Source: Chloroflexus aurantiacus J-10-fl (GTDB taxonomy: Bacteria; Chloroflexota; Chloroflexia; Chloroflexales; Chloroflexaceae). From it: DNA of 64,000 nt. Made by a program: the position numbers and the translations under genes. This document shows, piece by piece, positions 1-64,000 of this stretch; the stretch's first letter is position 1; every line of letters begins with the position of its first letter. The notes below the pieces were generated by a model. It was given only the letters and a program-made list of their open reading frames with translations. It searched no databases and was not told the origin of the DNA. The DNA is taken from positions 1,922,001 to 1,986,000 of the forward strand of contig NC_010175.1 of NCBI RefSeq assembly GCF_000018865.1, in the 5' to 3' direction.

Positions 1-1667
1 ATGGGATAGGCGTGGGAACCATTCGTGATGATGATCCTCCGGCAGTACGCTTTGCCACCGGTGATGTTGTCGTTAACGAGAGCGCCGGCCTGGTGACACT
101 AACCGTCACCCTGAGCCGGGCAGCCACTGTACCAGTGAGCGTTGACTACGCAACCATAACCGGCGGAACGGCCCAGCCAGGTGATGGATCGGCACCAACG
201 CACGACTATGTGCCGGTAAGTGGCACTCTGAACTTTGCAGTAGGAGAAACGAGTCGGACCTTCACGATCCAGATACTGAACAACGCGAGCAGCGATCAAC
301 CATTCGAGACGATTCTGGTAAGTTTGAGTAATCCAACCGGTGCGACATTGGGCGATCCGTCTACCACAACTGTCACCATCGTCGATGCGACACCGGTATT
401 GCTAACCCAAGACCCAACGGCATTGCAAACTGCCGGCCCTAACTACACAACCTTCAACTGGAACTTCTACGGCATGAATGAAGGTGCCTCAATCGTCCGC
501 ATTGACGTACCGTGTGGCGTGAGCGGTCTGTTGGCGGTTGAATTACTCAGCCCGTCGATCAACCCAGCCACTAACTTCACCGATGCTATCCGAGGTGTAG
601 CGGAAAGTACCACCTTTACGCTGTATCGCATGCCGGTTGGCTGGCAGGCCGGTGATGGCTATCCACCAACTGTTGGTACTCTGGTGACCAGTGCCACCTA
701 TCTCCCCAATACTGGCGATGCCACGACCTGGGTTGCTCTACCGGGCATTCCCGGTACGACCCCGTGCGGAGTCTATCTGCTTGTCGCGAGTGTTCCAGAC
801 GATGATACGAATGGATGGGCTGTGCGCAGTGGCTGGAGTGGCAGCGGTACACCTACCGTCGACTTAGATGGCATACCGGGAAGCGGCGACGAGATTGTAC
901 AGAGTATTGTACGCCAAACCCTACGCCATCCACCGGGAACACCGTTCTGTACTACCTTCTTCCAGTATGTAGCACCAGGGCAGAGCAGTGTCGCTTTCCA
1001 CAACTTCGACTTGAACGATGTTGGTAGTGGCTGGGTACGCTACTATCCACCCGGATCAGTCTACGATCCCACCGGACAGAGTGGCGGGATTGCAGGTACC
1101 GCTTCGGCTGATGGACAGTGGAACAACGGCACAACAACAACTCGTGGCGGTGACGTTATCCTTTCACCGCAGCCGGGCTGGTGGCGGATTGTCACCTGCA
1201 CGAACAGCGCTACGAGCGAGAACCACTTCATTCAGGAAGGGCAGACTGGCGTACCCCTCTACCTGAACATCCCACCCACACCTGATGTGGCGTTGCAGGC
1301 ATCATCGGTATCTTCGGTATCAACCGGAAATACGTTCAATCTGGCTGTTGACTATACCAATCAGGCAAGTGGCATTACCGCCGGCGCCGCCCGTGATTTC
1401 CAGATCACAATCACCTTGCCGAATGGGATCAGCTTTGATAGCGGTGCCTGTGCAGGAACCCCTGGTACGTGCACCATTAGCGGTCAGACGATGACTATTG
1501 ATATTGGCTTGCTGGCAGCGGGTTCAGGCAACACCTTCAGTATACCGCTGGTTGCCGGTGCAAATCCGGTGGGGGCAAGCCCAATCACGGTACAGGCGAC
1601 GGCCACTGACCAGAGTGGTCAGCCGTATCAATGGCAAGACTATGTGATTGTGCGGATTGTACCGTGA
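1..1667 (+). CDS. Secreted Calx-beta domain protein, 5' end outside window
   Basis: The frame is open from base 3 to the TGA at 1665-1667, so the gene starts upstream of the window. The visible part has about 555 residues. The first codons (GIGVGTIRDDD) look like the last strand of one Calx-beta repeat. A full Calx-beta repeat follows at about residues 15-130, with NESAG, a DYVPVSGTL stretch and a closing TVTIVD. The middle (about 140-420) is rich in aromatic and Thr/Gly residues and is unrecognised. The last about 120 residues look like a DUF11/adhesin-type beta sandwich (TITLPNGISF, a Cys pair in GACAGTPGTC). Calx-beta repeats bind calcium in extracellular adhesion proteins, so a surface or secreted role is inferred. 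No sorting tail or membrane anchor is seen at the C-terminus. Confidence 0.8.
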   Translation, partial: GIGVGTIRDDDPPAVRFATGDVVVNESAGLVTLTVTLSRAATVPVSVDYATITGGTAQPGDGSAPTHDYVPVSGTLNFAVGETSRTFTIQILNNASSDQPFETILVSLSNPTGATLGDPSTTTVTIVDATPVLLTQDPTALQTAGPNYTTFNWNFYGMNEGASIVRIDVPCGVSGLLAVELLSPSINPATNFTDAIRGVAESTTFTLYRMPVGWQAGDGYPPTVGTLVTSATYLPNTGDATTWVALPGIPGTTPCGVYLLVASVPDDDTNGWAVRSGWSGSGTPTVDLDGIPGSGDEIVQSIVRQTLRHPPGTPFCTTFFQYVAPGQSSVAFHNFDLNDVGSGWVRYYPPGSVYDPTGQSGGIAGTASADGQWNNGTTTTRGGDVILSPQPGWWRIVTCTNSATSENHFIQEGQTGVPLYLNIPPTPDVALQASSVSSVSTGNTFNLAVDYTNQASGITAGAARDFQITITLPNGISFDSGACAGTPGTCTISGQTMTIDIGLLAAGSGNTFSIPLVAGANPVGASPITVQATATDQSGQPYQWQDYVIVRIVP

Positions 1668-2230
1668 TGACGGAGGCTGAATTATCGGCCATAATGTCGT
1701 AAAGCGTGGGTTACAACCTGTTCATCATCAGGCGGGCCAACGCCCTACCCAACCGTATGCAACCCTCTCCAGAACTATGTAAGGGCACGAGCGACAACCA
1801 CGCTTCGTTATCTCAGAACAGCCTGGCACCAGTGATAGGGCGATCTGCGGATATCCGCTACATCCGCGAAAATCCGTGGGGATCATCTGCAGAACACGGA
1901 TGCACGCGGGTCTGACAGATATACGCGGATGGGCTATCTGCATGGGATATCCTTACCTGACGATACCCTCGGGATGCTATGGATTGAGATAGGATTGCAA
2001 ACTCACCTGGCTTCATTCGGGCTGAAGCCCTGTTGCACGCCGGGCAAGTCGCCACGGAGCCATGAAATCTTGACTGACAATGTGCACCATGCGGGTGCGT
2101 AAGTAAGTACTGGAGCACTGTCAGGTGTTACCAGTCATCACCGGCAGTTGCGCTCAGGGGCAGCGCCAGGGTGAGGAATGATGCGCAAGAGGTGGTGGTA
2201 CGCGACACGCCTGCACTGAGGGCGAGAACT

Positions 2231-2340
2231 CCCGGTGCAGGATGGTGCTTACTGTCGCGTGCTGGGTGATACACTGCTGGCAGCAGGTACAACACGCTGG
2301 CGCAGGTAGTGAAGCGCGCCGGAGGCGCGTGCTCACAGGG
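2231..2340 (+). repeat. Dispersed repeat family C, copy 1
   Basis: This is about 110 bp matching 2870-2992 at most positions. Shared words include TGATACACTGCTGGCAGCAG and a GTGAAGCGCGCCGGAGGCGCG tail that forms a small GC-rich palindrome. More diverged or partial copies lie near 4640-4707 and 4808-4922. Non-coding. Confidence 0.65.
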
Positions 2341-2418
2341 GATGCAGACACGAACCCACCCGCTCCCGCTAGCTATGCATTACTCACATGTCACGCTGCA
2401 TTAGGCCGGGCTGCAAGT

Positions 2419-2450
2419 GCTTTCCGTGGCGCAGGCTTTCCGTGGCGCAG
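2419..2450 (+). repeat. 16-bp unit repeated twice in tandem
   Basis: GCTTTCCGTGGCGCAG occurs twice head to tail. It is followed by a short palindrome (GCAGGCT, 3-nt gap, AGCCTGC). It lies between two family C copies. Confidence 0.6.
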
Positions 2451-2639
2451 GCTTCCAGCCTGCGTGGAGGTATTCCTCTCAACCGCCGTCAGGTACTGGC
2501 CGTGGCCGCTGGTGCGCAGGCACGAACCTGGTACAACCAAACGTCTACGCACAGGTAGCTCATGCATGCCGGACCGACTCGATGATCGGCACGAGCACAT
2601 TCAGCACCCTCGTGACCAGGATGGGCAACGGTATGCCAC

Positions 2640-2800
2640 GCGCCGGATCGTGAGTACGGCTGGTGCGGCAGCATGGCTGCCGCACTCCAAACTGTGCGAC
2701 ACGCGCATAACGAGCGGGTACGGCAATCCATCCAGCCCAGCAGTGCCGGCACGGCTGGAGCGGCGCACTACCACCGGGCCAGTTGTCCACAACAGCACCC
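2640..2800 (+). repeat. Dispersed palindromic repeat family B, copy
   Basis: The core GCGGCAGCATGGCTGCCGC (2664-2682) folds into an 8-bp stem with an ATG loop. Related cores occur near 25500, 26040, 26310, 27085, 29095 (reverse) and 29780. Flanking sequence is also partly conserved, for example a CAAAC(T/C) word just after the core. Confidence 0.6.
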
Positions 2801-2869
2801 ATGGTGATCATGCCTGCTGATACGCACGTGGTTGAAACCAGGTATGGGTAATGCATAGCCCGCTGGGAG

Positions 2870-2992
2870 CGGGAACCGCCGGTGCTGGATGGCGCATGCT
2901 GTCGCGTGCTGGATGATACACTGCTGGCAGCAGGTACAGCACGCTGTTGCAAGTGCTGAAGCGCACCTCCGGTGCGCGCTCCCAGGATGTCT
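2870..2992 (+). repeat. Dispersed repeat family C, copy 2
   Basis: Direct copy of 2231-2340. The GC-rich palindrome is altered to GCGCACCTCCGGTGCGCGC, a compensated change that keeps the fold. This suggests the structure, not the exact sequence, is what has been kept. Confidence 0.6.
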
Positions 2993-3300
2993 GCCGGCGC
3001 TGGCGCATCGCGATGGTATCGCTCATGGGATCAGCTAAGAGTAACGGTAGATAGCGTGCGATGACGTTTACGACACCAGATTTGACACGAAAACTCTTCT
3101 AGGTGACGACTGCAAAGGTTGCCTGACAGGTATTCCCGTATCGCGAACTGGCATTACTCTGCGAATTACCGCGCGTTGGATCGATAGCTTGCCCACAAAG
3201 GCGTTCTAGTTTATGCTCCCGATTTGTAGACAATCTCCCCATCAGGGTGGTACGATAGAGCACAGCGCATATCTCATGACTGCAACAGGAGAACAAACCG

Positions 3301-4467
3301 ATGTTTCCACTTGTTACCATTACCGGTGAGCCATTTGAGCGTGGTCAGCAGTACGGGGCAGCGACGGCAGCACTCATTCGCCACAGCATTGCCAGCTATG
3401 CCCGCTTGTTTGCGTATCGGCGCGGAATGGATTGGGAAGCGGTTCAGCAGGCAGCTCTGGCTTATGAACCACTGTTGCATGATGTAGCGCCTGATTTACT
3501 CACCGAGATGCGAGGGATTGCAGTGGGTGCCAGTCGCACTCTGGCTGAGATCATTGCGTTGAATGTGCGTACCGAGTTGCTGGCCGGTGTCGGGGTTGGT
3601 TTTCATCATCCTGAAGCAGCGGCTGCGCTGGCCCGCAATCGAGCGGCGGGGGTTCCCCAACATCAAGAGCAACTACCAGCAACACCGGCGACCGGCAGTG
3701 ATGATGGTGAATGCACCACCGCTGCGGCTAGCCCACCGGCCACCGCAAATGGTCGCGTCTGGCTGGCCCAAACCTGGGACTGGCAGGGTGATCAGCGTGC
3801 CGCCTGTGTCTTGTTGCGCGTGAGCGGTCCTGACACACCTACACTGCTGACGCTCACCGAAGCAGGGATGGTAGCGAAAATTGGTCTCAATGAAGCCGGG
3901 ATTGCTGTTGGCCTTAATCTGCTCCGTTCACGCGCTGACGGTCAACAGCAGGGAATGCCGGTTCACGTCCTGTTGCGGCAGATGCTACAGTCAACTGATA
4001 CCGTAACAGCGCGCCGTCTGGTCAGTCAAATCCCAGCAGCCGGTTCATCGTGTATTACGCTGGCCGGTGCCGATGGTGAACTGGTTGCGCTAGAGTTGAC
4101 CCCTACCGGTATTGCTGAAATACCTGCTCAAGAAGGACTGCTGGCGCACGCCAATCACTGCCTCGACGGAGGAACTGCCGCCGGTGAATGCCCGTTGGAA
4201 CCAACCTCAACGACGAGAGAACGGTATGGACGAGCGTGGGAACTCTTGCACGCTGCGGCGGGCCAGATTGATCTGGATGTATTACAGGTAATTCTTCGCG
4301 ATCACGACGGTGCGCCCCGCTGTATCTGCCGACACCCCGATCCGCGCGTGGCAGCGGTTGATCGCAACGAGAGCGTTTGTGGTGTCATCATTGATCTTCG
4401 CGGGCGTACAATGCACGTTGCCGCGAATATTCCCTGTCAGGCGCCGTTTGTGCCGTTCATGCTTTGA
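3301..4467 (+). CDS. Peptidase C45 / acyl-CoA:6-APA acyltransferase-like hydrolase
   Basis: This 388-residue protein belongs to the C45 family of N-terminal nucleophile (Ntn) hydrolases. Its best-known member is fungal acyl-CoA:6-aminopenicillanate acyltransferase, but bacterial members are mostly of unknown substrate. The N-terminal ITGEPFERGQQYG is the family entry motif. The likely self-cleavage nucleophile is Cys138 in DDGECTTAAA, followed by ANGRVWLAQTWDWQ, the characteristic strand after the nucleophile. The start ATG at 3301 follows CAACAGGAGAAC. An insertion at about residues 110-135 (Gln/Pro/Thr-rich) precedes the cleavage site and may be the linker removed on maturation. It stands alone, with repeat-filled DNA on both sides. 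No signal peptide, so a cytoplasmic amidohydrolase is likely. Confidence 0.85.
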   Translation: MFPLVTITGEPFERGQQYGAATAALIRHSIASYARLFAYRRGMDWEAVQQAALAYEPLLHDVAPDLLTEMRGIAVGASRTLAEIIALNVRTELLAGVGVGFHHPEAAAALARNRAAGVPQHQEQLPATPATGSDDGECTTAAASPPATANGRVWLAQTWDWQGDQRAACVLLRVSGPDTPTLLTLTEAGMVAKIGLNEAGIAVGLNLLRSRADGQQQGMPVHVLLRQMLQSTDTVTARRLVSQIPAAGSSCITLAGADGELVALELTPTGIAEIPAQEGLLAHANHCLDGGTAAGECPLEPTSTTRERYGRAWELLHAAAGQIDLDVLQVILRDHDGAPRCICRHPDPRVAAVDRNESVCGVIIDLRGRTMHVAANIPCQAPFVPFML

Positions 4468-4470
4468 GGA

Positions 4471-4612
4471 GATAAAAGGTAGAAGATAGGAGATAGAAGA
4501 TAGGAGATAGAAGATAGGAGATAGGAGATAGAAGATAGGAGATAGAAGAATAGAAGATAGGAGATAGAAGATAGGAGATAGAAGATAGGAGATAGGAGAT
4601 AGGAGATAGAAA
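4471..4612 (+). repeat. Heptanucleotide microsatellite GATAGAA/GATAGGA
   Basis: About 140 bp of imperfect 7-bp units, GATAGAA and GATAGGA, mostly alternating as a 14-bp double unit and purine-rich on the plus strand. It begins within ten bases of the stop of the C45-family gene. It is non-coding. The minus-strand reading (Tyr-Leu-Leu-Ser repeats) is a by-product. Confidence 0.85.
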
Positions 4613-5390
4613 GTGAGAAAGTAGTGGGGAGCTGCAATCTGTGCGGCACGGGTGTTGGGGACGTTACAGGTAGTGAAGCACGCCGGAGGCGCGCGCTCCC
4701 AGGATGGCTGCTGAGGCTTCCCACGACGATGGATCGCTCAAGAATGAGTGAGAGTCAGAGATACTGCGTGCAATAGTGGATGCGAAACGCCCCCACCCGC
4801 ACCTGCCACCGGTGCCGGATGGCCCTCGCTGTCGCTCGCTGATGCAGCGGTGCGCTACGCCGTTGGCAGGGGGCACACGGAGCGTTGCAGATGGTGAAGC
4901 GAGGGAGGCGCGCGCTCAAGATAGCTGCCAGGGTGGACGAACCACGCTGGAGCGCTTAAGGGTGGAGCGTGACGGTAGATTGTTGGTCACGATTTTTATC
5001 AAACCCGGTTTGATATGCCACCTACTGTGCAAGGCAACATCCGTTACCTTTTCATGCCATACCTGGTACCGGTGCACGATAGCGGCTGATCGACAATCTG
5101 GAGCAGCCTTTCAGGTACGGAGCAAAGCAGGGTTTGCAAGTGTGGCTTCCACCCTTCATAACAAACGTGGTGGGCAAGAGGCAGGAAAATTATCTGGCGT
5201 AGTGTTCTGTTCCTGAAGATGATGGAACTGACAGAGGTTCGGCAGCCGTTCATACCTGTCGGCAATCGCTTGTGATTGATGATACAATAGATGGCGATTA
5301 TCGGCTATCGTCTATCGGCAACAGGTATTGCCAGTCGCACCTCGGATGAGGGTCGAAGCAACCGACGGCACATGCTACCAGGGACAACTC
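4613..5390. other. Intergenic region with partial family C repeats
   Basis: No gene is supported. Family C fragments lie at about 4640-4707 and 4808-4922. A TATCAAACCCGGTTTGATATG palindrome near 4997-5019 resembles the ATCAAATCTGGT end motif seen elsewhere. The rest up to trpC has no recognisable feature. Confidence 0.5.
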
Positions 5391-6203
5391 ATGAGCGAAC
5401 CAACCATTCTGGAACAGATATTAGCCCACAAACGAGTGGAAGTACGTCGTCAACAAGCCAAAATTCCCCTTGCTGCTCTGCATGACCGGATTCGGCATGC
5501 GCCACCGATTCGTGATTTCGCCGCTGCACTACGCCGGGGGCCGGCAACGGCCCTCATTGCTGAGGTCAAGAAGGCCTCACCCAGTCGTGGTGTGTTGCTG
5601 GCCAACTTCGACCATCTGGCCCTGGCCCGTACCTACGTGGCCAACGGCGCGGCGGCATTGTCGGTATTGACCGATCAGCGATTCTTTCAGGGGAGCCTGA
5701 CCTACCTGGCCGGTATTCGTGCGCTGCCCGACATTCAGGCAGCAGGCACACCCTTGCTTCGGAAAGATTTCATCATCGATCCGTACCAGGTCTATGAAGC
5801 GCGCGCCTACGGTGCTGACGCCATTTTGTTAATTGTGGCTGCACTCGATGATCAGACACTGGCTGAACTTTTCACCCTAACCTATGAACTGGGAATGCAT
5901 GCCCTGGTAGAGGTACACACTGTGGCTGAGTTGGAACGAGCACTACGCATCCAACCACCAATCATTGGGGTGAACAACCGTGATCTGCACCGATTCGTGA
6001 CTGACCGCACGACAACCCGGAACATAGCAGATCATCTGCCATCAGGAACGCAACGACCACTGCTAGTCAGTGAGAGCGGTATTTTTACCCCCGACCACGT
6101 CGCCGAGGTGCGGGGCTACGGTGCCGACGCGATCCTGGTCGGAGAGGCATTAGTAACAGCACCGGATATTGGGCTTCAGGTGCGAACGCTAGCGACCGCA
6201 TAA
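5391..6203 (+). CDS. trpC: Indole-3-glycerol phosphate synthase
   Basis: TrpC converts carboxyphenylamino-deoxyribulose phosphate to indole-3-glycerol phosphate, the ring-closing step of tryptophan synthesis, in the cytoplasm. The 270-residue length fits a monofunctional TrpC. Family motifs are present: ILEQILAHKRVEV at the N-terminus, the phosphate/substrate Lys in AEVKKASPSRG, LRKDFIID, GVNNRDL and the phosphate-binding SESGI near the end. The ATG at 5391 (MSEPTILEQ) matches usual TrpC N-termini better than upstream in-frame starts, though its ribosome-binding site is weak. It is not next to other trp genes; trpE, trpS and trpB lie 25-30 kb away. Confidence 0.95.
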   Translation: MSEPTILEQILAHKRVEVRRQQAKIPLAALHDRIRHAPPIRDFAAALRRGPATALIAEVKKASPSRGVLLANFDHLALARTYVANGAAALSVLTDQRFFQGSLTYLAGIRALPDIQAAGTPLLRKDFIIDPYQVYEARAYGADAILLIVAALDDQTLAELFTLTYELGMHALVEVHTVAELERALRIQPPIIGVNNRDLHRFVTDRTTTRNIADHLPSGTQRPLLVSESGIFTPDHVAEVRGYGADAILVGEALVTAPDIGLQVRTLATA

Positions 6204-6221
6204 CAGCAAGGAGTGTTTACT

Positions 6222-6608
6222 GTGCGACGATGTCCTGCCTGTGGGTACCCTGTTACCGGTACAGAACGATTTTGTCCGGCCTGTGGTCACGGGTTGTCCT
6301 CAATCGAGAGCAACATAACACCGGCTATTGACACAACGACCCCGCTAATGCCGGCCCAAAACAGCCGACTGGCCATTGCCAGCCTCATCTGTGGAGTGAT
6401 GACCTGGATTCTCTTTTTTGTCCCGTTATTTCTGGCCATTCCGGCTGTCATTTGCGGCCACCTGGGGCACAGAGCAGTTCAGCGCGGGAACGGTATCGTC
6501 ACCGGTAAGGGGATTGCCTTGATCGGAATGGCGTTAGGATATGCGCATCTCGTGCTCACCGGACTGGCACTGTGCGTGCTTTTGATCGTCCTGGTGGTAA
6601 CGGTATAA
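6222..6608 (+). CDS. Zinc-ribbon DUF4190-type membrane protein
   Basis: This small protein (128 residues) starts with a zinc ribbon: CPACGY and CPACGH supply four cysteines within the first 30 residues. A polar linker leads to two hydrophobic stretches at about residues 50-80 and 95-128 that resemble the DUF4190 double-membrane-span module (LAIASLICGV and GIALIGMALGY). I place the start at GTG 6222, because AAGGAG at 6208-6213 sits 8 bases before it and overlaps the alternative GTG at 6213. It begins 18 bases after trpC and is probably co-transcribed. Function unknown. Confidence 0.8.
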   Translation: MRRCPACGYPVTGTERFCPACGHGLSSIESNITPAIDTTTPLMPAQNSRLAIASLICGVMTWILFFVPLFLAIPAVICGHLGHRAVQRGNGIVTGKGIALIGMALGYAHLVLTGLALCVLLIVLVVTV

Positions 6609-6706
6609 ATACAACGACGAGATATAGCTTTATCTCACCACAAAGGCATAGACCGCACGCAGGCTGATCACACATATTGTCAGTTGATAATCCCTTCACA
6701 TAAACA

Positions 6707-6737
6707 ATGAGTGCGGAAGGATTGCTTCCGCACTCAT
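6707..6737. terminator. Strong hairpin between convergent genes
   Basis: A perfect 13-bp stem (6707-6719 with 6725-6737) with a 5-nt loop lies between the stop of the zinc-ribbon gene and the stop of hpf. The minus-strand exit reads TTGTTTATG, a weak U-tract. It probably terminates hpf and may work in both directions. Confidence 0.7.
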
Positions 6738-6786
6738 GTGATTACCCGATACTGAAGAGCACGCTGCATCGGGCTAACGGTTGGTA

Positions 6787-7380
6787 TTAGCCAACTTCGG
6801 GAATAATCACACCATAATTCCCATCACGCCGTCGATACAGCACGCTGACCTGCATCGTTTCGGCATCCTGGAAGACGAAGAAATTGTGACCGAGCAATTC
6901 CATCTGCTCAATCGCATCATCAACGAACATCGGGCGGAGACGGAACGTTTTGGTGCGAATCACCCTGGCCTCTGATCCAACCTCAGTTGGGGTGGCAAGA
7001 GCTGCCGCTTCTGCCTCGGCGATAGCAACCTCTTCCGCCGGGGTTAACCCATTGGGAGCGCGCCGTTGTTCACGGCTTCGCCGCCAATACTTGTCTTTGT
7101 AGCGCGCAATCTGGCGTTGAAGCACCTCCTGTACTTCATCAATCGCGGCATAGAGGTCGGGTGCGCGCTCTTCGGCACGCAGAATTACGCCGTGCTCGGC
7201 AACCAGTGTCGTCTGCACACGATAGACCTCACCGGCATTGCGTTGTTGTTCGTGTTGGACTTCGACAGTGATACTGGTAATGCCGTGAAGATAGCGCTCA
7301 AGTTTCGAGAGCTTCTCTTCGATGTGTGCCCGCTGACGATCCGAGATTTTGCCGTTGCGGCTCTTGATGGTCAGTTCCAT
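6787..7380 (-). CDS. hpf: Ribosome hibernation promoting factor, long form
   Basis: Long-form HPF dimerises 70S ribosomes into inactive 100S particles in stationary phase. The 197-residue protein has the N-terminal HPF/RaiA fold (residues about 1-105, MELTIKSRNGKISDRQ, then EVYRVQTTLVAEHG and a DLYAAIDEV helix). A charged linker follows, then the C-terminal dimerisation domain (about 140-197, VIRTKTFRLRPMFVDDAIEQM). The ATG at 7378-7380 has GGAGGAG 4 bases upstream, so the longer reading to 7413 is unnecessary. A hairpin with a U-run lies 50 bases upstream (7430-7475) and could be a leader attenuator. Confidence 0.95.
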   Translation of the reverse strand: MELTIKSRNGKISDRQRAHIEEKLSKLERYLHGITSITVEVQHEQQRNAGEVYRVQTTLVAEHGVILRAEERAPDLYAAIDEVQEVLQRQIARYKDKYWRRSREQRRAPNGLTPAEEVAIAEAEAAALATPTEVGSEARVIRTKTFRLRPMFVDDAIEQMELLGHNFFVFQDAETMQVSVLYRRRDGNYGVIIPEVG

Positions 7381-7429
7381 CGGTCTCCTCCATCCGCTGT
7401 TGCCCACCTTCAACAGGGGGCGGGGCGAT

Positions 7430-7475
7430 AAAAAACAACCCGGCCCCCGCCATTGAGCACGGCGAGGACCGAGCT
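7430..7475 (-). terminator. Rho-independent terminator or hpf leader attenuator
   Basis: On the minus strand a 15-bp stem with G-U pairs (7461-7475 with 7437-7451, 9-nt loop) is followed by TTTTTT at 7435-7430. It can end the metallo-hydrolase transcript, whose last stop is at 7662. If the hpf promoter lies at 7591-7619, it would also act as an attenuator inside the hpf leader. Confidence 0.75.
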
Positions 7476-7590
7476 ATTTCTCAAAAGGCAATGGTTTGCG
7501 AAATTGTCAGGCCGACCTGAAGGGTCATAGTGCCTCGCTTCCAGCAAAATCGCTACTACGATGTAGCTCCAACGTCGCAACCTTTCTCGT

Positions 7591-7619
7591 ATTCTACTAC
7601 GCCACTAGCCGTCACGCAA
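7591..7619 (-). promoter_or_regulatory. Possible hpf promoter
   Basis: Minus-strand TTGCGT (7619-7614) and TAGAAT (7596-7591) are separated by 17 bp. The -35 match is weak. If used, it gives a 5' leader of about 200 nt that contains the 7430-7475 hairpin. Confidence 0.35.
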
Positions 7620-7661
7620 GACACGAACAGTGAGAAACTGTTTACCATGCGATATATTTAC

Positions 7662-8504
7662 TCACACTACCAGTTCCATCCCTTCTGCAGCAGCGATCAA
7701 TTGCAGCGGGCTACCTTGCGCAGCTAACATCTGCCGGAAGTGAGCAACAATCGCATCAAGTTCATCATCGGTGCGCATCGGGGCGTGATGAAACAGCAAC
7801 AGGCGCTCAACGTCAGCAGCCTGGGCCATCTCAATAGCATCTTCAACCCGGCTATGACCGTAATCCTCTACCTGCTCATCCCGCAAATAGGGAGCACTGT
7901 GAATAAGGACATTGGCTTGTTTGGCAAAGGCAATCGCGGCTTCACGAATACCACGCTCACTATACCGGACATCGGTGATGTAGACCAAAGCCCGCCCACC
8001 TTCTTCCAGGCGGTAAGCCCAGATTGGTGAATGAGGGCGATATGATAGGGGCATTGCCCGAATAGTGAGTTGACCAACGATGAATGGTTCAGTTGAGATG
8101 GGGGTAAATCGATGGGTAGCACCGATATGAGCCAGTCCAAACACAGGTGAATAGACTGGCGAGAGCATGCCATCGTAGACCATTTGCAGGGAACCACGAG
8201 TGCTATCGGGGCCGTAGATATCGAGGCGGTTGCCGGGAATGTGAACAACGCCGGGGAAAGGCAGGCCGAGGATATGATCCCAGTAGGTATGGCTGATCAA
8301 CAGAGTCAGTGTGCCACGACCACGACCGAATTCACCCTGCATCAACTCATCACCCAGCATGCAGAAGCCAGTTCCAGTATCAAGCACAATGAGTTCACCG
8401 TGTTCACCGGTAACTGAGGTACAACAGGTATTACCGCCATAGCGCAACATCGCTGCATTCGGTGTCGGTACATACCCCCGTACTCCCCAGAAACGAACCT
8501 TCAT
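7662..8504 (-). CDS. MBL-fold metallo-hydrolase with altered zinc motif
   Basis: This 280-residue protein has the metallo-beta-lactamase fold of the phosphodiesterase-like group: FWGVRG at the start, RYGGNT, LDTGTG, then the metal motif. The usual HxHxDH reads HTYWDH (His72, Tyr74, Asp76, His77), so the second His ligand is replaced by Tyr. It is the downstream partner of the next gene; its ATG overlaps that gene's TGA (ATGA), and the two are clearly paralogous. The ATG is preceded by GAGGAAGCC. A C-terminal ADVERLLLFHHAP, matching the paralog's VRQLILFHHDP, keeps the distal His. The missing ligand may lower or change metal use. Substrate unknown. Confidence 0.85.
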   Translation of the reverse strand: MKVRFWGVRGYVPTPNAAMLRYGGNTCCTSVTGEHGELIVLDTGTGFCMLGDELMQGEFGRGRGTLTLLISHTYWDHILGLPFPGVVHIPGNRLDIYGPDSTRGSLQMVYDGMLSPVYSPVFGLAHIGATHRFTPISTEPFIVGQLTIRAMPLSYRPHSPIWAYRLEEGGRALVYITDVRYSERGIREAAIAFAKQANVLIHSAPYLRDEQVEDYGHSRVEDAIEMAQAADVERLLLFHHAPMRTDDELDAIVAHFRQMLAAQGSPLQLIAAAEGMELVV

Positions 8505-9409
8505 GGCTTCCTCGCTAACTCCATACCCTCAAACGCGGCAGAAATGATCAATCCAGGTACTGCGGCTGCCTGCTGCTCGGCAACGATCTGATCCAACTCA
8601 GCATCAGTACGGTGAGGATCATGGTGAAACAGGATCAACTGACGCACCTGGGCTGCTTCAGCAATTTCACGCGCCTGAGAAGCACTGCTGTGCCCCCAAT
8701 GGGGAAAACGGGCATATTGGGCATCGGTAAACTGCGCATCGTAAATTAACCAATCAGCACGATATGCCAGCTCGAGAATCGCTTCTTTCATTGCCGCCAG
8801 TTCACGCAATTCGCTCTGGCTGCGAGCAGTGGGCTGACCAGTCCATTCGATGCGTTGCTCGCCAAAGAGCACCGTATGAAACGGCCCTGTATCGGGAATA
8901 AACGTCAACACACCCTGGTCAGTCTCTAACCGATAGGCTAATGCGCGGTACGGATGATTAGCGAGAGCAGTGCGTACCCGAACCGGCCCCAACTCAAGAC
9001 AATGACCGGCACCAATCTCGAAGAAGTTGATCTGAGCGCGTAGATCATCGAGGGTGAGTGGAAGCAGAGGATCGCTCAATGCACCGGCCAGAGTTGTACG
9101 CAGACTCGACTGAGTACGGGCCAGGCCATAGATATCAATTTTTGAATTTGGGTCAAACAGGGGGGCGAAGAACGGAAAACCTATGATATGATCCCAATGG
9201 GTGTGAGTAATTAAGAGATCGAACCGGTTCGGTGGAGCATGCGATTGGCGAAGAGCTTCCCCCAACATGCGCAGACCGGTACCAGCATTAAGAATAATAT
9301 GGTGGTCTTCGGCTTCCACTTCGACACACGTTGTATTACCACCATAGCGCAACATACTGGCGTTTGCGACAGGGTATGATCCTCGTGTGCCCCAGATACG
9401 AACTCTCAT
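8501..9409 (-). CDS. MBL-fold metallo-hydrolase, canonical zinc motif
   Basis: This 302-residue paralog of the following gene has an intact HTHWDH motif (His69, His71, Asp73, His74). It also has IWGTRGSYPV, RYGGNT, FIPDTGPF, WGHSSASQA and LILFHHDPHRTD, all typical of this phosphodiesterase/RNase Z-like branch. An insertion at about residues 180-200 (EQRIEWTGQPTARSQ) is absent from its neighbour. It is first in a two-gene operon with translational coupling (ATGA). The gene upstream is divergently transcribed. A cyclic-nucleotide or phosphodiester substrate is possible by family but not shown. Confidence 0.88.
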   Translation of the reverse strand: MRVRIWGTRGSYPVANASMLRYGGNTTCVEVEAEDHHIILNAGTGLRMLGEALRQSHAPPNRFDLLITHTHWDHIIGFPFFAPLFDPNSKIDIYGLARTQSSLRTTLAGALSDPLLPLTLDDLRAQINFFEIGAGHCLELGPVRVRTALANHPYRALAYRLETDQGVLTFIPDTGPFHTVLFGEQRIEWTGQPTARSQSELRELAAMKEAILELAYRADWLIYDAQFTDAQYARFPHWGHSSASQAREIAEAAQVRQLILFHHDPHRTDAELDQIVAEQQAAAVPGLIISAAFEGMELARKP

Positions 9410-9561
9410 CCATGCACCTGTACAATATTATGTCGTATTAACGCAACCAGGTGCGCAATATCATGCAGCACTGCAACACACAGTTTACAGCATAAACGCA
9501 ATTTGTGCAGGCTTTTTAAGTGTCATTTTGTTTATCGCCGCTTCACCAGAAAGGGCAAAAG

Positions 9562-10314
9562 ATGTCTCGTTTTCGCGTTGGCGTTCAACTTCATCCACAA
9601 CACACCACGTGGGAATCGTACCGTCAAGCTGTTCAATATGCCGAATCAATTGGCTGTGACACGATCTGGAACTGGGATCACTTTTTTCCTCTCTACGGGC
9701 CGCCAGATGGTCCCCATTTCGAGGGCTGGACGCTCCTGACGGCAATGGCTGTCATCACCCAACGGGCCGAGGTTGGATGTCTGGTCACCTGCAACAGCTA
9801 TCGTAATCCAGCCTTACTCTCGAATATGGCAAAGACCGTCGATCATATCAGTGGTGGACGACTCATTCTTGGGCTGGGCGCAGGTTGGTTTGAAAAAGAT
9901 TATACGACGTTTGGCTACGAATTTGGGACGGCTGCCGACCGTCTGCGCGCACTTCGGCAGGCGTTGCCGATTATCAAAGAGCGATGGGCCGCCGATCAAC
10001 CGCCACCGCTGCGCCGCATTCCAATCTTGATCGGTGGTGGCGGTGAAAAGGTCACCCTGCGCATTACTGCTGAACACGCCGACATCTGGCACGGCTTTGG
10101 TCCGATTGAAAACTTCAAGCGCAAGAATGCCATCCTCGATCAGTGGTGCGAACAGATCGGACGTGATCCGGCAACCATCGAGCGTAGTGTGTCACCGCGA
10201 GCTGGTGAGCCGATTGAACCGTACCTTGAAGCCGGTGCCACCCACATCATCATTGGGATGGGTGAACCGTGGAACTTCGCACCGGTTGAGGAGCTGCTGA
10301 AACTGCGCGGTTAG
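9562..10314 (+). CDS. Luciferase-like (LLM) F420/flavin-dependent oxidoreductase
   Basis: The protein has 250 residues and a TIM-barrel LLM family pattern: FRVGVQLHPQ, CDTIWNWDHFFPLYG, TAMAVITQRAEVG, GRLILGLGAGWFEKDY and the C-terminal IPILIGGGGEKVTLR. GLGAGWFEKDY is characteristic of F420-dependent members, which reduce small organic substrates, though cofactor choice cannot be settled here. The ATG at 9562 follows AAAGGGCAAAAG and starts with the first beta strand; an upstream in-frame ATG would add 14 residues without homology. It has its own strong terminator at 10335-10400 and is a single-gene unit. Confidence 0.88.
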   Translation: MSRFRVGVQLHPQHTTWESYRQAVQYAESIGCDTIWNWDHFFPLYGPPDGPHFEGWTLLTAMAVITQRAEVGCLVTCNSYRNPALLSNMAKTVDHISGGRLILGLGAGWFEKDYTTFGYEFGTAADRLRALRQALPIIKERWAADQPPPLRRIPILIGGGGEKVTLRITAEHADIWHGFGPIENFKRKNAILDQWCEQIGRDPATIERSVSPRAGEPIEPYLEAGATHIIIGMGEPWNFAPVEELLKLRG

Positions 10315-10334
10315 AAGTTGACATAAATTACATA

Positions 10335-10400
10335 ACCTGTATCACGTCGGGCGAGGTAGACGAAGGAAAGATTTTCGTCTGCCTCACCCGACAGGTTTTT
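10335..10400 (+). terminator. Rho-independent terminator after LLM gene
   Basis: A long stem pairs ACCTGT...GTCGGGCGAGGTAGACGA with TCGTCT...CCTCACCCGACAGGT and ends in a run of Ts at 10395-10399. It lies 20 bases after the stop and ahead of the kinase gene, so the kinase needs its own promoter. Confidence 0.9.
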
Positions 10401-10503
10401 GCAGTCCAACCAACACTGCAATCCTCAACCGAAGAGCAGCTATGAGTGGCCCGTACAACCTGAATTGCACGAATGGTTTGCACGATGTGATACACTTCAT
10501 GGT

Positions 10504-12540
10504 ATGAAACACCGCATATCGTCATTCATGCAAGCCGTCATTTCCCGTTATCAGCGAGCAGCATTAGCGTTCCTTGTGCTGCTCTCGCTGGTGGTGCTGG
10601 TTGTTGCTTTGAGTGCTCTGAGTGACCCGGTACTGCGGACGGCCTGGCCCCGACTGATCGGTATGCTGGCCTGTTTAGTGGGTATGGTTGGGCTGGCATG
10701 GATTACCCCCCTGCGCCTCCTGACCGTATGGGGACAGGTGATACTGATTGGTCTTGAGCTGGCCGCTGCGGCCGGTGCGCAACTACTGTACCCAACACCT
10801 TTGATTGACTACATCTATCTCATCCTGGTTCTGCAGGGCATTATGCTCTTCCGGCCATGGTTATGGGCAATAATGGCTGTCGGCATTTGGATGATCTGGG
10901 CAATCGTGCGTTACCGCCTCTCGCATGACCTGATTGGATGGCTAGAGAGTAACCTCGCGATAGCTTTCCCCGCTACCTGCGCTATCATCGCCGCCTTTAT
11001 CTACGCCCGGCATCTCCGGCGCAGTGAACAGGTTCAGCAGATGCTACAGCAGATGCAGCAGCGCTCAGCAGCTTTCTCGACATTCCTCCGCGATGTTCAG
11101 CAGCGCGTGGCCCACGAAGAACGGCAACGGCTATTGCATCTACTGGCCGACGAAGTTCAGCAGGCACTGGCACAGGCCGAACAAAGTATCACGGGTGCGC
11201 TGGCGGTTGCCCAAACCAACTTACATCGCTTACATGCAGTGCTCGATCTGCCACGTGCCGCTGCCGCAACTGCAATTGATCGCCTGCGTGCCGCAGTCAC
11301 TGCTCTCCGTTTCCAGAGTGACGATACCCGGCAACCAGCACGACTGGCACTGGCAAACACGTTAGAAGAAACCCTGATTGCACCTCGCCCATACTCTGTG
11401 CTGGCCTGGCTCCTACCATCGCTCTTTGTCAGTCTTTCGGTAGGCCTGGCACTTATCCAGCCCAATCCACTCTCGCTGCCAGCCTTGCTCTGGCTGGTGG
11501 TACTTGGTGGCCTGCTGATTGTAGCCAGTGCCTGTACCCAACACGTTCGGCAGACCATCTTCATCCAGATTGGCCTGGTAGTGCAAACGCTGACCATTAC
11601 GTTGATGGCAGCAGTGACCAATCTGATACCGCTTCTCTGGGGATTGCTGTTGGTGGCATGGCAAATGGCCAGCCGGCTTTCGACCCTGCAATTGATCTTC
11701 TTCGGCAGTATCTTTCCACTGCTCTTGCTAGGCATCGGTTTCTGGCAATCGCTAACCCTTGATGCTGCCACCATTCTCGGTCTCGGCGTTGCCGTGGCGC
11801 TGGTAGGGGCACCGCTCATCCTGGCGCGCTATCAGTTGCGTCGGCGTCAGCAGGTCGAGTGGCAAATGCAATTACTCGCTGCCGAGATGCAGCAACAGGC
11901 AAACGAGATTCAAACCATTACGATTGCGGCAGAACGATCACGCTTTGCCCGTGAAATGCACGACGATCTGGGTTCAAAGCTGGTCTTGATAAACCTCGAA
12001 CTCCAACTGGCCGCCGATCTGGCTACAGAAGACCCGACAGCCGCCCGTGACCATCTGGCGCATAGCCGGGAATTGCTGCACAGCGCCTGGCAAAGTCTGC
12101 TGGCAGTAGTTGACGCTGATTTATCCCTCCAGCCTGAAGAACTGACGCAGAACCTGCACCAGTTGGTACGTCAATGTGCCCAGAGTACAGGGATTACAGT
12201 TGATCTGAACCTTCATGGTGAGATCAATCAATTACCTGCTCCGGTAGCGCACTGTGTCTACCGGGCAGTCCAAGAGGGCTTGACCAACGCTTGCAAGCAT
12301 GCCAGTGCCGATACGATTATCGTCTACGTCAGCGCCGAAGGTGGTTACGTGGTTGTAACAGTCACCAATAATGATCGTTCGGATCAACCACGATCACACA
12401 TCGATCTGGGGAGCGGGAGTTTTGGGCTGGTTGGATTACGAGAACGGGCAGAGTTGCTGGGAGGCGGGATCGAAGCCGGTGCATTACCGGAAGGAGGCTG
12501 GCGATTACGGCTGGTGCTTCCGATTGACCACGAGGAATAA
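10504..12540 (+). CDS. Sensor histidine kinase (NarL-type partner) with duplicated module
   Basis: This 678-residue membrane kinase has about five or six membrane spans in the first 165 residues, then a cytoplasmic coiled coil (QMLQQMQQRS). A second block of about six spans follows (about 300-440), then HisKA_3 with phospho-acceptor His486 in REMHDDLGSKL and a HATPase domain with Asn595 in EGLTNACKHA and a GSGSFGLVGLRER lid. Residues about 205-230 (ERQRLLHLLADEVQQAL) mimic the HisKA_3 helix but lack the His. The start at 10504 is preferred because the upstream reading begins inside the terminator. It sits 2 bases before its response regulator. The sensed signal is unknown. Confidence 0.9.
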   Translation: MKHRISSFMQAVISRYQRAALAFLVLLSLVVLVVALSALSDPVLRTAWPRLIGMLACLVGMVGLAWITPLRLLTVWGQVILIGLELAAAAGAQLLYPTPLIDYIYLILVLQGIMLFRPWLWAIMAVGIWMIWAIVRYRLSHDLIGWLESNLAIAFPATCAIIAAFIYARHLRRSEQVQQMLQQMQQRSAAFSTFLRDVQQRVAHEERQRLLHLLADEVQQALAQAEQSITGALAVAQTNLHRLHAVLDLPRAAAATAIDRLRAAVTALRFQSDDTRQPARLALANTLEETLIAPRPYSVLAWLLPSLFVSLSVGLALIQPNPLSLPALLWLVVLGGLLIVASACTQHVRQTIFIQIGLVVQTLTITLMAAVTNLIPLLWGLLLVAWQMASRLSTLQLIFFGSIFPLLLLGIGFWQSLTLDAATILGLGVAVALVGAPLILARYQLRRRQQVEWQMQLLAAEMQQQANEIQTITIAAERSRFAREMHDDLGSKLVLINLELQLAADLATEDPTAARDHLAHSRELLHSAWQSLLAVVDADLSLQPEELTQNLHQLVRQCAQSTGITVDLNLHGEINQLPAPVAHCVYRAVQEGLTNACKHASADTIIVYVSAEGGYVVVTVTNNDRSDQPRSHIDLGSGSFGLVGLRERAELLGGGIEAGALPEGGWRLRLVLPIDHEE

Positions 12541-12542
12541 CG

Positions 12543-13199
12543 ATGACGATCCGCGTTCTGATAGTCGATGATCAGGCTCTCATTCGCACCGGTATCGCGA
12601 CCTTGCTGTCGCGCAAAGCTGATATCGAAGTTGTTGGTCAGGCCGGGAATGGGCGCGAGGCGCTTGAGCTGGTTGCATCACTCGATCCCGATGTGGTGCT
12701 TATGGATGTGATGATGCCGGTCATGGATGGGGTAGAAGCGACGCGGAAACTTGCCGAACGCGGCCCACGCCCAGCAGTAATTATGTTAACTACCTTCCAC
12801 GATGATGAACGGGTCCTGCAATCAATCGCTGCCGGCGCTCGTGGTTACCTGCTGAAAGATGTCGATCATCGAGTATTGGCCGATAGCATTCGCACTGTTG
12901 CTGGAGGCGGTGCGCTGATTCACCCGCAGATCATTGCGCAATTATTGCCACGCCTGGCCAGTCTGGCTCCCACACCAGTCACCGCTTCCTCATCGCCATC
13001 CGATGTTACCAGCATCCTCACACCACGCGAACGCGACATTTTGCGACTACTGGCCCAAGGCTACACCAATCAAGAGATCGGCGAACAACTTGCGCTGAGT
13101 GTAGGAACCGTTAAGAATCATTTAAGCGTGATTTTCGCCAAGCTGGCAGTACGCGACCGCACTCAGGCTGCACTCTGGGCGCGAGAGCATTTGTTGTAG
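12543..13199 (+). CDS. NarL/FixJ-family response regulator
   Basis: The protein has 218 residues. The receiver domain has the acidic pair in IVDDQ, phospho-acceptor Asp55 in VVLMDVMMP, Thr83/84 in MLTTF and Lys105 in YLLKD. The LuxR-type helix-turn-helix (about 155-215) has LTPRERDILRLLAQGYTNQEIG and LSVGTVKNHLSVIFAKL. It forms a cognate pair with the kinase just upstream (stop TAA, then CGATG). Targets are not evident. The next gene is on the opposite strand. Confidence 0.95.
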   Translation: MTIRVLIVDDQALIRTGIATLLSRKADIEVVGQAGNGREALELVASLDPDVVLMDVMMPVMDGVEATRKLAERGPRPAVIMLTTFHDDERVLQSIAAGARGYLLKDVDHRVLADSIRTVAGGGALIHPQIIAQLLPRLASLAPTPVTASSSPSDVTSILTPRERDILRLLAQGYTNQEIGEQLALSVGTVKNHLSVIFAKLAVRDRTQAALWAREHLL

Positions 13200-13300
13200 G
13201 CAATGGGGATCGGGATCGCTCCCATATCGTCAGGGTAGAACTTGCTTCATATCCAGTTTCCGGTATTGCTCAAGATTTGATAATACAGCGAGAGAACGTA

Positions 13301-13361
13301 AGGAGAACTGGGGGCAGCAGGACTGCTCTACACTACAACCTGCAACTACCTCAGTTCTCCT
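13301..13361. terminator. Inverted repeat between convergent genes
   Basis: AGGAGAACTG (13301-13310) pairs with CAGTTCTCCT (13352-13361). Inside is a smaller AGCAG/CTGCT hairpin. There is no U-tract. Its position between the response regulator stop and the stop of the 13446-16991 gene suggests a bidirectional terminator. Confidence 0.45.
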
Positions 13362-13445
13362 CACTATAGCCATCGAACAATCTTGTCAAGCCAATGGAGC
13401 TTAGCAAAACGCCACCAGACTCACACCTCTTAATTAACCTTGACC

Positions 13446-16400
13446 CTATTCGCGCACTAATTTCGCTGCATCCTGGGAAACGATAGGTAAATACAACTGA
13501 CCACCCATTGCACTACCGCCGGCATCATCATCACCGGAAAGAGCCGATTGATTACGATTTATTACCGGCAGGAAGAGCTGATACGTCGGTGGCGTAAACT
13601 GCCCTTTTGCCGTGTACATCACCGAATTACCGGCCTGATCAATCGCTGTAATGATGAGCCGTACATCAGGCCAGGGTCGTGGCACACTGGCCGTCCAGCG
13701 GCGTGGATTCTGGCTATCCTGCGAGAAAGTGAGTGGCGTCCAGGTCACATTATCATCGGCAAGATAGACACCTGTTAGAGTGACCTGTGGATTGGTGGGA
13801 TTATCTGGATCGCTGACAAAGACCTCGATCAAGGTTGAGACACTTTGCAGATTTACATCCTGACCGGCGATGCGCACCCGCTCTATTACTGGCGGTGTCT
13901 GGTCAGCCAGCGCCTCTTCAGCATCTTCGGCCTCTGGATCAGTGTAGAGCACCTGGAAGACAAGCTGCGTATAGGTGCGCAACGTACCGGTAACACCATC
14001 GGTCGCCCGGAACTGGGCCGCAGTACTGATGAGGGTATCACGAGGGCCGTTGTCGCCCTCGGTGCGACTATGACCGAAGAAGCGATCAGGCACCCAGAAG
14101 CCAATCCCGGCGCTGAAATCGGGTTCAATCGTCGTGGTGATCAACGGCTCAAAAGTTTCGGTCACGATTTGTGTAATCGTTGGATTGAAATTGTTCACCG
14201 TATTGTACTGACCACCTACGAAGATAATGTCACGCACTACCAACGGATTACGTTCACTATCGTCATCGCTACCCGACAATGCGGTGATGTCGTAAGTAAA
14301 GGCGGGTAATCCCGGCATCCCGATCAGGTTATTATTAAGGATAGTAACCGTTGGGGTAACGTTAAAGGTACTGGCAAGTAAGAATGTATCGCTAATTGTA
14401 AAGTTGCTGGCATCTAGCCGGATACGCTGACCACTGCGAGTTGGTTCCAGATAGTTGGTGTCATAGTTGATAGTAAAGGTTATCGTGCGGGTGAGTTGAC
14501 TACCGGCAATCGGCGTGGGTGCGGTACGGTCACCGGCGGGCAGCTCAGCATTCAGGTCTTCGACCGGTGCCGACAATGGGTTATCCACGAAGATACGCTT
14601 CCACGGCAAGCCGTAAAGGGTGGTGATTGCCAGCACCTTGTAGTCGTAGGCATTGAGACCGAGTGAGGTGCGCAGATAGCGGAGCTTCGCATTGACCAGC
14701 GCCTCGCCGATACTGCGCCCCACGTAGGTTTCACCGTTTTCTGCCATAGGGTCGGGGCGCACCTCATTCCGTACCAGCTCTTGGGTCAGCAACGCCGCCA
14801 AACGCTCACTGTAATCCACGCCATCAAGCGTCCCATAGCCATAGCCGGTATTCCCGATCCAGTTCCCGGCATGGCGATTGAACGCCTGGGCAAAATCGGC
14901 AGCGTAGAAATCGATACGCGGCCCAAGTGATTGATCGATGGCGAGATACGGCACATTGTACCCACTATGACAGCCCACTGAATAGTAGAGCGTGTTGTAG
15001 AAGAAGCCAGGGCAAATAGAAGGATAGAAGTCACACGAGCTAGACGGGATAGCAGACGGAAATCCTGAAGAATAACCCACCGACAGAATGCGATCGGCAG
15101 GGAAGTTCGGATTCCCACTACCGCTAACTGCCGGGATCAGTTGCCAGTGATCGAAGTGAGCATTGAGCGAACTGACGAGGGTCTGAGTATCAGAATAGAA
15201 CTCCAGAGGAGAAGAAAAGAAGCCCGGTGTGTCAAGCGGTTGCTCAAGCCATTCGGCTTCAAACTGCGCACGATTCCAGGTATTATTGTTTAAGACCCGC
15301 TTCGTGACGCTGATACTGGTTGCCTGCTGCAAGGTGCGCGAGATTGCGTTAGCCCCGTCAATCAAGAAGTCGTAGCCGGTGATAGACAGGCTGCGTGGAT
15401 AGTAGAAATCATCACGCAGATATATATTCTCCTCGCCAAATCCGGGTGCGTTGCGACGCAGAAAATCGGCAATCTCGGAGGGTCTTTCAACAATGCGGCC
15501 TACAGCCAGCCGCGGCACGAAGAGTGGAAACCCGTAAAAGCGGTAGGGTCGGTCGGCGCCATAGGGGTTATCACTAAGCAGCATGCGGTTGCGCAATGCT
15601 GCACCGAGTGGATTGTTGGGTGAAATAAGACTCGCACCGTTCGTATTCGGATCAATCGTCTTCAAATAGTCGAGGTAATCGGCTTCGTTGGCAATCGTTG
15701 TCAGATCGGGTAGACGGAAGAAGGGGATAATCTCATCCCCGCCAACCAACACGATATTGCGCACATTCGGGTATGGTGTTGTCTGGTTGGTTTCATTACC
15801 CAGATTGGAGTCGTTATTGGCTCGCATCCGGTAACGAACCCGCACATCACGTGAAAGACCATTCCCAGCAGGTGCGATAGCCGCTTCGATCACATGGTCA
15901 ATGATCTGGGCCAGATAATTCGCATAGAGCGGATTTGATTGATTAGCCGGTTGCGACCAGTCGTTGAGCAATTGACTAAACGGCAGCGTACCGGTAATCA
16001 CTTCCAGGTTTGCCAGATCGATGACGGCACCTTTCTCCAGGATCAGGGCATTTTCAGACTCACCCCAGACCAGTTGCGTAAGCCCAGAATAGCCAGTGGA
16101 TGAAGAGAGGGTCGTCGTAATAGCATTAATTGCCGTAAGTTCACCAGGGTATACCCCCTGCATCCGAGCGGAATTGATGATGTAGAGCGTAGTAACATCA
16201 GGATCAGGTCTATCGGTCAGAAACTGCACGTGCGGTGCCGGCCCTAACGATTGCAATGTGCTCCGTTCGAGCGTAATGGTGAGTCGGTACGGTTGAGAGC
16301 TGGTTTCGCCAGCGTTGGAAGGAGCAACCGCGACAAAATAGCGCCCTGGCTGCCAGACAATAATCTCGATTTGCTCGTCATTGTTGCCCGGATTGACACT

Positions 16401-16991
16401 AATGGAGGCAATCTGTCCACCGATTGAGGCGATCTGACCGCCAATCGAGGCAATCTGTCCACCGATTGAGGCGATCTGTCCACCGATTGAGGCGATCTGA
16501 CCGCCAATCGAGGCAATCTGCCCACCGATTGAGGCGATCTGTCCACCGATCTGGGTAACATCCTCTAAACCAGATTGACCGGCATCGAATTCAAAGGTAT
16601 TCGTGGCACCACCCTGCCCGGTTGCCGGATCAACCCCACCACCGAAGACCAGATCGTAGTCAGCAGTCAAGTTGGTGAGTTCAATCGTCACCAGCGAACC
16701 TGGGGCACTAATATCGAAATAGAAGTAGTCAATATCGATAGAAGAGGTAATCACACCGGTAATCGGCTGTCGCCAGCTATCGGTGCGACCGGACGCAATT
16801 TGTTGGGCCGAAACACCGGGCGGCGTGATCCGGTTATTTGGCTCGATCTCGGCAATTTCCGGTAAATTGGTGATCTCAGTGAGACGCACCGGTGAAGGTG
16901 AAGCCGCGGTTGCCGGTTGCGGACGCATATCCAACGCCATCGGCGCCACAAGAAGAGCGAAACACACCAATGCGAACAGAAGGCGTTGCAT
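13446..16991 (-). CDS. Large secreted C25 (gingipain)-like protein
   Basis: This 1181-residue protein starts at ATG 16991, with AAGGAG 6 bases upstream, and a clear signal peptide (MQRLLFALVCFALLVAP, cleavage near ATAAS). Residues about 55-240 resemble a pre-peptidase C-terminal-type sandwich (DYFYFDISAPGSLVTIELTN) interrupted by seven IGGQIAS heptads. The central part (about 320-770) looks like a C25/caspase-like fold (NIVLVGGDEIIPFFRLPD, then YYSVGCHSG with a candidate catalytic Cys and GNTGYGYG). Distal beta-rich domains follow. The tail has two YLP-type motifs, LFLPVI and LYLPIV, as in many Chloroflexota exported proteins. Protease activity is inferred only; the catalytic His is uncertain. 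It lies 32 bases downstream of the cyclase gene, so it is probably in the same operon. Confidence 0.72.
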   Translation of the reverse strand: MQRLLFALVCFALLVAPMALDMRPQPATAASPSPVRLTEITNLPEIAEIEPNNRITPPGVSAQQIASGRTDSWRQPITGVITSSIDIDYFYFDISAPGSLVTIELTNLTADYDLVFGGGVDPATGQGGATNTFEFDAGQSGLEDVTQIGGQIASIGGQIASIGGQIASIGGQIASIGGQIASIGGQIASIGGQIASISVNPGNNDEQIEIIVWQPGRYFVAVAPSNAGETSSQPYRLTITLERSTLQSLGPAPHVQFLTDRPDPDVTTLYIINSARMQGVYPGELTAINAITTTLSSSTGYSGLTQLVWGESENALILEKGAVIDLANLEVITGTLPFSQLLNDWSQPANQSNPLYANYLAQIIDHVIEAAIAPAGNGLSRDVRVRYRMRANNDSNLGNETNQTTPYPNVRNIVLVGGDEIIPFFRLPDLTTIANEADYLDYLKTIDPNTNGASLISPNNPLGAALRNRMLLSDNPYGADRPYRFYGFPLFVPRLAVGRIVERPSEIADFLRRNAPGFGEENIYLRDDFYYPRSLSITGYDFLIDGANAISRTLQQATSISVTKRVLNNNTWNRAQFEAEWLEQPLDTPGFFSSPLEFYSDTQTLVSSLNAHFDHWQLIPAVSGSGNPNFPADRILSVGYSSGFPSAIPSSSCDFYPSICPGFFYNTLYYSVGCHSGYNVPYLAIDQSLGPRIDFYAADFAQAFNRHAGNWIGNTGYGYGTLDGVDYSERLAALLTQELVRNEVRPDPMAENGETYVGRSIGEALVNAKLRYLRTSLGLNAYDYKVLAITTLYGLPWKRIFVDNPLSAPVEDLNAELPAGDRTAPTPIAGSQLTRTITFTINYDTNYLEPTRSGQRIRLDASNFTISDTFLLASTFNVTPTVTILNNNLIGMPGLPAFTYDITALSGSDDDSERNPLVVRDIIFVGGQYNTVNNFNPTITQIVTETFEPLITTTIEPDFSAGIGFWVPDRFFGHSRTEGDNGPRDTLISTAAQFRATDGVTGTLRTYTQLVFQVLYTDPEAEDAEEALADQTPPVIERVRIAGQDVNLQSVSTLIEVFVSDPDNPTNPQVTLTGVYLADDNVTWTPLTFSQDSQNPRRWTASVPRPWPDVRLIITAIDQAGNSVMYTAKGQFTPPTYQLFLPVINRNQSALSGDDDAGGSAMGGQLYLPIVSQDAAKLVRE
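16404..16550 (-). repeat. 21-bp coding minisatellite, seven units
   Basis: Seven exact-length 21-bp units (147 bp) encode seven consecutive IGGQIAS heptads within the C25-like protein. Units differ only at a few mostly synonymous positions (for example TCCACCGAT versus ACCGCCAAT). The variants are ordered in a way that suggests duplication of blocks larger than one unit. Confidence 0.95.
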
Positions 16992-17023
16992 AGGATTCTC
17001 CTTTACCCAGGGGAGGGTTGCTC

Positions 17024-20000
17024 TCAAACCGGTAAAGCATTGGTAAGCGCCAGATCGCGTTGGGCGTCGAGTTCGGTGAAGATAGCAAGTGCTTCAGCGC
17101 GAGCTGCCGCTGCTGTCGAATACTGTTTACGCGCCAACTCCAGACGAGCCTGTTGATAACGAACCTTACCGAGTTCATAACGATTGCCCAACGCAGCCAG
17201 CGTATTGCCACTCCGCTCGAACAATTCGGCAGCAGTTGACAAATCACCTGCCGCGAGGGCAATTTCACCCAACACCCGCTCTGCAATCGCCGCATCATCG
17301 GCCTGGCCTAATTCTTCGGCAATCGTTAGCGAACGTTGTGCGTATGCACGCGCACCTGCAACGTCCTCCAGTGCCAGTGCGGCCAGCGCCGCCAGTCGGA
17401 GAACTTCTGGCAGAAAGCTGCGGGCATTAATTGACTCCAGATCGGTAATCGCCGTGATGAACAGATCCAGGGCAGCAGCGGCATGTCCTTGATTGAGTAA
17501 CACCTCACCGCGATTATAGCCCGTCACCGCTACACCCAGCCGGGAACCAAGGCGGGCGAAGAGTTCACCGGCACGCTGGTACAGCTTACCGGCCCGTTCG
17601 AGTTCATTCCGACCCACCAGCACAACCGCCAGATTATTGGCCGTGCGAGCCGTAGCCAGTACATCGCCAATGGCCTCGGAAATCGCCATTGACTGCTCAA
17701 ACACCGCGATGGTCTCGGCCCAACGTCCGGCCTGGGTATAGACACGGCCCAGGTCATTGAGCACATCACACAAACCAGCCGGCATGTTCGCTTGTTCGTA
17801 AAGAGTACGTGCCTGATTGAGGGCTTCGACAGCCTGTGTCCGATTTCCCTGATCACTGGCGATATTGCCGATAATTTTGAGCGCTCTGGCCTGATCCGTC
17901 AGACTAGCACTCTCCACAGCCAGCCTGTAACCGATATTCGCCCATTCCATTGCGTGGGTATAATCGCCGGTGCGGTAGGCAATTCCGGCACCAAGCAGAT
18001 AACAACGGGCGGTTTCGGCCAACAACCCTTGATGAGCGCGGGACATCCCTTCGGTTAACAGCGCAAACGCCTGCTGATAATTCGAGCGTCGCTCTTCGAC
18101 TGAGGCCAGCATACGGTGCAGGCGCAGCCAGCGCTCGCTTACCGGTTGATCGGCAGAAGGCAGGCTTAACTGAAGTGCTTCGCGAAAATTCCGCTCTGCT
18201 TCATCATATTCACCCAATGTCAGATGAATATCGCCAATTGCTTCATGAATTTCGGCGACCCGGTCGATTAAGCGATTTGGGTCCCATACTGTCGCCAGGT
18301 ACGGCGCAATTTTCAGGGCCGTTGTGTACAGCGCCAGCGCATCGCGATTGGCAAAGCGACGATGCGCCTGAGCGGCAGCCAGGAGATGATAATGTAGTGC
18401 CGGCTGCCACTCTTCGGCCTGCAAAAAATGCCACGCCAGCACTGCGTATTGTTCTTCGAGCTGATGCGCAGCAATCTCTTCGATCCGCCGGGCCACACGA
18501 GCGTGTAACATGCGCCGGCGAGCGTACAGAATGCCCTCGTAGGCAACATCACGCAACAGCGCATGCCGGAAGATGTAGGCCAGAATGCGCTCCTGCTGAT
18601 CGGCCTGGATCAACTCATGATCGATCAGGCGCTCCAGGCTCTCATCGAGCACCGGCGGGTTAGAGTAGACGCCCTCTACCACCGGGCGCTGGAAACGTCG
18701 GCCAATGACAGAAGCAACCTGCACCAGCTCCTGGCGTGGTTCATCCAGACGGTCGAGGCGGGCAATCAGCAACCCTTCAATACTGCGGGGCAGCTCGATC
18801 TTTTCAACCGGACGAGCCAATCGCCACGCAGCACCTGCGCTGTCGCGAATCAACAGCCGATCACGAACTAATGCCCGTACCAACTCCTCGATGAAGAAGG
18901 GATTACCCTGAGTGCGATCCAGCAGCGGCAACATCTCTTCCGGCGGCGGTCCGCCGAGGAGTGCTTCTAACAGTGCCCGGCTGTCTTCTGGCCGTAGCTC
19001 ACCTAATTCGATGCGGATGGTGTTGGGATGACTATCCCATGGGGCTGGTGATACCATTTCAGGACGGTAGGTGAGTAACAAGACCAGACGACGGCCTGAA
19101 ACAGCCTTACTCAACCGCTCAAGGACCTCGAGCGATGGCGAGTCGGCCCAATGGCAATCTTCCAGGATCAGCAGAAGCGACTCACGAGTAGCCAGACGGA
19201 GAAAGATCTCAACCAATAGCTCTTGCAATCGATCATGGCGTTGTTGAGAGGACAACCCGCCAGTTAACGGCGTATCAGCAATCGGCAACGCCAGCGCATC
19301 GGCCAGCAGCGGTGCAAAGCGGCTGAGTTCCGGTACCAGGTGTTCAAGGCGATGAACGACATTGGCAGCTAATTGATCTGGTGCACTCCGTGCATCAAGA
19401 CCCAGAGCACTGATCAATGGTGCGCGGATCGCCGCATAGGCAGTACGTTGTTCGTAGCTTTGACAATCGCCAAAGAGAATGGTGAACGGTGGCACATCCT
19501 CATAGTCATCCTGATGGACCGTCGAGTCAATGACCAATCGCTGAATTGCCTCCTCGGCCAGGCGTGATTTACCGGCACCTGCTTCCCCAACCAGTGCAAT
19601 CGTGGCGCCACGTCCGCGCAGCGCAGTACGGGCTGTGGTTAACACCTGTTTCAGCTCGGCATCACGTCCAATCAGAGGTGCTACCGCCAGTTGCTCATCG
19701 TCATGGCGGTTGGAGACGGGGGCAATGCTGACAACCTGTGCCGGTGTAACCGGTTCACTCAGCCCTTTCAAGGTCAGCGGTGCAGCGGCCTGCAAGACAA
19801 CCTGATCCTGCACGGCCATCTGCGAGCTTGGCGAGAGGTAGATAGCCCCCTCCGGAGCGGCAGCCATCAGGCGTGCGGCCAGATTCACCGCCGGCCCCAT
19901 CACGGTATATTCATAACGTGCCGCACCACCAACCCGCCCGGCAAAGACAGTACCGGTATTAATACCGATCTTCTGAGCCAGTGGCGGGGCAAGGGTTCCC

Positions 20001-21235
20001 GCTAACTTACCGATCTCCTGGTTTGCCTCCTGGATGACTGTACGCAATTCAAGGGCACACCGCACAGCACGGATCGGATCGTCTTCGTGAGCTGTAGGTG
20101 CGCCAAACAAGGCCATGAGTTTATCACCGTGGGTATACATATCGACTTTGTTGATGATACCCTCGTAGTGATGAACCACTGCCTGCACACGTCGATAGTA
20201 GGCATTGAAGATAGCCGCAGCCAGTTCCGGATCGCTATCGAGCTTGATGAGATAGCGGGAAAAATCGTAGACGTTGGCGAAGAGCACGGTCACTGGGCGA
20301 AATTCACCCAATTCGCCGGCAGCAGGATCGAGAAAACGGCGTGGTAAGCGGTGGACAAGATAGGGCTGGAGAGCATTGAGCTGGCGGGCCAGCCGATTCA
20401 GCGTTGCCAGATCATCCGGGCCACTGAGCGACCAGGTTAACGACGGCACCGACGGGATTACTGTTGGTTGCAGATCGAGGAGATGATAAAACCCCGCCTG
20501 ACGCGGTTCAACCCGATAACCTGCAATACACCGCAAGATTTGGTCACTGACAACAACCTCACCCGGTGCAGCAATCTCTTGCGCCAATGCAACCCGATTT
20601 ACTTCCGGTCCGGTGACCACCAGTTCAATATGACTCTGATCGCCAACCTCGGCAGCAAAGACTCGCCCAGCGTGAACCCCAACGCGCAAACGCAAGGAAA
20701 AATTGTCTAGCCGCGTTGAGAGTTGGGCAAATTCCCCCATCCGACTCTGCATCGCCAGGGCGGCGGCGCAGGCAGCAAGCGCGTGATCATCGTTCAGAGT
20801 CGTTGCATCGAAAAAAACGGTCAGAGCATCACCACCAAACTTGAGCAACACCCCACCCCGCACCTGCGCTTCATGCAGCAAGGCGGCAAACAATCGGTTA
20901 ACGATAGCCGAAACCTCTTCTGCCCCCTGGCGCCCTAACTCTGACAGGCGCTCCGACAGCGCGGTAAAACCGGAGAGGTCAGCGAAAAGGAGCGATCCTT
21001 CCCAAAACGAGCCACCGGTACGACCGGGCTGCGGATCGGCCAGTTGCTGGTGAACAATACGCGCCGGAATATAAGCAGCGTGCGCTGCCAGCCTGGCCCG
21101 CAAATCACTGCCCAGGCGCGCACGTACTCCGGCGGCTAAATCGCCGGTTGTGATCAAATCGGCAAGCTGATGTGGCTCAAGGTAGCCTTCCAGATCACGC
21201 CATTCAGTCAACTGCCCGGTCATTATAGTGTCCAT
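17024..21235 (-). CDS. Double adenylate/guanylate cyclase, AAA ATPase and TPR regulator
   Basis: This 1403-residue protein has two class III nucleotide cyclase domains: residues about 80-265 (LFADLSGFTALSERL, LLKFGGDALTVFFD) and about 310-490 (VTVLFANVYDFSRYL, KVDMYTHGDKLMALFG, NTGTVFAGRVG). A P-loop ATPase follows, with Walker A GEAGAGKS near residue 555 and a LLLILEDCHWADSPS Walker B. About 450 residues of TPR-like helices form the C-terminal part. This layout matches signal-transduction ATPases fused to cyclases, where the cyclase domains are often partly degenerate. In the second domain FANVYDF replaces the usual FxDxxGF, so one metal-binding Asp is missing. The ATG at 21235 has GGAG about 10 bases upstream. 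The target is unknown. Confidence 0.9.
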   Translation of the reverse strand: MDTIMTGQLTEWRDLEGYLEPHQLADLITTGDLAAGVRARLGSDLRARLAAHAAYIPARIVHQQLADPQPGRTGGSFWEGSLLFADLSGFTALSERLSELGRQGAEEVSAIVNRLFAALLHEAQVRGGVLLKFGGDALTVFFDATTLNDDHALAACAAALAMQSRMGEFAQLSTRLDNFSLRLRVGVHAGRVFAAEVGDQSHIELVVTGPEVNRVALAQEIAAPGEVVVSDQILRCIAGYRVEPRQAGFYHLLDLQPTVIPSVPSLTWSLSGPDDLATLNRLARQLNALQPYLVHRLPRRFLDPAAGELGEFRPVTVLFANVYDFSRYLIKLDSDPELAAAIFNAYYRRVQAVVHHYEGIINKVDMYTHGDKLMALFGAPTAHEDDPIRAVRCALELRTVIQEANQEIGKLAGTLAPPLAQKIGINTGTVFAGRVGGAARYEYTVMGPAVNLAARLMAAAPEGAIYLSPSSQMAVQDQVVLQAAAPLTLKGLSEPVTPAQVVSIAPVSNRHDDEQLAVAPLIGRDAELKQVLTTARTALRGRGATIALVGEAGAGKSRLAEEAIQRLVIDSTVHQDDYEDVPPFTILFGDCQSYEQRTAYAAIRAPLISALGLDARSAPDQLAANVVHRLEHLVPELSRFAPLLADALALPIADTPLTGGLSSQQRHDRLQELLVEIFLRLATRESLLLILEDCHWADSPSLEVLERLSKAVSGRRLVLLLTYRPEMVSPAPWDSHPNTIRIELGELRPEDSRALLEALLGGPPPEEMLPLLDRTQGNPFFIEELVRALVRDRLLIRDSAGAAWRLARPVEKIELPRSIEGLLIARLDRLDEPRQELVQVASVIGRRFQRPVVEGVYSNPPVLDESLERLIDHELIQADQQERILAYIFRHALLRDVAYEGILYARRRMLHARVARRIEEIAAHQLEEQYAVLAWHFLQAEEWQPALHYHLLAAAQAHRRFANRDALALYTTALKIAPYLATVWDPNRLIDRVAEIHEAIGDIHLTLGEYDEAERNFREALQLSLPSADQPVSERWLRLHRMLASVEERRSNYQQAFALLTEGMSRAHQGLLAETARCYLLGAGIAYRTGDYTHAMEWANIGYRLAVESASLTDQARALKIIGNIASDQGNRTQAVEALNQARTLYEQANMPAGLCDVLNDLGRVYTQAGRWAETIAVFEQSMAISEAIGDVLATARTANNLAVVLVGRNELERAGKLYQRAGELFARLGSRLGVAVTGYNRGEVLLNQGHAAAALDLFITAITDLESINARSFLPEVLRLAALAALALEDVAGARAYAQRSLTIAEELGQADDAAIAERVLGEIALAAGDLSTAAELFERSGNTLAALGNRYELGKVRYQQARLELARKQYSTAAAARAEALAIFTELDAQRDLALTNALPV

Positions 21236-21462
21236 ATACTATACTACTCCGACGATGCGGAAGGTATTTACCTGTATATACCTAAACGACTCGTCGCCGA
21301 AGTTTGTTTCGAGGTTACGCCCGGCAGATGGCAACAGATGCAGGGGATGAGACATCTCTGCATAGCTACGATTCGCCTTGATAGACCTATTGTGCAGCCA
21401 AAGTCGGCAAAAGAGAAGGGGGAAAAAAGGGCTAGTTGGCTAACATTTTTGTTAGTGACCTC
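21236..21462. other. Divergent intergenic region before nadA
   Basis: About 300 bp separate the divergent cyclase gene and nadA. Only the nadA promoter and operator at the right-hand end are recognisable. The rest shows no gene or strong structure. Confidence 0.5.
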
Positions 21463-21491
21463 TTGACAATATCTCGTCGGAGGTGTATACT
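21463..21491 (+). promoter_or_regulatory. nadA promoter, near-consensus sigma-70 type
   Basis: TTGACA (21463-21468) and TATACT (21486-21491) are separated by 17 bp. Transcription would start near 21498, just ahead of the AGTGT-N7-ACACT palindrome. This is one of the best promoter matches in the window and suggests a strong promoter held by a repressor. Confidence 0.85.
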
Positions 21492-21507
21492 CATCGCAAT
21501 TGTTAAA

Positions 21508-21524
21508 AGTGTAATAATAACACT
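21508..21524 (+). promoter_or_regulatory. Candidate operator AGTGT-N7-ACACT before nadA
   Basis: A 17-bp inverted repeat lies at about +10 to +26 of the predicted nadA transcript and 17 bp before the ATG. The same half-sites and spacing occur at 27744-27760 in front of another gene. NAD-responsive repressors (NrtR, NiaR, NadQ families) use palindromes of this size, but which family applies is not shown here. Confidence 0.55.
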
Positions 21525-21541
21525 AAATCGGAGAATATCTC

Positions 21542-22513
21542 ATGGTCGCCCAGATCTACGAAACAACCGGTGAAACGGCTGCCAGCCTCATCGCCGAAAT
21601 TGCTGACCTCCGGCGCCAACGCAATGCGATCATCCTGGCACATAATTACGAATACGGCGAAATTCAGGAGATTGCCGATTATGTCGGCGACTCGCTGGGT
21701 ATGGCGCAGGCCGCAGCCCGGACCGACGCTGACGTCATTATGGTGTGCGGTGTCTACTTTATGGCCGAGACTGCCGCCATCCTTAATCCGCAGCGGACGG
21801 TACTCATTCCCGATGCAAACGCCGGCTGCTCGCTGGCCGACTCGATTACCGTAGAGCAGTTACGAGCGTGGAAAGCTGCGAATCCAGGTGCGGTTGTTGT
21901 AAGTTATGTAAATACCAGTGCTGCTGTCAAGGCAGAAAGTGATTATTGCTGCACGTCGGGCAATGCCGAGCGAGTTATTAACGCCATCCCCGCCGATAAA
22001 ACCATCTTGTTTTTGCCTGATATGTTTCTCGGCAGTTATCTACGCCACAAAACAGGGCGACCGCTCAAGATTTGGGCCGGCGAGTGTCACGTCCATGCCG
22101 CCATCCGGCCAACCATGATCGAACAGAAGCGAGCGGCAATGCCTGACGCCGAGTTTCTGATTCACCCTGAATGTGGCTGTGTGAGTAGCGCAATGGATTA
22201 TGTGGCTCGCGGCGCCATTGAGAGTCGGGGCACGCATATTCTCTCCACCGAGGGCATGATTGCGCATGTCAACCGCTCACCGGCCAGCCGTTTTGTGGTT
22301 GCCACCGAGATTGGCGTGCTCCACCGGATGCGCAAAGCCAATCCGGATAAGCAGTTTGTTCCCATCGATGAGTCGATAAGCTGTCGCTACATGAAGCTGA
22401 TCACGCTGGCAAAGGTGCGCGACAGTCTACGCGACCTGCGCGAACAGGTGACAGTACCGCCGGAGATTGCCGAACGGGCCAGAATCGCCATTGACCGAAT
22501 GCTGGCGTTGTAG
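21542..22513 (+). CDS. nadA: Quinolinate synthase
   Basis: NadA condenses iminoaspartate (made by NadB) with dihydroxyacetone phosphate to quinolinate, the first pyridine intermediate of NAD synthesis. It needs a [4Fe-4S] cluster. Candidate cluster cysteines are visible in the three expected places: Cys96 in DANAGCSLADS, Cys211/213 in HPECGCVSS and Cys281 in ESISCRYMK. ILAHNYEYGEIQ near residue 31 is the family signature. The 323-residue length fits the family. GGAG lies 9 bases before the ATG. It is first gene of a nadA-nadB unit. No nadC follows, because an insertion sequence lies directly after nadB. Confidence 0.97.
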   Translation: MVAQIYETTGETAASLIAEIADLRRQRNAIILAHNYEYGEIQEIADYVGDSLGMAQAAARTDADVIMVCGVYFMAETAAILNPQRTVLIPDANAGCSLADSITVEQLRAWKAANPGAVVVSYVNTSAAVKAESDYCCTSGNAERVINAIPADKTILFLPDMFLGSYLRHKTGRPLKIWAGECHVHAAIRPTMIEQKRAAMPDAEFLIHPECGCVSSAMDYVARGAIESRGTHILSTEGMIAHVNRSPASRFVVATEIGVLHRMRKANPDKQFVPIDESISCRYMKLITLAKVRDSLRDLREQVTVPPEIAERARIAIDRMLAL

Positions 22514-22569
22514 GTCTGCGCAATCTTTGCACATTTGAAGTATTCACCTCACACCTGGCAGAGGAGCAT

Positions 22570-24222
22570 ATGATGGAAGCCCTTCCTACTCAACGCAGCA
22601 TTCTGCAGCGCATGCCATCGGTACGCGACCGTTTTGTTGATGTCCTGGTCATTGGCGCCGGCGCAGCCGGTCTCACTGCAGCGCTGGCCGCGGCTGCCCG
22701 CGGTGCGCGCGTGCTCGTTCTGGCACGCGGTTCACTCCCCGAAAGTAACTCGGCCTGGGCCCAGGGCGGGATTGCTGCCGCGTTGGACCCGGCCGACTCG
22801 CCTGGCATTCACGTTGCCGACACGCTTACTGCCGGAGCCGGCTTGTGTGATCCGGCAGCCGTGGCAGTGCTTGCCCACGAAGCACCGGCACTGATGCGTG
22901 AGCTGGCGATGTTGGGGGTACCTTTCGAGCGCGATGCCGATCAATTTGCGTTAGGGCTGGAAGGAGGGCATTCCCGGCGGCGCATTGTTCACGTCGGCGA
23001 CGCAACCGGGCGGGCTGTAACCCAGGTGTTGATCGAGCGAGTGCGTGCCACGCCACTCATCAGTGTGCGCGAGCAGGCCCAGGCGGTCGAATTGTTAACT
23101 GCCGATGAGCGCGTGGTCGGAGCGCTGGTACGCCAGGCTGATGGGTCGTGGTGGCGAGTGTTGGCGGCGGCAACCGTGCTGGCCAGTGGCGGCGCTGGTG
23201 CGTTGTACGGGCTAACCAGTAATCAACCAACGGCACTCGGTGAAGGCATTGCGCTGGCCTACCGCGCCGGAGCCGAGATTGCCGATATGGAGTTTGTGCA
23301 ATTTCATCCTACGGTCTATCGCACCCGCGCCGGTTATGGCTTTCTGATCACCGAAGCTGCCCGTGGTGAGGGTGGATTGCTCTACACGCCAACCGGTCGG
23401 CGCTTTATGCCGGCCTACGATCCGCGTGCCGAACTGGCACCCCGCGATGTGGTAACGCGCGGCATTGTTGCAGCAATGCAGGAGGAAGGCTGCGATCACG
23501 TCTTGCTCGATTTGACCCATCTGCCACCTGATCAGATCGAGCATCATTTTCCGACCATTTGTGCCCGTTTACGGGCCGACGGTATTGATCCGGTGCGAGA
23601 TCCGATTCCGGTGGCACCGGCAGCCCACTACCTCATGGGAGGGGTACGTACCGATTTGAGTGGCGCAACCAATCTGCCGGGACTCTTCGCTGCCGGTGAG
23701 GTCGCCTGTACGGGTGTGCATGGCGCGAATCGGCTGGCCAGCAACTCGTTACTCGAATGCCTTGTCTTTGGTCGCCGGGCCGGTGAAGCCGCCGCTACCT
23801 ATCGCGGGCAAGCCGTTCCTATGCCTGATCCGCTTCCGATAGCACCAATTACCACGCCACTTCCTGCCGATTGGCGCTCTACACTGGCCGAAATCATGCG
23901 AGCCGCCGGGCCATTGCGAGACGGATCAACCCTTCGAAGCGCACTGGCAAGGCTGGCAGAGTGGCCAATCAGTGCCGGGCCAGACGAAGCCGATCACATC
24001 ACTGCTGTTAATGCCGGACTGACGGCACGGCTGATCGTCACTGCGGCCTTGTTGCGTACTGAGAGCCGTGGTGGCCACTTCCGGCAGGATTACCCGCAAT
24101 CAGAGGAAGCCTGGCGCAAACATACCATCCTGCGACGTGACGCCGAACCCGCGTTTGTGCCGACGATTGCACCGCCGACGGCGGTTAGCCACGAGCGACA
24201 GGGGACGCATGTCTTGATCTGA
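22570..24222 (+). CDS. nadB: L-aspartate oxidase
   Basis: NadB is a flavoprotein that oxidises L-aspartate to iminoaspartate for NadA. The 550-residue protein has the Rossmann motif VIGAGAAGLTAAL near residue 30, SAWAQGGIAAAL, the FAD/substrate region HSRRRIVHVGDATGRAV and the active-site stretch MGGVRTDLSGATNLPGLFAAGEVACTGVHGANRLASNSLLE. These follow the succinate dehydrogenase/aspartate oxidase flavoprotein family. The C-terminal helical domain ends with an unusual Pro/Thr-rich tail. GAGGAG precedes the ATG at 22570, 56 bases after nadA. The stop codon TGA lies inside the 5-bp target duplication of the adjacent insertion sequence, so the protein end is unchanged. Confidence 0.96.
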   Translation: MMEALPTQRSILQRMPSVRDRFVDVLVIGAGAAGLTAALAAAARGARVLVLARGSLPESNSAWAQGGIAAALDPADSPGIHVADTLTAGAGLCDPAAVAVLAHEAPALMRELAMLGVPFERDADQFALGLEGGHSRRRIVHVGDATGRAVTQVLIERVRATPLISVREQAQAVELLTADERVVGALVRQADGSWWRVLAAATVLASGGAGALYGLTSNQPTALGEGIALAYRAGAEIADMEFVQFHPTVYRTRAGYGFLITEAARGEGGLLYTPTGRRFMPAYDPRAELAPRDVVTRGIVAAMQEEGCDHVLLDLTHLPPDQIEHHFPTICARLRADGIDPVRDPIPVAPAAHYLMGGVRTDLSGATNLPGLFAAGEVACTGVHGANRLASNSLLECLVFGRRAGEAAATYRGQAVPMPDPLPIAPITTPLPADWRSTLAEIMRAAGPLRDGSTLRSALARLAEWPISAGPDEADHITAVNAGLTARLIVTAALLRTESRGGHFRQDYPQSEEAWRKHTILRRDAEPAFVPTIAPPTAVSHERQGTHVLI

Positions 24223-24223
24223 T

Positions 24224-25346
24224 CAGGAGTTACGCAGTTGAGAGCTGGGTAGAGCGTGGATGAGCCAGGTAGGCTCGTATCGCCTCACGGACGATGGCGG
24301 CTGTGGCCTCAAACCACGACGTGCCTGTCCGCAACCGGTGCCATGCCAGGCGGAGGAAGGCCCGCAGCGCCAGACCGATGTGATTCCGCTGGGCACGAGC
24401 GGCGCGGTGCTGGGCGCGTTCAATGCCACAGTACTGCGTGATCCCGCGATGGTACGCTTCGATCCGCCACCGGTACCGGGCGTCCTCCACCCACTGGTCG
24501 GCACGCATCGCCAGGTCGCTCGTGGCCCAGTCGTCACTGCCACCGGCTGGGGTGGCTATCGCGACCACCTTGATGAAGCCATAGCCCTTCAGATGCACGA
24601 TGGTGCCCGCAGCCGGAATCGGGACGTCCCGGATCGGTCGGTTGCCCGACCCATCAGGATCACCCAGGCGATTGGCGTTCAGGTGGGTCAGCCACTGCCA
24701 GGGCAGCGAGCGCACCAGCGTCAGGTTCTCCAGGCTCGCATACCAGCTGGCGAAGGCAAGCAGGCGAGGCTGAAACCCGCGTGCGGCCGCCGCCTGCACC
24801 ATCGCCCGGACGTGGTCGTTCTTGGTCAACCCATCGTGGGCGTTGTCGTCGATACGGAAGTCACAGGGCAGGTGGGCATTCCCATCAGTCCACAGCATCC
24901 TGATCAGATTGATACCTACCACCACCCGCTGATGTTTCCCCGACCAATGGCGGGTAACCAGCTCCATCGCCCGACTATATGGCTTGTCCAGCGTCGTGTC
25001 GTCGATCATCAAGCAGCCCGTGGTCAATGACACCCAGGGGCGTACCTCGTCCCACACGGCAGTGCCATCCGCACGACACCGGTGCAGCAGACGCGTGGAG
25101 GCAGCATGCGCCGGACGGTTCGTGGGCGCTCCCGGATGGCAGCGTGCTGCTGCTGTATTGCTGAACACGTGCTGCGCTGCGACCAGAACGTGGATATAAT
25201 CCAGTTCGTCACATTTCGGTGGGTTCATCAGCGTACACCTCCATCGTCAGCCAGAAACACGGGAGACGGAGCGACAAGTGCAACAAGTGTGAACACGGTT
25301 TATCGCCTCACGTATACTTCATCGGGAAGGAACTGCGTAACTCCTG
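24224..25346. mobile_element. Complete IS4/IS701-like insertion sequence, 1123 bp
   Basis: Perfect 16-bp terminal inverted repeats CAGGAGTTACGCAGTT (24224-24239) and its complement (25331-25346) bound a single transposase gene on the minus strand. They are flanked by a 5-bp direct repeat CTGAT (24219-24223 and 25347-25351). The left copy contains the nadB stop codon. Perfect ends and an intact reading frame suggest a recent and possibly still mobile insertion. Confidence 0.93.
24230..25228 (-). CDS. DDE transposase (IS4/IS701-like)
   Basis: This 332-residue transposase fills the insertion sequence, and its stop codon lies within the left terminal repeat. The catalytic pattern includes a first Asp in CLMIDDTTLDKPYS, a probable second acidic site near LTHLNANRLGDPDG, and the Glu of the YREK-type signature in YRWRIEAYHRGITQYCGIERAQ, which is the IS4-superfamily hallmark. 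It is shorter than many relatives (about 400 residues), with a compact N-terminal region. I saw no frameshift or internal stop. The assignment to IS4 versus IS701 is not settled by eye. Confidence 0.9.
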   Translation of the reverse strand: MNPPKCDELDYIHVLVAAQHVFSNTAAARCHPGAPTNRPAHAASTRLLHRCRADGTAVWDEVRPWVSLTTGCLMIDDTTLDKPYSRAMELVTRHWSGKHQRVVVGINLIRMLWTDGNAHLPCDFRIDDNAHDGLTKNDHVRAMVQAAAARGFQPRLLAFASWYASLENLTLVRSLPWQWLTHLNANRLGDPDGSGNRPIRDVPIPAAGTIVHLKGYGFIKVVAIATPAGGSDDWATSDLAMRADQWVEDARYRWRIEAYHRGITQYCGIERAQHRAARAQRNHIGLALRAFLRLAWHRLRTGTSWFEATAAIVREAIRAYLAHPRSTQLSTA

Positions 25347-25404
25347 CTGATATCAAATCTGGTTTGCCATATATCATCGCTCGTGGTTGCACCACCACGC
25401 CGAC

Positions 25405-25610
25405 AACAGTGGTCCGAGCGCAGATACAGAGAACGGCAGTTACACTACCCACGCCGTGGTATCACACGCCGGCGTGGGTACGGTTTTCCGACCGGATTGC
25501 CCGTGGCGCACGGTTTGGCGTGCGAAAGCCAGGCTGCCGCATTCATCGCGTGTACCGGCAGGTACGGTTTACAGCACGTACCCGTGTCGGTACGTGCTCC
25601 TGATGACGGG
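25405..25610 (+). repeat. Repeat family B, long copy
   Basis: About 200 bp that match the reverse complement of 28990-29225 over most of their length. Shared words include GCAGATACAGAGAACGGC, CCGTGGTAT and GGTTTGGCGTGCG. Internal hairpins are frequent. Non-coding in both places. Confidence 0.65.
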
Positions 25611-26269
25611 GAAGCATAAGCGTGGCCTGGCAGTCTGCCCCATGGGAACAAAACGCCGTGCAGGGGCTGGGCTGACTAAGGACGATTGAGAGTCGCGGTG
25701 AAGCTGCACCGTATTGGTCAAGATTTGATCTGATGTGTTCAATTCTGCGGGTAAGATGGGCGAAAAGCCCGGCTTATATCAAATCTTCACTGATACTGTG
25801 CATTACTGCTCATCAGTCCGATGATAGCTATTGCCACACTCCGAGGGGTGGCCTTTCTACTGTCACAGAACGAGAGAAAAAGGTTGACAGGCAGACTGAA
25901 CGATTGCACCCCAACCCACACCACCGCTCACACGCGGCAACTCATCACGGATGGTCAAGCCTGACAGACGTGTGATGACCACACTTGTTCTCGTGACTCA
26001 CGGAGCAATCGCTGCCACTCGCACCTGATCGAAAGCACGGCTGCTGCGATAGCCGTGCTGCTGCACGCCAAACGCCACGACACAGGTAACCCTGTCTGGC
26101 AACGGTATCCACGCTGAAACGTGATCCCACTGTGTGCGGATTGTGAACGCTGATACGGCGCGTCCGCGGTGCAGAGAGAGGTGGTGCCCCTAAGCCAAGA
26201 CTCCGCTACTTCCAGATGTGCTCAGGTCACATCTTCTATCGATGATGTCCGCACGGTGTCGCGTGACTC

Positions 26270-26470
26270 ACGGAGCAAACGCCACGACCCGCACCGGAGC
26301 GAAAGCACGGCTGACGCGGCAGCGTGGCTGCCACACGCCAGGTAACGCGCCACGGGGAACTCTATCTGGCAATGGTATCCACACCGAGACGTGATCCAAC
26401 GTTGGGCGGAGCGGGAACGCTGATTCGGCATATCGGGGGTGCGCTACTTCAGCCCAGAGGTATTCCCTGA
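26270..26470 (+). repeat. Repeat family B, further copy
   Basis: It shares with 25995-26160 the words GTGACTCACGGAGCAA, GAAAGCACGGCTG and GGTATCCACACC/GGTATCCACGCT, followed by a GTGATCC word. The hairpin core here reads GCGGCAGCGTGGCTGCC. Same orientation as its neighbour. Confidence 0.55.
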
Positions 26471-26608
26471 ACCAGGCCCACCTTTGCATAAGAGCTGGTA
26501 TCACTCCCTGAAACACCCCATATATGCACGGTGCCACACCCTGCCCTAAGCAGAGGTCAAACCCCTATTTAACGGCTCACATATCGCCGGCAAGCAATTG
26601 CCAGGGAA

Positions 26609-26824
26609 TCAATCGGCCGCAACGTCCCCAATGCGACCAAACTGCTCCTCGTCATGATCTCGCGGTGACCAGGCTTTTTCATCTACGATCAATTCAATCG
26701 TTTTGAAACGGCGACCAGTCTCGATATCATATCGATAGCGGACACAGACGAGACGATCCCCATACATTGCCTGTAGCTTCTTGGTGCCACGCTGACCGGG
26801 TTTCAGTTTGAGACGAGTGCGCAT
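26609..26824 (-). CDS. Small conserved protein of unknown function
   Basis: A 71-residue protein with MRTRLKLKPGQRGTKKL at the start and GDRLVCVRYRYDIETGRRFKT, then IELIVDEKAW. I recognise this pattern from short hypothetical proteins in many bacteria, often beside mobile DNA, but no function is known to me. The start at ATG 26824 has GGAG 6 bases upstream. The in-frame ATG at 26836 has no such site. It is an isolated gene among repeats. Basic N-terminus and beta-rich body may suit nucleic-acid binding, which is speculation. Confidence 0.7.
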   Translation of the reverse strand: MRTRLKLKPGQRGTKKLQAMYGDRLVCVRYRYDIETGRRFKTIELIVDEKAWSPRDHDEEQFGRIGDVAAD

Positions 26825-26836
26825 TGCAGGCTCCAT

Positions 26837-27529
26837 CGAATGTCTACGACAAGTCTTGGTATCAGAATAGTGACACGGTGTTACGAAGTCGTTACCAAAA
26901 GGTTAAGATAGAGCCTGAAGTTTCAATTTTGCCCGGTGACACTAGAACTTATTCCAAAAAACAGCTACCAGAAGCTATCTCAATTTATTACTGACAGACT
27001 CGGTGATTGTGACAAGCCCCACAGTATCCTCGTCGCCAGCAGGATCAACGCCTGCCACGAACCGGATCGTGAGCACAGCCGTTGCGGCAGCATGGCTGCC
27101 GCACTCTACACCGCGCAACACGCGCATAACGAGCGGGCAAGGCAGCTAATCCAGCGCGTGATGGCACTGGAGACAGGCATAAACCCTTCGCGCTGTCATA
27201 CCGGTAGACTGGGAGCAGGATATACTGTCGTTGGTGATTGGCAAGCGTTCATGAGCCTGTGTGATGGTTGGGTAGCATGATAGCGCAGCTTTTATGAAAT
27301 AACCCAAATTGCTACCTTTATCACCACAGAGACACGGAGGACACAGAGGATGGGTATAACCTGGGTTACTACAGTGAGGCGTGACAAAGTGCGGCCATAG
27401 GAACTGGCTGCTCCTCGCATCGTTCATGCGGTTACGCCACACGGTGTTGCGTGCAATGTCGTGATGTTCCTGGCAGTCAGCCTCCGTGGCCTGCTCACAA
27501 TATAGATAGCAACTCAGGTGAAATAAGTT
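26837..27529. other. Intergenic region with repeats A and B
   Basis: No gene is supported. A family B hairpin core (GCGGCAGCATGGCTGCCGC) lies near 27082-27100, and a short-form family A repeat at about 27300-27505 in the inverted orientation. Confidence 0.55.
27300..27505 (-). repeat. Repeat family A, short form, inverted
   Basis: It reads CACCACAGAGACACGGAGGAC, then GGAACTGGCTGC, a CCTGGCAGTCAGCCTCCGTGG stretch and CTGCTCACA. The same words appear in the opposite order and strand in the 53.3-55.2 kb array. It lacks the roughly 100-bp inner segment of the 331-bp form. Confidence 0.65.
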
Positions 27530-27727
27530 CTACTGCGCCGCAAGTGCCACAACGACAGCCAGGATCAAAAAAATCAACAACCCAAAACCGGCATCTCCTT
27601 CCCCGTTATGAGGCGGTACTTCAGTCCGCACATAGATAACCGGCGGCGATACAGGGCGAGGGAGCGCTATCCCTACCACCGTTGCGCCCACGAATACGAT
27701 GAGACCAAGCAGAGCAAGGGTTATCAT
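27530..27727 (-). CDS. Tiny two-span membrane protein under palindromic operator
   Basis: A 65-residue protein: MITLALLGLIVFVGATVVGIAL is the first membrane span, a Pro-rich hydrophilic loop with NGEGDAG follows, and GLLIFLILAVVVALAAQ is the second span ending at the C-terminus. AAGGAGGGA lies 4 bases before the ATG at 27727, an excellent ribosome-binding site. It is a single-gene unit with a fully consensus promoter, a leader hairpin and an operator. I do not recognise a family. Shared operator sequence with nadA suggests a link to NAD status or pyridine uptake, as inference only. Confidence 0.75.
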   Translation of the reverse strand: MITLALLGLIVFVGATVVGIALPRPVSPPVIYVRTEVPPHNGEGDAGFGLLIFLILAVVVALAAQ

Positions 27728-27743
27728 AGCGTCCCTCCTTAAA

Positions 27744-27760
27744 AGTGTTATTTTAACACT
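27744..27760 (-). promoter_or_regulatory. Candidate operator AGTGT-N7-ACACT before small membrane gene
   Basis: AGTGTTATTTTAACACT is a 17-bp inverted repeat (perfect 7-bp arms) lying 16 bp upstream of the start codon. The half-sites and spacing equal those before nadA. A second, one-mismatch version (AGTGT-N7-ACAAT on the minus strand, 27817-27801) overlaps the -10 box of this gene. Confidence 0.6.
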
Positions 27761-27778
27761 ATTTATCCCGATAAAAGA

Positions 27779-27800
27779 AAGAGGTGTTCGGCAACCTCTT
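27779..27800 (-). terminator. Leader hairpin followed by U-rich run
   Basis: On the minus strand AAGAGGT pairs with ACCTCTT (8-nt loop) and is followed by TCTTTTAT. It lies immediately after the predicted start point and before the operator. It may be an attenuator of the 65-residue membrane-protein gene. Confidence 0.5.
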
Positions 27801-27807
27801 ATTGTCA

Positions 27808-27836
27808 ATTATACACTAATTCACATGTGATGTCAA
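27808..27836 (-). promoter_or_regulatory. Fully consensus sigma-70 promoter
   Basis: Minus-strand TTGACA (27836-27831), 17 bp, TATAAT (27813-27808): a perfect match to both boxes and spacing. It drives the small membrane-protein gene at 27530-27727. A one-mismatch operator copy covers its -10 box. Confidence 0.88.
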
Positions 27837-27945
27837 GTACAAATCAGGAGCGACTGTTACATCGCTCCTGATCGAGACGTGAGGTTCCTGATCCAAATGG
27901 TGCAGGCGATGTTACTCTCTCACAACCAAACGCGCGCAGAATAGA

Positions 27946-28734
27946 TTAGCGCATGCTGCGGCGCACAGTCAATCCACCCACGACAGTTAATGCCAGAGCC
28001 ATCACCAACAGAGCAACCAACGGCAGGGTATCACCACCGGTTGTCGGCAGAGCTGCCGGTGCAGCCGTCGTGACCGGTGCAGTCACCGCGAGCTGAGGAG
28101 TGATGTTGGCCACAAAGTTGGTGGCGAAGACACTGTAAATCTGACCGGCATCAACAGTGGTTCCCGGCAGGTTGATAACGACTGCGCTGCCACCTGCCGG
28201 CGTTACCTGCAAATCATAGGTCCCAGCCGGCACTTCGAGGTAGTCGCTGGCATTGGGGAAGGCCAGATTGCTGATCAGCGTGGTGCCATTCGCCAGCTTG
28301 ACATCTACTGCCGGCGCATCGGGGGAGAAGTGATACACGCGCACTTTTGCCTGACCGGCCGCAGGAGCGCTCAGGTTATCGACAATGACCTGTGGTTGAA
28401 TGCTGGCCACCGGCCCAACCGCAGCAACCGTGTAAGCACGACCAGCTTCAATGGTCAGATTCGCATCAATCACTGCCGAACCAGCACCGGCCCCGGTTGG
28501 GGCAACCTGTACCCGGTAAGTACCCGCCGGTAAGTCAAGATACGGGCTGGCGGCGAAAAAGCCGACGTTTGTGAGCACCGCATTGCCATTGACAAACACA
28601 TCTACTGCGGGTGCATCGGGTGAAGCGTGAATGACGCGAACTTTGGCAGTGCCACTTTGGGCAAAGGCTGCCGGAACGATCAACAGAGCGAACAGTAACG
28701 CCGTGGTCAGAGCGGTGAACAGTTTACGAGCCAT
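27946..28734 (-). CDS. Secreted DUF4397 protein with LPTTG anchor
   Basis: The 262-residue protein has a signal peptide (MARKLFTALTTALLFALLIVPAAFAQ) and two DUF4397 repeats at about 30-120 and 130-215. Each opens with KVRV(I/Y)H(A/F)SPDAPAVDV and contains (L/V)PAGTY. The C-terminus is a classic sortase substrate tail: LPTTG at 229-233, a hydrophobic span, then RRSMR. A sortase gene lies at 56907-57959. GGAGGAG precedes the ATG at 28734; the longer reading to 28821 has no support. Cell-surface attachment is the expected fate. Ligand or function of DUF4397 is unknown. Confidence 0.9.
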   Translation of the reverse strand: MARKLFTALTTALLFALLIVPAAFAQSGTAKVRVIHASPDAPAVDVFVNGNAVLTNVGFFAASPYLDLPAGTYRVQVAPTGAGAGSAVIDANLTIEAGRAYTVAAVGPVASIQPQVIVDNLSAPAAGQAKVRVYHFSPDAPAVDVKLANGTTLISNLAFPNASDYLEVPAGTYDLQVTPAGGSAVVINLPGTTVDAGQIYSVFATNFVANITPQLAVTAPVTTAAPAALPTTGGDTLPLVALLVMALALTVVGGLTVRRSMR

Positions 28735-29345
28735 GAAACACTCCTCCTTGTACAATGTCGATCCCCTTTGTCCCAGAATTGCCAATCTTTTGAAAATTGA
28801 TTGCACAATTTCTGGCTTCACCTCTCTTTACGCAGGAGGGTGATGAGTGGATGTATGCAAAACGTGAGTTCTTTAAATTCATCAAAGTGGCGTTACGTCG
28901 TCTGGTATATGCCAGGGGCGACACGACTCTCTCTATCGAAATCGAACGTGAGGTAGACCGGCTGAGCGTTCTGGCTTTGGTCGCGCTCAGCGAGGGTGGT
29001 GGTGCCAGGAATGACCTCAAATCTGGTGTAACAAGGGTCACGTACCGGCACCGGTACGCGCCGCGATCCACGCCTGTCAGTGCGCACGGTGGATGCGGCA
29101 GCGTGGCCTTCCGCACGCCAAACCATGCGTCACCGGCAACCCAACCTGAACACCATATCCACACCGGCAGGTCATACCACGGTGGGTACAGCCGAAACGC
29201 CGTTCTCTGTATCTGCGATCGCCGCCGGCATGATGGTGTGCTCACAAGTGATGACTTCTACATCAGGTGAGGTTGCCATTCAATGGAACGCATCGTTCGC
29301 AGCACGTAAAACAGGTTCTGGTATGGCCGGAAAACCTTCAGCAGG
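28735..29345. other. Intergenic region with inverted family B repeat
   Basis: No gene is supported between the DUF4397 gene and the tRNA promoter. A family B repeat in the inverted orientation covers about 28990-29225. A short open frame beginning near 28850 has no ribosome-binding site and runs into the repeat. Confidence 0.5.
28990..29225 (-). repeat. Repeat family B, long copy, inverted
   Basis: Reverse-complement partner of 25405-25610. On the minus strand it ends with a CACCAGATTTGA motif, matching the TCAAATCTGG motif that starts the 25.35-kb copy. Confidence 0.65.
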
Positions 29346-29348
29346 CAT

Positions 29349-29377
29349 TTGCATCATGAGCCAAACTATGCTATAAT
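29349..29377 (+). promoter_or_regulatory. tRNA-Arg promoter
   Basis: TTGCAT (29349-29354), 17 bp, TATAAT (29372-29377). The tRNA begins 20 bases after the -10 box. GC-rich bases follow the -10 box (GCACGGGC), a composition often seen at stable-RNA promoters. Confidence 0.75.
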
Positions 29378-29396
29378 GCACGGGCAAACGGAATAC

Positions 29397-29473
29397 GACC
29401 CCGTAGCTCAGTGGATTAGAGCGTTTCCCTGCGGAGGAAAAGGTCGTGCGTTCGAATCGCACCGGGGTCGCCA
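29397..29473 (+). tRNA. tRNA-Arg (anticodon GCG)
   Basis: All arms pair: acceptor GACCCCG with CGGGGTC, D stem GCTC/GAGC, anticodon stem TTTCC/GGAAA with loop CTGCGGA, and T stem GTGCG/CGCAC with loop TTCGAAT. The anticodon is at 29431-29433. CCA is encoded. The GCG anticodon reads CGC and CGU; most bacteria use ACG (inosine) for this box. C35 is the arginine identity base. Confidence 0.95.
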
Positions 29474-29474
29474 G

Positions 29475-29509
29475 TAAGCCCACCAAATATGGTGGGCTTA
29501 TATCTTTTC
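29475..29509 (+). terminator. Terminator after tRNA-Arg
   Basis: An 11-bp perfect stem (29475-29485 with 29490-29500) with a 4-nt loop is followed by TATCTTTT. It begins two bases after the CCA end. Confidence 0.88.
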
Positions 29510-29944
29510 AGCAATGTCGCCGATCACTCCCTCTAGTAGCGCCAGGCAATGTATATGTCGTGCCTACGCATGCTCTTTTATGTCAAATTTTCATGAACAT
29601 GGGGTCATCAATCGTCGTTGGGGCATCTACCCCTTCCCTCCGATCCGCGCACCCCTCACACACCGTTAGATTCACGCCTGGTCAGTCTGGTTCCATACGA
29701 CGCGACTGCTCGTAGCGCCATCGCCATCCAGGGTACCGCTGTAGCCCGCATCTGATCGTGAGCGCGGCTGTTGCGACAGTATGGCTGCCGCACTCCAAAC
29801 CAGGCGAATACGGGGAACCCTCTCGGTAACGGTATCCACTCCAGCGTGTGATCCCACGACACGTACAGCGATTACACTGGTTCCACGCCTCTGTGATCAG
29901 GTGCGGTACCAGCATGTATGACCGCTGTAGCACCAGATTTGATA
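29510..29944. other. Intergenic region with family B copy
   Basis: No gene. A family B copy lies at about 29720-29880 (core near 29775: GCGACAGTATGGCTGCCGC, slightly decayed), followed at 29932 by the CACCAGATTTGATA end motif next to the ogt stop. Confidence 0.5.
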
Positions 29945-30508
29945 CTACAGAAGCGGCAGGAATACCCCTTCAAGGGCCAGCAACGCACGCTTGCGCTCGA
30001 TCCCCCAGCGAAAGCCATGGAGCCTGCCATCGCTCCCCAGGGCACGATGACAGGGCACCACTATCGCCAGTGAATTGCTCGCACAGGCCCGTCCGACTGC
30101 CCGTGCAGCGCCGGTTGGTAATCCTAACTCCTGAGCTAGCTGACCGTAGGTACGGGTGCTCCCACGCGGGATCGTACAAAGCGCCTGCCAGACCAGTTGT
30201 TGAAAGGGGGTACCAATTGGATCAAGTGGGAAGGCGGGGAGCGGTGCCTCGTTGCGCAGATAGGCTGCAATTGCCGATGCCGCAGTCTCCGCCAGAACAC
30301 CAGCGGCAGTGCCCGCTACCGGAAAGCTAGCGTGGAGTGTAGCCAGCAGTGCTGCGTCATCATCACCTAAATAGACCGCACAGAGACCGCTATCGGTCGC
30401 AGCTACCAACACTCGACCGAGGGGGCTATCTGCATATGCAACCTCTCGTATCGGTCTGACACGAGCAGCACGTTTATCATCTCGTGCTTGAGAGTCGTGA
30501 TTTGGCAT
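29945..30508 (-). CDS. ogt: Methylated-DNA--protein-cysteine methyltransferase
   Basis: This suicide repair protein moves the methyl group from O6-methylguanine in DNA to its own cysteine. The 187-residue protein has the acceptor Cys153 in the invariant IVVPCHRA, the helix-turn-helix with the arginine finger in GAARAVGRACASN, and YGQLAQELGLP. The N-terminal ribonuclease-like domain (residues about 20-95) and a charged 20-residue leader precede it. No strong ribosome-binding site is seen before ATG 30508, so a slightly later start is possible. Single-gene unit. Confidence 0.94.
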   Translation of the reverse strand: MPNHDSQARDDKRAARVRPIREVAYADSPLGRVLVAATDSGLCAVYLGDDDAALLATLHASFPVAGTAAGVLAETAASAIAAYLRNEAPLPAFPLDPIGTPFQQLVWQALCTIPRGSTRTYGQLAQELGLPTGAARAVGRACASNSLAIVVPCHRALGSDGRLHGFRWGIERKRALLALEGVFLPLL

Positions 30509-30618
30509 GGGGGCAACTTCCGATCAGCTATTGCCAGCATCACCCGACTGCAACCCCGTGCGATATGTCTCTGGCACGTATTCAACCATCGTTTGCCAGA
30601 CAAGCCCATCATGCCTTC

Positions 30619-30659
30619 AGCTCACGGGGGCGAGGGTTGCGCTTTCACCCCCGTGAGCT
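30619..30659 (-). terminator. Hairpin after trpE
   Basis: A 12-bp perfect stem (AGCTCACGGGGG with its complement, 17-nt loop) lies 50 bp past the trpE stop. There is no U-tract, so it may be a processing or Rho-associated structure. Confidence 0.5.
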
Positions 30660-30708
30660 GCGGCACGTACATTCATCTGGTGCAACACTCTAAGCTGCGA
30701 GCCAGCCT

Positions 30709-32220
30709 CTAGCCACCGGCCTGTAGCTCTTCGGCCAGATCAATAGCCCGCAACGAAGCGGCTGCTTTATTACAGCTTTCGTTAAACTCATACTCCGGCG
30801 TACTGTCGGCTACCACACCGGCAGCGGCCTGGGCATAGGCAATACCGTCTTTGACAATCAGCGTGCGGAGTGCAATGCAGGTATCGAGGTCACCGTTAAA
30901 ACCGAGATGACCAACGGCACCGGCATAAATCCCCCGCTGCTCACCTTCAAGTTCGGCAATGATCTCCATCGACCGGATCTTCGGTGCGCCGGTCACGGTG
31001 CCGGCAGGGAAACAGGCTCGCAACGCATCGATTGGTTTCAAGTCAGCCCGCAACAGACCGGTCACTTCTGACACAATATGTTGAACGTGGCTATACTTCT
31101 CGATGGTCATGAACACCGGCACCTGAACCGTACCGGGCTGGCTGATGCGTCCCAGATCATTGCGTCCCAGATCAACCAGCATCAGATGCTCAGCCCGCTC
31201 CTTTTCGTCGGCCAGGAGATCGGCAGCCAGTTGTTCATCTTCAGCCGCATCACGACCACGCCAGCGGGTTCCGGCGATAGGGCGCGTGGTCACCTTCCCA
31301 TCGCGGACCTGTACCAGCATCTCAGGCGATGCCCCAACCAGATCACCTTCGCCGGTACGGATGTAAAACATGTACGGTGAAGGATTGATCGTGCGCAATG
31401 CCCGATAGATGGTGAAGCTATCGGCGCTGGTGGCTTTGCTGAAGCGCTGCGAAATCTGCACCTGGAAGATGTCGCCGGCCATGATGTACTCTTTCGCCCG
31501 CAGCACCGCCGCCTTAAATTCGGCCTCGGTCCGATTCGAGACGATAGGGTTGGTCATCACCCGCGCCGGTGTGTTGTGTGGTTCGTAGTTGCGCAGGCTC
31601 AAGCCAATACCCGGCGGTAGCGGGCGTTGTAAACGTGCGATCAGGGTCTCGATCCGCTGCACGGCGCGCTGATACTCAGCGGCAAGGTCTTCGACATCGA
31701 GATGAACGTGCGAAATAACGATAATCTTGTGGCGCACGTGATCAAAGGCCAGCAGCGTATCAACAAACATCCACCAGCTATCGGGCATATCGTATGGGCG
31801 CACTGGAGGTACCGGCAGGCGCTCGAAGTAGCGCGCCGACTCATAATTGAGATAGCCGACCGCACCACCGACGAAGATCGGTAGATTGGGCAGGCGAATC
31901 GGGCGGTAGGCGTTCAGATAACTTTCCAGCACGATCAACGGATCGGTGTAGGTGAGGGTCTGCTTGTAACCGCCATGGGTCGCCTGGGCCACACCGTCGT
32001 GCATACGCAGCACCATATACGGATCGCTGCCGATGAACGAGTAGCGACCGATATTCTGACCACCGGTCACACTTTCGAGGAGAAAGCCCAGCCCACCCTG
32101 AGCGATCTTGAGATAGGCTGATACTGGCGTCTCCAGATCAGCCATAATCTCGCGATAAATGGGGCAGAGATTACCCTGCTGGCGTAACTCCTGTAATTGA
32201 TCGAGGGTTGGATAGTACAT
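30709..32220 (-). CDS. trpE: Anthranilate synthase component I
   Basis: TrpE makes anthranilate from chorismate, using ammonia from TrpG. The 503-residue protein fits TrpE. The N-terminal part has PVSAYLKIAQGGLGFLLESV, in which the LLES segment lines the usual tryptophan feedback site. The chorismate-binding domain has GDIFQVQISQRFS, PSPYMFYI, SPEMLVQV, RPIAGTRWRG, DLGRNDLGRI, and FPAGTVTGAPKIRSMEII, all diagnostic. It follows trpS by 8 bases, forming a trpS-trpE operon. No trpG is in the window. No T-box is visible upstream of this pair. Confidence 0.96.
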   Translation of the reverse strand: MYYPTLDQLQELRQQGNLCPIYREIMADLETPVSAYLKIAQGGLGFLLESVTGGQNIGRYSFIGSDPYMVLRMHDGVAQATHGGYKQTLTYTDPLIVLESYLNAYRPIRLPNLPIFVGGAVGYLNYESARYFERLPVPPVRPYDMPDSWWMFVDTLLAFDHVRHKIIVISHVHLDVEDLAAEYQRAVQRIETLIARLQRPLPPGIGLSLRNYEPHNTPARVMTNPIVSNRTEAEFKAAVLRAKEYIMAGDIFQVQISQRFSKATSADSFTIYRALRTINPSPYMFYIRTGEGDLVGASPEMLVQVRDGKVTTRPIAGTRWRGRDAAEDEQLAADLLADEKERAEHLMLVDLGRNDLGRISQPGTVQVPVFMTIEKYSHVQHIVSEVTGLLRADLKPIDALRACFPAGTVTGAPKIRSMEIIAELEGEQRGIYAGAVGHLGFNGDLDTCIALRTLIVKDGIAYAQAAAGVVADSTPEYEFNESCNKAAASLRAIDLAEELQAGG

Positions 32221-32228
32221 ACAATTCC

Positions 32229-33239
32229 TTATCTACGGTCATTGGGTAATACGAAGCCTACCCGCTCAAGGATAAGCGTCATCTTCGGTTCAGCCACGGC
32301 ACGTGCCTGTTCGGCGCCAATCGCCAGTATACGATCAAGCTCCGCCGGATCGTTCATCAACTGGTAGTAGCGCTCGCGGATCGGGCGCAACGACTCAATC
32401 ACTACCTCGGTGAGTTCTCGCTTCAGCGCACCATACCCCTTACCGGCAAAGTGTGCTTCGATCTCTGGTCGGCTACGCCCGGTCAGCAATTCATAGATTT
32501 GCAACAGATTATTCACCCCGGCACGATCAGGGTCATCGCTAAAGCGAATCTCGTTGTAGGAGTCGGTAACTGCCCGCTTGATCGCCCAGCGAATCTCGTC
32601 GGGATCGTCAACAATGCGAATCGCATGACCACGGGTTGTTTCCGATTTGCTCATCTTGACTGTCGGATCGTTGAGGCCCATAATGCGAGCGCCGCTCTCG
32701 CGAATGACTGGTTTGGGAATAACAAAGGTTTCCCCAAAGAGATAATTGAAGCGCTGCGCGAGATCGCGGGTCAGCTCGATATGCTGCTTTTGGTCCTCGC
32801 CAACCGGCACCTCGTCGGCATCGTAGAGCAGAATGTCTGCCGCCATCAAGACCGGATAGGTGAGCAAACCGGTCATCACGCTCTCTTGCTTCTGCGCTTT
32901 CGTCTTGTACTGGGTCATGCGTTCGAGCCAGCCAAGCGGTGTGATACAACTGAACACCCACGAACACTCGGCATGCGCCCGCACGTGACTCTGCACGAAG
33001 AGCGTCGTCTGCTGCGGATCGATACCACAAGCCAGCAACAAGGCGGCTAACTCGCGGGTCTGGCGACGCAAGTCGGCTGGGTCTTGCGGTACGGTGATCG
33101 CATGCAGATCGACGATACAGATGAAATTGGTCTTCTGGCCCTGCCCGGCAACCCATTGCTGGATCGCACCCAGATAGTTACCGATATGCAGGTTGCCCGA
33201 CGGCTGGATGCCTGAGAAGACACGAGGTTTGCGCGTCAT
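32229..33239 (-). CDS. trpS: Tryptophanyl-tRNA synthetase
   Basis: This class I synthetase charges tRNA-Trp. The 336-residue length is typical. The ATP-binding HIGN motif is at residues 18-21 (SGNLHIGNYLGA) and KMSKS near 195 (DPTVKMSKSE). Other family marks are DLHAITVPQ, DADEVPVGEDQKQHIELTRDLA and RFNYLFGETF. AAGGAGAGAAACCC precedes the ATG at 33239. Coupling with trpE in one operon ties tRNA charging to tryptophan synthesis. The upstream gene is divergent (33320), leaving only 80 bp for both promoters. Confidence 0.97.
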   Translation of the reverse strand: MTRKPRVFSGIQPSGNLHIGNYLGAIQQWVAGQGQKTNFICIVDLHAITVPQDPADLRRQTRELAALLLACGIDPQQTTLFVQSHVRAHAECSWVFSCITPLGWLERMTQYKTKAQKQESVMTGLLTYPVLMAADILLYDADEVPVGEDQKQHIELTRDLAQRFNYLFGETFVIPKPVIRESGARIMGLNDPTVKMSKSETTRGHAIRIVDDPDEIRWAIKRAVTDSYNEIRFSDDPDRAGVNNLLQIYELLTGRSRPEIEAHFAGKGYGALKRELTEVVIESLRPIRERYYQLMNDPAELDRILAIGAEQARAVAEPKMTLILERVGFVLPNDRR

Positions 33240-33319
33240 AGGGTTTCTCTCCTTAAGGCTACAATGCGAAACATGCTATACTAAGCAATGTCAGGTATCG
33301 CTTTCATATCAGGTATGCA

Positions 33320-35272
33320 ATGAAACGATTTCTCTTCCTCTTCCTGCTGATCGTCGTACTTGGCACCGTGAGTACACCAACACCGCCAGTACGGGCAGAG
33401 AGTGGTGCCAGTTTTACCAGTCTCAATCCAACGGTACAACCATTGATCCCGGCACCAGTTGCAATTCGGATCGATGATTATACAGGGCCAGCCCATCTTA
33501 TTGTGTTCGACAGCCGTGCGCGCTTTGCCGGTGCTTTTCCGCTGACAGTCAGCGATGGGCAGGGATGGGTTGAAGTGACGCCGCGCGGTGCGCTGGGTGC
33601 GCACTGGGCAGCTCTCTTCACTGCCGATGGCCAGATGGTAGCAAACGGAACACTCTACCGGCTTGAAGCCGAGACCACACTGCGCAGCGGCGTGGCCGGC
33701 TACGATCGGTTGTACCCGACTGTTCGCCAATTCATGGCAGCCGACAGATTGAGCTATCTGCTTGATGGACAACCCGTAGCCGGCTATCGTTCTCCCGACA
33801 GCCCGTTGCTCTGGTTGCGTGATCACTACTACCAAAACCGGGCTTTCCGCTATTTTGAGAACGATCTGCGCTCGCTGCCTGAAGCCTTTGCCCGGGTCCA
33901 GGCCGCAGATGGTAGCCTGCCGGACTTTCTGGCCCGCCCGGAATGGGGCATTCCCGCCTTCCGCACACCGGTCGAAGCTGATGTTGAATATCTGTTCGTT
34001 CAGTTGATCTTCGAGACCTGGCAGGTGACCGGTGACACTGAATGGATGTTGCGAATGTTGCCGGCAGCTCAACGCGCCATCGATTACACGATGCGTGATC
34101 CGCTGCGTTGGGATGCAACCCTGGGCCTGGTCAAGCGACCCTTTACCATCGACACCTGGGACTTTGAATATGGCTCGCCGATGGTTAACCCGAACAACGG
34201 CGAGTTGGGGCCGCGTCACTGGATCGATGAGCAGACCAAATGGGGCATTTTCCACGGTGACAATACCGGTCTGGCGGCGGCGCTGCATGCCCTGGCGCTG
34301 ATGGAAGAGGCTGCCGGGCAGCGTGATCTGGCCGCAGTGCGCCGGATTATCGCTACCGATCTGATGACGCGCCTCAATGCGCTGAGCTGGAATGGACGCT
34401 TTTACACGCACCATGTGAAACTCGTCCCCTACGATGTACCTGGTGTTGATGAAGCCAATCAATTAAGTCTCTCGAACGCAATTGCCCTCAATCGCGGCGT
34501 TTTAACCGAGACGCAGGGGCGGGCGATCATTGCCGAGTATCTACGTCGGTTGAATGACCCCAACCGGATTGCCTTTGCCGAATGGTATAGCATCGATCCT
34601 CCCTTCCCGGCAGGCGCCTTCGGTATGAATGGACGCCTGGGTGAGCGACCCGGCGAATATGTCAACGGTGGTGTCATGCCGCTCGTTGGCGGCGAACTGG
34701 CACGCGGCGCGTTTCGCTATGGCTACGAAGCGTATGGCTTCAACATCTTACAACGCTACATTGACCTGATTGAACGCACCGGTGCCACATATCTCTGGTA
34801 CTACCCCACCGGTGGTATTGCCCCGGTCAACGAGTTTTTACCAACCGACGGCTGGGGTTCCAGTGCGATGCTGGGAGCCTTGATCGAAGGCGCCGCCGGC
34901 ATCGAAGACCGCTATATCGGTTTTCAGTCAGTCACCCTTTCCCCACGTTGGTCAGCCGATCCGATACACGAAATTCGTGATGTCTACGCTGTCGCCCGCT
35001 ACGCCGCTAGTGATGGCTATGTCGCTTACCAGTGGCGGTTAACGCCGGCCAGTAATCTTCAACCGGCACGACTTGAGCTGACAGCAACCGGCAGTGGTGA
35101 ATCATTTCGGTTACGTCTGCTCTTACCATCCAACACAGAACCCAGCATCGTGTTACTGAACGACTCGCCGTTACCGGTGCAGATCGAGCAGATCGGGTTT
35201 AGCCGTTATCTGGTCATCGATGCTACCGGCCCAATCATCAACGTCGCGGCCACGCTGAAACCCCGTCGCTAG
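33320..35272 (+). CDS. Secreted six-hairpin glycosidase-like protein
   Basis: A 650-residue protein with a signal peptide (MKRFLFLFLLIVVLGTVSTP, cleavage near VRA-ES). The central part (about 150-530) has an alpha/alpha-barrel pattern with LLWLRDHYYQNRAF, TPVEADVEYLFVQLIFETW, a DTWDFEYG stretch and DEQTKWGIFHGDN, resembling GH15/GH63/GH78-type glycosidases. Acidic candidates for catalysis are in IDTWDFEYG and IDEQTKW. The C-terminal 110 residues form a small beta domain. The substrate is not evident. Its start is 80 bp from divergent trpS. It ends at a bidirectional terminator shared with trpB. Confidence 0.72.
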   Translation: MKRFLFLFLLIVVLGTVSTPTPPVRAESGASFTSLNPTVQPLIPAPVAIRIDDYTGPAHLIVFDSRARFAGAFPLTVSDGQGWVEVTPRGALGAHWAALFTADGQMVANGTLYRLEAETTLRSGVAGYDRLYPTVRQFMAADRLSYLLDGQPVAGYRSPDSPLLWLRDHYYQNRAFRYFENDLRSLPEAFARVQAADGSLPDFLARPEWGIPAFRTPVEADVEYLFVQLIFETWQVTGDTEWMLRMLPAAQRAIDYTMRDPLRWDATLGLVKRPFTIDTWDFEYGSPMVNPNNGELGPRHWIDEQTKWGIFHGDNTGLAAALHALALMEEAAGQRDLAAVRRIIATDLMTRLNALSWNGRFYTHHVKLVPYDVPGVDEANQLSLSNAIALNRGVLTETQGRAIIAEYLRRLNDPNRIAFAEWYSIDPPFPAGAFGMNGRLGERPGEYVNGGVMPLVGGELARGAFRYGYEAYGFNILQRYIDLIERTGATYLWYYPTGGIAPVNEFLPTDGWGSSAMLGALIEGAAGIEDRYIGFQSVTLSPRWSADPIHEIRDVYAVARYAASDGYVAYQWRLTPASNLQPARLELTATGSGESFRLRLLLPSNTEPSIVLLNDSPLPVQIEQIGFSRYLVIDATGPIINVAATLKPRR

Positions 35273-35292
35273 TACCCGCTGTACCCCTGCTA

Positions 35293-35322
35293 CCGCGAGG
35301 CGCACAACCATGCGCCTCGCGG
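35293..35322. terminator. Bidirectional hairpin between convergent genes
   Basis: A 12-bp perfect stem CCGCGAGGCGCA with its complement and a 6-nt loop sits between the glycosidase stop and the trpB stop. No clear U-tract on either side. Confidence 0.65.
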
Positions 35323-35331
35323 CTAATCAGC

Positions 35332-36693
35332 TTAGGCCCCAACTGAAGGCAAACCGGCCAGCGCCATTGCCACCTCGGCGTCAGAATACTCGTAGTCACG
35401 CAACCGCCCCGCCTGATAATCCATGTAGGCCTGCAAATCGAAATGGCCGTGGCCGCAGAGATTGAAGAGAATAACCTCGCTCTTACCCTCTTCCTTGCAG
35501 CGGAGCGCCTCGCGGATCACACCGGCAATGGCGTGGTTTGCTTCAGGGGCAGGCAAGATGCCCTCGGTACGGGCGAACTGCACACCGGCAGCAAAGGTTT
35601 CAAGCTGCTGGATCGCAATCGCTTCAATTGCCCCAATTTCAAGCAAATGACTAACCAGCGGTGCCATGCCGTGATAGCGTAGGCCACCGGCGTGAATACC
35701 GGGGGGCACAAAGCTGCTGCCAAGGGTATGCATCTTGACCAGCGGTGTCAGATGAGCAGTATCACCGTAGTCATAGGCATACTTCCCTTTGGTCAGCGAC
35801 GGACAGGCTGCCGGTTCAACGGCAACCACGCGCAACGGACGTTCACCGCGCAGCTTCGCACCGATGAAGGGGAAGGCGATGCCAGCAAAGTTTGAACCAC
35901 CTCCGGTACAGCCAACCACCACATCGGGATAATCACCGGCCATCTCCATCTGGATCATTGCCTCCTGCCCGATCACCGTCTGATGGAGCAGCACGTGGTT
36001 GAGCACACTACCCAACGCATAGCGCGTATCATCACGCTGCGCAGCAACTTCTACTGCTTCAGAAATCGCAATACCAAGACTCCCGGTGCTGTCGGGGTCT
36101 TGCGCCAGAATAGCCCGTCCGGCAGCCGTCTCGGTGCTGGGGCTTGCCACCACCCGTGCGCCGTATGTTTCCATCAGCGCCCGGCGATACGGCTTCTGAT
36201 TGTAGCTCACCTTCACCATAAAGACTTCAACCTCAAGCCCGAAGAGCGCACCGGCGAAGGCGAGGGAAGACCCCCACTGACCAGCACCGGTTTCGGTGAC
36301 CAGGCGGCGGACTCCTTCTTGCTTGTTGTAATACGCCTGAGCCACCGCGGTATTCGGTTTGTGGCTACCGGCAGGGCTAACCCCTTCGTACTTGTAGTAG
36401 ATACGAGCCGGCGTATCAAGGGCTTTCTCTAACCGGCGCGCACGGAAGAGCGGTGTTGGCCGCCACTGTCGATAGATGGCCCGTACCTCATCGGGAATTG
36501 GGATAGCGCGCTCGGTACTCACCTCTTGCTTAATCAGCTCCATCGGAAAGAGTGGCGCCAGATCGGCGGGGCCAATGGGTTGACCCGTCGCCGGATGCAA
36601 TGGCGGCGGCGGCAGCGATGGCAAATCGGCAGCGATGTTGTACCAGGTCTCCGGCAGGCGATCTTCACTGAGTAGATACTTGACCGTTTCCAC
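35332..36693 (-). CDS. trpB: Tryptophan synthase beta chain, TrpB2 type
   Basis: TrpB makes tryptophan from indole and serine with PLP. This 453-residue form is longer than TrpB1 and carries the TrpB2 N-terminal extension ([18 protein letters not shown] and [11 protein letters not shown]). The PLP Lys112 lies in [11 protein letters not shown]; the phosphate loop is [10 protein letters not shown]. TrpB2 proteins often act without TrpA. I choose GTG 36693, which has AAGGAGA 8 bases upstream. The gene lies directly behind a T-box leader, so it is induced when tRNA-Trp is uncharged. No trpA neighbour is seen, in keeping with a TrpB2 salvage or stand-alone role. Confidence 0.93.
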
Positions 36694-36723
36694 AGACACC
36701 TCTCCTTGCTGCAACAGACGAAT

Positions 36724-37023
36724 AAAAAAATCTCTCGACCGAACTGGTCGAGAGACGGGAAAAACCGCGGTGCCACTCTCGTTCGCCGCCGCTCACGCAA
36801 GCGACGCACTCTACAGGTGCTGTCGGCAAAGCCGCTTCACACCTAGCGCCCTGATAACGGTGGCGTCTCCGGCAGCGACTACTGCGGGACAAACCCGGTT
36901 CGCCGTGCGACTCACAGGCCCATTCACGAGCGCCGAACGTGCCGATCTCACACCATCATCGGCTCGCTGGATTGTCGCCACACTCGCTACTCTTCCTGAT
37001 CAACGTCGGTTATTCTTTTACGT
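36724..37023 (-). promoter_or_regulatory. T-box riboswitch, tryptophan-specific
   Basis: On the minus strand the leader holds the T-box GAGTGGCACCGCGG (36778-36765), then a terminator: 10-bp stem TCTCTCGACC/GGTCGAGAGA (36755-36731) and seven Ts (36730-36724). Stem I elements lie upstream: GATCAGGAAGAGTAGC, GGTGTGAGATCGGC and a specifier stretch GTGAATGGGCC with a candidate UGG (Trp) codon at 36922-36920. Uncharged tRNA-Trp would pair with the specifier and the T-box and prevent termination, turning on trpB. The order and spacing match known T-boxes. Confidence 0.93.
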
Positions 37024-37029
37024 GGCCGT

Positions 37030-37058
37030 AGTATACCATTCACGTTCGGGAGTGTCAA
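37030..37058 (-). promoter_or_regulatory. trpB / T-box leader promoter
   Basis: Minus-strand TTGACA (37058-37053), 17 bp, TATACT (37035-37030). Transcription would start near 37023, just upstream of stem I, giving a leader of about 330 nt. Confidence 0.88.
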
Positions 37059-37130
37059 TGCCGGTTACCTGCTGTGCTGCCACCGTGCTCACGCGCAATG
37101 GGATCGGACAGTTGCCAGCACTGATAGTTA

Positions 37131-37159
37131 TAGTCAAAAACAAGTCAGATTGCTATAAT
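37131..37159 (+). promoter_or_regulatory. Probable promoter of the YbjN-like gene
   Basis: TAGTCA (37131-37136), 17 bp, TATAAT (37154-37159). The -10 box is perfect and the -35 box is weak. It would yield a leader of about 145 nt before the start codon at 37312. Confidence 0.5.
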
Positions 37160-37311
37160 AGCAAGCAACAGTATGCCCGCAACCATACTCCTGTCTGAAT
37201 TGCTCAAGAGCGAAGTGCCAGAACATTGATCCAGGTCCTCTGCAATTCATCAGGCCGGCAACGGACAATGCTGTCGTGAACTGTGTTCTAATGCAGAGAA
37301 AGGGTCATCTT

Positions 37312-37734
37312 ATGACTGGCGCCCAGCCTGAAGAGCTTGTCTATCCGGCACACGTCAACCGAGCGTGGCTATTCCAGCTTTACAACGACGCCTACTTTGA
37401 CGTTGAACTGGACAGTGATGGTGATGTTTGTCTCCGTCAGGGTTTCCGGGTTTGGGTCTTTCCGATCCGTGAGGGCGAGCAAATTCGTTTCATGTCTCAG
37501 TTTCGCGCCAACCCTGACCGTGATCTGGCTGACCGAATACTGTACGTCAATCGTATCAACGACGAGCTGCACATTGTACGAAGTTATGTTGATCGCAGTG
37601 GCGACATTGGCTTCGACGGCTATCTCGTGGTGTCTGGTGGTGTCACGCGACGGAATATCATCTTTGCTACCCGAACGTTCATTGACCACGTGCGTGCGGC
37701 TCTGGCAAAGGATGAAACCGACGTGATTGCCTGA
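37312..37734 (+). CDS. YbjN-like small acidic protein
   Basis: A 140-residue protein resembling the YbjN / type III secretion chaperone-like fold: an N-terminal helix (VNRAWLFQLYNDAYFD), strands VELDSDGDVCLRQGFRVWVFPI and IRFMSQFRANP, and later strands DELHIVRSYVDRSGDIGFDGYLVV. The family is poorly characterised; some members affect stress responses or motility. The start at 37312 has AAAGGG 7 bases upstream and fits the fold better than upstream starts. Isolated gene, followed by a structured non-coding segment. Confidence 0.7.
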   Translation: MTGAQPEELVYPAHVNRAWLFQLYNDAYFDVELDSDGDVCLRQGFRVWVFPIREGEQIRFMSQFRANPDRDLADRILYVNRINDELHIVRSYVDRSGDIGFDGYLVVSGGVTRRNIIFATRTFIDHVRAALAKDETDVIA

Positions 37735-37852
37735 TCAGGCGATCATCCTCTCATCACCGTACCACACAGCTCCAGACGGATCGGCCCTTCGGAGGCTATG
37801 AACCGGCTCCGAACCTGAGTTTGCCACATCTTCTATACCTGTATATGCACAA

Positions 37853-37991
37853 CGAGAAAGGAGGATGCAATTCATGCTCCCTTCTCGCAATTCATGATCG
37901 TGGAAAACGTAAACGCCTTGCATTTCACGATATTCATGCCCAATGCGATACCTGCATGAATCGCAAACGGCCACCCACACATCGGTGGCCG
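37853..37991 (+). other. Cluster of four hairpins, candidate structured RNA
   Basis: Four successive hairpins occur within 139 bp: 37853-37887 (CGAGAA..GGAG with CTCC..TTCTCG), 37893-37938 (CATGATCGTG.AAA with TTTCACGATATTCATG), 37945-37964 (GCGAT with ATCGC) and 37968-37991 (CGGCCACC with GGTGGCCG). No reading frame explains them. The last may terminate the upstream gene. The rest of 37735-38640 shows no gene. Confidence 0.45.
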
Positions 37992-38161
37992 GAGAGAGGG
38001 GGATGGGGGGCGGTGTGTAGATTAGGAGATTTTTGCCCGGCGACGACCACCGCAAATCAGATCGCCTGACGCACAGTATCGTAGCTTGCACAGATTAGCT
38101 CTGGATTAACCAGGCATTAGATATGTGTTAACGTCCAACGAACCAACGATCAGCATTCATG

Positions 38162-38190
38162 TTATCCACAAATTCCACCATTTATCCACA
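38162..38190 (+). promoter_or_regulatory. Pair of perfect DnaA boxes
   Basis: TTATCCACA occurs at 38162-38170 and 38182-38190, start to start 20 bp, with a degenerate AATTCCACC between. The same 20-bp spacing is seen in the 45.01-45.06 kb cluster. It lies about 540 bp ahead of crtI in gene-free DNA. Confidence 0.6.
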
Positions 38191-38654
38191 ATCTCCTCAA
38201 CATGTGAGGTTTTATTCGCCGATAACCCTGTGCATTCCCGGTACAGCAGGGGAAGGCATTGAGAAGCCAGACACATGTGGTGTGAATGGACGTTATACCC
38301 ATCTCGTTACAACAAGAGACGAAGAGCTTTGCGATACAGTACATCTCTCCCAAGACAGACCAGGAGGACTGTTTTCAACAACCTCTCTCCTGGGGCCTCA
38401 CTGGTGAGATGGAAGATCAACTACCCCAATCAGAACAACATCCGCAGAGAAGGACATTTTTCAGAGACTGCATGCCGTGGCAGGATACGATACGATGAAA
38501 TACATCCCCCAGAGGCACCGTTATCAGGAGTTGTGGAAATCTGGTGGATGAGGTTAATAACCCGCCCCACTGCTGCCCCTCCTGATACGAGCCATTGTTG
38601 CCAAGAGTCACCCCGGTGTATTCGCAGCAGCGTCAGAAACACCCAATAGCCAGC

Positions 38655-38683
38655 GTGACCGGCTATCAAAAGCGGTGTATACT
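38655..38683 (+). promoter_or_regulatory. crtI promoter
   Basis: GTGACC (38655-38660), 17 bp, TATACT (38678-38683). A GGAG ribosome-binding site follows near 38721. Confidence 0.6.
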
Positions 38684-38727
38684 CAAACAGGAGTACATGT
38701 TTTCATCATCATATAGAGGAGTAGGGA

Positions 38728-40242
38728 GTGTCACCACGAATTGTTATTGTCGGCGCCGGCCCTGGTGGGATGGCTACCGCCATTCGCTTAGCCGGTCAGG
38801 GCTATCAGGTTGAAATCTTTGAAGCAGTTGATCGTCCGGGTGGACGCATGCGCGGCTTCTCACTCGGTGATTACCATTTCGACACGGGGCCAACGATCTT
38901 GCAAGTGCCACGGGTCTACGATGAGTTGTTTAGCAGTGCCGGGTTACGTTTCAGCGATTATGTCACGCTCATCCGGCTCGATCCAAATACCCGCATTCGC
39001 TTTTGGGATGGTGAATATCTTGATTTGACCTCAAACATTGCAGCCTTCAAAGCACAGTTGGCCCGCTTTGATCCAGCATTGCCGGCAGAGTTTGAGCGCT
39101 GGTATATCGAGCATATCCGTAAGAATGTGGTCGGTTATGAACCATACCTGGGCACACCGGTGCGCAGTCCACTCGGCTACTTGAAACCTCGCGAGATCGC
39201 GGCTGCGCTGGCCTTCCGCCCCTGGGAGAGCTTATACGATCACTTCAAGCGCTTCTTCCGCGACGAACGGGTCGTCTACGCGCTGTCATACCAGGCCAAA
39301 TATCTGGGCATGCACCCAACCGCGTGTTCCAGCGTGTTCAGCCTGGTAACCTTTCTCGAATTTGCCGACGGCATCTGGCACCCGCGTGGCGGCTTCCGTG
39401 CCCTGGCCGCCGGCCTGGCGAAAGCTGCAACCGACCTGGGTGTTGTTATTCACTACAACAGTCCGGTGAAGCAAGTACTGGTAGAAGAGGGACGGGCCTG
39501 CGGCGTTGAGCTGGTCGGTGGCGAACGGATAAAGGCTGATGCAGTAGTCGTGAATGCCGATTTTGGTCACGCGCTCACTCATATTATTCCGCCCCACGCA
39601 CGCGGCACATACACCGACCAGAAGCTCAACTCGATGGAGTTTTCATGCTCGACCTTTATGCTCTACCTGGGCGTTAACCGGCGTTGGGATCATCTGCCAC
39701 ACCATCAACTCTACCTGTCGGCCAACATTCGTCGCAACGATCCTTTGTGGGCGAAGAGTGCCGTTCTGGATGAAGATGACCCATCATTCTACGTATGCAA
39801 CCCGACTATCGTTGATCCAACCAACGCGCCGCCCGGACACAGCACCCTCTTCGTGCTGGTACCAGTTCCTAACCTGCGCTATCCGGTCGATTGGGCAGCG
39901 GTCGAGCAGCGCTATCGCGACCTGATTATCCGGCAGATGGCCAAACTCGGCTTTGAAGACGTTGAACGCCACATTGTCGTTGAACGACGGTACACTGCGG
40001 AGACATGGCGTGACGAGCACCACACCTATCTGGGTGCAGTCTTCAATTTGATTCACAGTTGGAGTCAACTCGGCCCTTTTCGCCCGCATATCCGCCACAA
40101 TGGCGCACGCAACCTCTACTGGATCGGTGGGGCAGTCCATCCAGGTAGTGGCTTGATGACCATTCTGGAAGCAGCGAAGAGCGCTGTACATTTTATCGGT
40201 GAAGACCTACCGCTTCACCAGACAACCGCGGTTGCCCATTAG
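38728..40242 (+). CDS. crtI: CrtI-type phytoene desaturase family protein
   Basis: A 504-residue FAD enzyme of the CrtI family. The N-terminal dinucleotide fold reads IVIVGAGPGGMATAIRLAGQG, then PGGRMRGFSLGDYHFDTGPTIL, both family hallmarks. The C-terminal signature NLYWIGGAVHPGSGLMTILEAAKSA matches carotenoid desaturases and related carotenoid oxygenases. It would introduce double bases of conjugation into phytoene, or modify lycopene/carotene ends if it is a CrtP/CrtO-like relative; by eye these cannot be separated. GTG 38728 is preceded by GGAGTAGGGAGT. No other carotenoid gene is adjacent. Confidence 0.82.
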   Translation: MSPRIVIVGAGPGGMATAIRLAGQGYQVEIFEAVDRPGGRMRGFSLGDYHFDTGPTILQVPRVYDELFSSAGLRFSDYVTLIRLDPNTRIRFWDGEYLDLTSNIAAFKAQLARFDPALPAEFERWYIEHIRKNVVGYEPYLGTPVRSPLGYLKPREIAAALAFRPWESLYDHFKRFFRDERVVYALSYQAKYLGMHPTACSSVFSLVTFLEFADGIWHPRGGFRALAAGLAKAATDLGVVIHYNSPVKQVLVEEGRACGVELVGGERIKADAVVVNADFGHALTHIIPPHARGTYTDQKLNSMEFSCSTFMLYLGVNRRWDHLPHHQLYLSANIRRNDPLWAKSAVLDEDDPSFYVCNPTIVDPTNAPPGHSTLFVLVPVPNLRYPVDWAAVEQRYRDLIIRQMAKLGFEDVERHIVVERRYTAETWRDEHHTYLGAVFNLIHSWSQLGPFRPHIRHNGARNLYWIGGAVHPGSGLMTILEAAKSAVHFIGEDLPLHQTTAVAH

Positions 40243-40260
40243 CCTGCCAGGCATCAGCGT

Positions 40261-40284
40261 GGGCGTTGCCCCGGGGCAACGCCC
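40261..40284. terminator. Perfect 24-bp palindrome between convergent genes
   Basis: GGGCGTTGCCCC is followed directly by its complement, 18 bases after the crtI stop and 21 bases before the end of the minus-strand CheW-like gene. A bidirectional terminator is likely, although no U-tract follows. Confidence 0.55.
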
Positions 40285-40305
40285 GGCACCCATCCATTCA
40301 AAACC

Positions 40306-40758
40306 TTAATCGCGGGCACTGCCGTGGGCCAGTGCAAACAGCTCATCGACATCAAGCAGTAACGCAGGCTGCGGCAGATCACGGATCACACCGCATGAAA
40401 TACCGTCGATGTGATCAACCGGTGCCAGGCCATCGGCACCCACCCGATGGATGCTCATCACCTCATCAACCAGTAGGCCGATTTCTGGCGGCTGATCAAT
40501 ATCTGAAGCAGCCAGCAGAATATAGCTACCGAGATCGTAGCCAGGTGGCTCACCGAGCAGCGAACGGCCATCGATAACCGGTACTGTCGCACTATGCACC
40601 GAGACCACACCACAAACGATTGCCGAGACATCGCTGGCAGGCGTTAGTTCAGCGAAACGAGCGGTATGAACTACTGTCTGCATTGGCAGTGCAACAAACC
40701 GGCTTCCAATCCGGCAAACGATGGTCATTGCCGTTGAGGGGGGATTTATTGTACCCAT
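40306..40758 (-). CDS. CheW-like protein
   Basis: CheW links chemoreceptors to the CheA kinase. This 150-residue protein fits a single CheW domain: IVCRIGSRFVALPMQTVVHTARFAELTP, VVSVHSATVPVIDGRSLLG and GLLVDEVMSIHRV, ending in LLLDVDELFAL. GGGAGG lies 5 bases before the ATG at 40758. There is no other chemotaxis gene nearby. In Chloroflexota such orphan CheW genes may serve gliding or surface sensing, which is inference. Confidence 0.85.
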   Translation of the reverse strand: MGTINPPSTAMTIVCRIGSRFVALPMQTVVHTARFAELTPASDVSAIVCGVVSVHSATVPVIDGRSLLGEPPGYDLGSYILLAASDIDQPPEIGLLVDEVMSIHRVGADGLAPVDHIDGISCGVIRDLPQPALLLDVDELFALAHGSARD

Positions 40759-40838
40759 ATTGACCTCCCTGTCGTTCAGATTTGACTATACTGTACTCTA
40801 AATAACCGGCTACCGGCGTTATAATCAGGCAACCAGCA

Positions 40839-41645
40839 ATGAACGTTCCACCGACAACCATCTATCTCGGCCTGGACCTGGCGTGGTCAGAGCGCAATCC
40901 CAGTGGCCTGGCGGCAGCCTGGGGTACACCGAGTGGCGCGCATCTGATAGTTCGTCCACACCATTTGAAGACGACCGCAGAGATTGTGGCGACAATTCGC
41001 GCTACCTGTGGCGATGCGCCGGCCATCCTGGCCATTGACGCTCCACTCCTCGTACCAAATGAGACCGGTCGGCGTCTGGCTGAAGCCGAGTTAGCGGCAG
41101 CGTTTCGTCAGTATCACGCCGGGCCACACCCGGCAAACCGACAGTTGCTGCGACGTTACGGTGGTTTGCGTGGCGAGGAAATCATTGCTGCACTGGCCAG
41201 TGATGGATTCTGCTACACACCAACGATTGAGAGCGGGGGCGGCGGGCGATTGATTGTTGAAGTCTTTCCACACCCGGCAACCATCGTTCTCTTCGGGTTG
41301 CCCCGGATTCTGCAATACAAAGCGCGCCAGGGACGTTCCTTAGTCAGTCGGCGACACGAACTGCGGCGGTATCTCGACCTGCTGGGCAGTTTGATCCACG
41401 CCGATCCGCCGCTGATTGGCGTTGACCGCATCTGGGAGAAGGTTGATCTGAGCGATACAGGTGCAACGGCACTCAAAGCTATCGAAGACGAAGCCGATGC
41501 GGTACTATGTGCCTACATTGCGCTCTATGGTCATCGTTGGGGAGCAGCGAGATGTCGCAGCTTCGGCACAGTTGACGGTGGGGCAATTTTTACCCCATAC
41601 TGGTACGAACAAAAGACCCCAGCAGCGCCGATCAATCAGGGATAG
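40839..41645 (+). CDS. DUF429 family protein (predicted RNase H-like fold)
   Basis: A 268-residue protein with the DUF429 pattern: TIYLGLDLAWSERNPSG at the start, AILAIDAPLLVPNETGRRLAEAEL, and a C-terminal EDEADAVLCAYIAL with conserved acidic residues. The three acidic positions (Asp in LDLAW, Asp in AIDAPL, Asp in EADA) could form an RNase H-type metal site, so a nuclease role is predicted but unproven. It precedes the MgtC-type gene by 3 bases and is probably co-transcribed. Confidence 0.8.
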   Translation: MNVPPTTIYLGLDLAWSERNPSGLAAAWGTPSGAHLIVRPHHLKTTAEIVATIRATCGDAPAILAIDAPLLVPNETGRRLAEAELAAAFRQYHAGPHPANRQLLRRYGGLRGEEIIAALASDGFCYTPTIESGGGGRLIVEVFPHPATIVLFGLPRILQYKARQGRSLVSRRHELRRYLDLLGSLIHADPPLIGVDRIWEKVDLSDTGATALKAIEDEADAVLCAYIALYGHRWGAARCRSFGTVDGGAIFTPYWYEQKTPAAPINQG

Positions 41646-41648
41646 GCT

Positions 41649-42920
41649 ATGTTCGACAGTCGAACCACAACCGAACTCTTCTATCAATTTGGCCTGGCCT
41701 TGCTCATCGGGGCATTGATCGGCTTACAACGCGAGCATGCCTACACCGGCGTTGGCGAGTTATTTGCCGGCGTGCGCACGTATGCCATCGTTGGTCTCAT
41801 TGGTTGTGCAGGAGGGTTAGCAGGCATTACCCTACAGGCACCGATCATCTTTGCTGCTCTGATAGTCATCGTAGGGGGACTATTAATTGCCGCGTATGTT
41901 GTAGGCAGTGGTCAGGAAGGACTGGGGCTAACCAGTGAGATGGCGCTCATTACTACACTCCTGTGCGGTGGCCTGATTGCCTGGGGGTACGGAACACTAG
42001 CCACGGCTGTAGGGGTAGCAACTGCGGGCTTACTGGCATTGAAAAGTCGCCTACACGATTTCGCACATCGGCTCAGTACCCAAGACATGCAAGCGGCCCT
42101 AACACTGGCGGCAATCAGTGCGATCATCTTGCCGATCCTGCCCAGCACATCAGTAGCTCCGGCGCCATTTGATGTCATCAATCCCCAGAAGATATGGTTT
42201 CTGGTTGTCCTCATTTCGACCTTCAACTTCAGCGGCTATGCGCTACACAAGATCATTGGGGCAACCCGCGGTATTGCATTAACCGGCATCATCGGCGGAA
42301 TCGTCTCATCAACGGCAGTAACCCTGAGTAATACACAGCGTAGTCACAGCGAACCAGCGTTGAGTCGGGCGTATGCGCTGGCCATTCTTCTGGCGTGGAG
42401 TGTTATGTTCCTGCGAGTGGCGATCCTAACCGGTGCGATTGCACCGAATGTCCTTCCCTTTCTATGGCCAATCATTGCCATCGGCGGCAGTGCTTGCCTG
42501 ATTGGGAGTCTCTGGTTAGTAAAACAAGCGCAGGGCAACGATTCGAGCAGTCTAACGCTTAGCAATCCGCTGGAGCTACGGTCGGCTATCGGTTTCAGCT
42601 TACTGTACGCCGCCATCCTGATCGGCGCAAACCTGGCGCGAACCTGGTTTGGTGATGCCGGAATTTATCTCTCCAGCATCTTTGGCGGATTAGTTGACGT
42701 GGATGCGATAACCCTCTCACTCAGCGAGCTGGCAACAGTTAGAGACGGAATTGGCGAGCAGACCGCAGCGCGGGCTATCGGTACTGCCGTCCTGACCAAC
42801 ACCCTGGTGAAAGGAGGGATTGTCCTTGGCGGAGGTTCAAGCCTCTTGCGAAAGGCCATGGCGCCTATATTCACATTAATGACATGTGCCATGCTGGTCG
42901 GACTGCTCTGGCCATGGTAA
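41649..42920 (+). CDS. MgtC/SapB and DUF4010 membrane protein
   Basis: A 423-residue integral membrane protein. The N-terminal MgtC/SapB domain has LALLIGALIGLQREH, GVRTYAIVGLIGCAGG and SEMALITTLLCGGLIAWG. About nine further spans (residues about 155-423) follow the DUF4010 pattern, including GGIVSSTAVTLSNTQRS and GGLVDVDAITLSLSEL. MgtC proteins are linked to magnesium starvation, but this long fused form has no known transport activity. It begins 3 bases after the DUF429 gene. Confidence 0.88.
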   Translation: MFDSRTTTELFYQFGLALLIGALIGLQREHAYTGVGELFAGVRTYAIVGLIGCAGGLAGITLQAPIIFAALIVIVGGLLIAAYVVGSGQEGLGLTSEMALITTLLCGGLIAWGYGTLATAVGVATAGLLALKSRLHDFAHRLSTQDMQAALTLAAISAIILPILPSTSVAPAPFDVINPQKIWFLVVLISTFNFSGYALHKIIGATRGIALTGIIGGIVSSTAVTLSNTQRSHSEPALSRAYALAILLAWSVMFLRVAILTGAIAPNVLPFLWPIIAIGGSACLIGSLWLVKQAQGNDSSSLTLSNPLELRSAIGFSLLYAAILIGANLARTWFGDAGIYLSSIFGGLVDVDAITLSLSELATVRDGIGEQTAARAIGTAVLTNTLVKGGIVLGGGSSLLRKAMAPIFTLMTCAMLVGLLWPW

Positions 42921-42948
42921 GATCGCATATCGCTGATGACGACTACCA

Positions 42949-43389
42949 TCACCAGATCCATGGAAACAGTCGCCAGGTGCGTTGTTGATACGTCTGGTAG
43001 TCAGCAAACCGAGACTGGAGTAACTGCTCTTCATACGTCAGCTTAGTGATGAGGACAATCAACAGACCAAACCACAATCCCCAGCGCCACCATACAGGCA
43101 ACGCCAGTATCCAGCCCAGGGTGGCGAGGAGCAGGCTAGTGTACATTGGATGACGAACGAGACGATAAGGGCCGGAACTTATCAGTTCGGTGTGGGGCAA
43201 GGGATCAGGGAAGACCGAGAGACGGCGAAGACGCATTGTGAACAAAGCCCACAGGCCTAAAGCCAAACCGGCTACCAGCAAGCACAGTGGGAGTAGCGAC
43301 GTTGGGATAAGGGGGCCACTCAGCACAATAACACCCAAACATCCAAACTGAGCAAGCACCAGACTTATTGAGTAGAATGGCGAACGCAT
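42949..43389 (-). CDS. Isoprenylcysteine methyltransferase-like membrane protein
   Basis: This 146-residue protein has four or five hydrophobic spans and the ICMT/PEMT C-terminal signature: ELISSGPYRLVRHPMYTSLLL, then LTYEEQLLQSRFADYQTYQQRTWRLFPWIW. The RHP.Y and EE motifs bind SAM and the methyl acceptor in the family. Bacterial members methylate lipids or unknown acceptors. I choose ATG 43389; a longer reading would overlap the start of the divergent ruvA. Convergent with the MgtC gene. Confidence 0.75.
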   Translation of the reverse strand: MRSPFYSISLVLAQFGCLGVIVLSGPLIPTSLLPLCLLVAGLALGLWALFTMRLRRLSVFPDPLPHTELISSGPYRLVRHPMYTSLLLATLGWILALPVWWRWGLWFGLLIVLITKLTYEEQLLQSRFADYQTYQQRTWRLFPWIW

Positions 43390-43438
43390 CTTCACCCGAA
43401 ACCTCTCTTCAAACAATAGTGTGTAAGGACTGCATAGT

Positions 43439-44026
43439 ATGATTGCATCAATCCGCGGCATCATTCAGAGCATCGGTATCGACCACCTGATCGTCGAGAC
43501 CGGTGGGGTGGGACTTCTCATCTACGCTCCGCGTTCTACTTTGAATGCTGTTGGTCAGATCGGTAGTGAAACATTCCTCTACACCCTGCTCATTGTACGT
43601 GAAGACGCGCTGACATTATACGGTTTTAGCGATCCAGCTCAACGCAACCTGTTCGAGCAGTTGATTGGTGTCAGCGGAGTAGGCCCCAAAATCGCCTTAA
43701 ACCTGCTATCGAGTGGCTCTCCCGATGAGATACAAAAGAGTATTGCCGGTGGCGATATAGCACGCCTGGCACGAGTGCCAGGAATCGGCAAGAAGACTGC
43801 CGAACGGATTGTGCTGGAACTCCGGGGTAAGATCGATTTGCGCCAGCTATCCGGCACGACTCCAGGCAACGTGAGCACTCTCGACCGTGAGCTGACCGAC
43901 ATCCTGATCAGTCTAGGGTACAGCGCTACAGAAGCAGCCGCAGCAATTGCGGCCCTACCGGGAGATGCCCCGCCAACCCTGGAAGAGCGCTTACGACTGG
44001 CATTACGCTATTTTGGTAGTGCCTGA
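43439..44026 (+). CDS. ruvA: Holliday junction DNA helicase subunit RuvA
   Basis: RuvA tetramers bind four-way DNA junctions and load the RuvB motor. The 195-residue protein has the N-terminal OB fold ([13 protein letters not shown].. [16 protein letters not shown]), two helix-hairpin-helix motifs ([16 protein letters not shown] and [25 protein letters not shown]) and the C-terminal RuvB-contact domain ([23 protein letters not shown]). No ruvB or ruvC is adjacent. Confidence 0.97.
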
Positions 44027-44128
44027 ACAGAAGCAAAACTGACCGTGCGCTCTTTTTCCGTATCAGGGTAAGCCAATCAATATCTCTGTCATTCGCCCAC
44101 GGGACTACAGGTTTCCGATAGGAACAAC

Positions 44129-44764
44129 CTACCCGTCTGATTGTCCCGGCACAGATGATGGCCAGCCATAAATAAGAGGCCTGCCATCAACAAAGCGCGT
44201 AATCTGTGCCAGCGAGATGATAGGGACTCCCAGCTTTTGCAGCAACAACCGCCCTTCTTGAAACTGCTTTTCAACCACAAATGCTGCGGCAACCACAGTA
44301 GCTCCAGCCTCGTACACCATATCGGCCAAAGCCAGTGCAGTACGACCATTAGCCAGAAAATCATCGACAATCGCCACACGACTCCCCGCAGGAATAAAGC
44401 GGGCTGAGATTGCCAGTTGAACCTGACGATCACGGGTTGGTGAATGGATATGGCGGGTCAATGCCGGCACTGGAACATCGGGATCGTACTTTTTCGCATA
44501 CACGAGAGGCAACCGGGCAGCAAGGGCTGTGGCCAGCGCCGGTGGAATACCACTTGCCTCTGCGGTCAGAATTAACTCAGCGGCAAATGGTTGTAAGCGA
44601 GTTGCCAGTTCAACACCAATAGCAGACATCAGGTCTGTATCAATCCGATGGTTGAGGAAGTGATCGATCTTGAGGATACGATCATTAACAACAACACCCT
44701 CCTGGATGATACGTTGAGCAAGCGGAGGAAAGGGTTCGCACAAAAAGCGTTCAACCAGTTGCAT
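44129..44764 (-). CDS. xpt: Xanthine phosphoribosyltransferase
   Basis: A 211-residue phosphoribosyltransferase. The PRPP-binding motif reads [15 protein letters not shown], the form typical of Xpt rather than Apt, and [28 protein letters not shown] and [16 protein letters not shown] also match Xpt. It salvages xanthine to XMP. The start ATG 44764 ([11 protein letters not shown]) follows the usual family N-terminus; the reading to 44782 is less likely. The candidate origin lies directly upstream. No purine riboswitch is recognisable ahead of it. Confidence 0.9.
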
Positions 44765-44769
44765 AGGAT

Positions 44770-45059
44770 ATATCCACACCACTATAAACAGGTAACTCCC
44801 TTAACATCAAAATAATAAAGCGCAAGAAGAAATTCGTCATGATCGTAGGCTTGTGGAAAGTGTGGACAGCAGTCTTTCCAGCTTATTCTAATGCCTCAAA
44901 CCGCATGTGGACGACTTGTGAACGTCTATCCACAAAAGGAGTGATCAAAACAATGTACGAAGTGTCTTACGCAAATCCTCCACGAGCTATCAACGACTTG
45001 TTCCGCAGGTTATCCACAAACAGTCCAAGTTTTCCACATAATATCGCAAGTTATCCACA
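44770..45059. other. Candidate replication origin with clustered DnaA boxes
   Basis: TTATCCACA at 45010-45018 and 45051-45059 are perfect; TTTTCCACA at 45030-45038, CTATCCACA at 44926-44934 and ATATCCACA at 44770-44778 have one mismatch. All point the same way. Three lie 20-21 bp apart. An AT-rich stretch (44801-44820) adjoins. There is no gene in 44765-45120. parA, parB and a parS site lie 2.3 kb to the right. dnaA itself is not in the window. Confidence 0.6.
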
Positions 45060-45072
45060 AGCCGGTCAAAAT

Positions 45073-45101
45073 AACAGAGGGCGGTTTAACCGCCCTCTGT
45101 T
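45073..45101 (-). terminator. Terminator of the DUF151 gene
   Basis: A 12-bp perfect stem AACAGAGGGCGG with its complement and a 5-nt loop. On the minus strand it is followed by TTATTTTGAC. It lies 20 bp past the stop of the DUF151 gene. Confidence 0.8.
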
Positions 45102-45120
45102 AAACACCATCTAACAGACT

Positions 45121-45699
45121 TCAAGACTTCTCACCAGGCCGGTCACGGTCATTGAGATCAAGAGTATTAATGAAATTGCGGAAGATGGAGAGGGAGTCTT
45201 CATTCAGCTCAGGTTCAGGCTCAGAGGACGCCTCTGACGCAGGCTCCTCGTTGCGTGATACCGGTGTAGGAGGAACAGCATCATCTGACTGCTCTTCCTC
45301 ATCAAAGAGGACCCCTGCCTGATCCAGCACATGAGCAGCAACAAAGATAGGGGCCTGTACTCGCTCAGCAAGTGCAATAGCATCACTGGGTCGCGCATCA
45401 AGCTCAACCGTCCGCCCGGCCTGATCGATCAGGATACGTGCAAAGAACGTATTATCGCGAATATCGCTGATATAGATTTGACGGACAAGTCCGTCTAACT
45501 CGCTGATGGCAGCCTTGAGCAGGTCGTGGGTCATCGGTCGTTGCGGTTCGTGACCCTGAATGGCCATCGCGATGGCATCGGCTTCAAACTGGCCGATCCA
45601 GATGGGCAGGTAGCGATTCCCTTCGGTTTCGCGGAGAACGACGACCCGGCTCTGCGTCAACAGGCTGACACGGATACTATCGACAACGACTCGTATCAT
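45121..45699 (-). CDS. DUF151 bifunctional nuclease family protein
   Basis: A 192-residue protein. Residues 1-125 are the DUF151 domain (RVVVLRETEGNRYLPIWIGQFEADAIAMA, RPMTHDLLKAAI, ELDARPSDAIALAERVQAPIFVA), related to plant bifunctional nucleases; bacterial roles are unclear. The last 65 residues are an acidic, Ser/Glu/Pro-rich tail (EEPASEASSEPEPELNEDS) that is probably disordered. ATG 45699 has AAAGG 7 bases upstream. The divergent peptidase gene starts 165 bp away. Confidence 0.87.
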   Translation of the reverse strand: MIRVVVDSIRVSLLTQSRVVVLRETEGNRYLPIWIGQFEADAIAMAIQGHEPQRPMTHDLLKAAISELDGLVRQIYISDIRDNTFFARILIDQAGRTVELDARPSDAIALAERVQAPIFVAAHVLDQAGVLFDEEEQSDDAVPPTPVSRNEEPASEASSEPEPELNEDSLSIFRNFINTLDLNDRDRPGEKS

Positions 45700-45809
45700 T
45701 AGCCGGCCTTTCATGGAACGCCCATCACCGGAAGCCAAAGCGACGCCGGACTGGGCAGCGGAAAATTCTACGCTTATATCTTATCATGCGATGAAAGATG
45801 CCGTCAAGA

Positions 45810-45838
45810 TTGACAAAGCAGTCTACTACGTGTATGCT
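45810..45838 (+). promoter_or_regulatory. Promoter of the M23 peptidase gene
   Basis: TTGACA (45810-45815), 17 bp, TATGCT (45833-45838). It shows that the start codon is the ATG at 45864 and not the in-frame ATG at 45798, which lies upstream of the promoter. Confidence 0.75.
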
Positions 45839-45863
45839 CTACAGAGAAGGTGAGAGTAGAAGC

Positions 45864-47267
45864 ATGCACGTAGTATTTCATCATCCTCCATGGTTAGAGC
45901 GATGGTTGCGCAGCAAGCGGCGGCTGGCTGCGGCGCGGCGGACTGTTCGCCATGTACGCGATGGCTACTGGGTTGCTACGCAACCCTCTGTCGAAGGTTC
46001 GATCCGGTCACGAGCGTTACGCTGGCAGCTCCGCCTTTCCCGGCAGTTAGCTCATATCTTGCTGATAGTTGGGGTACTTGGCGTTTTGATCGTTGATCGA
46101 ACACTTCCTCTTCAATCGCTGACAAATCCCCGTGAGGTGTCTGACGCGATAGTGACGCAATTGTCTTCAGTAGTGCCGGCAGAGCAGATAGTACGAATTG
46201 CGCCGGCGGTACGTCATACCCCCTCAAAGACAGTCGAGCCAGAACCAATTGCGCCGGCGCTACGGGCGCCTCAGCCGGTATTGACCGCTTTTCAAACAAC
46301 CCACATGCTGGCTGAGAACGAAACGCTGGCAGAGGTAGCCGAGCGCTATCAGATTCCTCTCAGCACGTTAGTGTGGACAAACCAACTGGATCGTGGCGAT
46401 GCGTTGCGGGTTGGACAACCGTTGCGCATACCACACCTGGCTGGGTTAACACATACGGTCGTTGAAGGAGAGACCCTTGCGGGACTGGCCGAGCGCTACG
46501 GTGTGGCACCGGAAGCTATAGCCACTTTTGCACCGAATCGGTTGCCTGGCGGTCAATTGGTAATAGGCCGCGAAATATTTATTCCAGGTGGTCGATTGCC
46601 GTGGTCAAATGAACAGGAGGCTGCGTTTGCCCAGCGTCGTGCCGAGCCGGTTGGTATTGTACTGGTGGATGAAACAAATGTTCGATCCGGCCCAAGCACT
46701 GATCATCCACGGCAGGCGCAGTTGGCAGCCGGTCGGCAGGTGGCTTTGCGGGGGCGGTACAATGATTGGGTAAAGATTGAAATCGGCGATATTACCGGCT
46801 GGATTCGGAGTGATTTGTTAGAGGTTGATCCGGCGCAAGTCGCAGCCCTTCCGGAAGTCCGCGATTTTCCGCCGCCTCCACCGCGCTGGGTCTGGCCTGC
46901 ACGAGGGGTGTTGACCTCTGGTTTCGGGCCACGTTGGGGTGGATTTCATAACGGGATAGATATTGCCAATCGTGCCTGGACACCAATCGTTGCAGCGAGT
47001 AGTGGACGGGTACGTGAGGCAGGATGGTGTAGTGGTTATGGGTATTGCGTCAAGATTCGGCATCCTGGCGGTATCGAAACGATCTACGGTCATCTCATTG
47101 CCCAGCCAGTTGTGCGGGTCGGACAGGAAGTGAGTGCCGGACAACTAATTGGCTATATGGGAAGTACCTATGATCGCGCTGGAGGCGGCTATTCAACCGG
47201 CGTTCATCTACACTTCACCATTCTCGTCAATGGGCGTGCCGTCAATCCATTGCGTTATCTTCCTTGA
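45864..47267 (+). CDS. LysM, SH3 and M23 peptidoglycan endopeptidase
   Basis: A 467-residue envelope protein. A basic N-terminus precedes one membrane span ([15 protein letters not shown], about residue 65-85). Two LysM domains follow (about 150-200 [19 protein letters not shown]; about 205-250 [18 protein letters not shown]), then an SH3b domain (about 270-325, [11 protein letters not shown]) and an M23 metallopeptidase (about 340-467). Zinc ligands are visible: FHNGIDIA (His, Asp) and HLHFTI (His). It is expected to cut peptide crosslinks in the cell wall during growth or division. It ends 57 bases before parA and may be read through. Confidence 0.92.
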
Positions 47268-47323
47268 TGTTGTTTTGTGCCTGCCTGTGGTACAATAGCG
47301 CTCAGAGTGGCTGCTTGAGGCAG

Positions 47324-48130
47324 GTGTTTCACGTGAAACAACATCTAACCCATTCACAACCACATATCATCGCGATTGCCAACCAGAAAGGTGGGGTTGG
47401 CAAAACGACGACCGCCGTTAACCTCGCCGGCGAACTTGCCCGGCGAGGCTTACGTGTTCTCCTCGTTGATATCGATCCTCAGGGGAATGCCACTACCAGC
47501 CTTGGGATTGCGAAGACCTCACTGACAGTAACGACCTACGATCTCTTGCTCGGTGGTGCACCACCAGAAACAATTCCTCGTTCAAGTGGCCGGGAAAGAC
47601 TGGACATCATTCCTGCCGATCAAGAACTGGCAGGCGCTGCCATTGAGCTGGTAAACGTAGAACGGCGCGAGTGGCGACTTCGTGATGGCCTGGTGCCACT
47701 TTTGCAGCGCTACGACTGGATCGTTATCGACTGTCCACCATCACTTGGGTTACTCACTGTGAACGCGCTCTGCGCTGCCAGTGCCGTTCTGATCCCGCTC
47801 CAGTGTGAATATCTGGCCCTGGAAGGATTGGCACAGCTTAAGATGACCCTGGAACGAGTTCGGGAGAGTCTGAACCCTACCCTGCGCATCCTTGGTGTAG
47901 TAATGACGATGTACGATGGTCGTACCAATCTGGCGCAACAAGTGGTAGATGAGGTGCAACGCTACTTTCCCCGCCTCATCTGTCGTACCCTGATCCCGCG
48001 CAGTGTACGGCTTAGTGAAGCTCCCAGTCATGGACGTATCGCCTACGAATATGATCCGCATGGTCGTGGTGCACAAGCCTATTCCCTGTTAACCGAAGAA
48101 TTGATCGGACGGGAGGAACGAGTCGTATGA
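47324..48130 (+). CDS. parA: Chromosome-partitioning ATPase ParA (Soj)
   Basis: ParA moves ParB-bound origin regions. The protein has about 268 residues. It has the deviant Walker [15 protein letters not shown] ([13 protein letters not shown]), the Walker A' [13 protein letters not shown], and the Walker [18 protein letters not shown]. The start is uncertain: GTG 47324 and GTG 47333 both lie within the parS palindrome, and a -10-like TACAAT is at 47291. Its last codons overlap parB (ATGA). parS at the start codon suggests ParB controls this operon. Confidence 0.95.
47325..47340. promoter_or_regulatory. parS centromere site
   Basis: TGTTTCACGTGAAACA is a perfect 16-bp match to the widely conserved bacterial parS sequence. 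It spans the translation start of parA. It is the only copy I found in the window. Confidence 0.95.
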
Positions 48131-49233
48131 GCCGGAAGCGTGGACTGGGAAGTGGACTCGATGCTCTCATTCCTGCCGCATCACTTGATCAGACACCGGT
48201 GCGGGAATTGCCGGTCTCGGCAATCAAGGCTAACCGTGCCCAACCCCGTACTGCCTTTGATGAGACCACGCTCGCTGAACTGGTGGCTTCAATTCAGACC
48301 CATGGCGTGCTCCAGCCGATCATCGTGAGTGAAGACCAGCAGGGGGGCTATGAACTGATCGCCGGCGAGCGCAGGCTACGCGCTGCCCGTATGGCCGGTC
48401 TTGCTACCATTCCGGCAATCATAAAAAATGCGACACCGCAACAATTTCTCGAATTGGCGCTAGTTGAAAATGTCCAACGGGCTGACCTTAACCCCCTGGA
48501 AGAGGCTCAGGCCTACGAAACCTTGCGGCGTGAGTTTGGCTTGAGCGATGAAGAAATTGCCCGGCGTGTCGGCAAGAGTCGCGTGGCAATTGTCAATAGT
48601 CGTCGCCTGTTGCGCCTCTCTCCCGTGGCTCGTCAGGCTCTCCTCGATGGCACAATTAGTGCCGGACATGGGCGGGCACTGTTGCGGATCGAGGACGCAA
48701 CGGATCAGCAGGCTGCGCTTGCATTAATCAAAGAGCGTGCTCTCTCTGTTCGTGAGATCGAGCATCTTTGTGAGATCGCGGCTCAACCCGGCCTGGCAGC
48801 ATCTACCCGTCATGCACTTTGCGCTGGTCAGCTTGAGCCGGCGCAGGCTCTCGCCCTGCTTCAGATCGGTGATGCCCAGCTTCAAAACGCCGCCTGTGAA
48901 GCGATTGTCACCCATCACCTTGGCTTGACTGAGACTGATCGGCTCTGCAAAGCGCTCACCGGTGGCGTTGATCTGGAAACGGCTCTGGCGCAGGTGGTAG
49001 AACCACTTGGCGGGAAGATGCCTTCTCCAGGCAGGACGATTTCATCACCAGAACGCCAACGCCTACCCGCTACTCGTTCACCAGAGGATCAGATGGCGCA
49101 ACAGATGTTTGAAGAGTTGCTGCAAACGCCAGTTCAGATCGCCCGTAGCGGGCGCACGATTAAAGTAACAATTACCCTGTACGATGACGAACAGTTACAG
49201 GGTTTGTATGATCGTCTGTCTGGGAATAGTTAG
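48127..49233 (+). CDS. parB: Chromosome-partitioning protein ParB (Spo0J) with duplicated segment
   Basis: ParB binds parS and, with CTP, slides as a clamp. The 368-residue protein has the N-terminal ParA-contact stretch ([12 protein letters not shown]), CTP motifs GERRLRAA (80-87) and [14 protein letters not shown] (114-127), the helix-turn-helix (about 140-165, [19 protein letters not shown]) and a C-terminal dimer domain ([21 protein letters not shown]). Residues 169-215 and 228-274 align without gaps, 18 of 47 identical by eye count. This extra copy is not part of typical ParB and makes the protein about 70 residues longer. Translationally coupled to parA. Confidence 0.95.
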
Positions 49234-49243
49234 TGGTAATCGT

Positions 49244-50155
49244 ATGACAATGATTGTTGCTTTTGGAAATCCGGTATACGACGAGATTATTACACCGGTG
49301 GTGTCTACCGGCGGACGTGTTCTCTCTGGTTGTTCGACGAATGCCTGTCTGGCGCTCAGTCGCCTGGGTCGAACGACCGCGCTGGTTGGCCGGGTTGGAC
49401 CTGATTATGCTGATCGGTTTCAGTCTGATCTGTTGCGCTACGGTATCACACCGTTTGTCTCATTATCGGCCCAGACTGGTGGCTTTAAGCTGGTCTATGA
49501 TACGCGCGGAGATCGGACGCTTGATGTGCTCGGTGTTGCCGAGCCAATCCAGACCGTGCCTGACATCGTTACCAGTGCGTCAGCCGTGATTGTTGGCCCG
49601 ATCTTGCAAGAGACGCCCCTTGACCTGATCCGATCTATTCGAGATCGAACTGATGCCCCGATCTTTCTTGATCCACAGGGCCTCCTCCGGCGATTTGGTG
49701 TCGATGGGCGGATCGAACACTTCTTGCCAGACGATTTTGCTGCCATTGCGCCGCTCTGTCACGTGATTAAGGCAAACGAGGTAGAAACAAAAGTGATTAC
49801 CGGGATCGATCCGCGGGTCGATCCGGCAGCGGCAGCGCGTCGCCTACGCGAAACTGGTTGCGCGATTGCTATTGTGACAATCGCTGAGGCAGGTTCCCAT
49901 ATCGATGATGGTGAACGTTCCATTCCTGTCCCGGCTTATGCGACCGATGCCCGCGATCCGACCGGTGCTGGAGATACCTACATGGCCGGTTTTATTCACT
50001 CCTATCTCTCTGCACCACACGATCTCTTCCGGGCCGGTTGTACCGGTGCTGCGACGGCGTCAATCTGGATTGAATATACCGGACCTGATGCACCGATCTC
50101 CTTAGGAGAAGTAGAACGTCGGACAATGTCTTTGTTGTTACAGTCCAAGTTGTAA
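49244..50155 (+). CDS. PfkB-family carbohydrate kinase
   Basis: A 303-residue ribokinase-fold protein: GNPVYDEIITPV at the start, SGCSTNACLALSRLGRTTALVGRVGPD as the glycine-rich substrate motif, and ARDPTGAGDTYMAGFIHSYLS as PfkB signature 2 with the catalytic Asp in GAGDTY. The sugar or nucleoside substrate cannot be read from sequence. ATG 49244 lies 10 bases after parB, so it is probably in the parAB operon. Confidence 0.9.
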   Translation: MTMIVAFGNPVYDEIITPVVSTGGRVLSGCSTNACLALSRLGRTTALVGRVGPDYADRFQSDLLRYGITPFVSLSAQTGGFKLVYDTRGDRTLDVLGVAEPIQTVPDIVTSASAVIVGPILQETPLDLIRSIRDRTDAPIFLDPQGLLRRFGVDGRIEHFLPDDFAAIAPLCHVIKANEVETKVITGIDPRVDPAAAARRLRETGCAIAIVTIAEAGSHIDDGERSIPVPAYATDARDPTGAGDTYMAGFIHSYLSAPHDLFRAGCTGAATASIWIEYTGPDAPISLGEVERRTMSLLLQSKL

Positions 50156-50195
50156 GGTGTAGTTCAGAGAGATCGTCAGTAAAGGAAGAGTGCCA

Positions 50196-50834
50196 ATGAT
50201 GCCATTTCTTGCTCGTTTTCGTCAGTTTTATGAACAGGCCTCGCTTCCGCTTGGTCATTTTTGCTCCCGTTTGGGGATTCACCCAAATATACTAACCTAT
50301 CTGAGTCTGCTGTTCAGTGTGCTGGCCGGTTATCTGCTCTCGCAACGTGAGTTTTGGTGGGGCATTGTCGTTATCTTGCTCATGGGATTTGCTGACGTGC
50401 TGGATGGTGCAACTGCTCGCGCAAGTGGGATGGCCAGCGAGTATGGAACAGTGCTCGATCATGTGACCGACCGCTACGCGGAGGCCTTTGTCATGGGAGG
50501 GCTGATGCTATCGGGAGTGGTCGCACCGGTTTGGACGCTGTTTGCGATCTTTGGAATGGTGATGGCTAGCTACGTCCGTGCTCGGGCAGAGGCGACCGGG
50601 AAGCTTGCTTCCTGCAACGTTGGATTTGCCGGACGACAGGAGAAGCTCGGTCTGCTGCTCATTGGTCTGATATTGATGCCGTTTTTTCCTGATCGACCGG
50701 TGCTGGAATGGGCGGTTATTGCGGTGGGTATTGCATCCCACATTACTGCCGTACAGCGCCTGTTATACACTCGTCAGATGCTGGTTGGTTCGGCTCGCGA
50801 TCCCAAACTGCGAAAGGAATCTGGGATTATCTAG
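50196..50834 (+). CDS. CDP-alcohol phosphatidyltransferase
   Basis: A 212-residue membrane enzyme of phospholipid synthesis. The catalytic signature D-x2-DG-x-x-AR-x8-G-x3-D-x3-D is complete in DVLDGATARASGMASEYGTV followed by LDHVTDR. About five or six membrane spans follow the family pattern. The alcohol acceptor (glycerol phosphate, inositol phosphate or other) is not determined. ATG 50196 has AAGGAA 8 bases upstream. It follows the PfkB gene by 40 bases in the same direction. Confidence 0.92.
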   Translation: MMPFLARFRQFYEQASLPLGHFCSRLGIHPNILTYLSLLFSVLAGYLLSQREFWWGIVVILLMGFADVLDGATARASGMASEYGTVLDHVTDRYAEAFVMGGLMLSGVVAPVWTLFAIFGMVMASYVRARAEATGKLASCNVGFAGRQEKLGLLLIGLILMPFFPDRPVLEWAVIAVGIASHITAVQRLLYTRQMLVGSARDPKLRKESGII

Positions 50835-50855
50835 TTGTAACATATAGAGGTTCCT

Positions 50856-51146
50856 ATGGCGCTCTCTGAAGCAGAAGTTCGTCACGTGGCCCGACTCGCC
50901 CGGATTGCGTTGTCGGATGAAGAAATTGCTCTGATGCAGGCGCAACTCTCAGCGATCCTTGATTATATCGCGATGTTGCAGGAAGTCGATGTCAGCAATG
51001 TGCCACCAACTGCGCAGGTCACCGGGTTAACGACGGTCTGGCGACCTGATGTGGTAGGCGAGATGTTGACCCAGGAACAGGCCCTGGCAAATGCCCCCGA
51101 TCAGCAAGATGGTATGTTTCGGGTACGGGCAGTGTTTGACGAGTGA
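50856..51146 (+). CDS. gatC: Asp/Glu-tRNA amidotransferase subunit C
   Basis: GatC holds GatA and GatB together in the complex that amidates misacylated Asp-tRNA(Asn) or Glu-tRNA(Gln). The 96-residue protein matches the family throughout: ALSEAEVRHVARLARIALSDEEI, LSAILDYIAMLQEVDVSNVPPTAQV, WRPDVVGEMLTQEQALANAPDQQDGMFRVRAV. gatA and gatB are not adjacent. With asnS present nearby, the complex probably serves Gln-tRNA(Gln) formation. Confidence 0.95.
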   Translation: MALSEAEVRHVARLARIALSDEEIALMQAQLSAILDYIAMLQEVDVSNVPPTAQVTGLTTVWRPDVVGEMLTQEQALANAPDQQDGMFRVRAVFDE

Positions 51147-51224
51147 ACAGGTGCAACTTTTGCCCATTGGTGAACGTCGTACCGGCAGTAATAGTGATGT
51201 TATCCATTACGAAAGGATACGACG

Positions 51225-51665
51225 ATGTACGGCAACTATGGTAATGGCCCACGACGCCCGTATGTTGTGATCGGCGGCTATCCGGTTAAGCCGGTATACC
51301 TGATCATTCTGGGCGTGATTGTTTTCGGGTTGCTGGTGTATTTTCTGATGCGGTTTTTTAACATCGGCCTGACGATGCATTTTGGCGCATTTGCCGGGCT
51401 GTTACTCCTGATCGCTAACCTTCGTGAATTGCTGGGATACGGGTATACTCAACGTGGAAGCACCGCGTTGCTCAATACCCTGATCGGTGGTGGTCTGCTC
51501 TTTGCCTGGCTGGCGCAGTTCTTCGTTCTCTTCTGGGTACCGGCACTTCTTGCCGTTGGTGCAGCGACGCCGCTGGCTTTCAATCGGGCTGGTGTCTATG
51601 CGGCATACCTGACCACTGCTCAACGTGCAGTCGAGCAGGTGCGGCGAACGGTGGTACGGCAGTAA
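51225..51665 (+). CDS. Hypothetical four-span membrane protein
   Basis: A 146-residue protein with a Tyr/Gly/Pro-rich N-terminus (MYGNYGNGPRRPY) and about four membrane spans (PVYLIILGVIVFGLLVYFL, HFGAFAGLLLLIANL, LLNTLIGGGLLFAWLAQFFV, LFWVPALLAVGAATPL). A basic C-terminal helix (TAQRAVEQVRRTVVRQ) follows. I do not recognise a family. GAAAGGATACGACG precedes the ATG. It ends at a strong terminator. Confidence 0.78.
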   Translation: MYGNYGNGPRRPYVVIGGYPVKPVYLIILGVIVFGLLVYFLMRFFNIGLTMHFGAFAGLLLLIANLRELLGYGYTQRGSTALLNTLIGGGLLFAWLAQFFVLFWVPALLAVGAATPLAFNRAGVYAAYLTTAQRAVEQVRRTVVRQ

Positions 51666-51707
51666 CATTTCCGGTTTGATCCCACGCTCTATCACAAGCT
51701 AAAACAG

Positions 51708-51746
51708 TCAGCGCGGAGGGGAACACTCCTTTCCCCTCCGCGCTGA
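51708..51746. terminator. Strong terminator between convergent genes
   Basis: A 15-bp perfect stem (51708-51722 with 51732-51746, 9-nt loop) is followed by TTATTGTGT on the plus strand. It lies between the membrane-protein gene and the end of asnS. Confidence 0.88.
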
Positions 51747-51796
51747 TTATTGTGTCTGGCTGCTTGATGGAAGTAGCTCTACCGGTCGTATCTCCT

Positions 51797-53119
51797 TTAT
51801 GGATAGATGCGATACAGTTGGCGTGGGAACGGTATTGTTTCCCGAATGTGGCGAGTGCCGGTAATCCAGGCTACGACGCGCTCAATGCCCATGCCAAAGC
51901 CACTGTGTGGCACTGTCCCATAGCGGCGGAGATCGAGATACCACTCGTAGTCTTCAATGCGCAGACCGTGTTCACGGATGCGTTGCTCGAGAAGGATCGG
52001 GTCGTGAATGCGCTGTGAACCACCGATAATCTCACCGTATCCCTCCGGAGCCAACAGATCGGCACACAACGCAACTTCTGGGCGTTCCGGGTCCGGTTGC
52101 ATGTAGAAGGCCTTAACCGCCGATGGGAAACGTTCAACGAAGACCGGGCGATCAAACTTCGAGGCAATCAAGGTTTCGTGAGGAGCACCGAAATCTTCGC
52201 CCCACGGCAATGGGTCGGCACCTTCCACTTCCCCCTGGTGCGCAGCGATCAACTCGATAGCCTCATCGTAGGTAATCCGCGGAAACGGCGGTCGTACCTG
52301 TTCGAGCAGGGTCGTGTCACGCTCCAGGGTCTGCAAATCGTCTCGTCGCCGCTCCAGCACACGGGCCACAATTGCGCTGACAAATTCCTCTTGAAGACGC
52401 ATGTTGTCTTCGTGATCGGCGAAGGCTACTTCCGGCTCGATCATCCAGAATTCGGTTAGATGCCGGCGAGTCTTGCTCTTCTCGGCGCGGAAGGTTGGGC
52501 CAAAGCAGTATACCTTCCCAAACGCCATCATACCGGCTTCAACGTAGAGTTGACCGGTCTGGGCCAGATACGCTTTGCCCAGATCGAAATAGTCGGTTGC
52601 AAACAGATTTGTGGTGCCTTCAGCCGCAGTCGCGGTTAGGATCGGGGTGTCGAAGCGCACAAACCCCTGCTCGTTCAACCACTCCTGGGCAGCGGCAATG
52701 ACCTCGGCCCGAATCCGTAGGATGGCGTGCTGCTTCGCCGAACGTACCCACAGGTGGCGGTGTGCCATCAGAAATTCAACCCCGTGCTCTTTGGGAGTGA
52801 TTGGATATTCGTGGCTAGGGCCAATGAGTTCAATTGACTCAACATCAAGTTCGTACCCACCCGGCGCTCGCTCGTCGGCTCGCACGCTGCCGGTGATACG
52901 ACAAGAACTCTCTTGGGTGAGTGATTGTGCGGTAGCAAAGGTCTCTTCACTGACGTTTTTCTTAAATGTGACACATTGAATTGTTCCACTACCGTCGCGC
53001 AAGAGAATAAAGATCAGTTTACCTTTCTCGGTCTTGTGGTAGACCCAGCCGGCCAGAGTAACGCGCTGACCAACGTAACGGGCAATGGTCGCAACGGTTG
53101 CAGTTGGCAACAGCGACAT
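51797..53119 (-). CDS. asnS: Asparaginyl-tRNA synthetase
   Basis: This class II synthetase charges tRNA-Asn. The 440-residue protein has the N-terminal OB anticodon-binding domain ([26 protein letters not shown]), motif 2 [25 protein letters not shown] and motif 3 [26 protein letters not shown] is the form seen in AsnRS rather than AspRS. FRAEKS supports this. A long monocistronic gene; the 331-bp repeat array begins 190 bp upstream of its start. Confidence 0.95.
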
Positions 53120-53310
53120 AGACGCTCCTTATCGCTATCTGTCTTGTCTTTCTACAGCGTCAGTATGCCACGATCTGGCATAGCTGGCAAATTGGTCGGC
53201 AGGTGTTCGCCCAGGCCACAATTGCCGGTGGCGAATGTGATTAGATTCCTTTGACCGATAATTTGCTGTATCAAATCCGGTCGGTAAAGTGTGGTTAGTG
53301 CTGATGGTAT

Positions 53311-55196
53311 GATAATCCAGGTTGCCACCTACACTGTGAGCAGGCCACGTGAGGCTGACTGCCATGATGAACAGCACGACCCTGCGCCCCACATCGTGCA
53401 GCGTACCTGACCGGTATGAATCGTTTGGGTCGCAGCCCGTTTCGTAGACGCACGACGTCACGGCCATCTGGGATGCTCATCCGCCGTGTCGCTGTGGTGA
53501 TAGAAGGGAGCACCCTGGGTGACGATCTATCCGCGTGCATCCGCCAAACCCGCGTCCATCCGTGTTCCACCCCTCTCCCTGTCGCGCTCAACGCTCCGCA
53601 CCGCTGTGGTGACGTAAGATGGCAACTTGGATTATGATAATGATAATCCAGGTTGCCACCTACACTGTGAGCAGGCCACGAAAGACTACCTGCGATGATG
53701 AACAGCACGACCCTGCGCCCCACATCGTGCAGCGTACCTGACCGGTATGAATCGTTTGGGTCGCAGCCCGTTTCGTAGACGCACGACGTCACGGCCATCT
53801 GGGATGCTCATCCGCCGTGTCGCTGTGGTGATAGAAGGGAGCACCCTGGGTGACGATCTATCCGCGTGCATCCGCCAAACCCGCGTCCATCCGTGTTCCA
53901 CCCCTCTCCCTGTCGCGCTCAACGCCCCGCACCGCTGTGGTGACGTAAGATGGCAACTTGGATTATGATAATGATAATCCAGGTTGCTACCTACCCTGTG
54001 AGCAGGCCACGTGAGGCTGACTGCCATGATGAACAGCACGACCCTGCGCCCCACATCGTGCAGCGTACCTGACCGGTATGAATCGTTTGGGTCGCAGCCC
54101 GTTTCGTAGACGCACGACGTCACGGCCATCTGGGATGCTCATCCGCCGTGTCGCTGTGGTGATAGAAGGGAGCACCCTGGGTGACGATCTATCCGCGTGC
54201 ATCCGCCAAACCCGCGTCCATCCGTGTTCCACCCCTCTCCCTGTCGCGCTCAACGCTCCGCACCGCTGTGGTGACGTAAGATGGCAACTTGGATTATGAT
54301 AATGATAATCCAGGTTGCTACCTACACTGTGAGCAGGCCACGAAAGACTACCTGCGATGATGAACAGCACGACCCTGCGCCCCACATCGTGCAGCGTACC
54401 TGACCGGTATGAATCGTTTGGGTCGCAGCCCGTTTCGTAGACGCACGACGTCACGGCCATCTGGGATGCTCATCCGCCGTGTCGCTGTGGTGATAGAAGG
54501 GAGCACCCTGGGTGACGATCTATCCGCGTGCATCCGCCAAACCCGCGTCCATCCGTGTTCCACCTCTCTCCCTGTCGCGCTCAACGCTCCGCACCGCTGT
54601 GGTGACGTAAGATGGCAACTTGGATTATGATAATGATAATCCAGGTTGCCACCTACCCTGTGCGCAGGCCACGTGAGGCTGACTGCCATGATGAACAGCA
54701 CGACCCTGCGCCCCACATCGTGCAGCGTACCTGACCGGTATGAATCGTTTGGGTCGCAGCCCGTTTCGTAGACGCACGACGTCACGGCCATCTGGGATGC
54801 TCATCCGCCGTGTCGCTGTGGTGATAGAAGGGAGCACCCTGGGTGACGATCTATCCGCGTGCATCCGCCAAACCCGCGTCCATCCGTGTTCCACCCCTCT
54901 CCCTGTCGCGCTCAACGCTCCGCACCGCTGTGGTGACGTAAGATGGCAACTTGGATTATGATAATGATAATCCAGGTTGCCACCTACCCTGTGCGCAGGC
55001 CACGTGAGGCTGACTGCACGCTGCGCACAACACCGTGCAGCATAACTGAACTGTATAAACCATGTGGATAGCAGCCAGTTCCCTCAGACACGCTCCTTCA
55101 CGCCTTACGGTAGCAACTCGAGTTATGCCCATCCTCTGTGTCCTCCGTGCCTCTGTGGTGATAAAGGTAGCAACTTGGGCTATGATACGTTCAGCT
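53311..55196 (+). repeat. 331-bp tandem array, five units plus diverged sixth
   Basis: Units start at 53311, 53642, 53973, 54304 and 54635, exactly 331 bp apart and almost identical. A sixth, shorter and clearly diverged unit runs from 54966 to about 55196. Units 1, 3 and 5 carry GTGAGGCTGACTGCC after the CAGGCCAC word; units 2 and 4 carry GAAAGACTACCTGCG. So the array is A-B-A-B-A, amplified as a 662-bp double unit. It spans no gene; the repeated open frames on both strands are by-products. Confidence 0.95.
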
Positions 55197-55714
55197 TCGG
55201 GCAAGACTGACAGCGAGGTGTTGCTTGTCGAACACCTTTGCGGGTGTTGGCATTCTGTGCTATATTGTCAGTCCAGAAATCAGCAGTGCAAAGCGGTGCA
55301 ACGGGAACTATTGTATCAAATACCACACCCAGACGGTGGCCGGTTCGGGATAACAACATAGTCCGAGGGAACGTTATGATGATGTATGCTAGTGTGCGTT
55401 GATATGCAACGATGCGAGTAAAGATTGTTGGCTAAGCAATTCAGAGCGTTACCCATTGGCAGCTGTACTGCTTTGCTGAACAAAACAACCATATCACCTT
55501 TCGTCTGTGTTGCAACTTCCGAGTGTGGTTATCGTGTTGAGTCATATGAAGCGCAAGGGTCAGTTTCTTCCCGCGAAGCAATCTACCGATATGCTGCGTA
55601 AGGTGCGACGGAAATACGTCGTAAACAAGTTGTGTTTGCTACAAAAACATCCCGTGCCAGCCAAAAGATGATCTATTTCCGGAGTGAATTATCGAACAAC
55701 AGAAGGATCAGGCG
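55197..55714. other. Intergenic region without recognisable features
   Basis: About 520 bp between the repeat array and the M20 peptidase gene. I see no gene, no clear promoter and no repeat copy, apart from a GTATCAAAT word near 55314. Only the AGAAGGATCAGGCG before the next ATG looks like a weak ribosome-binding site. Confidence 0.5.
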
Positions 55715-56884
55715 ATGAAAGCTGTCGTTCAGCAATGGTATACTCACCCCGCTGTGCGGGCTGCTTTGACTGATCTTGCCGACTATCGGCCAACACTGGC
55801 TACGGCAATTGAAATTCAACAGGTTCCGGCGCCAACGTTTGCTGAACGACCACGCTCATTGCTTGTCAGCCAGCGTATGCAAGCCCTCGGTCTGCACGAT
55901 GTCGAGGTTGATGATCTGGGAAATGTGTATGGCCGCCGCCCGGGTAGTACCGCACGTCCAGGACTGTTGATCTCGGCTCACCTTGATACCGTTTTTCCAG
56001 CCGATACCGATCTCTCGATTCGTTATGAAGGTGAACGAGTGTATGGCCCCGGTATCGGTGACAATAGCGCAGGTGTTGCCGGCTTGCTGCGCCTGGCTGA
56101 GATGTATCAGCGCTTTGATCTGCCCAATACCAGCGACATCTGGTTTGTAGCCAATGTTGGTGAAGAGGGTCTGGGCGATCTCCGCGGTATGCGCAGGGTG
56201 GTTGAGCGCTTGCGAACCCGTCTGAGTACGGTGGTCGTCATTGAAGGTTGCGATTTCGGGTCGCTTCACCATCAGGCGATTGGTGTCCGTCGGTTTCGGA
56301 TTGAAGCCACCGGCCCTGGTGGTCACTCGTGGGGAAATTTTGGTACACCGAGCGCCATTCACGTTCTGGTTCGGCTGGCTGCTAGGTTAACCGAATTGCA
56401 GGTACCATCGTCTCCCCGTACTACGTTTAATATCGGTACCATCAGTGGTGGCACGTCGGTGAATACAATTGCCCAGCACGCCAACATGCTCCTCGATCTA
56501 CGCTCGGTATCGTCGGCAGCGCTCACCGATCTGGTCAATGAAGTGTATCGTCTGGTCGAAGAAGTTGCGCTTGAGTACCCGGATGTGCACATTCAGCTTA
56601 CTAAAGTGGGAGATCGGCCTTCAGGTGCTATCCCTCGTGAACATCCGCTGGTTCAGGCCGCAGTCGCAGCCTATCAAATGGTCGGTGCGCAGATTTCATT
56701 TCAGCAGAGCAGCACCGATGCCAATATTCCATTGAGTCTGGGGATGCCTGCGGTTTGTGTTGGTTTGACTGATGGTGGCAATGCCCATCGTACCGATGAG
56801 TATATTTTGCCGTTTAACCTGAGTCGGGGAATGCAGGCGCTACTTCTGCTTTCGCTGGCAGCAAATACCCTTGAAACGATATGA
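55715..56884 (+). CDS. M20-family metallopeptidase
   Basis: A 389-residue zinc-dependent aminopeptidase or amidohydrolase. Metal ligands and catalytic residues are in the expected places: His89 and Asp91 (SAHLDTVFP), Asp116 (GIGDNSAGV), Glu150/Glu151 (NVGEEGLGD), Asp in VIEGCDFG, and a C-terminal His in GGNAHRTDEYI. The dimerisation domain (about 190-300) is bounded by VRRFRIEATGPGGHSW. PepT-like by layout; the substrate is unknown. No signal peptide. Its end lies 22 bases before the sortase start. Confidence 0.92.
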   Translation: MKAVVQQWYTHPAVRAALTDLADYRPTLATAIEIQQVPAPTFAERPRSLLVSQRMQALGLHDVEVDDLGNVYGRRPGSTARPGLLISAHLDTVFPADTDLSIRYEGERVYGPGIGDNSAGVAGLLRLAEMYQRFDLPNTSDIWFVANVGEEGLGDLRGMRRVVERLRTRLSTVVVIEGCDFGSLHHQAIGVRRFRIEATGPGGHSWGNFGTPSAIHVLVRLAARLTELQVPSSPRTTFNIGTISGGTSVNTIAQHANMLLDLRSVSSAALTDLVNEVYRLVEEVALEYPDVHIQLTKVGDRPSGAIPREHPLVQAAVAAYQMVGAQISFQQSSTDANIPLSLGMPAVCVGLTDGGNAHRTDEYILPFNLSRGMQALLLLSLAANTLETI

Positions 56885-56906
56885 TGAGGATGCGGATTCA
56901 ATACAT

Positions 56907-57959
56907 ATGCGTAAACTGCTCGTTGTTCTCCTGATGGTGTTGATCCTCTCACCCGTGCCGGTTACTGCGAATACTGCTGCCGGCACGCCGATCTTGTTTC
57001 GTGAAACTGGTCATACGCTGGCGTATGCGTTTCGTGAGTTCTATGATCGACAGGGAGGGTTGCCGATTTTTGGTTATCCCCTCACCGAGGTGTTCATCGA
57101 AGATGGCCGCCCTGTGCAATACTTCGAGCGGGCCAGGTTTGAATGGCACGCTGAACTGGCGCTGGTGCAGGTTGGGCATCTCGGTCGGTGGGCGGCGGCG
57201 GCGCTGGCGACACATCCGGCATTTGCGCCACTTTCTGCCCCACCACCCAATGCCGATTTCTTTCCTGAAACCGGTCACAGTCTGAGTGGTGCGTTCCGTT
57301 CGTTTTGGTGGGCGAATGGTGGCTTACCGACATTTGGCTTTCCGCTTTCAGAGCCGTTTGAATACATCGACAACAACGGTCAGCCTCGTCTGGTGCAGTT
57401 CTTTGAGCGTGCCCGTTTCGAGTGGCATCCGCAGAATCCCCCCCGCTATCAAGTCTTGCTCGGTCATTTGGGACGCGAATGGCTGGCAGCCAATCCGGCG
57501 CCAGAGTGGGCTATGCAGGCGGTGGCTACCCCTGATGCAGCCTGGTCGGCGGTACGCCCTACCCGTGTGCAGGTGCCACGGATCGGAGTTGATACGGCTG
57601 TCGTGAGTGCTGGCTTTTCCTTTGGGGCCTGGGATGTGCCACGCTATACGGCTGTTCATTACTGGCCGATCAGCGGCTATCCCGGTACGACCGGTAATAT
57701 TGTGATTGCCGGCCATGTCGGCTACCGGGGCATCATCTTCAATCAATTGCCCGCGATCACAGTTGGCGATGAGGTTCTGCTAACTGTCAATGGACAAATC
57801 AGGCGCTATACTGTCCGCGAAGTGCTCACAGTGCTTCCTGATGAGACGTGGGTTCTGGCGCCGACCAGTCGCGAAACGCTGACCCTGATCACCTGTGTGC
57901 CAATCGGCGTCTATTCACACCGCCTGATCGTTCGGGCAGCACCGGTTGCCGATTCGTGA
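56907..57959 (+). CDS. Sortase with two LGFP-like surface repeats
   Basis: A 350-residue exported protein. The signal peptide or anchor is MRKLLVVLLMVLILSPVPVT. Two repeats (about 32-82 and 120-174) share TGH(T/S)L, GGLP.FG(Y/F)PL and QFFERARFEWH, a motif set I know from Chloroflexota surface proteins. The C-terminal sortase domain (about 218-343) has His270 (IAGHVGYRG), Cys330 (TLITC) and Arg339 (YSHRLIVR), the complete catalytic triad. It would attach LPXTG-type proteins to the cell surface; LPTTG is present in the DUF4397 protein at 27946. The longer start at 56871 lacks signal-peptide logic. Probably an operon with the M20 gene. Confidence 0.9.
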   Translation: MRKLLVVLLMVLILSPVPVTANTAAGTPILFRETGHTLAYAFREFYDRQGGLPIFGYPLTEVFIEDGRPVQYFERARFEWHAELALVQVGHLGRWAAAALATHPAFAPLSAPPPNADFFPETGHSLSGAFRSFWWANGGLPTFGFPLSEPFEYIDNNGQPRLVQFFERARFEWHPQNPPRYQVLLGHLGREWLAANPAPEWAMQAVATPDAAWSAVRPTRVQVPRIGVDTAVVSAGFSFGAWDVPRYTAVHYWPISGYPGTTGNIVIAGHVGYRGIIFNQLPAITVGDEVLLTVNGQIRRYTVREVLTVLPDETWVLAPTSRETLTLITCVPIGVYSHRLIVRAAPVADS

Positions 57960-57962
57960 AAT

Positions 57963-58295
57963 TAAGATAATCCAGGTTGCCCCCTTACGTCACCACAGCG
58001 GTGCGGATCGTTGATCGCGACGGGGGGATGGGTGGAACACGGATGGACGCGGGTGAGGCGGATGAACGCGGATAGATCGTCACCCAAGGTGCTCCCTTAT
58101 ATCACCACAGAGACATGGAGGATGGGCATACCAGATGTGCGTGACGTAGTGTGTCTACGGAACTGGCTGCGACCCAAACGATGCATACCGGTCAGGTACG
58201 CTGCACGAGGTTGTGCGCAGCGTCGTGTTGTTCATCCTGGTAGTCAGCCTTCCGTGGCCTGCTCACAGCATAGTTGGCAACCTGGGTTAAGATAG
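57963..58295 (-). repeat. Repeat family A, long form, inverted
   Basis: A single 330-bp copy, inverted relative to the 53.3-kb array and more diverged. It retains the CACGGATGGACGCGGGT, GCGGATAGATCGTCACCC and CACCACAGAGACATGGAGG words. It begins 3 bases after the sortase stop. Confidence 0.8.
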
Positions 58296-58453
58296 AACTG
58301 TGACCTTCTCGCTATCCTTGTGGCCAACGACTTCTCTGACAACGTACAATACAATCATCCCCCCACTGGGGAGTTTGAACGTAAGATGAAAGCTGTCGAA
58401 CAAATGGACTGCGATCTCTGATATGGCTAGAAAGGAGGAGCGGGCGTCTGCTG

Positions 58454-58954
58454 GTGTCTGACATCGCCAGTCATCGCCCGCGAATTCATATGGAAGAGCG
58501 TCGTCGTGGCTCAGGCTGGTTCGGCTGGGTTATATTTCTCCTGTTTGTGCTGGCCCCGTCATTTCTACCACCCCTGGCTCGCTGGCTCAGTTTTCAGACG
58601 GGTATACCGATTGGCACAACCGAACTCTTCATTGCGATTATTGTTCTTATCATCGTCTTCTCGATTGGGAGCAGCATCGTTGGTGCGCTGCGGCGGGCGG
58701 CTGAAGGTCGTGACTCACTACCGATACCGCGATCCGACGATACCTTCCGTATGCCCCCCTCATCGCCAGAAGAGGTTTTTCGTGTTCCGCCACCGCCACC
58801 TGAGCCGCCGCGCATGCCGACGTCTGCGACCCAGCTTCCAGGTGCGCCACGCTTTGAGCCGATTATCGATCCGCGCATTCTCCTCTTCGGGATTCTGGGC
58901 CTGATCGTGATTGGTTTTGTCTTTGGTGTGCTGTTTTTGGTGCTCAATCCATAG
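58454..58954 (+). CDS. Hypothetical two- or three-span membrane protein with Pro-rich linker
   Basis: A 166-residue protein. A short polar start precedes spans WFGWVIFLLFVLAPSFL and TTELFIAIIVLIIVFSIGSSIV. A Pro/Arg-rich cytoplasmic or external linker (about 95-135, PPPPPEPPRMP) follows, then the span ILLFGILGLIVIGFVFGVLFLVL at the C-terminus. The GTG at 58454 is 15 bases after AGGAGGAG, so an upstream CTG or another start is possible. No family recognised. Overall frame and hydrophobic pattern support a real gene. Confidence 0.7.
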   Translation: MSDIASHRPRIHMEERRRGSGWFGWVIFLLFVLAPSFLPPLARWLSFQTGIPIGTTELFIAIIVLIIVFSIGSSIVGALRRAAEGRDSLPIPRSDDTFRMPPSSPEEVFRVPPPPPEPPRMPTSATQLPGAPRFEPIIDPRILLFGILGLIVIGFVFGVLFLVLNP

Positions 58955-59001
58955 GCGATTAGTGACCGGCGTATTTACACCTCTCATCTACTTGAAATCA
59001 T

Positions 59002-59763
59002 ATGCACTTGTACGATCCATTTGCCCGCTATTATGATGCCGATTTTCGCCACTTTCACGACGACATTCCCTTCTACCGTGAATGGGCACGGCGTACCGGT
59101 GGGCCGATCCTTGAGCTGATGTGTGGTACTGGCCGCGTGCTGCTGCCGCTGGCCAGTGCCGGCTTTCAACTGACCGGCGTCGATCTCTCGCCGGCAATGT
59201 TGGCCCTGGCACGTGAACGATTGCATGCGGAAGGCTTACTCGACCGGGTAACACTGCTTGAAGCTGATGTGCGGAGTGTCATATTGCCTGAACATCAGTT
59301 TCCGTTAGCATTTGTGGCTGTAAATTCCTTCATGCATTTGACAACCATCGAAGATCAATTGGCCACACTGGCGGTTGTTCGTCGGGCATTGACCCGGCGG
59401 GGGACGTTGATTATCGATCTCTTCAACCCCGATCCGCTGGCAATCACTCGCGAAGATGGTCGGGTACAGCTTGAGCGCAGTTACGAACTCGATGGTTGTT
59501 TTGTGCAAAAATTTGTCGTCATCGAGAGTGATGCGGCGGAGCAGATAAGCCACGTAACCTTTATCTATGATGAAACCGCTGCGAACGGTACACTTACCCG
59601 ACGCACGATGCAGTTCACCATGCGCTGGCTCTACCGCTTCGAGCTTGAACATCTGCTGGCCCGTGCCGGTTTTACCCTTCGCGCAGTCTATGGGAGTTAC
59701 GATCTCGAACCATACTCGTCAGGCAGTCCGCGTCTGATTGCCGTTGCTTCTCCCCGGCGCTAA
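59002..59763 (+). CDS. SAM-dependent methyltransferase, class I
   Basis: A 253-residue protein with the SAM-binding motif [20 protein letters not shown] (motif I), [15 protein letters not shown] (motif II) and [24 protein letters not shown] marks motif IV, and a C-terminal strand region follows. The methyl acceptor is unknown. It begins 48 bases after the membrane-protein gene and precedes fabZ by 33 bases, so the three may be one transcript. TTG/GTG alternatives were not needed. Confidence 0.9.
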
Positions 59764-59795
59764 GCTGCGCCTGTAGTCTGAAGGAGTCTTGTGTT

Positions 59796-60230
59796 ATGCT
59801 GTCAATTCAAGAGATCATGGCGCTCATTCCTCACCGCTACCCCTTTCTCCTTGTTGACCGGATTATGGAGCTAGAGCCGGGTGTGCGTGCGGTAGGTGAA
59901 AAGCTGGTATCGGCCAATGAACCATACTTTCAGGGGCATTTTCCCGGCAATCCGATCATGCCCGGTGTGCTGATACTGGAAGCACTGGCCCAAACCGGGG
60001 CAGTGGCTGCTCTGAGTGCACCGGAAAACGCCGGCAAGCTGGTGCTCTTTGCCGGTATCGATGGCGCACGCTTCAAGCGCGTGGTGCGACCTGGCGATAC
60101 GTTGCGTCTGGAAGTGCAACTGGAGAAGATGCGGCGTGGAGTCGGTAAAGGCCAGGCCCGCGCTACGGTCGCCGATCAACTGGCCTGCGAGGCCGAATTG
60201 CTCTTTGCGCTGACCGATCCTTCGCGCTAG
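59796..60230 (+). CDS. fabZ: 3-hydroxyacyl-ACP dehydratase
   Basis: FabZ removes water from 3-hydroxyacyl-ACP in fatty acid elongation. The 144-residue hotdog-fold protein has [13 protein letters not shown] at the start, catalytic His48 in [13 protein letters not shown] and Glu62 in [15 protein letters not shown]-type tail replaced here by [20 protein letters not shown] precedes the ATG. No other fatty acid gene is adjacent. Confidence 0.96.
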
Positions 60231-60360
60231 CAAGGTATGGGTTTGCGACTGGACGGCTTACGAATGTCTGTCTTTGAGAATTGACTCAAGCTACCTGTAT
60301 CAAAGCGCCGATAGCGTGCGCGTCGGTTATACGCACGGTTGTTCATCTGGCTGAGTGATA

Positions 60361-60585
60361 ACCCCCGCTCAAGTTGTCACCTACGCTATGAGCAGGCTAT
60401 GGAGGCTGATGGTCAGGATGAATAGTACGAAGCCGCACTCAATACCGTATGGCGTAACTGCACGAACGATATGGGGTGCAGCCAGTTCCTGTAGACGGCT
60501 ACGTCACATCTCTCGGAAGCAATCCGAGTTATCTACATCCTCCGTGTCTCTGTGGTGAAATAAGGTAGCAACTTGGGTTACCCTC
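60361..60585 (+). repeat. Repeat family A, short form
   Basis: About 225 bp in the same orientation as the 53.3-kb array: TATGAGCAGGCTATGGAGGCTGATGG, GGTGCAGCCAGTTCC, then TCCTCCGTGTCTCTGTGGTGA and GGTAGCAACTTGGGTTA. It lacks the inner roughly 100-bp segment of the 331-bp form. It lies in otherwise featureless DNA between fabZ and the 7-TM gene. Confidence 0.7.
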
Positions 60586-60701
60586 GCTTGTTGTTGATGA
60601 ACTGCCAACACGTGAGCAGGGGCACATACGCTGGCCCCTGCTCGACTTACGCAACAGTCTATGTTCCCTGGAACGCAGTGAACTACCCCTCAATCAAACG
60701 C

Positions 60702-61406
60702 TCAAGACAGCCTTGAATTGGCCAGGGCCAGCCTGCGCGCCGGAACTTCTTGCTCCATTTGCCGGGTAAGCTGCCAGGTTCCCAGACAGAAGGCAAGCTG
60801 AGCCAGTGTTTGCACAATCTGCTCGAACCACTGCACTGGAATCGTTTGTGGTACGTTATTTGCCATCTGCGACATACCGATGATGGTGAGGAGCACGATC
60901 ACGAACACTACTGCCAGCGGACGCATATTGCGTCGCCAGGCGCCTATCGCCAGCATCAGTAAGAGAGCGGTGTTACCAAGCGTTGCCAGCATAATGAGTG
61001 GCACACGCCACGGCCCACCATTACTTGCAATCAATGCCGAACCACCGCCAAACAAAGCAATCACAATCAGTGGCACGAGCCATGGCCGGCGCAGTCCTGG
61101 TTTGCCCTGCAACTGGCGCGTATAGCTGTAGACTGCTGTGGCAATAAGGGTAAAGCCGGGAGCGATCATTGGAAAGAGTGCCTGACTGAAGAGAGGAATA
61201 TCAGTGCCGTTGATTGCCATGAGTAATTTCCATGTTGCTTTTAAAACGCCACCAACGGCAAGTAAGCCCAGACCGACGTAGACCATGCTCCCCAGACCGC
61301 GGTCAAGTTGCGAGACGGTGCGAGCGATAAACCACACTCCAACCAGCGAGAAGATCACCGGGAGGTAATCCTCCAGCGCCAGCGCCAGCGAATATTCCAT
61401 CTCCAT
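60702..61406 (-). CDS. Hypothetical seven-span membrane protein
   Basis: A 234-residue protein with about seven membrane spans (first LEDYLPVIFSLVGVWFIA, last QIVQTLAQLAFCLGTWQL) and short loops. ATAVYSYTRQLQGKPGLRRPW is a basic cytoplasmic loop. I do not recognise the family. GGGAGGCGTGCA precedes the ATG at 61406. An N-terminal acidic residue cluster (MEMEY) is exposed. Function unknown; transport or sensing is possible. Confidence 0.78.
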   Translation of the reverse strand: MEMEYSLALALEDYLPVIFSLVGVWFIARTVSQLDRGLGSMVYVGLGLLAVGGVLKATWKLLMAINGTDIPLFSQALFPMIAPGFTLIATAVYSYTRQLQGKPGLRRPWLVPLIVIALFGGGSALIASNGGPWRVPLIMLATLGNTALLLMLAIGAWRRNMRPLAVVFVIVLLTIIGMSQMANNVPQTIPVQWFEQIVQTLAQLAFCLGTWQLTRQMEQEVPARRLALANSRLS

Positions 61407-62471
61407 TGCACGCCTCCCGTTATGTTATCCAACGCTTGTGAATGTAGTTCATTATATTGCATATCATACTCTTTGACAAGCCAGGTATTGATTGCTGCGA
61501 CAATGAACGGGAGCGGTTAATCATTCTGATCAAGAGGCTGGCAGAGTGGTGAAATATAACGATATTGCAAATCATATCAAATGTGTGATCAGCGCACACG
61601 TGACCATGCTTGCCAATCAACACCGGCTCCGGTGCTGCACCTGAACGATGCAGCGCTGGCACCCAGCGCTGGTATGACAGGAGCGTAGGGGCACGGCATG
61701 CCGTGCCCCTACGACCACGCCGACGATAACCCACCGGTGACTCGTTGGTGACACACCTGAACGATGCATATTGTTGAGCAAGAGTTGGTATAATGTATCA
61801 AGAACCGCATCACTCTTGTTACGTACCAGCCGTGGCCGGTAGAGGGACGCGCAACCGTGCGCCCCTACTTTCTATCGGTGGGATAGTCGCTGGTTCAGAG
61901 CCGTTTTGCGGTTGTGCAGGCGTCTTCCCTGGCGATGGTCATCGTGAGGCCATTCGTACCTACGCAGTGAGGACGTTATCTGCATGATAGGTAACGAGAA
62001 GCCTCCAGCGGGAGCAGGTGCGGGTGGGGGTGGGTTGCGGAGTGCACAAACTGACCTGCCCCCTGGGAGCACGAGCCTCCGGCTCGGCCACCACCCGGCC
62101 CGGCAGGCACTGACCTGCCCTGCACCGTAAGTATCCGCTGCCGGCAGGGGTGAGTTATGGTGGGGGCGGGCCGCAGATCACTTCTGAACGTAACGAAAGT
62201 GTGCTGCACCTGAACACAGACGCACTAAACCGGCTCACCCGTGTCTTTGACGACCCACTGGTGGCTGTGGGTGTGGCAGCACGGGGATGGCATCTAAACG
62301 TTGCACGTCGTGGAGCAAGCGCTGGTATCAGTTCACCTCGCCGGAGTTGCTCTTTGCTCTACCGGTCACACGGTGATTGATGGCTTATCCATGCCGACAG
62401 GAGCGAGTTTACTCAACCCGCTCCTGCTGTATCTCATAACCTGCTATAGTGATAAGAAACCGGAAAGCGAT
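61407..62471. other. Gene-free region with a long palindrome
   Basis: No gene is supported in about 1 kb. The open frames lack ribosome-binding sites and differ in codon use from neighbours. It holds the 30-bp palindrome at 61684-61713, a related half near 61845-61867 (GCAACCGTGCGCCCCTAC) and several CCGGCAGG/CCTGCCGG-type words at 62040-62140. Confidence 0.55.
61684..61713. repeat. Perfect 30-bp palindrome
   Basis: CGTAGGGGCACGGCA followed directly by its complement, ending at 61713. Zero-base loop, so it can form a cruciform. The right half resembles a repeat half near 61850-61867. No nearby gene uses it as an obvious terminator. Confidence 0.85.
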
Positions 62472-63398
62472 TTATGCCAGTTCATACACCGGTGTACACC
62501 AGTGCTGGTATTTCTTCACCCGACCACGCACCACATCGGCGTAGAGATTAACCAGCATTCTCCCAATCGGCCCAACCGTCCCGTCACCTATCGGGCGCCG
62601 GTCAATCTCAACAATAGGCTTGATCTCAGCACCGGTACCACAAAAGAAGGCTTCCTCGGCCACGTAGAGTTCGGTACGGTCAATTGGCGCCTCACGCACC
62701 GGAATGCCCAATTGATTGCGCGCTAACTCCATCACCACCTGGCGTGTAATCCCTTCCAGAATATCTCCACTGGTCGGTGGCGTGATCAACACTCCATTTC
62801 GCACGATAAAGAGGTTCGCTGCTGATGCCTCGGCGACGTGACCATCATTACTCAGCACAATGGCTTCATCATAACCGTTCAGCAACGCCTCACTCTTCGC
62901 CAGCGCCGAATTGAGGTAGGCGCCACAGGCTTTGGCCCGCGAGGGAATGATGTTATCGTCGATCCGTCGCCACGATGAAATACAGGCTTTGATTGCTGAA
63001 CCGGCCAGGTATTGTCCGAACCCGACGGCAAACATTGTGAAGCTGTCGGTCAGGCCGTGCAACTGAACGGCAATGGCCGGATCGCTCTTGTAGAGGAGTG
63101 GTCGGATGTAGACATCTTCGCGAAAGGCTTCTCGTCGCAACAGCTCAATTGTAATTTGACATAATTCTTCAGTGCTGTAGGGTAATTTCATCATCAAGAT
63201 ACGGGCCGAGCGATGGAGGCGCTCCATGTGTTCTCGCAGACAAAAGACATAGAGCTGTTGATGGTCAGGGTTCCAGTAGCCGCGTATCCCTTCAAAGCAA
63301 CCGGTACCATAATTGAGCGCATTGGTCATCACACTGACCTGTGCCTGCTCGATAGGGACAATCTCGCCGTTGAAGAAGGCAAAACGATTGTTGGGCAC
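62472..63398 (-). CDS. ilvE: Branched-chain amino acid aminotransferase
   Basis: This class IV PLP aminotransferase makes the last step in valine, leucine and isoleucine synthesis. The 308-residue protein has FFNGEIVPIEQAQVSVMTNALNYGTGCFEGIRGY at the start, PLP Lys156 in PSRAKACGAYLNS, and EAIVLSNDGHVAEASAANLFIV, all diagnostic of IlvE group I. D-amino-acid aminotransferase relatives lack this exact set. AAAGGAAACAAGCC precedes the ATG at 63398. Confidence 0.94.
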   Translation of the reverse strand: MPNNRFAFFNGEIVPIEQAQVSVMTNALNYGTGCFEGIRGYWNPDHQQLYVFCLREHMERLHRSARILMMKLPYSTEELCQITIELLRREAFREDVYIRPLLYKSDPAIAVQLHGLTDSFTMFAVGFGQYLAGSAIKACISSWRRIDDNIIPSRAKACGAYLNSALAKSEALLNGYDEAIVLSNDGHVAEASAANLFIVRNGVLITPPTSGDILEGITRQVVMELARNQLGIPVREAPIDRTELYVAEEAFFCGTGAEIKPIVEIDRRPIGDGTVGPIGRMLVNLYADVVRGRVKKYQHWCTPVYELA

Positions 63399-63507
63399 GG
63401 CTTGTTTCCTTTCTAGTTAGCGCGATGTATACATCGGATATTGTACCTTGTGGTCTGTAGGTCTGTTCTGAATGCACCGTCTGGCTGCGCGGTTGTGGCG
63501 CCTAACG

Positions 63508-64000
63508 TTAGCGATGCATGCCAACCAGTTGCGCTGTTGCACTGCGCAATTGCAAGTAGTTGCCGAGTATTGTAAGCCCAACGGCGCTGATGAACCCAAT
63601 CCCGGCAAACGCCAGCCATGGCAATGCGGGCAGATTGAATGCAGCGGCCAGATCGATCAACATGCCACCGCTCAGATTGCCCAGTCCACCACCTACCGCT
63701 AGCGCAAGTGCATTGACTCCGAAGTATGAACCGAGTGCTCGTTTGTCGGCCAACGCCGCTGCCACGCTCTGCTGCGCCGGTGTGGCGAGGAGAGTGCCAA
63801 AGGTGAAGATGATGACACATCCGATGAGGAGTGGAAAGGAGCCGGCCAGCGCAACCATCCCCAGGCCAAACGCCATCAGAGCAATGCCGAGGATTAAGAT
63901 GCTAAGCGGACGCAGCCAGCGCTCGAATAAGCTAATGACCGGTATTTGTAAGATGACGGTCATTCCTGCATTAATGCCGTAAATCCAGCGCACAGCATCG
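63508..64000 (-). CDS. MFS transporter, C-terminal part
   Basis: The frame is open to the window edge, so the gene begins beyond base 64000 and only about 164 C-terminal residues are visible. Five or six hydrophobic spans are seen (for example SILILGIALMAFGLGMVALAG, LLIGCVIIFTFGTLLATPAQQSVAAAL). The loop LFERWLRPLSILI and ADKRALGSYFGVNALALAVGGGLG fit the second half of a major facilitator. Substrate unknown. The stop is about 110 bases after the ilvE start, in the same direction. Confidence 0.8.
   Translation of the reverse strand, partial: DAVRWIYGINAGMTVILQIPVISLFERWLRPLSILILGIALMAFGLGMVALAGSFPLLIGCVIIFTFGTLLATPAQQSVAAALADKRALGSYFGVNALALAVGGGLGNLSGGMLIDLAAAFNLPALPWLAFAGIGFISAVGLTILGNYLQLRSATAQLVGMHR

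Follow-up and report, generated by a model that had tools for sequence, protein, structure and literature searches.

A tandem array of putative IS982-type MITEs between asnS and an M20-type peptidase gene in Chloroflexus aurantiacus

The window analysed here, a 64,000-nucleotide stretch of the Chloroflexus aurantiacus J-10-fl chromosome (NC_010175.1, positions 1,922,001 to 1,986,000), contains a tandem array of ~1.9 kb, flanked by asnS on one side and an M20-type peptidase gene on the other, that holds no recognisable gene of its own. Tandem Repeats Finder reports a period of 331, with 5.2 copies, 97% matches and 0% indels, at window positions 53309-55017; the in-register long units number five (53309-54963), at spacings of 331, 331, 331 and 331 bp, and a shorter unit follows them. 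The array as a whole, from unit 1 through unit 6, is bordered on both sides by TATGATA, and a 13-bp junction, TATGATAATGATA, is identical at all five places between element ends (Table 1). Elsewhere in the window we observe a match to a T-box leader at 36748-37012 (Rfam RF00230, just above the gathering score), a 63-bp (3 x 21) tandem repeat at 16405-16550, and the 7-bp repeat AGGAGAT in about 20 copies at 4467-4609.

Table 1. Window coordinates of the array features and of solitary copies of the same element family.
Feature	Position	Strand	Basis or remark
Left flanking target duplication TATGATA	53308-53314	.	Sequence; 7-mer equals right flank; TANNNTA duplications at dispersed copies
Unit 1, long-subclass core (318 bp), variant A	53315-53632	+	Copy search and unit alignment
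Unit 2, long-subclass core, variant B (usual long-subclass state)	53646-53963	+	
Unit 3, long-subclass core, variant A	53977-54294	+	
Unit 4, long-subclass core, variant B	54308-54625	+	
Unit 5, long-subclass core, variant A	54639-54956	+	
Unit 6, short-subclass element, 16-bp deletion, left end type A	54970-55180	+	
Right flanking target duplication TATGATA	55181-55187	.	Sequence
13-bp junction TATGATAATGATA	53633-53645, 53964-53976, 54295-54307, 54626-54638, 54957-54969	.	
A/B diagnostic segment of unit 1 (recurs each 331 bp)	53350-53363	+	
Solitary long-subclass copy, inverted	57968-58287 (approximate; wider limits 57961-58294)	-	Target duplication TAAGATA/TATCTTA
Solitary short-subclass copy	27300-27518 (end approximate)	-	
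Solitary short-subclass copy	60370-60580 (start approximate)	+	

Alignment of all units bears out the first-pass annotation where it described five near-identical 331-bp units alternating between two variants in the order A-B-A-B-A, followed at the right edge by a sixth, shorter unit without the inner segment. Units 1-5 are 97-99% identical and vary at 11 of 331 columns; six of these are the substitutions that separate A from B, all within 14 bp (unit offsets 42, 43, 46, 49, 50 and 55), and the remaining five, with states across units 1-5 of CCTTC, AACAC, AAAAC, CCCTC and TCTTT, show no such alternation. It is quite improbable, in our judgement, that the unit count is an artefact of assembly through collapse or expansion of the repeat: units so alike, in a published genome assembled with phrap (PMC3150298), lend this idea some footing, but the units are distinguishable at their 11 variable columns, the array is short, and the same report describes 11-fold coverage and the correction of mis-assemblies.

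We likewise find it very hard to credit the repeat as a functional RNA or a coding repeat. Each unit does contain a 73-aa ORF on the + strand, but the period is not divisible by 3, and copies found elsewhere in the chromosome carry indels; for an RNA, the region yields no Rfam match and its predicted folding is little better than that of shuffled sequences (z = -1.15), such that both candidates were rejected. Of 12 positions with promoter-like matches, only 9 are repeated from unit to unit; these matches were not taken as evidence, and no host function is indicated for the array.

The unit belongs to a dispersed family. Used as queries against their own 5,258,541-bp genome, the 331-bp unit and a short copy each return at least 51 matches, both counts being lower bounds because each search scored 40 candidates, and the two match lists, merged by hand, give at least about 55 loci outside the array. 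The family falls into two subclasses, one with a long core of ~318 bp and one with a short core of ~211-224 bp; both have the inverted ends ACCCAAGTTGCYACC, and neither core contains a transposase ORF. A 20-mer end pattern has 89 matches in this genome, as against 0 for a reversed-pattern control, and occurs in background numbers only in seven other Chloroflexus genomes. At chromosome positions 2108594-2109005, two short-subclass copies lie head to tail with few bases between them, and a tandem arrangement is thus also found at a locus other than the array. What is apparently a separate MITE family occurs in another Chloroflexota genome (G378), where elements of ~157 bp have inverted ends close to those described here.

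Among the 32 copies for which both ends were recognised, 11 are flanked by an exact repeat of at least 5 bp, which is exactly 7 bp long in seven of the 11, with TANNNTA as the preferred target; 10,000 shuffled pairings of the flanks gave 0.69 on average and at most 5. Flanking duplications of 2-10 bp, as looked for in a MITE, are present, mostly at 7 bp, and point to insertion by a transposase.

As to parentage, a search of 400 Chloroflexota genomes with the 17-bp end pattern identified three near-identical elements of ~930 bp in one other genome (G373), which have these ends on both sides, identical to those of the dispersed copies, and which encode a 273-aa protein scoring 172.8 bits against the NCBIfam IS982 transposase model (NF033520, cut-off 130). 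IS982 relatives in Ardenticatenia and Pseudanabaena share the same ends on both sides, exactly or with one mismatch, and several further relatives have a matching end on one side. Members of the IS982 family mostly have ends that begin AC, and their direct repeats, when present, measure 2-10 bp, with 7 bp common (Fayad et al. 2020, PMC7335449); the ends described here also begin AC and the duplications are in range. Unlike those family members, the array units and the dispersed copies are without a transposase gene; this genome gives no match over the curated NF033520 cut-off and yielded no autonomous partner bearing these ends, and the IS982 relatives checked in the same taxonomic family (G001 and three others) have different ends or none that could be found.

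Judged from sequence, the array unit and the dispersed copies are a putative non-autonomous, MITE-like element of IS982 type: their terminal inverted repeats match those of IS982, they are short and lack a transposase gene, and they are present in multiple dispersed copies. An autonomous partner, absent from this genome, is usual for a MITE but is not a structural requirement, and may have been lost. Since neither this genome nor the family relatives checked hold such a partner, we infer mobilisation by an IS982 transposase from remote relatives.

A comparable case is MITECca01 of Cardinium, an IS982-derived MITE of about 240 bp (PMC9769881), which likewise combines IS982-type inverted ends, no transposase and many dispersed copies; the parent ISCca4 is, however, still present in Cardinium, whereas here the parent is absent, the copies differ more in sequence, and a tandem array has formed at one locus. 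Tandem repetition has also been associated with a bacterial MITE in P. gingivalis, although there (PMC4596501) a minisatellite lies inside the MITE, while in the present array it is the complete element that is repeated.

The sixth unit (54964-55187, 224 bp including flanks) had been proposed as a possible ancestral copy, a suggestion that finds no support in our comparison. Its left 54 bp, from 54964, are identical to unit 5, after which 16 bp are missing and a different but related sequence follows; over its length it is 83% identical to a short-subclass copy elsewhere in the same genome (G000:3338655-3338900), and the A variant is native to the short subclass. On its sequence, unit 6 is a member of that separate subclass and not an ancestor of the long units.

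The two subclasses also offer an origin for the A and B variants. At the six A/B sites, the A-like state is found in every one of the 25 dispersed short copies and the B-like state in 9 of the 11 dispersed long ones; together with the short-type unit 6 and its A-type left end, this suggests that the A units are long elements that were given a short-type left end. The donor of the A segment would most simply be unit 6, though the A-like state of the other two dispersed long copies means that it may instead have come from a long copy elsewhere. As the 16 bp absent from unit 6 are present in the A units, either unit 6 was shortened only afterwards or a close relative of it acted as donor. On the left, the transferred stretch does not seem to start at the same place in units 1, 3 and 5 (offsets 25 and 31), which suggests more than one exchange.

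How, then, did the units multiply? The array units are 97-99% identical to one another and 87-92% identical to the dispersed long copies, and seven private states occur in all five of them and in none of the 11 dispersed long copies; the units thus resemble one another more closely than they do any dispersed copy, as unequal exchange would have it. These states and the five identical 13-bp junctions fit amplification in situ better than repeated insertion, and the lack of any IS982 transposase over the cut-off in the genome means that recombination at the locus accounts for the array better than ongoing transposition. We consider it probable (roughly 0.8) that the array is the tandem amplification of a non-autonomous IS982-type MITE. 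The earlier proposal of an amplification with little divergence is upheld to this extent.

The same proposal held that the amplified piece was a 662-bp double unit, and this part is not established. On such a reading an A-B pair would have been multiplied by repeated unequal exchange, with unit 6 as a remnant. The A-B-A-B-A order agrees with it, and offset 25 is also compatible with a B-A pair, at units 2-3 and again at 4-5; but with three A and two B units, one of the 10 possible orders alternates by chance, sites 18, 31, 264 and 287 show no 662-bp periodicity, and unit 6 is of a separate subclass. Given the one-in-10 chance order and the non-alternation of most remaining sites, conversion events that reshuffled single units explain the order equally well, and growth by double units is a tentative option that we are inclined to doubt.

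Another conceivable route is one in which the transposase assembled the array directly, each new element inserting beside an existing end. The preference for TANNNTA targets is compatible with this, as are the TATGATA sequence next to the ends and a second locus (G000:4939287-4939684), where the right end of an incomplete long copy adjoins a complete copy that is more divergent; the 13-bp junction there, at 4939328, is the reverse complement of the array junction with one difference, and this is the one other locus at which the junction recurs. Re-use of TATGATA by an insertion should, however, leave spacers of 7 bp and not 13 bp, all five array junctions are identical, the private states are lacking in the 11 dispersed long copies, and no transposase over the cut-off is encoded; we therefore think this route unlikely. 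The junction at 4939328 may be read as two neighbouring insertions into similar targets, yet its recurrence counts against a chance adjacent insertion, which does not predict it. We entertain as an unlikely but conceivable extension that, starting from a short and a long element side by side, recombination has made a satellite-like array out of an orphaned MITE, and that the 13-bp junction arises specifically through the IS982 pathway and not by chance.

The M20 neighbour gene is encoded in seven other Chloroflexus genomes, and in the six of these for which the upstream DNA could be compared, asnS precedes it with only short intervening DNA and no array; G006 falls outside the gene-order comparison, its contig ending within the M20 gene. 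No exact empty site could be aligned in the asnS-M20 interval of the relatives.

Returning to amplification of the MITE in situ, we propose the following sequence of events. The short and long subclasses would have been spread into TANNNTA sites by an IS982-type transposase that the genome no longer has. A long element would then have landed immediately next to the short unit 6, as the junction suggests, creating the 13-bp TATGATAATGATA sequence. Recombination between the paired left ends, for which the subclass diagnostics argue, may next have placed the short-type left segment (A) on some long units, the others keeping their native B segment; the loss of 16 bp from unit 6 would be later than the donation of the A segment by unit 6 itself or by a close relative. 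Unequal homologous exchange would finally have multiplied the unit together with its junction to five, consistent with the near-identity, the identical junctions and the private states.

Much of what the array contains is ordinary mobile-element debris, together with a tidy case of recombination between two sub-types; the overall picture of how bacterial repeats arise is unchanged by it, and the subclass diagnostics provide a small worked example of two neighbouring MITEs seeding a tandem array. A literature search for MITEs of Chloroflexus found no report, and the IS982-type family of this model anoxygenic phototroph is apparently undescribed; naming it could help to annotate the intergenic repeats of Chloroflexus aurantiacus.
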